A stretch of 35,728 nt of DNA from Candidatus Schekmanbacteria bacterium. GTDB lineage: Bacteria; CSSED10-310; JACPHN01. The stretch covers positions 1-35,728 of the forward strand of contig JACPHN010000015.1 in NCBI GenBank assembly GCA_016188575.1, given 5' to 3'. Below the pieces are notes generated by a model. It was not told where the DNA came from, searched no databases, and saw nothing but the letters and a program-made list of their open reading frames with translations. This document shows positions 1-35,728 of the stretch, piece after piece. The first letter of the stretch is position 1, and each line of letters begins with the position of its first letter. The position numbers and the translations under genes were made by a program.

Positions 1-6
1 CTGCTA

Positions 7-817
7 GTTGCTCCGCGTCTTCGGACGCGGCCCCATTGAAGCAATCGGCGCGGCGCTGCTGATGCTGGCGTGGGGGCGTTGCTCCGCGTCTTCGGACGCG
101 GCCCCATTGAAGCGCAGCTCACCAGCCGCAGCTCGTAATCTTCCATCAATGTTGCTCCGCGTCTTCGGACGCGGCCCCATTGAAGCCGACCCCGTGCCGA
201 GCTCGTAGGTCCAGTCGCAATCGGGTTGCTCCGCGTCTTCGGACGCGGCCCCATTGAAGCGTGAAACCAGCGAGCCGAGTCATGTGCCGGTAAGCCGTTG
301 CTCCGCGTCTTCGGACGCGGCCCCATTGAAGCTCGACGGGAAGCCTGCGGTAAAGCGCCAGTTGATTGAGTTGCTCCGCGTCTTCGGACGCGGCCCCATT
401 GAAGCAGAGCGAGGGAGAACAGCTTGCTCACCGCGCCGGCGGGTTGCTCCGCGTCTTCGGACGCGGCCCCATTGAAGCAAAGCTCAGCAAGTCGCTCATC
501 GTGCCCCAGCGGAGGTTGCTCCGCGTCTTCGGACGCGGCCCCATTGAAGCACCCATGCCGTGTAGTCGTTGCAGCAAGGTAGGTTGCTCCGCGTCTTCGG
601 ACGCGGCCCCATTGAAGCCAAGACGCCCATCAAGAACGGGGCACCCCCTATCATGTTGCTCCGCGTCTTCGGACGCGGCCCCATTGAAGTGTATGGGTCG
701 GGCTCGGGTTCCGGTTGGGGAACGATGTTGCTCCGCGTCTTCGGACGCGGCCCCATTGAAGTAGGGAGGTGAGGGAGGTGACCGAATGACTGCAGGTGTT
801 GCTCCGCGTCTTCGGAC
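7..817 (+). CRISPR. CRISPR array, leader-distal part (11 full repeats plus one truncated)
   Basis: Full 36-bp repeats start at 7, 78, 151, 225, 297, 370, 443, 515, 583, 655 and 727. A truncated copy at 798-817 keeps only the first 20 bases. The 11 spacers are 32-38 bp and unrelated to each other. Each repeat begins GTTGCT, then has a 7-bp stem CCGCGTC/GACGCGG closed by a TTCG loop, then CCCC and the end ATTGAAGC. That last 8-mer resembles the 5' handle of type I crRNAs. The repeats at 655 and 727 end in T instead of C and the last is cut short. Such decay is usual at the end far from the leader, so leader and older cas context should lie left of position 1, with transcription rightward. Positions 1-6 are the end of a further spacer. 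No cas gene is in the window. Subtype cannot be settled here; TTGAAGC endings recall some type I-G/I-U repeats, a weak hint only. Confidence 0.97.
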
Positions 818-1230
818 CCACGAGTTGCGCAACGAGCGGCAGATTCGCTTGGTGGAGCGACCTGAGGCCGTGGCGGAGGCGCGAAATCCCTGTCAAAAGG
901 TGTCCCGAGCGGGCAACTCGCCGTGGGAGAACTGCAAGCTCTCGCCTTTGGGGGCGCGTGCCAGGCGATGCGCAAAAGCGCCCGCGGCTATCAGCGTCAA
1001 CTACACGCCGCAGCATCTCACCGTGGCTACGACGAAGCGCCGTACCCCTGCGCGCGCCTTGCGCATTCCCGGAACTCCTTGCAGGCGAGCTGCCGGTGGA
1101 CTCAGGCGATTCCGCCCCCTTGCCCTGACTCGGCCGTGGATGTCACACTGGCGGTGTTGCGCCAGCAGCGAACGGCGTCCCAGGAACCACCGTGCGACGC
1201 GGGGCGCGCCTTGAGAAAGCGGAGATAGCG
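818..1230. other. Gene-poor stretch between CRISPR array and first gene
   Basis: No open frame here has recognisable protein features; overlapping frames in several phases are typical of GC-rich non-coding DNA. The reverse complement of about 1085-1110 contains GCCTGAGTCCACC followed by a weak match to the outer end of the dispersed repeat described at 25143-25258, so a decayed copy may lie here. GGAG at 1221-1224 is the ribosome-binding site of the next gene. Confidence 0.5.
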
Positions 1231-3192
1231 ATGACGACTTCGTGGCCCCCCGAGACCTTGCCCGCCTCGCCCGCACGCCCCTATGCGCGTGCTCTCCAGG
1301 TTGCCACGGATGCCGCGCTCGCCGCCGGCGCCGTGCTTCGTGCGGAGTTTCACCGTCCCGATGGGCCGCGCGGCAGCGGCGGATCATGCCCGGCAGATGA
1401 AGAAGTCGAGGCGGGCATTCGCGCCGCATTGTCGGCGGTGTCCCCTGACTGGGGCTACCTCGGCGAGGAGCTCGGCGCGCACGCGGGGCCGGGCGGTGTC
1501 GGCGACGGCGTGCACCTCTGGCTGGTCGACCCCAACGACGGGACCACGTCCTTCATCCAGAAAAGGCGCGGAGCGGCAGTTTCCATCGCGCTGCTGCGCG
1601 CCGGCGTGCCGGTGCTCGGGGTCGTCTACGCCTACGCGGCGCCGGACGACAGCGGTGACCTCTTCGCCTGGGCCGAGGGCGAGGGGCCGCTGCGCCGCAA
1701 CGGCACCGTCATCGAGCGCGGGCCATTCGCCGAGGCGCTGCTGTCTCATCACCTGGTCTGGGTCTCGCAGGACGCCGATCGCAGCGCCGCCAGCAGTCGG
1801 CTCAATGCCGAGCTCTGCGCGCCCGCGCGCTTCCGCCCGATCCCGAGCATTGCTTACCGGCTGGCGCTCGTCGCTGCCGGCGACGGCGAGGCTGCGGTCT
1901 CGCTGAATCACCCCTGCGGGTGGGACTATGCGGCAGGCCACGCCTTGCTCCGCGCTGCGGGCGGCGAGCTGTGCGACGAGTCGGGCGCCCCGGTGCGCTA
2001 TGCGGTCCGCGGCCACAGCGCGGTTGGGAGATGCTTTGGAGGGGGTCCGGGTCCGACCCGGGTGCTGTCGCGCCGCAACTGGCATCAGGTATTCGAAGTT
2101 GCGCGCGATTCCGCACCCGAGACGCCCTTTGCGCTGCTCGTCGCGCCGCGGCACCTGGTTGCGGATGCGGGGCGCCTCGGGCGCGCGCACGGCTGCTTGC
2201 TCGGTCAGCTTGCCGGAGACGCGCTTGGCAGCCTCGTCGAGTTTCAGGGCCGCGACAGTATCGCCGCGGCGTATCCCGGCGGCCTGCGAAATCTTGCGGA
2301 CGGTGGCGCATGGAATACGATCGCAGGGCAACCCACCGATGATTCCGAGCTCGCACTGGCGCTGGCGCGTTCTCTCGAACAAAGCCACGGGTTCGACATC
2401 GAAGCGGTAGGGCGCGCCTACGCGTACTGGTATCGAAGCAACCCATTCGACATCGGCACCACAACCGCCACTGGCCTCTCTGCCGCGGCCGCGGCGCTGC
2501 TGCGTGGCGATTCCGCGGCGGCCGGCGCGCAACAGGCCGCGCGAGCGGCCAGCGCGGGCAGCCAGGCGAATGGCGCGCTGATGCGCTCGTGCCCTCTCGG
2601 CATCCGCGGCGCCGAGGTCGACCCCGACGTGCTCGCCGGTTGGGCGCGCGCCGATGCCGCGCTCACGCACCCACATCCCGTTTGCTGCGACTCCTCCGCG
2701 CTCTTCGTCGTCGCCATCGCCTTTGCAATCGCCGGCGGGCCAACGCCCCGCGAGGTTTACGAGCGCGCCCTCACGTGGGGCACGGGCGCGGGCCTGGAAG
2801 AGGCGGTCCTGGCTGTTGTCCGCACCGCCCGCGACGAACGGCCGCGGCACTATTCCCAACAGATGGGCTGGGTCTTGATCGCGCTGCAGAATGCCTTCTA
2901 CCAGTTGCTGCACGCTCCCGACCTCGAAAGCGGCGTCGTCGACACGGTGATGCGCGGCGGTGACACCGATACCAATGGCGCCATCGCCGGCGCCCTGCTC
3001 GGCGCCGTGCACGGACGCCGCGCGATCCCGCCCCAGTGGCGCGACCTGGTGCTCTCGTGCCGCCCTGTCAACGGTGCGGCGAACGTGCATCATCCACGCC
3101 CGCGCGCGTTTTGGCCGGTCGACGCCCTGACGCTCGCCGAGGCGCTACTTGCGCCCCGCCCGAATGACCCCTCAACGCCCGGGCGCCGGTGA
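1231..3192 (+). CDS. Inositol-monophosphatase-like / ADP-ribosylglycohydrolase fusion protein
   Basis: This is a 653-aa cytoplasmic two-domain enzyme with no signal peptide. Residues about 15-270 are an IMPase/CysQ-type, Mg-dependent phosphatase fold: GEE at 78-80, the metal-binding motif WLVDPNDGT at 97-105 and the second motif GWDYAAGHALLRAAGG at 230-245. Residues about 315-653 are an ADP-ribosylglycohydrolase (DraG family): GCLLGQLAGDALG at 321-333, metal ligands in PTDDSE at 368-373 and the C-terminal GGDTDTNG at 576-583. Both active-site motif sets look intact. The start is ATG 1231, with GGAG six bases upstream; a GTG at 1192 in frame lacks a site. The 3' end overlaps the convergent MCE gene by 21 bp. 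Family knowledge says phosphatase on a sugar or nucleotide phosphate, and removal of ADP-ribose from protein, DNA or small molecules. The joint substrate is unknown; a pathway through a phosphorylated ADP-ribose is only a guess. Confidence 0.9.
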   Translation: MTTSWPPETLPASPARPYARALQVATDAALAAGAVLRAEFHRPDGPRGSGGSCPADEEVEAGIRAALSAVSPDWGYLGEELGAHAGPGGVGDGVHLWLVDPNDGTTSFIQKRRGAAVSIALLRAGVPVLGVVYAYAAPDDSGDLFAWAEGEGPLRRNGTVIERGPFAEALLSHHLVWVSQDADRSAASSRLNAELCAPARFRPIPSIAYRLALVAAGDGEAAVSLNHPCGWDYAAGHALLRAAGGELCDESGAPVRYAVRGHSAVGRCFGGGPGPTRVLSRRNWHQVFEVARDSAPETPFALLVAPRHLVADAGRLGRAHGCLLGQLAGDALGSLVEFQGRDSIAAAYPGGLRNLADGGAWNTIAGQPTDDSELALALARSLEQSHGFDIEAVGRAYAYWYRSNPFDIGTTTATGLSAAAAALLRGDSAAAGAQQAARAASAGSQANGALMRSCPLGIRGAEVDPDVLAGWARADAALTHPHPVCCDSSALFVVAIAFAIAGGPTPREVYERALTWGTGAGLEEAVLAVVRTARDERPRHYSQQMGWVLIALQNAFYQLLHAPDLESGVVDTVMRGGDTDTNGAIAGALLGAVHGRRAIPPQWRDLVLSCRPVNGAANVHHPRPRAFWPVDALTLAEALLAPRPNDPSTPGRR

Positions 3193-4152
3193 ACCGGGCG
3201 CTCGGTCCGCTGGTGCCACGCTGAAAATCAGCGAGGATGGGTTTCTGCGCAAGTCCGCCGCCAGCTGCTCGATCCCCTTCGCCGCCGAGCTCACGTCCAC
3301 CAGCGTGCGCCGCATGTCTGCCGACAGCGCAATGAGGTTGAGCTGCCCAACCTGCCGGTTGAGCCCATCCATCAGGGTCAGTAGCTCCTGAGAAGCCTTG
3401 TCCAGGTTCTTTAGCGTTTGCGGCAGCGGCGACTCGGTCACGACCCCCGTGACGGCCGCGATTCCCGTCTTCGCCGACCCCCCGAGGCCCTGAATCTCGG
3501 ACTGAGTCGTGGCGATGAGCATCTCCATATCCTGACCAATCCCGCTGACCTTGCTCAGACCGGGCTGAACCTGATCGATTGCCCCCGCCAGGCTCTTGGC
3601 CAGCGTGGAGATGCCCCCGAGCGTGTCGGTGAGCCGCTCCCGGCTCTCCGGACCGGTGAGCTCCCGCAGGTTCTGAATAACCGCGGTCAGCTCGGCGTAG
3701 AGCATCTCGAATCGCTCGTCGACCTTTTCCAGCAACGTCGTGCGGCTGGGAATCTCGGCTGGCGCCTCGACTGTCCCTGGGGTCAAAATCTTGGCATTCT
3801 TGCCCCCTCCCGCGAGCTCCGCGTACTTGATCCCGGTGATTCCTGTCATCCGGATTTCCGCCACGACATCCGTCTTGACGGGCGTCCCCTTGCGAAGGTC
3901 CAGGGCAATCTCGACCCGCGTCGAATCCCGGGGGTCGATCCGGATGTCGGCGACGCGACCCACCGTCACCCCGCGGTACTTGACGGCCGCGCTGATCTCC
4001 AGGCCGGATACCGAGCCCTGGTAGTAGGTCACGTAGTGATCGTACTGAGCGAAGAGTTGCTGCGAGCCGAGCCAGACCATTCCACCGAAAAGCAACGCGA
4101 CCGCAACGATCACGAAGAGTCCGATCCGGGCACGGCTGACCTCACGAGCCAT
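3172..4152 (-). CDS. mlaD: MCE-domain lipid-binding protein, MlaD-like
   Basis: This 326-aa inner-membrane-anchored periplasmic protein is the substrate-binding MCE subunit of an Mla-type lipid ABC transporter. One membrane segment lies at about residues 10-30 (IGLFVIVAVALLFGGMVWLG), followed by one MCE domain at about 38-118 with the typical VKYRGVTVG and GITGIKYAEL stretches. Residues 130-300 form a long helical region, common in larger MCE proteins and likely to build a channel or bridge. The start ATG at 4152 is preceded by AGGAGG and lies inside the end of the ATPase gene (11-bp overlap), so translation is coupled. It is the last gene of the set. No periplasmic carrier (MlaC) gene follows; the next gene is convergent and overlaps by 21 bp. 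Confidence 0.92.
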   Translation of the reverse strand: MAREVSRARIGLFVIVAVALLFGGMVWLGSQQLFAQYDHYVTYYQGSVSGLEISAAVKYRGVTVGRVADIRIDPRDSTRVEIALDLRKGTPVKTDVVAEIRMTGITGIKYAELAGGGKNAKILTPGTVEAPAEIPSRTTLLEKVDERFEMLYAELTAVIQNLRELTGPESRERLTDTLGGISTLAKSLAGAIDQVQPGLSKVSGIGQDMEMLIATTQSEIQGLGGSAKTGIAAVTGVVTESPLPQTLKNLDKASQELLTLMDGLNRQVGQLNLIALSADMRRTLVDVSSAAKGIEQLAADLRRNPSSLIFSVAPADRAPGSPAPGR

Positions 4153-4960
4153 GAGAGCCTCCTGAAAAAACCTCCGTCCAGCTTCCTATTCCCGACGATT
4201 CGACCGTTTGCCGCGGTGAGCGTTGGAAAAACGAACGGACCGTTGCGTTGGTGCTTTCGGCGAGCTCCGCGGGTCGTCCCTCGCCGATGATGTGCCCGGT
4301 CTCCAGCATGATGGCGTGATCCGCGATCGCGTTGATGCTCGCAAGCTCGTGGGTTACGAGGATGATGGTCAGACCGAGCGACCGGCTGACGCTCTGCACG
4401 AGTCTGTCGAGCTCCGCGGACGTCACCGGATCGAGCCCGGCGCTCATCTCGTCAAAAAATAGGATCTGCGGGTCGAGCGCCATGGCGCGCGCCAGGGCGG
4501 CGCGCTTGCGCATGCCGCCGGAGAGCTCTGCAGGGGTGTGATCTTCGAAACCGGCGAGGCCCACGAGTGCCAGCTTGAACCGCACCAGCGACGCGATCTG
4601 CTCGCTGGACAGGTCGGTGTATTCTTCCAGTGGCAGAGCGATGTTCTCCCCGATCGTCAAGGAGCCGAACAGCGCCCCCATCTGAAACAAGACGCCCATC
4701 TTCCGGCGCATTGCCTGCAGTCTCTCGCCGAAGGCGGCGCGCATCTCTTCGCCGTCGATGAGAATGCTCCCCGAAGCTGGTCGGAGCAGGCCGATCAGAT
4801 GCTTCAGCAGCGTGCTCTTGCCGCACCCGCTGCCGCCCAGGATGGCGCAGATTTCGCCGCGGCGGATGGTGAAGGAGACGCCGTCGAGGATCGTGCGGTC
4901 GCCGTAGCGAGCGACCAGGTCACTGACGTGGATGATGAAATCGGCTTGCGGCGCGGCCAC
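4142..4960 (-). CDS. mlaF: ABC transporter ATPase, MlaF-like
   Basis: This 272-aa cytoplasmic ATPase powers lipid movement with the MlaE permease. It has Walker A GGSGCGKST at 42-50, the Q-loop near LFQMGALFG at 91-99, the signature LSGGM at 146-150, Walker B ILFFDE at 166-171 and a D-loop SAGLDP at 173-178. The LSGGMRKRAALARA version is characteristic of the MlaF/Ttg2A branch rather than of sugar or amino-acid importers. The start codon is GTG at 4960, three bases after the stop of the permease gene, so the two are translationally coupled. A C-terminal tail of about 25 residues follows the nucleotide-binding domain. Confidence 0.94.
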   Translation of the reverse strand: MAAPQADFIIHVSDLVARYGDRTILDGVSFTIRRGEICAILGGSGCGKSTLLKHLIGLLRPASGSILIDGEEMRAAFGERLQAMRRKMGVLFQMGALFGSLTIGENIALPLEEYTDLSSEQIASLVRFKLALVGLAGFEDHTPAELSGGMRKRAALARAMALDPQILFFDEMSAGLDPVTSAELDRLVQSVSRSLGLTIILVTHELASINAIADHAIMLETGHIIGEGRPAELAESTNATVRSFFQRSPRQTVESSGIGSWTEVFSGGSHGS

Positions 4961-4963
4961 GGA

Positions 4964-6115
4964 TCAGATTCCCAGCGCGAAGAAGAGCACGGTGAAAGCG
5001 GCGTCGCAGGCGATGACGAGAAAAATCGCACTGACGACCGCCGACGTCGTGAGCCGGCCGACACTCTCGGCGTCGAGCGACACCTGTAGCCCGCGGAAGC
5101 AACCGATACCGGCGATGAGAATCGCGAACACGGCGCTCTTGAGCAGACCACTGGCGATGTCCGAAGCGGAGACCGCGATGCGCGTTTCCTCGAGGTAGTG
5201 GGTAATGCTGAGATCGAGCTGTAGAATGCCGACCATGAGACCGCCGCTTAACCCCACGGCATCCGCGAAGAGCGACAGGCATGGCAGCGCCACGACCAGG
5301 GCGAGAAGCTTGGGCATGACCAGAAAGCGCATCGGGTCAAATCCCATGACCTCGAGCGCGGCGATTTCTTCGGATACCTTCATGGTGCCGATTTCCGCGG
5401 CGAAGGCCGATCCCGAGCGGCCCGCGACGATGATCGCGGTCATCAACGGGCCGAGCTCTCTGGTGATGGATACGCCGACGAGGTCGGCGACGAAGATGTT
5501 GGCGCCAAACTGCCGGAGCTGGATGGCGGCCTGGAAGCCGAGAATGAGGCCCATGAGCAGCGCCACGAGAAAGACGATGGGAATCGCGTCCACGCCGGTC
5601 CGCTCCAGGTAGTATAGCGTTTCGCTCCAGCGCACGCGCCGCGGTCGCAGAGCCGAGCGCAGCGCCTCCACGTTCACTCCGCCCACGAAGTCCAGGAACG
5701 CCCGCATATCCCGCCAGACGACGACCGCCGCCTCTCCGAGCTTTTCGAGCACGCCGGGCGGTTTGCGAGACCGCACGGTGTCCATCGTCAGGACAGTGCG
5801 CGGGCTGACGAGCGCGAACAGGCGCTGGTGCCGCTCGGGCATCGCCGCGATGCGCAAAGGAGCGCCGCGGTCACGCGCCTGCCGAATCGCCGCAAGCAGG
5901 GTCGCCACGCCCGCGGTGTCCAGAGCGGTCAGACCGCTGAGATTGATCTCGATGGCGCTCTGCTTGCGGGCCCCGCGCTGCAGGCAGTGGGCAACCGCGT
6001 CGTCCAGGCGCCGCGCGGTGAGGTTCGTCAGCGGTCCCGACACCGCCAAGCGCCTTCCTTGCGGCGTGTCGGCGACGGCGATTGCCAGTGGCTCTGTAGT
6101 TTGCTCTGGGCGCAT
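4964..6115 (-). CDS. mlaE: STAS-MlaE fused permease
   Basis: This 383-aa protein combines the roles of MlaB and MlaE in one chain. Residues about 10-110 are a STAS domain, with the LSGLTALDTAGVATLL stretch, which in MlaB binds and controls the ATPase. Residues about 125-383 are the MlaE permease with five or six membrane segments; diagnostic pieces are SITRELGPLMTAIIVAGRSGSAFAAEIGTM and EEIAALEVMGFDP, split here across residues 230-275. Fused STAS-MlaE proteins are common in delta-type proteobacteria and relatives. The gene begins the permease-ATPase-MCE operon. ATG 6115 has no strong ribosome site. An 85-bp gap with two hairpins separates it from the upstream same-strand enzyme gene. Confidence 0.94.
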   Translation of the reverse strand: MRPEQTTEPLAIAVADTPQGRRLAVSGPLTNLTARRLDDAVAHCLQRGARKQSAIEINLSGLTALDTAGVATLLAAIRQARDRGAPLRIAAMPERHQRLFALVSPRTVLTMDTVRSRKPPGVLEKLGEAAVVVWRDMRAFLDFVGGVNVEALRSALRPRRVRWSETLYYLERTGVDAIPIVFLVALLMGLILGFQAAIQLRQFGANIFVADLVGVSITRELGPLMTAIIVAGRSGSAFAAEIGTMKVSEEIAALEVMGFDPMRFLVMPKLLALVVALPCLSLFADAVGLSGGLMVGILQLDLSITHYLEETRIAVSASDIASGLLKSAVFAILIAGIGCFRGLQVSLDAESVGRLTTSAVVSAIFLVIACDAAFTVLFFALGI

Positions 6116-6148
6116 GGGCGATACGACTTCGCATGAGAGAAGTTGACG

Positions 6149-6197
6149 CCTCCCCCCAGGTTCGCCGGGGGGAGGTTTCGCGGCGGTTTTTGCCGCG
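6149..6197. terminator. Two adjacent hairpins between operons
   Basis: The stem CCTCCCCCC (6149-6157) / GGGGGGAGG (6167-6175) has 9 perfect pairs and a 9-base loop. Next to it CGCGGC (6179-6184) pairs with GCCGCG (6192-6197). They lie just past the stop of the multifunctional enzyme gene and before mlaE on the same strand, the right place for a terminator or attenuator. No clear U-tract follows on the minus strand, so simple intrinsic termination is not shown. Confidence 0.35.
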
Positions 6198-6200
6198 CGG

Positions 6201-8798
6201 CTAGCTTTGGCTGACCTCGGCGATGCCGTCCGTGACGACCGTCTCGCCGGCGGAATTGATCACATTGAAGCCATAGATCGTCAGCCCGGGCTCCCCGCCG
6301 GTCTTCCAGGCCTGCGTGGTGACCGTATCTCCTGGGCGGACGGGTCTGCTGAACCGCACCTTGAGGCGCTTCAGGCGGCGCGGGTCCCCCCCAGCGGCAT
6401 TTTTCACGAAAGCCTGGGACGCAAACGCCATGGTGCACAGGCCATGCACGATAATGCCGCCGAGGCCGGCGGCCTTGGCCGCGCTGTCGTCCACGTGAAT
6501 GGGGTTATCGTCTCCGGACGCGGCGGCGTAGGCAAGCGTCTGATCGGGGCGAATCACCATCGCCTCACTGAAGGCGAGCTCGGGGAGCTCGGCCGGCGAC
6601 GCCGACCCCGCTCCTGCCCCCGCATCCTTCTTCTTGCTCTTGTCGCGGCTGCGAATAAAGAACCGGAAGGTCGCGTCGCATGCGGAGCTGCCATTGCGCA
6701 AGCAGGATCCGGTCAGATCGAGAATCTCCCCGGAAGATTTCTCCTCGATCGCGGTGATGGCGGCCTTGACCTCGATCAGGTCGGATGCGTAGATCGGCTG
6801 GTGGAAGCGCATGTCTTGCTCGCCGTGCAGCAGCATCATGAAGTCGACGTTGAGCTCGGGGTCGAGCGCCGCGCGGCCGCAAACGTCACGGAGGATGCGC
6901 ACCGGAAAGAGCACGGGCGCCATCGCGCGTGCAGGCGGGTCAGGTGCGATGTAGAACGGGTTGGGGTCGTTGGTCGCCAGTGCGTACGGAATGGTCTCGG
7001 ACTCGCGCACGAAATATGGGGCGGTGGTGTACACCTTCCCTAGAAACGCTCGATTGAGGCCTTTTCGCGGTGCCGGCTCGGCCGCGATCGCGGTCGAACC
7101 GGCAACGGCGGCGGCAGGAGTGGCCGGCGGTACGGCGGCGGCTGCCCCGGTCCCTGCCAATCCTTCCAGCGCCGCCCTCACGGCCTTCGCCGCGGCCTTC
7201 TGATCGAAGCACGTCCCGTACTTCATCATGTCGCCCATGTTCGTCGCCGTAATCTTGCCCTGCATGAACGCCTGAGTGCCGTCTATTTTCCCTTGCGCCA
7301 TGCCAAAAAACGTATCGGCATCCATCTTGAGCACGCAGGTCGGGTTCTCGGGGGCGGCCGCGACCACGCGCGCCGCACCGCCGTCCACGAGCATGCCGAA
7401 GTCCCCGCAACCCGCCAGACAGAAGTGGAGATGAGCTTTCCAATCTCCAGCCCGCTCCGGAAGGAGAGTGGAGGAGATCGCTTCGAGCACGGCGACGGCC
7501 TTGCGGCGCGGATCTTCTACCACGCTCTGGGGACCGGGTCCGGCGATTTCTGCGAGCGCGGTGCGCACCGCCGCCTGCGCCTTCCGCTGGTCGAAGCTGG
7601 TGCCGTAGCGCATCATGTCGGCCATGTTGGTCGTGGTGACCCGGCCCTGGATGAAGGCCTGGGTGCCATCGATCTTGCCCTCGGCCATGCCGAAGAAGGT
7701 CTCGTCGTCCATGCGAATGACGCAGGTGGCGTTGGGGCTCGCGCCGTCCGCGACGGCGGCACGCCCCTCCGAGACGGTCATGGAGAAGTCGCCGCAGCCC
7801 TTCACGGCAAAGTGCAGAATCGCTCGCCAGTCACCGGCCTTTTCGGGATTGAGCGCGGAAGCGATCGCGCCGAGCACGCGCCGGCACTTCTCCGCAGGAT
7901 CCACGCGCGCGGCTCCGGCGCCGCCCGGCGCCGCCTTGCGCATGTCTTCCCGGGCGCGATCGGCGTCGGATTTCGCGATTTCCTCCAGGCGTTCGTGGAT
8001 CTCCCGCGGGGACCAGCGCTCCTTGCCCTTGTCCACGCCTTTCGTCATCTCCATGCGATACTCGAAAAGGTGATTACCGTGGACTCCAAAGATCCGTCCC
8101 GTGATGTCCCGCGCGAGGTCCGACGCGAGGTACAAGACCATGGGCGCGACGAGATCCGGGGAGGCATCCTCGGGCACCATGTCGATGTCGTCGGTCATCC
8201 GCGTCTTGGCCATCGGGGCAATGGCGTTGACCGTGATTCCCTTCTTTTGCAGCTCGAGCGCGATCACCCGGGTGAATCCGGCAATCCCGGCCTTCGCCGA
8301 GCCGTAGTTGGCCTGGCCGAAGTTCCCCTTCAGGCCCGCGTAGGACGAGGTGTTGATGATCCGGCCGCCGGATCCTTGCAGGGTCATCTGATCGGCGGCG
8401 AGCTGACTGCACAGAAACGTGCCCTTGAGATGGACGTTGACAACGGTGTCCCACAGCTCGTCGCTCAGGTTTCGCAGCGACTTGTCCCGCAGGATGCCGG
8501 CGTTGTTGACGAGCACGTCGACGCGTCCGAAAGCGTCCACCGCGGTCTTGATGATCCCCAGGGCGCCGTCGCGGGTGGCCACGGAATCGTAGCTCGCCAC
8601 GGCTGCTCCGCCGAGCTCGGCGATCTCCGCCACGACACGGTCGGCCATGGCCATTCCCGACCCGCCGCCTTCCCGGGTGCCCCCGAGGTCGTTGACGACG
8701 ACCTTTGCCCCTTCCCGCGCGAACGCGAGCGCGTAGGCGCGGCCGAGCCCCCCGCCGGCGCCCGTGACGATTACGACCTTGCCATCGAACAAGCCCAT
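6201..8798 (-). CDS. Multifunctional enzyme: SDR dehydrogenase - SCP2 - SCP2 - MaoC hydratase
   Basis: This 865-aa protein resembles peroxisomal multifunctional enzyme type 2 (HSD17B4) with the domains reordered. Residues 1-300 are a 3-hydroxyacyl-CoA dehydrogenase of the SDR family: cofactor motif GAGGGLG at 13-19, NNAG at 98-101, catalytic Ser151/152, Tyr165 and Lys169. Two SCP2 sterol-carrier domains follow at about 302-415 and 430-545. They are close copies of each other, sharing GKIDGTQAF at 374-382 and 503-511. A linker at about 550-580 rich in Ala and Pro leads to a MaoC-type double hot-dog hydratase at about 585-865, with the hydratase-2 motif GDDNPIHVD at 762-770. Predicted work is hydration of an enoyl-CoA and oxidation of the hydroxyacyl-CoA, with SCP2 binding lipid acyl groups. 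ATG 8798 has AGGAGG upstream. The gene is 22 bp behind the thiolase gene, in the same operon. Confidence 0.92.
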   Translation of the reverse strand: MGLFDGKVVIVTGAGGGLGRAYALAFAREGAKVVVNDLGGTREGGGSGMAMADRVVAEIAELGGAAVASYDSVATRDGALGIIKTAVDAFGRVDVLVNNAGILRDKSLRNLSDELWDTVVNVHLKGTFLCSQLAADQMTLQGSGGRIINTSSYAGLKGNFGQANYGSAKAGIAGFTRVIALELQKKGITVNAIAPMAKTRMTDDIDMVPEDASPDLVAPMVLYLASDLARDITGRIFGVHGNHLFEYRMEMTKGVDKGKERWSPREIHERLEEIAKSDADRAREDMRKAAPGGAGAARVDPAEKCRRVLGAIASALNPEKAGDWRAILHFAVKGCGDFSMTVSEGRAAVADGASPNATCVIRMDDETFFGMAEGKIDGTQAFIQGRVTTTNMADMMRYGTSFDQRKAQAAVRTALAEIAGPGPQSVVEDPRRKAVAVLEAISSTLLPERAGDWKAHLHFCLAGCGDFGMLVDGGAARVVAAAPENPTCVLKMDADTFFGMAQGKIDGTQAFMQGKITATNMGDMMKYGTCFDQKAAAKAVRAALEGLAGTGAAAAVPPATPAAAVAGSTAIAAEPAPRKGLNRAFLGKVYTTAPYFVRESETIPYALATNDPNPFYIAPDPPARAMAPVLFPVRILRDVCGRAALDPELNVDFMMLLHGEQDMRFHQPIYASDLIEVKAAITAIEEKSSGEILDLTGSCLRNGSSACDATFRFFIRSRDKSKKKDAGAGAGSASPAELPELAFSEAMVIRPDQTLAYAAASGDDNPIHVDDSAAKAAGLGGIIVHGLCTMAFASQAFVKNAAGGDPRRLKRLKVRFSRPVRPGDTVTTQAWKTGGEPGLTIYGFNVINSAGETVVTDGIAEVSQS

Positions 8799-8820
8799 GA
8801 TGTCCTCCTGTCGCTGTCGG

Positions 8821-10029
8821 TCAGGCGTCGAGCCGACCGACGATGGTGACGCTAGAGATGTTGTTGAATGGCATGCCGCCAAGATTGTGGGTGAGACCGA
8901 GGCGTGGGTTCGCAAGTTGTCTCGCGCCGGCCTTGCCGTGGAACTGGAGGTACATCTCGTAAAGCATCCGCAACCCCGAAGCGCCGATTGGGTGCCCAAA
9001 GCACTTCAGCCCGCCGTCCGGCTGGCAGGGAATGGTCCCCGCGAGGTCGTAGAACCCGTCCAGGATGTCGTGCACGGCGCGCCCGCGGGCGGAGATGTGC
9101 AGGTCTTCGTAGGTCACGAGCTCGGTAATGGAAAAGCAGTCATGCAGCTCCATCATCGAGATCTCCTGGCGCGGGTCCTTGACGCCCGCTTCGCTGTATG
9201 CGCGCGCTGCAGCCTTCGAGGTCGTGATGAAGTGGTCACCTGCCCACTGGTCGAATTGCGCCTCGGCGCCGTTGCTCAAGGCGAGCTGCAGCGCCTTGAC
9301 GCTGACCAGATCCTTCTTGCCGAGCTCGCGCGCGATTTGCGGCGTCGTGACGATGGCGGCGGCCGAACCATCGCTTACGCCGCAGCAGTCGAAAAGACCC
9401 AGCGGGTGCGCGATGATGGGCGCGGCCATGACCTGATCTACGGTAACCGCCTTGCGCAGGTGTGCCTTCGGATTCTTCGCCCCGTTGGCGTGGCTTTTCG
9501 TGGAAACGTGCGCCATGGCCCGCTTGAGATCCTCATTCTTGATGCGGTAGCTGGCCGCATAACTGCTCGCCAGCATGGCGAACGTTCCCGGCGCCGTCAT
9601 GTTGGGCATCCACAGCCAGGGCAGCGCGCCGATCCCCGATCCCTGCGCCGGTAGGCCACCGTATCCCGTGTCCTTGAGCTTCTCCACGCCGAGCGCCAGA
9701 CAGATGTCATAGGCCCCCGACGCGACCGCGTAGCACGCGCCGCGGAACGCTTCGGTGCCGCTGGCGCAGAAGTTCTCCACGCGCGTAACGGGGATATTCG
9801 GCAGTCGCAACGTGTTCGACAAGGGCAACGCGCTCTTGCCGACGTTGATTTCGTTGAGGCACGTCGCAAGCCAGGCCGCCTCCACTTGGGACTTCTCGAT
9901 TCCCGCGTCCGCGAGCGCCTCCTGGAACGCCTCGACCATGAGGTTTTCGGCGCTGCTCTCCCAGCGCTCGCCAAAACGCGTGCAACCCATCCCGATGACT
10001 ACAACCTTGTCTCTTATTCCTGTCGCCAT
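8821..10029 (-). CDS. SCP-x/lipid-transfer type thiolase (acetyl-CoA acetyltransferase family)
   Basis: This 402-aa enzyme is a thiolase, expected to cleave a 3-ketoacyl-CoA or to condense acyl-CoAs. The nucleophile Cys88 lies in ENFCASGTEAF. The conserved GHPIGASG is at 345-352 (His346) and THNLGG at 381-386. The HNLGG ending in place of a second CxG cysteine marks the SCP-x/sterol-type branch, whose members often work with DUF35 partner proteins. Such a DUF35 domain is present in the next upstream gene product. The start is ATG 10029 with GGAGAG upstream; a frame extending to 10176 has no conserved residues. The gene lies 17 bp after the HMGCS-like gene and 22 bp before the SDR-SCP2-MaoC gene. 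Together they could complete a beta-oxidation-like cycle. Confidence 0.93.
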   Translation of the reverse strand: MATGIRDKVVVIGMGCTRFGERWESSAENLMVEAFQEALADAGIEKSQVEAAWLATCLNEINVGKSALPLSNTLRLPNIPVTRVENFCASGTEAFRGACYAVASGAYDICLALGVEKLKDTGYGGLPAQGSGIGALPWLWMPNMTAPGTFAMLASSYAASYRIKNEDLKRAMAHVSTKSHANGAKNPKAHLRKAVTVDQVMAAPIIAHPLGLFDCCGVSDGSAAAIVTTPQIARELGKKDLVSVKALQLALSNGAEAQFDQWAGDHFITTSKAAARAYSEAGVKDPRQEISMMELHDCFSITELVTYEDLHISARGRAVHDILDGFYDLAGTIPCQPDGGLKCFGHPIGASGLRMLYEMYLQFHGKAGARQLANPRLGLTHNLGGMPFNNISSVTIVGRLDA

Positions 10030-10046
10030 CTCAGCTCTCCCCCGCC

Positions 10047-11507
10047 CTAGGCGTTCTCGGTGCCCTGCGGCACGGCCTTCCAGAAGTACCCGGTATAGCC
10101 GCGCTCCTTGTCGTGCCAGCGCCGGCGAAAGGACATCCGCATCCTGGTGCCGACGCCGACGTCGTCCAGCCTGCAATCGGTAAAATCAGCGAGCATGCGA
10201 CCGCCACCTTCGAACTGCACGAGGCCATAAATGGCGGGAGGATCGACGGATACGGCGAGGTAGTCTCCCGTGAACATGACGATTCGGGCAGTACGTTCGG
10301 CGAAGGGGTACGGCTGGGCGCGCCCCACGGCGCCGCAGGTCGGATTCACGCAGATGTCGGCGCGCGGGAACTGCGCGGTGCCGCACACTTCGCAGCGCGC
10401 TCCCACCAGTCCGAGCACCATGTCGCGGTGGCGATACAGAGCGGTCATGGCCGTCTGTCCCCCGACCTCACCGCGAATTCCCATGTCGAGCTCGAGCAGC
10501 TCGCGGAACTTTGCAAACTTCGCGTAGCTGTCCAGCTCACGGCGTTGCTGCAGCGCAGTGCTGAAGCCGTTTCGCGCCGGTTGCGCGCGCAACGCCTCCG
10601 TGGCGCGAAACGCGAGGGCGTCGGCGCCTTGTCCGAAGCCCACGACCAGGATTCGGTCGCCCGGTTGCGCCTGCTCCAGCGCCCGCGCCAGCAGCAGCAG
10701 GGGATGCGCCGCGCCCGTCTCGCCGGTTTCCTCGTGCAAGTTGCTCATGACCTGTGCCGCAGACGCGCCAAGGCGCCTGGCAATCGCCGCGTGCTCGGCA
10801 CCGTACATGCACGGGTAGACGATCTTCGCGAAGTCCGAGAGTACCAGGCCGGTTCTGGCCAGCAGCCCGGCGACTACCTCCGGGATCAGCTTGCCGTAGC
10901 CCTCATCGCGCGCCCAACGTTCCTCCCAGGTGTAGTCGAAGCGCTTTCCCGTGCCGCGGTAGTGGTCGGGGAGATCCCGTGAGATGGAGCACGAGCCGAC
11001 CAGCTCGGCGATCACGTTTTCAGTGCCGATCAGCGCGGCAGCGGCGCCATCGCCAAGCCACATCTCCAGGAACGAAGCGCCGCGGGCTTCGCGCCGGTCG
11101 GACGCCAGGACTAGAACGTTGCGCCGGTTTCCCGCGGCGACGGCATCCAGCGCGCTGATCAGCCCGGTGGTCGCGGCGCGTTGGGAAGCGGCGAAGTCGG
11201 CGGTGCGGATCTCCTCCTTCAGATTCAGCGCGGTCGACGCGATGGCCGCGTTCTGGCGATCGGCATAGGGCAGGGTGGTGGAGCAAAGGAACAGGCCATC
11301 CACGGCGGCCCGATCGATGCCCGCCAGGCAGTTTCGGCCAGCCTCGACCGCCATACTGAGACTGTCTTCATCCCAGTTGCACACCGCGCGCTCTCCCTTG
11401 GCCACCGCCATGATCGCCGGCGCGAACCAGCCGAGCTCCTGGTAAATGGTCATGCGCTTGAGCCGAAGCTGGGGAATGTACGCCCCGAACGATGTAAGGC
11501 CGATCAT
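10047..11507 (-). CDS. HMG-CoA-synthase-like protein fused to DUF35 OB-fold domain, catalytic Cys absent
   Basis: This 486-aa protein has an N-terminal thiolase-fold domain (about 1-335) resembling archaeal-type HMG-CoA synthase and ketoacyl synthase III. Family marks are DEDSLSMAVEA at 46-56, GAEHAAIARRLG and HEETGETGAAHP in the second half, and PGDRILVVGFGQG. The C-terminal part (about 350-486) is a DUF35 domain: a rubredoxin-like zinc knuckle CEVCGTAQFPRADIC plus an OB-fold. The segment where these synthases carry the nucleophilic cysteine reads AASQRAATTG at 106-115, so Ser108/Gln109 stand in for Cys. The protein may therefore bind CoA substrates or scaffold the neighbouring thiolase instead of condensing. 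The start ATG 11507 overlaps the upstream gene by 4 bp (ATGA), so coupling is likely. Confidence 0.88.
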   Translation of the reverse strand: MIGLTSFGAYIPQLRLKRMTIYQELGWFAPAIMAVAKGERAVCNWDEDSLSMAVEAGRNCLAGIDRAAVDGLFLCSTTLPYADRQNAAIASTALNLKEEIRTADFAASQRAATTGLISALDAVAAGNRRNVLVLASDRREARGASFLEMWLGDGAAAALIGTENVIAELVGSCSISRDLPDHYRGTGKRFDYTWEERWARDEGYGKLIPEVVAGLLARTGLVLSDFAKIVYPCMYGAEHAAIARRLGASAAQVMSNLHEETGETGAAHPLLLLARALEQAQPGDRILVVGFGQGADALAFRATEALRAQPARNGFSTALQQRRELDSYAKFAKFRELLELDMGIRGEVGGQTAMTALYRHRDMVLGLVGARCEVCGTAQFPRADICVNPTCGAVGRAQPYPFAERTARIVMFTGDYLAVSVDPPAIYGLVQFEGGGRMLADFTDCRLDDVGVGTRMRMSFRRRWHDKERGYTGYFWKAVPQGTENA

Positions 11508-11899
11508 GAAGCGTCCTCCAGGTGTCGAGTGTGGGAACCGTCAGAGGGGGTGGAGGGGGTATCCGCCACCGGCAGAAAGCGCACGTCCTGGACGTGCTCG
11601 GCGGCGCGGATGGCGCGGGTGAGCAGCGCGCGCATGGCCGGGTCGGCGATGGGCTCGACGACGCTGGTGGCCGTGCCATCGGGGTGCTCGGCGGGTCGCC
11701 AGGAAAGGACGTGCCCGGCAACCAGGGCGAAGGCGACGCCACCGTCGCCGCAGCACGAGCTGTTCACGCAGCCGACGCCGACGAGGTAGAGAAGGTCGCC
11801 AGCGGGATCAGGGCTCCGGACCTCTTTCAGGAACGCGTATTCTCCCCCGATCGCGCGGATCTGCCGACCCAGGTGGGGATGAACGAGCTCTCGCGGCAA
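11504..11899 (-). CDS. Small Cys-containing protein of unknown function, first gene of lipid operon
   Basis: I do not recognise this family. The reading frame is open from 12091, but the part upstream of residue Leu in LPRELVHPHLG looks non-coding. A TTG at 11899 has GGAG five bases upstream, giving a 131-aa protein. It contains GEYAFLKEV, LLYLVGVGCVNSSCCGDGG with three cysteines in a short run, and GHVLSWRP, then a helical C-terminus ending in a polar tail. No signal peptide or membrane segment is evident, although the LLYLVGVG piece is hydrophobic. The stop overlaps the start of the HMGCS/DUF35 gene by 4 bp, so it is very likely made together with that protein. The cysteine cluster could bind a metal. 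Start choice is uncertain. Confidence 0.6.
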   Translation of the reverse strand: MPRELVHPHLGRQIRAIGGEYAFLKEVRSPDPAGDLLYLVGVGCVNSSCCGDGGVAFALVAGHVLSWRPAEHPDGTATSVVEPIADPAMRALLTRAIRAAEHVQDVRFLPVADTPSTPSDGSHTRHLEDAS

Positions 11900-12087
11900 G
11901 GTGACTCCACGTCCAGGGTGCGACTTCGATGCTTGGGGGCCGTAAGCGGCGGTGCGCCGGCGGACTGCTCGGGGTCGCTTATAACGGCATCGCCTCGAAT
12001 ACGTCAAGCCATAGCACAGACCTGAATCTACTGCCGGTTCGTCGTCGCACAGTTTCGCGCCCAGTAGGCAGTGGATGCACGCATTCG

Positions 12088-13308
12088 TCACAGGTCGCGG
12101 TCTGTCGTGTCGCGGGGCACCGCCTGGTTATCGCTCGTGCGGTCCGCCTCGCGCGCGGTGCGACGCCGCGGCCTGGGCAGCGGCATGAGTCGCTTCATCG
12201 CCTCGAGCTTGCCGAAGCAGATCAGAATGTCACCACGCAGGATCTGGCACGCGGGCTGCGGATTCGGGATGGCGTGGTTTTCGCGCAGGATACTGAGCAC
12301 TGTGATGTCGAGCTCTCGCAGCCCGGCGTCCAGCAAGCTCAGCCCCGCCATCGGACTGCCGGGTCCGATCGGGATCTCGGCGACACCATAGCCGCCGGCA
12401 ATCGTGAGCCGCTGCCGCAGGTCGATCTCCGGAAGCCGGACCTGGCGCTCCAAAAATTCGATGATTGCGCCCGCAACGTTGGTCTGCGTTGCCCGCTCGA
12501 TGCCTTCCAGCCCGGGAGACGAGTTGACTTCCATGACGAGCGGTCCGTCGCACCCCTCGAGCATGTCGACGCCGGCGACGTGCAGGCCGATGATCTGCGC
12601 GGCGCGAATAGCCGTCCGCTCGTATGCGGGGTCCAGGTCAATAGGCGCGACGTCACCACCGCGATGGACATTGCTGCGGAACTCGTTGCCCTTCGCCATC
12701 CTGCGCATCGCCGCGACGACGCGGCCGCCGACGACGAACGCGCGGATGTCCTTGCCTCTACTCTCCTGAACAAACCGCTGGATGAGCACGTTTTGCCTGG
12801 TGCTGTGGAGAGTCTCGATGATCGCCTCGGCGACGCTTTCGGTCTCGGCGAGAATCACTCCGACGCCCTGGGTTCCCTGCAACAGCTTGATGATCACCGG
12901 AGCGCCGCCCATGGAGCGGATCGTGGGCAGCAGCGACGTCCCTTCGCGGACGAAGGCGGTCGAGGGAATGCCGATGTCATGGCGGCTCAAGACCTGAATG
13001 GCCCGCAGCTTGTCCCGGGACACGACGATCCCCTGAGAGGAGTTTACGCAAAACACCCCCATTTGCTCGAACTGCCGCACCACCGCCGCCCCGAAAAACG
13101 TGATCGAGGCGCCGATTCTGGGAATCACGGCCTCGATGCCGCGCACCTCTCGCGTGCGGTAGTGCAGGGACGGCGCGCCCCTTTCGACGCGAATCGCGAA
13201 CTTGAGCGGATCCATCGTCCGCACCGTGTGCCCGGCTGCCAGCGCGGCTTCGCGGAGGCGCCGCGTGCTGTGAATGCGCGAACCTTGCGAGAGGATGGCG
13301 ATCTTCAT
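12088..13308 (-). CDS. rimK: RimK-type glutamate ligase fused to TrkA-C (RCK-C) domain
   Basis: This 406-aa cytoplasmic ATP-grasp ligase adds glutamate residues to a protein C-terminus; in E. coli the target is ribosomal protein S6. Residues 1-300 follow E. coli RimK closely: MKIAILSQGSRIHSTRRLRE at the start, AVIPRIGASITF, the nucleotide loop KLLQGTQGVGV, FRSNVHRGG and the metal-binding VMEVNSSPGLEGIE. E. coli RimK ends there. This protein continues with about 80 residues (about 305-388, with VAEIPIGPGSPMAGLSL and QILRGDILICFG) that match a TrkA-C domain, a small ligand-binding module usually found on potassium channels and transporters. A basic tail follows. ATG 13308 was chosen because it is where RimK homology begins; no strong ribosome site is seen. 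The gene lies 61 bp after the wecA-like gene on the same strand. Confidence 0.92.
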   Translation of the reverse strand: MKIAILSQGSRIHSTRRLREAALAAGHTVRTMDPLKFAIRVERGAPSLHYRTREVRGIEAVIPRIGASITFFGAAVVRQFEQMGVFCVNSSQGIVVSRDKLRAIQVLSRHDIGIPSTAFVREGTSLLPTIRSMGGAPVIIKLLQGTQGVGVILAETESVAEAIIETLHSTRQNVLIQRFVQESRGKDIRAFVVGGRVVAAMRRMAKGNEFRSNVHRGGDVAPIDLDPAYERTAIRAAQIIGLHVAGVDMLEGCDGPLVMEVNSSPGLEGIERATQTNVAGAIIEFLERQVRLPEIDLRQRLTIAGGYGVAEIPIGPGSPMAGLSLLDAGLRELDITVLSILRENHAIPNPQPACQILRGDILICFGKLEAMKRLMPLPRPRRRTAREADRTSDNQAVPRDTTDRDL

Positions 13309-13369
13309 TGGCGAACGACCTGGTGCTGTCGGGCTACACGGTAGCCCAAATCGCAAACGGGCGCTATGG

Positions 13370-15754
13370 CTACAGGGCGGAGCGCAATGGCGGTGCCGGC
13401 CCTGAATCCGCCACCTGTTCGACGTCGACGCGACAGCGCCCCGCTCCGTCCCTCCCCCCGCTGGCGGGGGAAGGTGAGGTGGCGGGTCTTCGTGATGCGC
13501 TTTCCGCACAGCCTGCAGCCAAACCAGCGGTCGATTCAGGCGTCGGGGACGTTGTCGCGGCCTCCAGCTCCACGCCGCAACTTACGCCGACGGTATCGAA
13601 AAAAAAGCTCGCGCGATCGTCACCGCCCGTGTCCGGGTCATCGTTGACCATGAAAAACAGGGTCTGCAGGTGATAGCCAGCGAACTTTGCAAGCGGGATG
13701 CGCCGCCGATACCACCGCCCCAGCGCGAGCCCCGTCAAGTCCTCGTTCCAGAGCGCCGCAACGCCGTTCGTGTCGGGAGGCAAGCTCGACCACGTGTGGA
13801 GCTCCTCGCCGCCCGGCCCCACAAGAGAGGCCTGGACCGACGCGCGCAGCCAGGTTACTGCCGGCAGCAGGATGTCGTAGGACAACTCGTGATGCTCGGT
13901 GATTTCGAGGTCGAGATCGGTCAGGTAGGGAATCGCCTGGTTGGTGGCATGGTCGCCGTTCAATGGCATGGTCTCGACGTCGATGCGAATGAATCGATTA
14001 CCAAAGGCAGGCGTGATCGCTCCGCCATCGCTGTTCCCGATAACCGACTGAACCTCCCATCGCTTGATGCGCAGTCCGCTGCTCCCGGCCGATCGCGCCG
14101 TTTCGACTTCGCCGAAATCGTGCAGCGGCGGCGGAACGAGCGGAATCCCAGAAAAAAACACGAGCGGTATCGCAGCGTCGGGCGCGGCACTGGCGAGGAG
14201 CTCCTGCGCCGGCGGGCGCAGTTGCAGGCCCGCCGGCGCCAGGCCGGCCGGTACCGGCGAGAACGCCAGGAAGCGCTCGAGCGTCGGCGCATGGATGCGA
14301 GTCGCGCGCAACCGCCCATGGCGGTCGAAAATTAGATTCGGCAGGGTGGAAGCCGGGACGACGAGCGGCGGGACCTCTCCGACCACCTGACAGTCGCCGG
14401 CGGCAGGCCTGGCGCGCAGCGAAAGGGCGTCGATGCCCGCCGCGAAAGACCTGGCGTACATGAGCTCAAGAGGCGCGGAAAGCGCGGCGAGAAACACGAG
14501 CGCTCCGGCCGCCGCCAACGCGGCCGCGGCGAGCGGCCGGCGCGCGAATGGGGAAGAGGCGCTTGCCGCAGCCGCTTCCACGAGCTCCGCCACCCGCAGT
14601 AGCGTGGCATTGCGCGCGCGCGGTTCCGCGTCGGTCGCGACGACCGGCAGCGCCAGGCGAGCTTCAAGGAACGCGATGATGCGTGTGACGAACAGCAGGC
14701 CGAGGCCAAGCAGCCCCAGCACGATCAACGCGTACCGGTAGGGGATGATCACGAATGCGAAGGCGATCAGGCCCAGGTAGATACTCGCGAGGTGAAAAAC
14801 CCGGACCACCTGCCGGTGGCTGAGCCCGAGGCGGAGAAGCCGGTGATGCAGGTGAAGGCGGTCGGCACGAAATATCGGCGCCCCCAGGCGGTAGCGGCGC
14901 ACAATCGCCAGGCCGGTGTCGGCGATTGGCAAGCCGAGGCAAATCAGGGGCATCAGTAGCGCAATGGCGGTCGTGCTCTTGCGCGTGCTCACCAGACTGA
15001 CGGTAGCGAGGCAAAAGCCGAGAAAGAGACTTCCCGTGTCCCCCAGGAAAATGCGGGCCGGGTGTCGGTTGTGCCAGAAAAACCCGAGGCAGGAGCCGAG
15101 AAGAACGCAGTTGAGAAAGACCAGGGCCCACTCGGCCTCGCCGCCGTTGGCCAGGGCCACGCCCATGGCGAGCAAAGTCGCGCTGGTGATCCCGGCAACC
15201 CCCGTCGCCAGGCCGTCCAGGCCGTCAATCAGGTTCAAGGCGTTGGTGAGCGCCAGGACCCAAAGGACGGTGGCCGGGAGCGCCAGCGCGCCAAGCTCGA
15301 ATTTCCCGCCCAGGGGATTGGTAATCGCGGCGATGGCATAGCCGTGCGCATACAGAATCACGGCAGCGGCGATTTGCCCAGCCAGCTTCGCCCACGCCCC
15401 GAGGTGGAGGCGATCGTCCGCGAGACCAATGACAGTCAGCACCGCGACAGCGAAAAGAAAGCCGCCGGTATCGGGGAGCTGTGAGGGCGGGAGGATTCTG
15501 GGCCCGAGGAATCGTAACACAATCAGAAACGTGAGGGTGATGGCGATGCCCCCTGACGTCGGCATGGGGGCGGTATGAATGCGCCGTTCGGCGTCCACTC
15601 CCGGTCGGTCCAGGAAACCCAGCGTCCTCGCCAGGCCGCGCGCCACGGCGGTCGCGACGAAGCTGAGCAGAAGTGCGGCGAGAAACGTCGTTGCGTAGGC
15701 GCCGAGCCACATGAGCGACGGGCTCGCCGTGAGCATGTCCGGCCCCGGGGTCAT
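13370..15754 (-). CDS. WecA/TagO-like polyprenyl-phosphate sugar-1-phosphate transferase with extra C-terminal domain
   Basis: This 794-aa membrane protein starts surface glycan synthesis by moving a sugar-1-phosphate from a UDP-sugar to undecaprenyl phosphate. Residues 1-370 are the multi-span MraY/WecA domain with LADDRLHLGAW at 111-121, NALNLIDGLDGL at 171-182, a later FLGDTGSLFLGF and the FRADRLHLHHRLLRLGLSH loop. Unlike normal family members of about 350 residues, it continues with another hydrophobic helix near 430-455 and a globular region of about 280 residues. The last part (LGRWYRRRIPLAKFAG to FFFDTVGVS) looks like a beta-sandwich carbohydrate-binding domain, likely on the outer side of the membrane. 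The final 57 residues come largely from a dispersed repeat at 13421-13541. ATG 15754 overlaps the glycosyltransferase stop by 4 bp and has GGGGAG upstream. Confidence 0.88.
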   Translation of the reverse strand: MTPGPDMLTASPSLMWLGAYATTFLAALLLSFVATAVARGLARTLGFLDRPGVDAERRIHTAPMPTSGGIAITLTFLIVLRFLGPRILPPSQLPDTGGFLFAVAVLTVIGLADDRLHLGAWAKLAGQIAAAVILYAHGYAIAAITNPLGGKFELGALALPATVLWVLALTNALNLIDGLDGLATGVAGITSATLLAMGVALANGGEAEWALVFLNCVLLGSCLGFFWHNRHPARIFLGDTGSLFLGFCLATVSLVSTRKSTTAIALLMPLICLGLPIADTGLAIVRRYRLGAPIFRADRLHLHHRLLRLGLSHRQVVRVFHLASIYLGLIAFAFVIIPYRYALIVLGLLGLGLLFVTRIIAFLEARLALPVVATDAEPRARNATLLRVAELVEAAAASASSPFARRPLAAAALAAAGALVFLAALSAPLELMYARSFAAGIDALSLRARPAAGDCQVVGEVPPLVVPASTLPNLIFDRHGRLRATRIHAPTLERFLAFSPVPAGLAPAGLQLRPPAQELLASAAPDAAIPLVFFSGIPLVPPPLHDFGEVETARSAGSSGLRIKRWEVQSVIGNSDGGAITPAFGNRFIRIDVETMPLNGDHATNQAIPYLTDLDLEITEHHELSYDILLPAVTWLRASVQASLVGPGGEELHTWSSLPPDTNGVAALWNEDLTGLALGRWYRRRIPLAKFAGYHLQTLFFMVNDDPDTGGDDRASFFFDTVGVSCGVELEAATTSPTPESTAGLAAGCAESASRRPATSPSPASGGRDGAGRCRVDVEQVADSGPAPPLRSAL
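13421..13541 (-). repeat. Dispersed palindromic repeat, copy 1 (inside wecA-like gene 3' end)
   Basis: On the minus strand this reads GCCTGAATCGACC, GCGGAAAGCGCATCACGAAG, then a core CCTTCCCCCGCCAGCGGGGG and GGGACGGAGCGGGGCGCTG to GCGTCGACGTC. The copy at 25143-25258 has the same blocks in order. It encodes about residues 738-778 of the wecA-like protein in-frame, after its last conserved domain. Confidence 0.78.
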
Positions 15755-16587
15755 ACGTAGTCTCCCCACAGCCCGCGCGGATAACGGGTGAAAAACAGCC
15801 ACATGGAGCGAAGCTGCGCGCGCAGGGTGCGCGTCATGCGTTGCTCGTGGTGCACGACAATCGATGTGGGGAGATAGTGAACCTGATAACCGAGCCGATA
15901 CATGCGGACGCAGATTTCGGTGTCTTCGAATCCATAGAACATGCGTTCGTCGAGCAGACCCGCGCGCCGCAGCGCCTCGCGGCGGATGAGCTGTGCGGCG
16001 CCAATCACGTGATCGACGCGCATGGGCGCGTCATGGCGCACGTCGCTCATCAGGAAGCGGCGAAGCTCGCGGCCGTTCCGGAATCGCTCGAGGTGGTCCA
16101 GGCGGCGCACGATCGGTGTGAGCCCGTTATGGAATCTGCGGGCCGTGAGCTGCAGCTCTCCGGCCGGGGATTCCAGCCGTGGGCCGACCATGCCGACGCG
16201 GGGGTGCTCCTCGAGATACGCCACCAGGCGGTCGACGGCGCCGGCCGCGACGACCGTGTCCACGTCGAGCAGCATGGCGTACCGCCCGCGTGCCCGGAGT
16301 AGCCCGCGGTTGCGTGCCCGCGCCACGCCCAGATTGCGGGAGTTGCGTTGGTAGCGCACCGATGGAAAACGATCCGCAATCAGGTCCGCCGCCCCATCCG
16401 TAGAAGCGTTGTCGACGACGATTACTTCGGATGGCACAGTGACACCGCCGGCGGCGAGGGAGCACAAGCACCCCTCGAGATACGCCCGGCTATTCCACGT
16501 CAAGATAACGATGGAGACGAGAGGATCGCTCGCCTTCACGAGGAGCTCGGCGCGCCGGTCCGAGGCACACGCGGAAGCGACCGTCAC
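15751..16587 (-). CDS. Family 2 glycosyltransferase (rhamnosyltransferase-like)
   Basis: This 278-aa cytoplasmic or membrane-associated GT-A enzyme transfers a sugar from a nucleotide donor. It opens with the strand SIVILTWNSRAYLEGCL at about 25-41, then VIVVDNASTDG at 55-65, NLGVARARNRGL at 85-96 and the metal-binding DVD at 108-110. The acceptor-side region has FGFEDTEICVRMYRLGY-like text (GFEDTEICVRM), typical of wbbL-like rhamnosyltransferases. The start is GTG 16587 with GGAG ten bases upstream; another GTG 16 codons on is possible. The stop overlaps the start of the wecA-like gene by 4 bp, so the sugar made by these two proteins is probably built on the same lipid carrier. Confidence 0.93.
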   Translation of the reverse strand: MTVASACASDRRAELLVKASDPLVSIVILTWNSRAYLEGCLCSLAAGGVTVPSEVIVVDNASTDGAADLIADRFPSVRYQRNSRNLGVARARNRGLLRARGRYAMLLDVDTVVAAGAVDRLVAYLEEHPRVGMVGPRLESPAGELQLTARRFHNGLTPIVRRLDHLERFRNGRELRRFLMSDVRHDAPMRVDHVIGAAQLIRREALRRAGLLDERMFYGFEDTEICVRMYRLGYQVHYLPTSIVVHHEQRMTRTLRAQLRSMWLFFTRYPRGLWGDYV

Positions 16588-16657
16588 GTCTTTTCGTCTC
16601 CGGCGCGACCGGTCCGCGGCGCTCGATCCGAGCCGCGGGCGGCGTCGCCGATCGCGG

Positions 16658-18097
16658 TCACGACATTTTCTTCCATAGCGACTGCAGCGCGCGCTTGAGC
16701 TCCGCGGGACGGGCCAACAGGCCGATGTTGGCCGCGACGAATGCGGGGCGCAAGAACCAGCGCCGATTTGCCTCGCGCACGAGCTCCTGGAGCTTCTTCT
16801 CGTCGAGATTCGGGAGGCGGATGGAGGAGGACTTTTGGACGTCGACGGGGCGATACTCGGGGTTCAAGAGGTACCCTTTCTCCTTGGCCTCGTCCCACCA
16901 TTCCGTGCCCGGGAATGGGTTGGCAATACCGAACATGACTGTCTTGGGCGCGAGCTGGCGGGCGATCTCGATGTTTCGGCGGACATCCTCGGCGGTTTCG
17001 AGCGCGCTGGAGCCGATGAGAATGTTGAGCTTGACGGGGACACCGTGCCGGCGGCACCGCTCGAGGGCGTCCATGGTTTCCTCGACCGCGACCTCCTTGT
17101 GCACGTCGTCGAGCACGGCCTGGTTGAAGGACTCCACACCCACGTCGACATATTGACAGCGAGCTTCCTTCAGGGCGACCACCGCATCCTCCGACAGGTG
17201 ATCGGCGCGGCTCAGGCATCCCCACTTGAATTCCAGGCTGCCCAGTGCCTCGCAAATCTCCTGGTGGCGCTTCAGGCCCCAGATGAAAATGTCGTCCAGC
17301 ATGCTGATCGCCCTGTAACCGTGCTCTTTGAGCCACTGGAGCTCGGCGATCACATTTTCGGCACTGCGGACGCGCACGGGAGGTTTTTTGCCTTTGGTGG
17401 ACTTGAATTCGAGCTCCCGCGCAAAAGAAAGCGAATTCGGGACGCAGTAGCGACACGGGTAGGAACACCCGCGCGACGTCAGCATGGCCGTGAACGGTCG
17501 ATATGGGATCTTGGGGTTATAGTAGCGGTCGACCTCGAGGAGGTCGCGGGCCGGGAACGGCAGCTCGTCGAGAGACTTGACGGGGACCGCCGAAGGCACC
17601 GCGGCGGCGTCTTCGCCGCGGCGATAAGAGAGTCCAGCGATCTCGGCCAGGTTGCCGGGAGCGCCGCCTTCCAGCGCCTTGAGCAAGCCGGCCAGGGGAA
17701 GCTCGGGCTCGCCGCGCACTACGAAGGTGTTGTCGTCGACAAGGAAGGCTGCGGCGTGGTGCGTGGGCGCGGGGCCGGCAAAGACGATCGGCACACTGCT
17801 ACGCCGGCGGCGCACGAGGGCGTGCGCGGCAAGGTCGTTTTTTTCAGCGAGGTTAACTGTGTAGAAGACGTAGGCGTCGCTATCGTCGTCGCCAAGGCGA
17901 GTCGCGAATTCCTGCGCGGAGAGGCCGAGGACAGGGGCATCCAGGAAGCGCACGGCATGGTCCTGTTGGCGCGCGACCGCGGCAGCGTAGAGCATGTAGA
18001 TATTCGGAATGGGGTAGAGCCCATAGGTGCAGCCGAACACGCGCTCGACGTCGCGATCACCAAGGAGGGACGGGGGAATCACGAAGGAAACACGCAT
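16658..18097 (-). CDS. Radical SAM protein with B12-binding-like N-terminal domain
   Basis: This 479-aa protein has a Rossmann-like cobalamin-binding fold at about 1-150 and a radical SAM barrel at about 195-420. The iron-sulfur cysteines are Cys211, Cys215 and Cys218 in SRGCSYPCRYC. In the N-terminal domain the cobalamin-ligand motif DxHxxG is replaced by DAPVLG at 53-58, so any cobalamin would be bound without the histidine ligand. The layout fits the B12-binding radical SAM group near glycan, lipid and hopanoid genes (HpnR/HpnJ-like and BchE-like relatives). The substrate cannot be told. ATG 18097 has GAGG eight bases upstream. It leads the block radical SAM, GT2, wecA-like, rimK on the minus strand, with 70 bp before the GT2 gene. 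Confidence 0.9.
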   Translation of the reverse strand: MRVSFVIPPSLLGDRDVERVFGCTYGLYPIPNIYMLYAAAVARQQDHAVRFLDAPVLGLSAQEFATRLGDDDSDAYVFYTVNLAEKNDLAAHALVRRRRSSVPIVFAGPAPTHHAAAFLVDDNTFVVRGEPELPLAGLLKALEGGAPGNLAEIAGLSYRRGEDAAAVPSAVPVKSLDELPFPARDLLEVDRYYNPKIPYRPFTAMLTSRGCSYPCRYCVPNSLSFARELEFKSTKGKKPPVRVRSAENVIAELQWLKEHGYRAISMLDDIFIWGLKRHQEICEALGSLEFKWGCLSRADHLSEDAVVALKEARCQYVDVGVESFNQAVLDDVHKEVAVEETMDALERCRRHGVPVKLNILIGSSALETAEDVRRNIEIARQLAPKTVMFGIANPFPGTEWWDEAKEKGYLLNPEYRPVDVQKSSSIRLPNLDEKKLQELVREANRRWFLRPAFVAANIGLLARPAELKRALQSLWKKMS

Positions 18098-18429
18098 CTA
18101 TCAAACCTCGAAGAGAGGACAGTAGGCTGTCAACGGGCTCACGATTCGTGCCCGGACTGCCCGCACGCGGTCGATTGTACGGCGGTCCACGCGACGGCAA
18201 GGCGCTCAGGGCGAGGCCGCTGCCATCGCTTATACACCGGCGCACCATGGGATCTCAAGGAACAGGCGGTGCGCATTTCGGCCGCGGTTGGTCATGGGTC
18301 GGGCGGCTTACCACCTTGAACTTCACGGCGGGTACCAGTATAGTGTGGCGCCGTCAGCGCGGGTCGGTGACGCGGCACCGCGGCGAGAACAAGATCATCC
18401 GAGAGCCGGGGAGGCAGAGGACCGCAAGC
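18098..18429. other. Divergent intergenic region
   Basis: This 332-bp stretch separates the minus-strand radical SAM gene from the plus-strand 149-aa gene. The only signal I can support is the sigma-70 type promoter at 18316-18344 for the rightward gene. The frame open from 18148 shows no protein-like features before 18430. Confidence 0.6.
18316..18344 (+). promoter_or_regulatory. Sigma-70 type promoter for the 149-aa gene
   Basis: TTGAAC at 18316-18321 and TATAGT at 18339-18344 are separated by exactly 17 bp. Both hexamers are one base from the housekeeping consensus. Transcription would begin near 18351, leaving a leader of about 80 bases before ATG 18430. It is the clearest such pair noticed in the window. 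Confidence 0.65.
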
Positions 18430-18879
18430 ATGGACATGGATTTTGGGCTTAGCCAGGAGGAGCGCGAGGAGCTCGGTGAGCAGCAGAAAAAGCGAGACCG
18501 GGAGCTCGTTCGACTGCGTACCAAGGCGGAGCTATTGTCGGAGGATCTTTTTGAAAGCGAGTACGTGCAGGTCTACTTCGGGCTCTACATCGAGGTCATT
18601 GCCCGCAAGCTGTATCTTCACGGTGGTCAAGGAAGCGTATCGATCGAGATGACGGACTACGACGGCGAACGGTCCGCGCGCCTGACGCTCGTCAACCATG
18701 CCATGACGTTACGCGAAGCCTACAGCGTCATCGAAAGGGAACGCGGGCGCATGGGCAACTATTCGCTGCCGAAGGCGCTCAATTTCATGGACAAGGTGTC
18801 GATCGAAGCCAGCGCGAGCGGCGGCATCGAGGTCGAGGTTCTCAAGAAGCGCATCCCGGTTCGCTACGAGATGTCCTGA
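18430..18879 (+). CDS. Hypothetical 149-aa cytoplasmic protein
   Basis: I do not recognise a family. The protein starts with a charged helical stretch (residues 1-40, many Glu, Arg and Lys, coiled-coil-like). It continues with LFESEYVQVYFGLYIEVIARKLYLHGGQG and an alternating beta-rich part (SVSIEMTDYDGERSARLTLVN), then a helix around EAYSVIERERGRMGN and a last strand pair ending VLKKRIPVRYEMS. No signal peptide or membrane segment is visible. The start ATG 18430 has GAGG about nine bases upstream; ATG 18436 is an alternative. It is a single gene behind a good promoter and converges on the DUF507 genes with 34 bp between stops. Confidence 0.75.
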   Translation: MDMDFGLSQEEREELGEQQKKRDRELVRLRTKAELLSEDLFESEYVQVYFGLYIEVIARKLYLHGGQGSVSIEMTDYDGERSARLTLVNHAMTLREAYSVIERERGRMGNYSLPKALNFMDKVSIEASASGGIEVEVLKKRIPVRYEMS

Positions 18880-18913
18880 GCGCACTCCGTGGCGAGAAGT
18901 CGTGGCCGTCGCG

Positions 18914-19189
18914 TCAGCGGCGGCGGCGGCTCATTTCCTGATCAAAGAGGCGCTCGTACTCCAGCTCCCAGTCGCGGCTTCCCTCCTGAAGCTTCTTGGT
19001 GCGCGAGCTCATGAGGCGCTGGACGGCCGCGTCGACTTCCTCATCGACGCGAAGCTCCTGGGTCAGCACGTGTTTCACGCGCAGGCGCACGTCGTTCTTG
19101 TCGGCACGCAGGGTCACGCGAGGATTCTCCGAGAGCAACCGCGCGATGGTGTGGGCCAGGTCGTTGATCTTGTCTTCGCTCAACCGCAT
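18914..19189 (-). CDS. DUF507 family protein (second copy)
   Basis: This 91-aa, highly charged helical protein begins MRLSEDKINDLAHTIARLL and carries the DUF507 pattern of a first helix, a short basic loop and an acidic EVDAAVQRLM helix. The C-terminus ends in an Arg-rich tail. Function of the family is unknown; members are known mainly from Deltaproteobacteria-like, Aquificota and Nitrospirota genomes. It lies 8 bp after a homologous DUF507 gene and is the last of a bshA-DUF507-DUF507 operon. The tandem copies are similar in the first 20 residues and diverge later, suggesting an old duplication and perhaps a heterodimer. Confidence 0.85.
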   Translation of the reverse strand: MRLSEDKINDLAHTIARLLSENPRVTLRADKNDVRLRVKHVLTQELRVDEEVDAAVQRLMSSRTKKLQEGSRDWELEYERLFDQEMSRRRR

Positions 19190-19197
19190 TAGGGCAC

Positions 19198-19476
19198 TCA
19201 GAGGATCATGTTTCTGTCTTTGGCCAGTTTTGTCTTGATCAGTTTGAACATTGTGTGATACTGAACTCTGCCACGATCGATATCGGTCTGGTACGTGGTC
19301 ATGATTCTCCGTACTTCTTCGTCCAGATCGTCCTCCCGCTTGAGATCTTGATGAATCGCGTTGAAAACGAACACTTCGAGCTGATCGCGAGTAACGTCCG
19401 TAACGTAATGGCCTTCGACGAGCGAGCTGGCGATGGCTTTCGCGAGTTGTTGAATGCGCGACTCCCTCAATCTCAT
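19198..19476 (-). CDS. DUF507 family protein (first copy)
   Basis: This 92-aa charged helical protein begins MRLRESRIQQLAKAIASSLV and contains LDEEVRRIMTTYQTDIDRGR near residues 50-70, matching DUF507. It has no membrane or secretion signal. The ATG abuts the stop of bshA with no gap, so its translation is probably coupled to that of bshA. A second DUF507 gene follows 8 bp later. The biochemical role of the family is not known, and the link to bshA is positional only. Confidence 0.86.
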   Translation of the reverse strand: MRLRESRIQQLAKAIASSLVEGHYVTDVTRDQLEVFVFNAIHQDLKREDDLDEEVRRIMTTYQTDIDRGRVQYHTMFKLIKTKLAKDRNMIL

Positions 19477-20685
19477 CTAGGCGTCTCCTGCGCGTCGGCG
19501 CACCAAACGGTAGTAGAGCTCTTCATAGCGCGAAACGATCACATCGGCGCGAAAATAGCCCAGAGCGCGCTGTCGTCCGGCGCTGCCTGCCGCTGCCGCT
19601 GCTGCAGGGTCAGACAAGTAGTGTAGCGCCGCGGCGGCCAGCGTGTCGAGGTCACCGCGCGCAACCAGGGACGCACAGCCGCACTCGCCCACCACCTCCG
19701 GAACTCCGCCGACGCCATAGGCGACCACCGGGACCGCGCATGCCATGGCTTCGAGCACGGCCAGGCCAAAGGACTCCATGTCAGAAGTTAGCACGAAGAG
19801 ATCGGAGATCTGCAGGTACTGTTGCACGAATGGGGTAAAACCGACGAAATGGACATCGCCGATAACACCCGCCTCATTGACGCGCTGGAAGGCTCGCTCC
19901 CGGTCCGGGCCCTCGCCGACCACCATGAGCTTGCAGTCGACATGTCTGCGGAGGCGTAGAAAAAAGGCGATCAGGTCGTCGATCCTCTTGATTCCGCGGA
20001 GATTGGAGATGTGGCAGATCAGCGGCTGGTCATCGCTCGCAAACAGCGCGCGCAAGTGCGGGAGCGACTTGGGAGAGAAGGCGTCGGGATCGACGAAGTT
20101 CGGAATGACCTCGATGGGGACGTCGATGACCTCGCGCGCCGTGCGTTGGGCCAAGAACGAGCTGACGGCCGTGACCGCTGCAGATCGTTGCAAGCTCCAG
20201 GCGGTAATCGTGTGGTAGGACGGATCCCGCCCCAGGAGCTCGATATCCGTACCGTGCAGCGTCGTCACGATCGGGAACGGGCGCCTGCCACCGCCCGAGG
20301 CCTCGGCAGCGACGCCGCCTCGTATTCCTGGTGGGTGGCGCGTCATGTCCAGGGCGAGGTAGGCCGCAGTGGCGTGGGGAACGGCATAGTGCACGTGGAC
20401 GATGTCCAGGTCGTGCTGCTCGTGAACATCGTAGATCGCGCAAGCGAGGGCGAGAGTGTAAGGGGGGAACTCCAGCAGCGGGTAGGAAACGACATCGACG
20501 AGGTGAAACTGAATCCCCGACGGCAGGGGGGTAAGGCGCGCCGGAATGTTGTGGCAAATGAAGTGGACCTCATGGCCGCGCTGTGCCAGCATTCTGCCGA
20601 GCTCTGCAGCGACCACACCGCTGCCGCCAAACGTAGGATAGCAGACGAGCCCCACGCGAAGTGGGGAGCGCTCAGTGGCGGACAT
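19477..20685 (-). CDS. bshA: N-acetyl-alpha-D-glucosaminyl L-malate synthase
   Basis: This 402-aa GT4 glycosyltransferase matches BshA, which joins UDP-GlcNAc and L-malate in the first step of bacillithiol synthesis. Diagnostic parts are RVGLVCYPTFGGSGVVAAEL near the N-terminus, DIVHVHYAVPHA, TTLHGTDIELLG, ISNLRGIKRIDDLI and the nucleotide-sugar site MESFGLAVLEAMACAVPVVA. An insertion of about 20 residues rich in Gly, Arg and Ala lies between YLALDMTR and PFPIVTTLHG, and is not typical of the Bacillus enzyme. ATG 20685 begins the conserved part; the frame upstream is made by a dispersed repeat. No bshB or bshC is in the window, so a full pathway is not shown. Two DUF507 genes follow directly. 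Confidence 0.9.
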   Translation of the reverse strand: MSATERSPLRVGLVCYPTFGGSGVVAAELGRMLAQRGHEVHFICHNIPARLTPLPSGIQFHLVDVVSYPLLEFPPYTLALACAIYDVHEQHDLDIVHVHYAVPHATAAYLALDMTRHPPGIRGGVAAEASGGGRRPFPIVTTLHGTDIELLGRDPSYHTITAWSLQRSAAVTAVSSFLAQRTAREVIDVPIEVIPNFVDPDAFSPKSLPHLRALFASDDQPLICHISNLRGIKRIDDLIAFFLRLRRHVDCKLMVVGEGPDRERAFQRVNEAGVIGDVHFVGFTPFVQQYLQISDLFVLTSDMESFGLAVLEAMACAVPVVAYGVGGVPEVVGECGCASLVARGDLDTLAAAALHYLSDPAAAAAAGSAGRQRALGYFRADVIVSRYEELYYRLVRRRAGDA

Positions 20686-21401
20686 GATTGGTGGATCCTG
20701 CGGCCTCGGGAGTGGGGGCGGCTGGGCGTGGTCCGCCCGAGTGTAGAGACCTGGCGCGCGGCCTGTCAATCGCGCCCCCTCCGTCCCTCTCCCTGCTTGC
20801 AGGGGGAGGCGAGGTAGGGGGTCGTCGTGAGGCGCTTCCGGAGAGGGACTCAAGTTGCGGCCGACCACTGGCGCTGGTCGAGCAATCGGTCTAACATAGT
20901 GGGCCACCTGAGATTCAAAGGATCCAATCGACCAGGAGCCAATCCGATGGGTGCCGACGAGTCCACGGACAGCGACGCTGCACCGGCGCTAGAGCAACGG
21001 AGCACGCTGTTTTCCCCGTCTGTAACAGGACGTGGGAGCCTGGTACCGATTTCTCTCCGGGGCGGCGTTGCCGGACCCGGGCGAGACCGCCCCACTGATT
21101 GGATCCTTGCCTTTTCATGGAGCGTCACCGCCATGTAGAAGGCATCCGCAAGCCACACTGCGTGTGGTCCCTCGATGTTCCACCATCCCTAGCATGTGCC
21201 GTTCCGGACCGCCTGCGGCACCGCCATAAGGACCAAGACGGGAACCTCGCGCGTGGGGTACCGCGCATCCTGATCATTGGCCGGAGCCGGCATGCCAGAG
21301 CTGGGGAGCGCGAGGCTTGGGGGCCAGGCACGATCACGCAGGTAACGCAGCGGGAATCACTGTGTGCGGACATTAGCAACGAATCTTCTCAGAGGTGTAA
21401 C
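20686..21401. other. Gene-poor divergent region between bshA and lipoprotein gene
   Basis: This stretch of 716 bp has no frame with convincing protein features. It contains one copy of the dispersed palindromic repeat at 20771-20853. The rest, including 20990-21130, I cannot assign. Confidence 0.5.
20771..20853 (-). repeat. Dispersed palindromic repeat, copy 2
   Basis: Read on the minus strand this copy has CCGGAAGCGCCTCACGACGA, then CCTCCCCCTGCAAGCAGGGA and AGGGACGGAGGGGGCGCG, in the same order as copies at 13421-13541 and 25143-25258. The core is a hairpin of CCCCCTGC/GCAGGG type. It lies upstream of bshA. Confidence 0.75.
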
Positions 21402-21944
21402 TTGAAGACCAGAACGACTGCTTTTCTTGCTCTTACGGTAGCTTCCTTCGTAATTCTCCTCGGCCTTGTCGCCGGCGCTTGTGGTCCGAAGCAGGACGCC
21501 TCGTCTGGGGCCGAAGAAGCCCGGTATCAGAAGCTGACCGAGTCCTTGACCGCCCTGGCCGCCAAGGAAGAACGGTTCCGGGCGGACATCGAGCGCTCCA
21601 AGATGGAGTTCGATGCGGAGCTGCAAAGGATTTCGAGCGGCAGTGGTGCAGACAAGAGCGCTGCTCTCGGCGCCCTCAATGCTCGCGTCGAGACCTTCTT
21701 GAAGGACATGGAGCAGAAGGCCATGCAGCCGGCGCAACCCGCCGAGGGCATGCCGCCTGCTCCTGATGCCAGTGCTCCGGCAGCCGGTGGTGCTGAGGGC
21801 ACCGGCGCACCCGCTGGTGGCGAACCCGCGGCTGGCGGTGAGGCTGCCCCGGCAAGCCCCGATGCTGGCGCCGCCGGCTCGGGCGAAGCCCCGGCAGAGG
21901 GTGGCGAGGCTGCTCCCGCTCCGACTGCGGCACCCCAGCTTTAG
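21402..21944 (+). CDS. Putative lipoprotein with coiled coil and Ala/Gly/Pro-rich tail
   Basis: This 180-aa protein begins at TTG 21402, with AGAGGTG at 21391-21397. Its N-terminus is a signal peptide KTRTTAFLALTVASFVILLG ending in LVAGAC, which can serve as a lipobox, so Cys near residue 26 would be lipidated. Residues about 40-105 are helical and coiled-coil-like (RYQKLTESLTALAAKEERFR). The last 65 residues are low-complexity Ala, Gly, Pro and Glu repeats such as APAGGEPAAGGEAAPA, probably an unstructured spacer through the cell wall. No family is recognised. The lipobox is not perfect, so plain secretion is an alternative. Confidence 0.72.
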   Translation: MKTRTTAFLALTVASFVILLGLVAGACGPKQDASSGAEEARYQKLTESLTALAAKEERFRADIERSKMEFDAELQRISSGSGADKSAALGALNARVETFLKDMEQKAMQPAQPAEGMPPAPDASAPAAGGAEGTGAPAGGEPAAGGEAAPASPDAGAAGSGEAPAEGGEAAPAPTAAPQL

Positions 21945-22351
21945 TAACGTCCGACCGCGCGCTCGCCGCCGCGGTCGGTTCCCATCTCGCGTCGGGTACC
22001 TGCGGCGTCCTCTCGTGCCGGGGCTGCCGCAGGGGCTCGGCTCCTCGCATCCGCACCCGCATTCTTGGCACCACCCCAGCCGCCGGACGACAACGCGGAG
22101 AGCTCCGCCTCCGGAGTGGTTGTCGGGCCGCGCTTTCATTCCCTGCCTGCTGGCGCGCGGAACCTTTTGCGAGCTCCCCAGTTCAATTCAAAATGAACGA
22201 GAGCGGCCGGCGCCGGGGCGCGCTTCCAGCGAGTCCTTGAGGGCGGTGGCGGCCAGAGGCGCTCCCGCCTTGCGGAAACCGAGCAGCGGCTTTGCCCCTG
22301 CGAGGAGTGGCGGAGGCGTCAATGGTGTTCGTTTCCGCAGGAGGTGACGTT
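21945..22351. other. Intergenic stretch with palindromes
   Basis: No gene is supported in these 407 bp. At 22089-22124 GACAAC and GTTGTC enclose the perfect palindrome GCGGAG-AG-CTCCGC. This could fold behind the lipoprotein gene, but no U-tract follows. AGGAGGTG at 22338-22345 is the ribosome site of the next gene. Confidence 0.45.
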
Positions 22352-22717
22352 ATGTCAGCTTCCCGTAGGTTTATGGTGGTGCTCGCTTTGGTAGTCGCTT
22401 TTGGAGGCCTTTTTACCGGCCTGGCGCTGGCTGCTGAGCAGCCGAGCTATCCCGATGGCGGCGCGCTGGCGGCACCCGTCAGCCGCACCATTCAAGGTGA
22501 GATTACGGTCCTCGAGAAGGACCAGGCCGGCGAACCGACCGCGATTGCGGTAGCAGCCTCGGCAGATGAGTCGTACAGGCTTCGCGATACCAAGGAGGCC
22601 AAGCCTCTCTTCGAGCTCGTCGGCAAGAGTGTCAGTGTCACGGGAACCGTCGAGACGGATGCCGATGGCAACTCCTGGATGACTGTGATCAGCTTCGAGG
22701 AAATGCCAAAGGAGTGA
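22352..22717 (+). CDS. Small secreted protein, OB-fold-like
   Basis: This 121-aa protein starts at ATG 22352 behind a strong AGGAGGTG site. Residues 1-27 are a clear signal peptide (FMVVLALVVAFGGLFTGLALA) with cleavage after ALA. The mature part of about 94 residues is beta-rich: IQGEITVLEKD, IAVAASADESYRLRD, LVGKSVSVTGTVETDADGN and WMTVISFEEM. The pattern of short strands with VGKSVSVTGTV recalls periplasmic OB-fold proteins that wrap small ligands, but I cannot name a family. Location is probably the periplasm. It is a single gene, convergent with the S55 peptidase gene. Confidence 0.82.
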   Translation: MSASRRFMVVLALVVAFGGLFTGLALAAEQPSYPDGGALAAPVSRTIQGEITVLEKDQAGEPTAIAVAASADESYRLRDTKEAKPLFELVGKSVSVTGTVETDADGNSWMTVISFEEMPKE

Positions 22718-22874
22718 CATCCGGCTGGGGTAGCGACGACTGACGTCAACGACTCTCCGCTCCTCCACTTGCGCTGCGATCGCCCTGTACCGGGCGACGG
22801 GAGCCCCGAGGCGAGGTGCGGTCGGTCCCAAGGACGAGACCGTCTGACCTGTCCCCAGCAATAACCTGCAACCA

Positions 22875-22917
22875 GGGCGAGGTGTGACCGCGCTACGCCG
22901 GGTCCACCACCTCGCCC
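22875..22917. terminator. Hairpin in convergent gap, possible bidirectional terminator
   Basis: GGGCGAGGTG (22875-22884) pairs perfectly with CACCTCGCCC (22908-22917), and the stem is extended inside by GACC (22886-22889) with GGTC (22901-22904). It lies between two genes whose 3' ends face each other (22717 and 22962). No T-run follows on either strand. Confidence 0.45.
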
Positions 22918-22961
22918 CTCACCGCTCAGTACCGCAGTCCGGACGTGCGCCGTGCCCTCAC

Positions 22962-24821
22962 CTAGCGGGGATGCACCAGCAATGAGGCCTGACCCCTGAC
23001 GATGGCCCGCTCGACCGGCAGCGACACGGCGCTGATGATCCAGCGCTTCATATCCGTGCTGCCCCGCAGCTCCGCCACGTCCATCATGGAAAGCATCGAC
23101 GCGGGAAGCCCGGGAAGGAGCTGGTGCTGGATGACTGCCCCCGGCGCCACGCGCTCGGCGACCACGTAAACTCGATCATCACCATGACGCCGGTTGAGCA
23201 CCTCAATTACCTGCTCCAGGGTTCGTGCCGCGGCCAGCTCTTGTGGGCCGCCACCGAGTTGGGCGCCAGCCGCCGTCAATGCCGATGCCGAGCCGGCCCA
23301 AAGCCGAATAGGCACCCCGCGCACATTTGCCGGAAGCTCCAGCCTTACGGTCTCGATGCGCTGCTCGCCGCGAAAAGCCCCGAGCTGAACCAGCACTTCA
23401 AGCGTCTTCCCCGCTTCGACCTTGGCCGCCGCCGACAGGAGACCTTCCACGCTCCAGGCCCGTAGCCCCGGACTGACGTCTACGGTCAGCTCGATGCCAG
23501 ATACCTTGGCGAGAGCAAATGGATTGGCGTACAGGCCGCCGAAGATATCTCCGAAGTCCGCTGCGGCGTGGGCAGGCACGATGTCGGCGCCGCCGCCGTT
23601 AGGGGCGTAGGTCTGATCGAATCGCACCGCCCGCTGCCCCTCGATGTCAATTCGTCCACGCAAGCGATACGTCGCCTGTTGATCGTACAGCGGTGCGTGG
23701 TACATGGCGCTGAGCACGACGTGACGCACGATGACCGGGGTGAGCCCGATGTGCGCGAAGACCTGCGTGCGAATTACTTCCACGGCCTGGCCGTTGCGCG
23801 CGATGCTCACGGCCAGCGGGATCATCTCCGGGCGCGGACCCACCACGCCGCTGATGGCGCTCAAGCCGTCCGAATCGATCGTGCCGACGATGCGGCCAAT
23901 GTTGGCCAGCTTGTAGGGGGCGGACTGGTCGCCCAACGTCGCCACAATCTCCGCTTTCGCCATCGGGATGCGGATGCTACCCTGGTACAGAAAGGGATGG
24001 CCGAAGGCGAACAGGCGGTTTCCCTCAAGGCGCGTAACCGTGCCCGTGGCCGCGACACTGATATCACCCGCGGCAAGAACAGCGGCGACCGGGGAACCCG
24101 GGGTCAGGGGCGCGCCTTCGACGGCGGGTGATTGTCGGAAGGACCACGGGCCGTCTACCGCGGTCGCCGGCTGCATCGCCGGTCCACCAGCAAGGGCAGG
24201 CATGACGACCGGAGCCGCCAGCGCTCCCGACAGCTCCTGCGTCAGGGCCTGCGCGGCCCGCGGATGGAGCCCGCTGATGGCGAGTGGCGTGGCCAGATGC
24301 TCCCAACCGGGCGCGAGCGCGGCCGCGGCCGCATGCGCGGAAGCCCGCCGCGCTGTGGCGGTGCCTGGTGCCCAGTCCGTGTCCGGCAGCGAGCGGGTTT
24401 CCTTGACCATGTATTCTGCCGGTGTGACACCGGCGGTGAGGTCTAGCGGGAACGGGCTCAGCCGGTACGAAATGGCTCCCGCCAGGCGATCGCCGATATA
24501 GACCGGGCTTCCGCTCATGCCGGCGGCCACCCCCGTGTGCTCGATGTGATCGCCCTGAAAGCGCACGATGATAAGGTCTCGCCCAGGTCGAAAGCCATGC
24601 AGTACGCCCACGACCTCGCCAGCGAAGGACTCGATACGAGTTCCCTGAAATACCGTGCGAGCGACCACGGGCATGCCTTCCTTGACCTCTGCGACGGGAA
24701 TGATGGCGTCCGGCGGGGTGCGCGGCGAGCTGGTATCGCCCCGCACCAGCAGGACGCATAGCAGGAGAGTGAGCACACTGATGCGACAAAGGCGACGACA
24801 TGGGTGGTGCGAAGGAGTCAT
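22962..24821 (-). CDS. SpoIVB-type S55 serine peptidase domain protein
   Basis: This 619-aa exported protein has an N-terminal signal or anchor segment at about 12-28 (ISVLTLLLCVLLVRG). Its peptidase region at about 40-260 has the S55 pattern: IIPVAEVKEGMPVVARTVFQG, a histidine-containing GDHIEHTGVAAG and the nucleophile loop GMSGSPVYIG, with Ser103 the likely catalytic residue, then FAFGHPFLYQGS. The remaining 350 residues are beta-rich and not known to me. SpoIVB in Bacillus cleaves a regulator across the membrane during sporulation, but S55 domains also occur in non-spore-forming bacteria with unknown targets. ATG 24821 has no strong ribosome site. The gene stands alone between two gene-poor gaps. 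Confidence 0.85.
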   Translation of the reverse strand: MTPSHHPCRRLCRISVLTLLLCVLLVRGDTSSPRTPPDAIIPVAEVKEGMPVVARTVFQGTRIESFAGEVVGVLHGFRPGRDLIIVRFQGDHIEHTGVAAGMSGSPVYIGDRLAGAISYRLSPFPLDLTAGVTPAEYMVKETRSLPDTDWAPGTATARRASAHAAAAALAPGWEHLATPLAISGLHPRAAQALTQELSGALAAPVVMPALAGGPAMQPATAVDGPWSFRQSPAVEGAPLTPGSPVAAVLAAGDISVAATGTVTRLEGNRLFAFGHPFLYQGSIRIPMAKAEIVATLGDQSAPYKLANIGRIVGTIDSDGLSAISGVVGPRPEMIPLAVSIARNGQAVEVIRTQVFAHIGLTPVIVRHVVLSAMYHAPLYDQQATYRLRGRIDIEGQRAVRFDQTYAPNGGGADIVPAHAAADFGDIFGGLYANPFALAKVSGIELTVDVSPGLRAWSVEGLLSAAAKVEAGKTLEVLVQLGAFRGEQRIETVRLELPANVRGVPIRLWAGSASALTAAGAQLGGGPQELAAARTLEQVIEVLNRRHGDDRVYVVAERVAPGAVIQHQLLPGLPASMLSMMDVAELRGSTDMKRWIISAVSLPVERAIVRGQASLLVHPR

Positions 24822-25029
24822 TGGATAGGCTCACTCGAAAGAAGACAAAAGTTGATGAGGCCGGCTCTCTGGAGGCGGCGCTCCTGGCTTCCCTCGCCGG
24901 CGAGAATCGGCGCTGGAGCTCAGGAGCTACTGCCGCCGTATCGCCCGCTCGCCGAAGATGGCCGCTGACGCCCGGTCGTAACCAGGAGCGAGGTCATGAC
25001 AACTGCGGCTAAAGAGCGAGCGTGCAGCA

Positions 25030-25099
25030 ACACCGAGCCACGCGAGCAAGGCGTCGGGAGGACCTCCTTCCCTTGCTTGCAGGCTCGACCGCTCGGTGT
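25030..25099. other. Nested 70-bp inverted-repeat structure
   Basis: ACACCGAGC (25030-25038) pairs with GCTCGGTGT (25091-25099). Inside, GAGCAAGG (25044-25051) faces CCTTGCTT (25071-25078), and GGAG/CTCC closes a short loop near 25057-25067. The arms lie in order, so one long imperfect hairpin can form. Terminator, structured RNA or mobile-repeat identity cannot be told apart. Confidence 0.5.
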
Positions 25100-25142
25100 C
25101 AAGTATAATTGACGAAATCCAGTCACGCAAGATGGCGGCGCG

Positions 25143-25258
25143 GCCTGAGTCCACTGCCCGTCAGATCGCAAACTGCGCGGAAAGCGCATTACGAAACCCC
25201 CCCACCTAATCTCCCCCGCTGCGGCGAGAGGAACGGATGGGGCGTTCTCGCGTCGACT
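25143..25258 (+). repeat. Dispersed palindromic repeat, copy 3
   Basis: The copy runs from GCCTGAGTCCACTGC through GCGGAAAGCGCATTACGAA, a C-rich hairpin core near CTCCCCCGCTGCGGCGAGAG, to GGGGCGTTCTCGCGTCGAC. Same order and spacing as copy 1 (read on the minus strand). It lies behind the ankyrin gene. Confidence 0.78.
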
Positions 25259-25281
25259 CCAAGCCAGGGGCGGCGCCTGGA

Positions 25282-25911
25282 TCAGGGGGTCGACTTGACT
25301 CGGGCGGGAGCGCCACTCAGGCGGCCTCGGCAAGCCGGATTCTTGAGCGCCTCGGCGTAATCGGCCGCGGTCTTGTCGCCGTATCCACGGGCCGCAGCGT
25401 CGATTCCCTTTTGCCGCAGCAGCCAGTCAATGACCCCAAGGTAGTCGTCAAACCGCACGGACGAGCCCTCTTTGCAACCGTAAAGAACGGCGGTGATCAG
25501 CAGCGTGTTCCCGCTGGCGTCGCGGACGTTGATCTCCGCCCCCTGCGCGAGCAGGTACTCCGCAATCCTGAGATGGCCGTTGGCGACGGCGTAGCCGAGC
25601 GCCGTGAAACCGTCGCGGTCGGTAGCGTCGATGCTCGATCCGCTCGCGCCTCCCAGCTCGAGCAAGGTCTCCACGGCGTCCTGCCGGCCCAGCTTTGCCG
25701 CCAGCATGAGCGCGGAAATGCCGTCCCGGCTCGTCTCCTCCAGGAGTTTTTCCTGGCGCGCCGCCTGCCGTATGTCTTCGACCGTGCCGTGGCGGATCGC
25801 CTCGAAGCAGGCCGGCTCCACATCTCTCATGAAATAGAAGCCCACGAGCACGACCACCAAGCCTGCGATTGCCCCAGCCGCTCGGCCGACTCCTGGATGT
25901 GCAATGTTCAC
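25282..25911 (-). CDS. Membrane-anchored ankyrin-repeat protein
   Basis: This 209-aa protein starts at GTG 25911 with GGGAGGG about eight bases upstream; the longer frame to 26052 has no protein-like sequence. Residues about 13-28 form one membrane segment (AIAGLVVVLVGFYFM). The rest carries about four ankyrin units: TSRDGISALMLAAKLGRQDAVETLLELG, DRDGFTALGYAVANGHLRIAEYLLAQG, and DASGNTLLITAVLYG with a longer loop, split by their helices at about residues 60-180. Ankyrin repeats bind other proteins; the partner is unknown. The protein probably faces the periplasm. Short units of this kind occur widely in proteobacteria. Confidence 0.85.
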   Translation of the reverse strand: MNIAHPGVGRAAGAIAGLVVVLVGFYFMRDVEPACFEAIRHGTVEDIRQAARQEKLLEETSRDGISALMLAAKLGRQDAVETLLELGGASGSSIDATDRDGFTALGYAVANGHLRIAEYLLAQGAEINVRDASGNTLLITAVLYGCKEGSSVRFDDYLGVIDWLLRQKGIDAAARGYGDKTAADYAEALKNPACRGRLSGAPARVKSTP

Positions 25912-26112
25912 GGCACCACCCTCCCTCGCCGCGCACTTTACCGCTACCGAAGGCCGGCGCGCAATCCGTCGCCCGTTATCGCTTGAAGTTTGGACGCACG
26001 TCGTCATAGGAATTTCCCCACGGCCACGACCCGACCGAGCGCGATCGGCCAAGCAACCGCGCGCGCTACCGAGCGTTCAACCCAGAACTAGCCGAAAGAG
26101 GCGGCTCAGACC

Positions 26113-26961
26113 ATGAAATCCACTAGCTCCGCGCCGGCCCACAAGGACATGTCCGCTTCCGTTGGTCAGGTCGGCGCCGCAGCCGCCCCGACCCCAGGCG
26201 CCGCGGCCCCCCGCTCGAAGCCTCTCAGCTTTGCAGACAGCTATGCCGAAATCGGCCGGGATACCTTGACCGGTGAGTCTCTCGAAGGCGCGCTTTGCGC
26301 GTACCGCGGGAACCCCTCCGCGCTCCCCCGGCAGCCCGAGACCTGGCACGGCACCCCGGAACCTGCCGGACAGCGCCCAGGCTTCGCGGCGCTCGGCCTT
26401 GATGACGCGCTGCGCGTCGCAGTGGAGCAGGTCGAGCGCGCGGCCGGGCCAGCGGCGCGCGTAACCGCAGTCGATGAGCTCTGCGCGCTGGTTTCCCGTA
26501 TGAGCGAGGAGATCGTCAAGACGCTCGACACGGCCGACGCGGCAGGCGAGGCGGCAACGGAGAGGCTCGGCCTGTGCGAATCCGCCATCTTCGCGATGGT
26601 CCGTTTTGGCCTGGCAAGACACGTCGACGCGCTGCGAGACGTCATGCCCAAAGTCGCGATGGTGCGCCGGGCAGCTGCCGTTGCCATGATTGCCAGCGCC
26701 GCCGACTACGCAGCCGGGGTTCCGGCCCGTTTTTTCGCCCGGGAGCTCGCCGAAACCACATGGCCCAACGCTTATGGGGCGATCGATCAGGCATTCGACG
26801 ACGAACGCTTCTCCGCGTATCTCGGAATACTGAAGCAGGACGCCGACCGCTCCCTGGCGCGTGCCGCTCGGCAGCTCCTGGAGTCGGTGCTGCCGCCGCG
26901 GGGGTCGCTCGGCGGCCCGGACGGCGAACGATTCTGGAGCGCGTACGACGCCGCGCGGTGA
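26113..26961 (+). CDS. Hypothetical 282-aa protein, helical
   Basis: No family is recognised. Residues 1-40 are low-complexity Ala, Pro and Ser. Residues about 40-95 include SFADSYAEIGRDTLTGESLE and a Pro-rich stretch. From about 95 to 265 the protein is strongly helical, with heptad-like text such as LGLDDALRVAVEQVERAAG, MSEEIVKTLDTADAAGEAA and FARELAETTWPNAYGAIDQA. There is no signal peptide or membrane segment. ATG 26113 has only a distant AGAGG site, so the true start may be a little downstream (ATG at codon 13). Codon choice is strongly GC-ending, which supports coding on this strand rather than the long frame open on the other strand. Confidence 0.7.
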   Translation: MKSTSSAPAHKDMSASVGQVGAAAAPTPGAAAPRSKPLSFADSYAEIGRDTLTGESLEGALCAYRGNPSALPRQPETWHGTPEPAGQRPGFAALGLDDALRVAVEQVERAAGPAARVTAVDELCALVSRMSEEIVKTLDTADAAGEAATERLGLCESAIFAMVRFGLARHVDALRDVMPKVAMVRRAAAVAMIASAADYAAGVPARFFARELAETTWPNAYGAIDQAFDDERFSAYLGILKQDADRSLARAARQLLESVLPPRGSLGGPDGERFWSAYDAAR

Positions 26962-27070
26962 GCCTTGCATACGCTCGGCGGTGCGCTCACGGGACCACGA
27001 GGCGTCTGAGTAATCGGGGAGGACGCGTCTCGCCGGGGGCCCTCGCTTGCCAGTTCGGGTGTGTCTGTTC

Positions 27071-27111
27071 ACCCCCCCGCTTGCGGCGGAGAGGGTCGGG
27101 GTTGGGGGTGG
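27071..27111. repeat. Short C-rich/G-rich palindromic repeat
   Basis: ACCCCCCCGCTTGCGGCGGA followed by GAGGGTCGGGGTTGGGGGTGG is of the widespread 'CCCTCTCCCC...GGGGAGAGGG' dispersed class. It resembles the cores of copies 1-3 but lacks their flanks. It directly abuts the truncated end of the DUF559 remnant. Confidence 0.6.
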
Positions 27112-27114
27112 AAA

Positions 27115-27255
27115 TGTGATCGCCAAGCGCATCGACTGTTGCCTACGACACCGATGTTCATGCAACTGCCGCCGTCGCAACCTCGCCTGGAGAAGTCGTT
27201 CAGCGTCGGTCATCTCGGTCCTCAGAGAGCGGGCCAGAGCGCGTTGCTGCGCCAT
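27115..27255 (-). pseudogene. DUF559 endonuclease-like gene remnant
   Basis: The first 47 codons from ATG 27255 read LARSLRTEMTDAERLLQARL, then RRRQL, HEHRCRRQQS. This matches the N-terminal helix of DUF559 proteins, small PD-(D/E)xK nucleases related to very-short-patch-repair enzymes. The catalytic core that should follow (normally to about 120 residues) is absent. The match runs straight into the palindromic repeat at 27071-27111. The remaining open frame down to 26077 is antisense to another gene and not homologous. Truncation by repeat insertion or deletion is the simplest reading. Confidence 0.68.
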
Positions 27256-27516
27256 TGAAGGTCTCGATCAACACCGGCGAGCTTGCGCCGGTGGCCGGAC
27301 TCGACCTAGTATTGTCCTTACGGGTCTCGATGCCTGCCGGGATGCAGCCCTCCGGCGCAACTCGGCACCGGGCGTCAGGTACCCGCGACCAGCCCCCGAG
27401 GATCGGTGACCAGCCGATCGGGAAGGCCGACGCAAGTGCGCCGCGGGTGGTGCTGGGTGTCCGGAGCTCGCGTTAGCAAACCTTGCCGCACCTGGGGTGG
27501 TGCAAAGGAGAAGCCT

Positions 27517-28242
27517 ATGCCGACCATCAGATTGCTCACCAGGCCAGCCGCGCGCCGCGCCGTTCGCGGCGCCGCCGCCGTGATTGCCGCGTGTAGCCTC
27601 TTGACGGCCCGCGGTCTGGCCCTCGAGATTCCGGATCCGTTCGCCGCTCTCGACGAGACGGCGCGTTTTCTGCTCACTCCGCACGTCCCTGGCGGCGACG
27701 TGGTGGAGGGCCTGTTGGAAACTCTGCCTTCGCCTGATGAGGTACCACTCGCACTGGAGCTCGCGCGTATCAGCAAGAAGCCGCCCATGGACATTGCTCG
27801 GCTCCGGCGCGCGGGCAAGCCGTGGCGCGAGATTGCTCACGTCCTGCGCGTCCCGGCTCCAGCGCTGCTGGTGCCGGATCTGCCGGACAGGCTCGTGCCT
27901 CCGGGGCTCTCAGAGGCCTACGCGGTGCTGCGCCGGGCCACGCGCGATGGCGTCTGGCTCGCTGACGCGCTCACCGATAACGCAATCCTTCAACTCTCCG
28001 CGCTGCGGCTCGCCGTCGTCGACCTTCACCTCGATCCCGGCGAGATCTTCTCGCGCGTCCACTCCGGAATTCGGCTTCCGCTGGCGATTCACGCGGTCGC
28101 CAAGGCGCACGCCGACCGCGGGATTGGGCCACCGCCGTGGGCTCCGGCGAAAGGCTACCGGTCCCACAAGGCGGACAAGCACAAGCACGACCGCGACAAG
28201 GGGCACGACGGAAAGCACGGTAAGGGTCGGGGGCGCCATTGA
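27517..28242 (+). CDS. Exported protein with Lys/His-rich C-terminal tail
   Basis: This 241-aa protein starts at ATG 27517, six bases after AAGGAG. Residues 1-33 form a signal peptide with an Arg-rich n-region (RRAVRGAAAVIAACSLLTARGLALE), so it should reach the periplasm. The middle (40-210) is mainly helical, with DEVPLALELARISKKPPMDI, WREIAHVLRVPAPALLVPDL and LHLDPGEIFSRVHSGI. The last 26 residues alternate His and Lys (KADKHKHDRDKGHDGKHGKG), a composition able to bind metal ions or polyanions. No family is recognised. A gene for a DUF457 membrane protein starts 22 bp later and is probably co-transcribed. Confidence 0.82.
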   Translation: MPTIRLLTRPAARRAVRGAAAVIAACSLLTARGLALEIPDPFAALDETARFLLTPHVPGGDVVEGLLETLPSPDEVPLALELARISKKPPMDIARLRRAGKPWREIAHVLRVPAPALLVPDLPDRLVPPGLSEAYAVLRRATRDGVWLADALTDNAILQLSALRLAVVDLHLDPGEIFSRVHSGIRLPLAIHAVAKAHADRGIGPPPWAPAKGYRSHKADKHKHDRDKGHDGKHGKGRGRH

Positions 28243-28264
28243 TCGGGGTCCAGCAGCGCAGGTG

Positions 28265-28837
28265 ATGGCGACGTTCATTACCCATCCAGCGGTGCCGCTC
28301 ATGGTGGCCATGCTCGCGGGACGCCGGCACGTCTCCCTGCGTCTCGCGCTTGCGGGCGTCTTCGTGTCTGTCCTGCCGGACGCGGACGTTGTCGGTTTCC
28401 GAGCGGGCATTCCCTACGAGAATATCCTCGGCCATCGGGGGTTCAGCCATTCCCTGAGTTTCGCGGCGATTTGCGCCGGGCTTGGCGCCCTCGGGCATCG
28501 CAGCCTGAAGGCATCGCGCTCGGTGGCGTTCGTCTTCCTGGCTGTAAGCATGGCTTCGCATGGCGGTCTTGACGCCATGACCGATGGTGGGCTAGGTGTC
28601 GCGTTCCTCGCGCCATTTGCGGATGACCGCTATTTCTTCGCCTGGCGGCCGCTTGAGGTTGCGCCCCTGAGCGCTCGGCGCTTTCTATCCGGCCGCGGCT
28701 GGGACGTGCTTCAATGCGAGCTCCGCTACGTGTGGCTTCCGTTTCTGGCTCTCGGCTCGCTCGGCCTCGCCTCGCGCTCCTGGGCGGGTGCGCACTTCCG
28801 GGGACGGGCGGGCCGCGTGACTGTTCGCCGCGATTGA
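28265..28837 (+). CDS. DUF457 / YdjM-like membrane-bound metal-dependent hydrolase family protein
   Basis: This 190-aa inner-membrane protein has four or so hydrophobic segments. Family motifs are present: THPAVPLM at the start, the metal-site candidates LPDADVVGF, HRGFSHSL and HGGLDAMTDGG, in their usual order. YdjM of E. coli belongs here and is under SOS control, but its substrate is unknown. ATG 28265 was chosen because homology begins at MATFITHP; GTG 28262 is equally possible. The gene follows the His-tail protein by 22 bp. Its last 153 bp overlap the antisense 3' end of the MFS transporter gene. Confidence 0.86.
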   Translation: MATFITHPAVPLMVAMLAGRRHVSLRLALAGVFVSVLPDADVVGFRAGIPYENILGHRGFSHSLSFAAICAGLGALGHRSLKASRSVAFVFLAVSMASHGGLDAMTDGGLGVAFLAPFADDRYFFAWRPLEVAPLSARRFLSGRGWDVLQCELRYVWLPFLALGSLGLASRSWAGAHFRGRAGRVTVRRD

Positions 28838-30217
28838 CAGCACGCGGATGAAGCGTTGGCGGCAGCGCGCGAGGCGCTGGCGTCGGGATAGCAACGCGGG
28901 GCGGGGCGCGTCACCCGGCGGCGGGTCGCGCTGCTCCTCGCCCTCGCCGTCGCTCACGCTCTCGCCGGAGCTGCCGCGCGGCCATCGCCGCAGCGGAGGC
29001 AACAGCGCCAGAAAGAAGGCCGACAAGACCAGCCCCGTCAGGAAAGTCGCGGCGTAACCCGTCCGGTCGGCCAGCAGGCCGGACAACCAGCTCCCGGGTG
29101 ACTTGCCAAGCACCTCGACGCACGCCAGCAGCGTGAAATGCGTGGCTCCGATGCGGCGATCGACTCGCGACATCATAAAGGCGAACATGGTCGTCGTCAG
29201 CGCCCCGCCGCAGAAATGTTCGGCACAGACAATGCCGAGCACGCGGGCGTCGTCGAGCACGGGGGGAGCAAAGGAGCTGGCGAGCCACCATTCTCCCGCC
29301 AATGGCACAAGGCGCGCCATCGCGGTCAAGGCCAGTGCTGAAAAAAGCGAGGAGCGGCTCGCGATCCAGCCGCCGGCGAGCGATCCGAGCAGTGAAAACA
29401 CCATTCCGTAGGTGCCCAACCAAAGTCCAATCCGCGCCACGGACAATCCCGCGTCCAGGAGAAACGGCTTGAACATGGCGTCTACGATTGACTCGCCGAG
29501 CTTGTAGGTCCCCACGACGAGCAGCAGCCAGCCCGCATCTGGAGCTTGTACGGCGCGGATTAGCGTGCGGACGACGCGCCGCGCGGGAGCGCCCGCGTCG
29601 AGCGCCGCGTTCGCGGGGCGCGGCGGTTCGCGGTAGAGCGCCGCGACCCCCGCCGCCGCCAGCACGACCGTCGCCATCACCCGCGTCATGCCGCTCCACC
29701 CGAGCTCCCCGCTCCAGAGCATGAGCAGACCACCACTGGCCAGCATGCCGACCTTGTAACCGACGACCTGAGCGGCATTGCCCAGTCCTAGCTCGCGCGG
29801 CTCGAGGATGTCGACCGCGAGCCCATCGACCGCGATGTCCAGGGTCGCGGCGACGGCATTCATGGCCAGGACGAGGAAGAGAATCGGTCCGAGGTCGCGC
29901 TCGAGGGCCAGATGGCTGGCGCCCACACACAGCGCGGCGAGAGCAACCAGACAGGGAACGATCCAACTCTTGCGATGGCCGTAGCTCGCCGAACCGTAGC
30001 CGTCGACTGCCGGTGCCCACAGGATCTTGAGTAGCCACGGCGCCGCCAGCATGCCGGCCAGGCCGATCGCCGTCAGTGAGGTGCCGTGAGCGCGCAGCAG
30101 CACCGGCACAGCCGTAGCCTGAAAGCCGAACGGCAGCCCCTCGGCGAAGTACAGAAGACTCAGGATCGCAAGGCGCGGCATGGGGCTTGATGGTGGCTCG
30201 GAATTGGGGGAAGACAA
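28685..30217 (-). CDS. MFS transporter, AmpG-like
   Basis: This 510-aa inner-membrane carrier has 12 predicted spans and AmpG/acetyl-CoA-transporter family traits: LSLLYFAEGLPFGFQATAVPVLL, a gating loop GSASYGHRKSW, ATLDIAVDGLAVDILEPREL and YKLGESIVDAMFKPFLLDAG, each near the expected positions. AmpG imports muropeptides in peptidoglycan recycling, but related proteins move other compounds. Homology stops near residue 413. The remaining 97 residues are polar, Arg/Ala/Pro-rich and unlike the family, and their gene segment runs antisense into the DUF457 gene. The start may be TTG 30217 or ATG 30181; neither has a good ribosome site. Confidence 0.86.
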   Translation of the reverse strand: MSSPNSEPPSSPMPRLAILSLLYFAEGLPFGFQATAVPVLLRAHGTSLTAIGLAGMLAAPWLLKILWAPAVDGYGSASYGHRKSWIVPCLVALAALCVGASHLALERDLGPILFLVLAMNAVAATLDIAVDGLAVDILEPRELGLGNAAQVVGYKVGMLASGGLLMLWSGELGWSGMTRVMATVVLAAAGVAALYREPPRPANAALDAGAPARRVVRTLIRAVQAPDAGWLLLVVGTYKLGESIVDAMFKPFLLDAGLSVARIGLWLGTYGMVFSLLGSLAGGWIASRSSLFSALALTAMARLVPLAGEWWLASSFAPPVLDDARVLGIVCAEHFCGGALTTTMFAFMMSRVDRRIGATHFTLLACVEVLGKSPGSWLSGLLADRTGYAATFLTGLVLSAFFLALLPPLRRWPRGSSGESVSDGEGEEQRDPPPGDAPRPALLSRRQRLARCRQRFIRVLSIAANSHAARPSPEVRTRPGARGEAERAESQKRKPHVAELALKHVPAAAG

Positions 30218-30237
30218 GGTTACAATAGCATATTTTC

Positions 30238-30401
30238 GGCGTCGGCCGAATGTGGTCTACACTTGCCGGAAGTTGAAAGAGGTGCGACACCTGATAGGGG
30301 TAGGAAGGGCCGGTTACTCCCGGCCCTTCCTACCCCTATCAGGCAAGGCAGCTCCGAACGCACCGCTTGTAAACGAGGAAACCCGACATTCGGCCGGCGC
30401 C
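30238..30401. repeat. Nested inverted repeat with 24-bp perfect inner arms
   Basis: The inner arms are 30290-30313 and 30320-30343: 24 of 24 pairs, containing CTGATAGGGGTAGGAAGGGC and its complement, with a 6-base loop TTACTC. Outer arms GGCGTCGGCCGAATGT (30238-30253) and ACATTCGGCCGGCGCC (30386-30401) match at 15 of 16 positions. The regions between inner and outer arms (36 and 42 bp) do not pair well. The element lies between the divergent MFS and CrtI-like genes. It could be a small non-autonomous mobile element, a cruciform or a structured leader; no T-run follows. Confidence 0.8.
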
Positions 30402-30431
30402 GTATTTTCGCGACCCAGTGATAGGGAGAAC

Positions 30432-31925
30432 ATGCAGATGCGCGGCGAATACGATGCGATCGTGATCGGGACGGGGCTCGGAGGCGCGGCGTCAGCGGCG
30501 GTAATGGCGAGTGAGGGGCTGCGGGTTCTGGTGCTCGAGAAAAACACCCGAATGGGTGGCGTGTGCGCCGCGTATGAAAAGCGCGGGTTCACCATCGACA
30601 TCGGCACGCACATGTTCAGTCGCGGCGCCGCCGGACCACTCGGCGCCATTGCCCGCCGCGTCGGTGCGGCGGTGCCCAGGTTTTGCCAGCCGGCGGATCT
30701 CGCCGTGTGCACCGGATTCGGTGCCCACATTACGGTGCCGCGCGACCTCTACCGCTATCCGCTGTTTCTCCTGGATGCCTATCGACAGCTCCGCGTGCGG
30801 CCGTGGGAGCTCCCTGGGATCTATCGCTTCTTTCGCGACGTGGTAGCGATGCCGGAGTACGCGATCGTCAAGCTCGACCGGGTGACGATGTTCGATTTTC
30901 TCACGCGCTACACGAAGAACCCCCATCTGATTGGGCTGTTTGGTTTTTTGCTTGGCCTCTATTTTATTCTTCCCCTGCGCGAGGTCAGCGCCGGAGAGGG
31001 GGTGTGGTGCTTCCAGCGGATGGCGCGAGACCGCGCGCTGTCCTATCCGTTGGGAGGCAGCCAGGCGGTCCCGGCGACGCTGATGGCGGCGGCGGCCGGT
31101 CATGGCGCGCGCGTCGAGCTGCGCGCCGAGGTGGTCCGCATCCACGTTGACGGGGGACGAGCTCGCGGGGTGGAGCTTGCCGACGGGCGGGTTTTTGAAG
31201 CTCCTGTGGTTGTGGGAACGACGAGTCTGAAAGATCACGTGAACCGGCTCGTGGGTCCTGCACATTTCCCGGAGAGTTATGTATCCAGGGTCACGGGTAT
31301 CCAGGGCTCGATGATCGCGGTGCAGGCGAAGATCGCTCTGAAGAAGCCGCTGGTGCGAGCGGGTGCGGTGGTTGGTGGGCACAGCGACATATTCGACCTG
31401 AACAATCTCAAGGTGGAAGATTTCGATCGCATGTATGAAGACGTGGTCGCCGGCCGCGTGACGCGGGCGACGCCGATTTACGCGCCGGTGCCGACCAACT
31501 TCGACAGCACGCTTGGGCCTCGCGGATGCCAGCTCATCACCGCGTGCGCCGTCGCTCCGACCCTCGATATTCCGCTGGTGGACTCGCCCGCGCGCTGGAT
31601 CGACAACATGATGCTGACGCTCGAAAGGATCATTCCGGGCCTGCACGTGAGCTCGCTGTTCATCGACACCATGGACGTTCGGTTCATCCAGCGCTGGATG
31701 GGGAAGACAGGAGGCTCGGCAGTGAGCACGGGTCAGGTCGTGGGGCAGGTGGGCAATCGGCGTCCGCCGGTTCGCACTCCGATCGTCGGCCTTTACGTCT
31801 GCGGTGATGGGGCTGGGGCCCGGGGCGTCGGCACCGAGCTCGCGGCGCGCAGCGGCGAGCTGGCTGCCGACACCGTAATCTGCGACTATGTGAACGGGCT
31901 GCTCGGCGTGGCGCCACGCATCTGA
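30432..31925 (+). CDS. CrtI-like FAD-dependent oxidoreductase (phytoene desaturase family)
   Basis: This 497-aa flavoprotein has the N-terminal FAD Rossmann motif VIGTGLGG with the acidic residue in VLVLEKNTRMGG, followed by the family sequence YEKRGFTIDIGTHMFS. The C-terminal FAD site reads GLYVCGDGAGARGVGTELAA at about 453-472. This order is typical of phytoene desaturases, carotene isomerases and all-trans-retinol saturase-like enzymes. The middle contains a hydrophobic stretch (IGLFGFLLGLYFILPL) fitting a lipid substrate. Which carotenoid or other isoprenoid it acts on cannot be told, since no crtB or crtE is nearby. ATG 30432 has AGGGAGA just upstream; ATG 30438 is an alternative. It converges on the GAF gene, 12 bp between stops. 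Confidence 0.87.
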   Translation: MQMRGEYDAIVIGTGLGGAASAAVMASEGLRVLVLEKNTRMGGVCAAYEKRGFTIDIGTHMFSRGAAGPLGAIARRVGAAVPRFCQPADLAVCTGFGAHITVPRDLYRYPLFLLDAYRQLRVRPWELPGIYRFFRDVVAMPEYAIVKLDRVTMFDFLTRYTKNPHLIGLFGFLLGLYFILPLREVSAGEGVWCFQRMARDRALSYPLGGSQAVPATLMAAAAGHGARVELRAEVVRIHVDGGRARGVELADGRVFEAPVVVGTTSLKDHVNRLVGPAHFPESYVSRVTGIQGSMIAVQAKIALKKPLVRAGAVVGGHSDIFDLNNLKVEDFDRMYEDVVAGRVTRATPIYAPVPTNFDSTLGPRGCQLITACAVAPTLDIPLVDSPARWIDNMMLTLERIIPGLHVSSLFIDTMDVRFIQRWMGKTGGSAVSTGQVVGQVGNRRPPVRTPIVGLYVCGDGAGARGVGTELAARSGELAADTVICDYVNGLLGVAPRI

Positions 31926-31937
31926 GGGCCGATCGAG

Positions 31938-32516
31938 CTATTTTTTCGGCGTGCTGCTGCAGCGGCGGTGCGCGCGCCAGACGCGATCGAGGTGGGGTGC
32001 GAGGGTGTCGCACAGCATGCGGAGACGCTCGGCAGCCTCCGGCAAGAAATCCGGACCGCTGGCGTCGGGTTCGTCGCCGCACCGGCTAAGCTCGGCGACG
32101 GCAACGATTTCTCCGGTCACCGTGCGCATGGGGGTGGCGATCATCTTGTGGATCGGTTTGGAGATGCCGCTGACGTTGCCGACGCGCTCATAAAAGCCAT
32201 AGTGGCTTCCTTTCTTGACCGCGTTGTCGATCAGCGGCGAACCCTGTGCGATCGCGCGACCCGCCACGCTGCGGTTGTTGACCGGGAAGGCGTTTCCGCC
32301 GGCGAGTCGCGGCGGATAGACGAAAACCAGATGACTCCGTTCCGCGGTCAGCATCAGCAGCGCCACCTGGCTTGCCGGCGCGCCGCCTTCGAGGGTGTGG
32401 AGCACGAAGGAAGCGGCGAGGTCCACCATCTCCTCGAAGCGCTGCTCAAGGGTGTCAGGGGTAACGGAGTCGGCGAGACGGCGGAGCTCGCTTGCGATGG
32501 CTAGTGGAGACTTCAT
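31938..32516 (-). CDS. GAF-domain-like protein
   Basis: This 192-aa cytoplasmic protein starts at ATG 32516 behind GGAGAACCACC. After an N-terminal helix (LEQRFEEMVDLAASFVLHTLE) residues about 45-165 have the GAF pattern: ASQVALLMLTAERSHLVFVY, RSVAGRAIAQGSPLIDNAVKK and KMIATPMRTVTGEIVAVAEL. GAF domains bind small ligands or sense redox state. No output domain such as a kinase or cyclase is attached, so it may signal through a partner protein or a missing gene. The last helix ends in a basic tail at ECT-less RRCSSTPKK. The neighbour downstream on the other strand converges after 12 bp. Confidence 0.8.
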   Translation of the reverse strand: MKSPLAIASELRRLADSVTPDTLEQRFEEMVDLAASFVLHTLEGGAPASQVALLMLTAERSHLVFVYPPRLAGGNAFPVNNRSVAGRAIAQGSPLIDNAVKKGSHYGFYERVGNVSGISKPIHKMIATPMRTVTGEIVAVAELSRCGDEPDASGPDFLPEAAERLRMLCDTLAPHLDRVWRAHRRCSSTPKK

Positions 32517-32586
32517 GGTGGTTCTCCCGGTTGCTTGTTGGTGATTCCCCGGTGTGTTATCGGCGCTTTTTGGGATTTGCCTGCGG

Positions 32587-33609
32587 CTATCGAGAAGACT
32601 GAGGAGCTCTCCCGGCCGCGGGCGGGGAGTCCAGCGCCGAGGGGAGCTGCGGGGCTGGATTCTGTGCTTCCGGCGTCCGTTTGTCGGCCTGGCGCCGCCA
32701 CGGTGCCCCGTGGGGCTCCAGGTGCACGAGGACGCTGCGCAGTTGCGTGAAGTGCTCCATCAGACGCGCCTGGACATCGTGGCCGATGCGATGGCCGTCG
32801 AGGACCGTCATGCTCGGCGCGACCTCGATGTGAATGTCGGCGAGGTATTCGAGCCCGGACTTGCGAATATGCAGCTTTTCGACGTCCTCGACGCCCGCGA
32901 CCGCGATGGCGGCGACGCGAACCTGCTCTACCAGGGCCGGTTCCGCCTGGGTATCCATCAGCTCTTCGGCAGAATTTCGGAAGAGCGCGACGCCGGCGGC
33001 GATAATGGCCGTCGCCACGATCAGCGCCGCGACATCGTCTGCCCAGGCGAAACGGGCGCCACCGACGCGCACGGTGCTGAGCCCAACCAGGACGGCGGCG
33101 GCGCACAAGGCGTCACTGCGGTGATCCCAGGCGTTGGCGATGAGCGCGCTGGAGTGTGTCCGTTTGCCGATGCGAATCTTGTATCGGTAGAGGAGCTCCT
33201 TGATGACCACATTGCCGCCGGCGATCCACAGTGTCCACGCCGGCGGAATCGCGTGCTGATCGGCGATTCTCAGGATGGCCTCGCGGCCGACCAGGAGGGC
33301 GGAGACGATAATGAGCAGGGCGACGTTGGAGGCGGCGATGGCCTCGGCCTTGGTGTGCCCATAGGGGTGCTCGGAGTCGGGCGGCCGCTCCGCGATGCGC
33401 AGCGCAAACAGCACGACGATGGAGGTGAACACGTCGCCGATGGAGTTGATCGCGTCCGAAATGAGCGCTACCGACCCGGCGACCATGCCGCCGCCGAGCT
33501 TGACGGCGCCCAGCAAAGCGTTGAGACTGAACCCGATCCAGGTCGCACGGCGAGCATCGCGGTAGAGGACGTCCATGGTGCCCGAGTTACTAAGCGTCGT
33601 AGATATCAT
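32587..33609 (-). CDS. Cation diffusion facilitator (CDF) metal transporter
   Basis: This 340-aa inner-membrane exporter of divalent metals has about six spans and a cytoplasmic C-terminal domain. Metal-site text SVALISDAINSIGDV at 46-60 provides Asp52 and Asp59, and DHRSDALCAA in the fifth span supplies His and Asp. PYGHTKAEA is the usual CDF loop. The C-terminal dimer domain (VEQVRVAAIAVAGVEDVEKL, DIHIEVAPSM) is present. The tail of about 35 residues is low-complexity. In the helix-5 site HxxxD is intact, which in known CDFs goes with Zn, and a first site without His may shift preference to Fe or Mn. The start could be ATG 33609 or ATG 33576. It is divergent from the DUF99 gene by 45 bp. 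Confidence 0.9.
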   Translation of the reverse strand: MISTTLSNSGTMDVLYRDARRATWIGFSLNALLGAVKLGGGMVAGSVALISDAINSIGDVFTSIVVLFALRIAERPPDSEHPYGHTKAEAIAASNVALLIIVSALLVGREAILRIADQHAIPPAWTLWIAGGNVVIKELLYRYKIRIGKRTHSSALIANAWDHRSDALCAAAVLVGLSTVRVGGARFAWADDVAALIVATAIIAAGVALFRNSAEELMDTQAEPALVEQVRVAAIAVAGVEDVEKLHIRKSGLEYLADIHIEVAPSMTVLDGHRIGHDVQARLMEHFTQLRSVLVHLEPHGAPWRRQADKRTPEAQNPAPQLPSALDSPPAAGRAPQSSR

Positions 33610-33654
33610 GGATGCTTGACAGCCTGGTTCTGCAGCGAAAAAGAGGAATCGGCA

Positions 33655-34242
33655 ATGGCGGCGCTCGGCGCTATTTTAGCAAGAAACGGCGCGTTGCGCG
33701 CGATCGGCTTCGACGATGCGCCTTTTCAGCGCGGCCGCAAGGGCGATGTCGGCGTTGCCGGCGTGGTGTGCTCGGGCACGCGGTTCGAGGGAATGGTGTG
33801 GGGGCGAATTCGCCAGGATGGCTGGAATGCGACGGACCGCCTGCTGAGGCTATTGTGCGGGGGCAAGTTTCTGCCGCAGCTCCACCTCGTGTTGCTTGAC
33901 GGCTTGAACCTTGGCGGGTTCAACGTCGTCGATCTCCCGCGATTGGCGGCGGAGACGGGTGTGCCTTGCGTTGCCGTGATGCGGCGGCGTCCTGATCTGG
34001 AGGCCATCGATCGCGCGCTGCAGCGGCTGCCGCGGGTGGCCGAGCGCCGGCGGTTGCTGGCGCGAGGCGGGCCTCTTTACGGCTCGCCGCCGCGGGTGTT
34101 TCAGGTGAGCGGCGCTGGCCCGGTCGAGGTCGAGGCGGCGCTCGCGCGCTTAACAGATCGCGGTCACGTCCCCGAAGCGCTGCGGCTCGCGCACCTGATC
34201 GGCTCCGCGGTGGTGCGGGGGGAAAGCTCGCGACGCGCCTGA
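33655..34242 (+). CDS. DUF99 (UPF0215) family protein, endonuclease-dU-like
   Basis: This 195-aa protein begins at ATG 33655 with AGAGGA seven bases upstream. Family marks are AIGFDDAPFQRG near residue 16-27, VGVAGVVCSGTRFEGMVWG, LVLLDGLNLGGFNVVDLPRL and VPCVAVMRRRPD. DUF99 is best known from archaea, where a Pyrococcus member cleaves DNA next to deoxyuridine. Bacterial members exist but are scattered. The IGFDD and LLDG acidic residues, thought to bind metal, are kept. A nuclease role is therefore possible but not shown. The gene diverges from a CDF transporter and is followed by a possible terminator and an aminotransferase gene. Confidence 0.85.
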   Translation: MAALGAILARNGALRAIGFDDAPFQRGRKGDVGVAGVVCSGTRFEGMVWGRIRQDGWNATDRLLRLLCGGKFLPQLHLVLLDGLNLGGFNVVDLPRLAAETGVPCVAVMRRRPDLEAIDRALQRLPRVAERRRLLARGGPLYGSPPRVFQVSGAGPVEVEAALARLTDRGHVPEALRLAHLIGSAVVRGESSRRA

Positions 34243-34249
34243 GATCCGG

Positions 34250-34294
34250 CCCGCGGGAGCATCTCAAGACCTTCGGCCGATCGCGGGATTTTTC
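34250..34294 (+). terminator. Possible terminator after DUF99 gene
   Basis: CCCGCG (34250-34255) can pair with CGCGGG (34282-34287), which is followed by ATTTTT. The loop of 26 bases is long and the inner part pairs poorly, so this is a weak candidate, supported mainly by position and the T-run. Confidence 0.3.
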
Positions 34295-34382
34295 GCTTTG
34301 CATTCGTCGCCGCGTCGAGCTACTGTCCGCGAGATCGCCTGTCCTCCGTACGGAAACCCGCATCCAATAGCGAAAACAGTCC

Positions 34383-35728
34383 ATGACGATCGAGCATCCC
34401 GCTGACCAGGGCCCCGATGCATTCCGCGATGTGCCGCGCACCGGCGTCATCTATGTCATGACGGAGGCGGCAAGGAGCGGCTATGTGCCGGGCGACCCGG
34501 CGTGGACGAACTTCGGCCAGGGCCAGCCGGAATGCGGCCCGTTGCCCGGTGCTCCCGCGCGCCTGGAGTCCGTTCCGATCGCGCTCGAGGATCACGAATA
34601 CGCGCCGATTGCCGGCATCTGGGAGCTGCGCGAAGCGGTCGCCGGTCACTACAATACGCTCTATCGCCGCGGGATGCCGTCGCAGTACTCGGCCGAGAAC
34701 GTCTGCATCTCGCCAGGCGGGCGCACCGGGCTGGCACGGGCGGCCGCGTCGCTCGGGGCGATCAACCTCGGGCACTTCCTGCCGGATTACACGGCGTACG
34801 AGGAGCTGCTCGGGATTTTTCGCCTCTTTTCCCCGATCCCGATCCTGCTCGATCCTGACCGCGGCTACGATTTTTCGCTCGAACAGTTTCGCCGCGAAGT
34901 GCGCGGGCGAGGTCTCGGCGCGATTCTGGCCTCCAACCCGTGCAATCCCACCGGCAAGCTGGTGTCCGGTGAAGCGCTGGCGGCGTGGATCGCGCTCGCA
35001 CGGCGCTACGACTGCGCGCTCATTTTCGACGAATTCTACAGCCACTACGTCTGGGACGAGCTCGAGGACGAAGGCGGCGAGCCGCCCACGGCAAGCGCGG
35101 CGCGGCACATCGAAGATGTCGAGAACGATCCAGTCGTCATCGTCAGTGGCCTGACAAAGAACTGGCGATACCCCGGTTGGCGGATAGCGTGGACATTGGG
35201 GCCGACGAAGATCGTGTCGCGGCTGGCGAGCGCCGGGAGCTTTCTCGACGGCGGCGCCTGCCGCCCGCTGCAGCGCGCCGCCATTGCTCTCCTCGACAGC
35301 GATCTGGCGACCCGCGAGGTGCGCGCTATCCACCGCGCCTTCCGGCCCAAGCGCGATTTGCTGCTGCGGCGCCTCACGGGGCTCGGTGTGCGCGTCGAAC
35401 GTCCCCCGGACGGCACGTTTTACGTGTGGGGGAGCGTCCGCGACTTCCCGGAACCGATCAACTCCGGGATGGCGCTCTTTCGGGCGGCGCTCGAGCGCCA
35501 GATCATCTGCGTGCCGGGGGTATTTTTCGACGTTAATCCGGGCCGGCGACGGTCGGCGCGCGCCAGCCGCTTTCGCCACCACGTGCGGTTCAGCTTCGGC
35601 CCGCCGATCGCGTCGATCGAGGCGGGTCTGCAGCAGCTCGAACGCCTGGTCGCTGACTGCGCGGCGGGCTGGGCACGGGCTCTAGTGGAGGTTGCCATGT
35701 CGCCGCGAAAGGCCTCCGCCGCTGCTGC
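34383..35728 (+). CDS. Class I/II PLP-dependent aminotransferase, cut by window end
   Basis: The frame is open from ATG 34383 to the last base (over 448 codons). It is a fold-type I aminotransferase: FGQGQPE near 44-50, ISPGGRTGLARAAA at 109-122 in the cofactor phosphate loop, ASNPCNPTGKL at 183-193, LIFDEFYSHYVW at 213-224 with the PLP-contacting Asp and Tyr, and SGLTKNWRYPGWRIAW at 255-270, where Lys259 is the PLP Schiff-base lysine. FYVWGSVRDF and a basic HHVRFSFG appear near the end. The closest general class is aspartate/alanine or LL-diaminopimelate-type aminotransferases; substrate cannot be given. The catalytic domain looks complete by about residue 425, so only a short tail should be missing. 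No strong ribosome site precedes the ATG. Confidence 0.88.
   Translation, partial: MTIEHPADQGPDAFRDVPRTGVIYVMTEAARSGYVPGDPAWTNFGQGQPECGPLPGAPARLESVPIALEDHEYAPIAGIWELREAVAGHYNTLYRRGMPSQYSAENVCISPGGRTGLARAAASLGAINLGHFLPDYTAYEELLGIFRLFSPIPILLDPDRGYDFSLEQFRREVRGRGLGAILASNPCNPTGKLVSGEALAAWIALARRYDCALIFDEFYSHYVWDELEDEGGEPPTASAARHIEDVENDPVVIVSGLTKNWRYPGWRIAWTLGPTKIVSRLASAGSFLDGGACRPLQRAAIALLDSDLATREVRAIHRAFRPKRDLLLRRLTGLGVRVERPPDGTFYVWGSVRDFPEPINSGMALFRAALERQIICVPGVFFDVNPGRRRSARASRFRHHVRFSFGPPIASIEAGLQQLERLVADCAAGWARALVEVAMSPRKASAAA

Follow-up and report, generated by a model that had tools for sequence, protein, structure and literature searches.

ADP-ribosylhydrolases (ARHs) have usually been studied as single-domain erasers of ADP-ribose or as toxin immunity proteins, and DraG and Tri1, the nearest relatives of the protein described here, are hydrolases of the arginine type. 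The locus analyzed here encodes such a hydrolase in a different setting. It lies in a window of 35,728 bases from a Candidatus Schekmanbacteria bacterium, which is the entire contig C184 of assembly G000, and consists of an open reading frame for a 653-amino-acid protein on the plus strand (positions 1231-3192; ATG at 1231, stop at 3190-3192). Translation from an alternative in-frame GTG at 1192 would lengthen the protein by 13 amino acids, and either start is possible because homology begins only at about residue 16-20. The sequence-only reading of this DNA had claimed that two hydrolase domains are fused in one chain, and Pfam, AlphaFold and homologues all bear this out: an inositol-monophosphatase-like (IMPase) domain is followed by a DraG-type ADP-ribosylglycohydrolase domain, both with Pfam matches far above gathering scores. 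The motifs that it had listed are likewise present (WLVDPNDGT at residues 97-105, GWDYAAG at 230-236, PTDDSE at 368-373 and GGDTDTNG at 576-583). The two domains are followed by a conserved C-terminal tail (residues about 602-642; positions 3034-3156, plus strand) with the pattern CRP..G...PRP...WPVDAL.LAE.LL, in which R611, R623, P624, W628, D631 and E637 are conserved columns of the homologue alignment.

The IMPase domain spans residues 22-261 (positions 1294-2013, plus strand), as placed by Pfam PF00459 (Inositol_P) and by conservation. In a Pfam profile search of the window protein this half scored 116.7 bits (cutoff 27; E 1.7e-33), and its metal-ligand motifs are intact (GEE at 78-80, DPNDGT at 100-105, WD at 231-232); as judged by profile score and ligand motifs, the protein is a member of the PF00459 superfamily. 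Fifty family sequences were compared with 11 other IMPases, namely E. coli CysQ, SuhB and nine bacterial paralogues. The family-specific residues are R113, W147, R210 and H237, of which Arg210 is found in all 50 family sequences, Arg113 in 47 of 50 and His237 in 49 of 50, while the central position of DPxDGT is occupied by N, Q or H in 47/50 family sequences and by I or L in the 11 others. From these residues we infer a basic pocket that would fit a substrate with a second phosphate. The top-scoring curated model for this half is the CysQ-type nucleotidase TIGR01331, but the score of 84.6 is below its equivalog cutoff of 228.8, and in the IMPase tree the family forms a single clade apart from CysQ and SuhB (SH-aLRT 99.9). 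The N-terminal domain is thus predicted to represent a new subfamily of metal-dependent IMPase-fold phosphatases.

The ADP-ribosylglycohydrolase domain (residues 321-601; positions 2191-3033, plus strand) was placed by PF03747 (ADP_ribosyl_GH) and by alignment to the DraG structures 2woc and 2woe. It scored 209.7 bits (cutoff 26.2; E 9.2e-62) in the same profile search, and its motifs VEF (336-338), TDDSE (369-373) and GGDTDTN (576-582) are intact. Window residue D407 aligns with DraG Asp97, which was itself placed by alignment because the 2woe chain is a D97N variant, and 33 of the 35 members with an intact ARH site have Asp at the equivalent position. On the strength of its profile score, predicted fold and TDD and GGDTDTN ligands, this half belongs to the DraG-ARH family, although it does not reach the DraG equivalog cutoff (TIGR02662; 133.1 vs 337.05).

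An AlphaFold model was built with 38 homologues from the fetched loci, the plasmid homologues being left out of the alignment. Its mean pLDDT of 93.9 and pTM of 0.93 mean that the placement of one domain relative to the other is confidently predicted. Compared with the PDB, the ARH half of the model is closest to Tri1 (Z 39.6 over 294 residues) and DraG (Z 38.6, rmsd 2.2, 289 residues), with ARH3 also among its structural matches and a Listeria ART-ARH immunity protein close as well, and the N-terminal half matches IMPase/SuhB structures (Z about 29). Among the matches listed, no PDB entry contains both halves together. The nearest viral structural match is a 475-aa ADP-ribosylglycohydrolase of Marseillevirus LCMAC202 (BFVD A0A481YXX2; 409 columns aligned).

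The reading that we favor, tentatively and with slightly less than even confidence, assigns the protein a clean-up role in ADP-ribose and phosphonucleotide metabolism, as a soluble enzyme with two activities. The DraG-type domain, with its two-metal site, would release ADP-ribose by hydrolyzing its conjugates, with N-glycosidic (arginine-like) linkages the most likely targets; the IMPase domain would take a phosphate off a related small molecule that most likely bears a second phosphate. Candidate substrates for the phosphatase include 2'-phospho-ADP-ribose, 3'(2')-phosphoadenosine 5'-phosphate and ADP-ribose-1''-phosphate. Both activities, their substrates and a joint pathway are proposals, and the ARH activity would be the surer half. 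The sequence-only reading had likewise joined phosphatase and ADP-ribose chemistry acting on related metabolites, which is reasonable in view of the best-scoring CysQ-type model and of one neighboring gene. On the Rhodobacter plasmid locus L010, only 9 bp separate the two-domain gene from a NUDIX gene downstream of it, a single case in which the NUDIX protein scores weakly against every named NUDIX model. The NUDIX family includes ADP-ribose pyrophosphatases.

A search for the same architecture, which the sequence-only reading had proposed, gathered 42 further two-domain homologues (43 members including the window protein). Carriers include an Acidobacteriota MAG, Myxococcota MAGs, proteobacterial plasmids of Azospirillum, Rhodobacter and Pseudomonas luteola, and members of several other phyla. 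In a domain-wide sample a match at E <= 1e-60 was found in 12/386 genomes, with ARH-only members counted too, and 41/377 genomes from the phylum to which one Myxococcales MAG belongs matched at E <= 1e-50. Every one of the 43 members matches both the DraG and the CysQ model of NCBIfam. The IMPase-ARH combination is thus met with repeatedly in several bacterial phyla and seems to be undescribed, since no such fusion was found in the open-access literature. Viral carriers of the fusion were considered and rejected: the viral_contigs scan yielded no tblastn-confirmed relative, and phages carry relatives of the ARH half only. The long N-terminal extensions of four open reading frames from the Myxococcota phylum (L096, L097, L101 and L104) share no mutual similarity and probably reflect a chance upstream open frame. 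At two loci the two-domain gene is preceded, at 1-4 kb, by another ARH gene that is only distantly related (L012:2145-4223 on an Azospirillum plasmid, L005:5665-6717 in an Acidobacteriota MAG); in the Azospirillum protein, about 390 residues at the N terminus match no Pfam family.

The two halves are separable: decay of the ARH half has occurred repeatedly and is seen at different stages, and each half is also found alone. Metal ligands are kept in the IMPase domain of 40/43 members, in the ARH domain of 35/43 and in both domains of 35/43. Ligand loss, which the sequence-only reading had set against its own interpretation, is therefore false for the window protein and true of at least one domain in 8/43 members. 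The ARH domain has decayed beside a retained IMPase domain in L043, L104, L111 and L115 and is eroded in L116, L119 and L120, the last two keeping a remnant of about 190 aa. ARH-only members exist as well, and genomes G111, G032 and G547 have an ARH without a family IMPase. One apparent pair of single-domain genes, IMPase-only L034 and ARH-only L035, was rejected as a case of loss, the two being halves of one gene split between contigs of G062. In the trees, IMPase-only L015 and L016 lie beside the fusion L011, and L119 and L120 beside L104 and L115. This nesting of IMPase-only members inside fusions suggests one fusion with losses afterwards; it should be noted that the trees were made by a quick method and leave many forks open, and that the direction of change depends on outgroup rooting. 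For the pair L104-L115, dN/dS is 0.12 in the IMPase domain and 0.40 in the ligand-less ARH domain, but the apparently intact pair L107-L108 gives a similar 0.42, so that 0.40 alone is no proof of relaxation. In genus g122 both domains lack their ligands in three species (L039:6794-8563, L040:6459-8225 and L041:6167-7933), with SALSG in place of DPNDGT and with LENSE and GGDTSKN in the ARH half, and yet both domains have dN/dS of 0.08-0.16, indicating strong purifying selection. The protein thus appears to be kept for something besides these reactions, and the g122 homologue is likely a pseudoenzyme with a retained function.

These losses bear on how closely the two reactions are coupled. The two sites might act as a dedicated two-step enzyme on a phosphorylated conjugate of ADP-ribose, removing ADP-ribose and dephosphorylating the same substrate or its product, for example at DNA or RNA ends or on NADP-derived 2'-phospho-ADP-ribosyl groups, with the plasmid and fused forms feeding a RecB-like nuclease-helicase and the protein of one lineage converted as a whole into a conserved but catalytically dead ligand sensor; we regard this as improbable. 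Separate ARH decay, ARH-only members and ARH genomes lacking the family IMPase argue against one obligate pathway, and since some lineages have lost one half independently of the other, the two reactions are probably of use one by one and not as an obligate relay. The same independent losses favor a view in which two housekeeping hydrolases were fused by chance, the IMPase domain acting on an inositol phosphate or sugar phosphate unrelated to ADP-ribose. Mostly unconserved neighbors are also consistent with this view, as is the predicted phosphatase fold, which is as near to inositol monophosphatases/SuhB as to any other solved phosphatase. We nevertheless consider it unlikely, if still a credible competitor, since the fusion persists over several phyla with both sites intact in most members, the conserved tail and confident domain orientation suggest an integrated unit, and Arg210, Arg113 and Asn102 distinguish the IMPase half from inositol monophosphatases.

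The gene neighborhood contributes little that recurs. Downstream of the two-domain gene the window encodes, on the minus strand, MlaD, an ABC ATPase and MlaE, followed by lipid-metabolism and envelope enzymes. Two other proteins of the window have composite architectures: a 932-aa SDR, SCP2 and MaoC-type protein (6201-8999, minus strand) that recalls eukaryotic peroxisomal multifunctional enzyme type 2, and a RimK-type ATP-grasp ligase with an extra C-terminal TrkA_C domain (12088-13509, minus strand). Across loci, distant lineages were seen to share no neighbor family beyond generally common ones, ABC and AAA ATPases among them. Among the 96 nearest neighbors, the commonest families, generic kinase-type and WYL models, occur in only three, although weak recurrent neighbors could be missed, since gene calling in this GC-rich DNA relied on a simple ORF heuristic. 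Random neighbors, the second kind of finding that had been set against the sequence-only interpretation, are thus largely the rule for chromosomal homologues.

A nuclease association is seen at a few loci. TM0106 RecB-like nuclease-helicase genes lie near the two-domain gene on plasmids L010 and L011, and at L093 (5505-11741) one 2078-aa open reading frame, coding-consistent in codon-position GC along its whole length, joins an IMPase domain, a degraded ARH domain (TDTTE, GGDADAN), a RecB-like nuclease and an SF1 helicase. Such links would fit a protein that cleans nucleic-acid ends: phosphorylated DNA or RNA termini capped with ADP-ribose would first be uncapped by the ARH domain, the terminal phosphate thus exposed would be taken off by the phosphatase, and the protein would in this way assist anti-phage nucleases or the processing of DNA/RNA. 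This alternative is distinctly unlikely in our estimation, and it is retained because of the nuclease links and the action of ARH3 on RNA terminal phosphates. Among about 50 loci only three show the links, the one fused example has degraded ARH ligands, and the nearest relatives of the domain act on arginine-type linkages; to our knowledge, IMPase-fold enzymes are small-molecule phosphatases. The biochemical precedent points both ways: ARH3 strips ADP-ribose from RNA whose 5' or 3' end is phosphorylated, the phosphate staying in place, and ARH1 is inactive on RNA ends (PMC6582358).

The sequence-only reading had also placed the gene in a defense neighborhood on account of an adjacent CRISPR array. 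The array is genuine: 11 full repeats of 35-36 nt at positions 7-761, spaced by about 72 bases, and one truncated repeat ending at about 817 make up its distal (trailer) end (7-817, plus strand), which stops 413 bp before the ATG and was judged to lie outside the unit. As the window is the whole contig, the array runs off the contig start. Its repeat occurs elsewhere only on contig C228, in three copies, and that contig carries a type I-G locus (L132:56-8502) with Cas4g/Cas1g on the minus strand and Cas3g, Cas8g1/Csx17 and a GSU0053 Cas7-type protein on the plus strand. The common repeat suggests that C184 and C228 are joined, and because the truncated last repeat is on the window side, the two-domain gene adjoins an ordinary CRISPR-Cas locus at its trailer end. 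A CRISPR-linked or other anti-phage or anti-toxin role, for example the reversal of a nucleotide-based or ADP-ribosylating toxin, would be compatible with this arrangement, with the WYL, restriction endonuclease, TM0106 nuclease and AAA ATPase genes near plasmid homologues, and with the similarity of the ARH fold to Tri1 and the Listeria immunity protein. We consider it very improbable, although plasmid members may have a part in defense. None of the other homologue loci fetched, with flanks mostly of 5-8 kb and some shorter, contained an array, a 'CRISPR-like' match at L007 being three short repeat units and no array, so that proximity to CRISPR or cas genes amounts to one instance, short of the recurrence expected of a CRISPR-Cas accessory gene. 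None of the PADLOC defense families matches the window protein, and no defense model matches more than three of the 96 nearest neighbors. No ADP-ribosyltransferase domain was detected among the ten downstream window genes scanned, the upstream side being the array, and a toxin-immunity pair of ADP-ribosyltransferase and ARH was rejected on this ground. Hence, with Mla, lipid and envelope genes downstream and unconserved neighbors elsewhere, CRISPR or defense was dropped as the main explanation for lack of recurrence across loci, and the proximity looks incidental. What stands of the sequence-only interpretation are the intact domains, their recurrence across phyla and a predicted rigid body; the defense neighborhood is not supported.

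A widespread family in which an ARH is paired with a distinct phosphatase suggests that bacteria have a phospho-ADP-ribose metabolite or modification so far undescribed. With only a few candidate substrates, all of them accessible, the question is directly testable; lineages in which one or both sites are dead offer natural separation-of-function variants.

Each half can be set beside described systems. The phosphatase half shares with CysQ the His at 237, but CysQ has Lys where the family has Arg210, and the family differs further in its polar DPxDGT residue and a short insertion, PDD, at residues 138-140. With inositol monophosphatase/SuhB it shares the fold and all metal-ligand motifs, but it forms a separate clade and has Arg210 for Asp and Arg113 for Pro. 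Likewise, the ARH half resembles R. rubrum DraG (2woc/2woe) in fold, metal motifs and the Asp97 equivalent, and differs in being fused behind an IMPase domain. Its closest structural match is the ADP-ribosylarginine hydrolase immunity domain of Tri1 (6dre), from which it is set apart by a score of 75.6 bits against a cutoff of 490; in addition, no ADP-ribosyltransferase was found next to its gene in the window.
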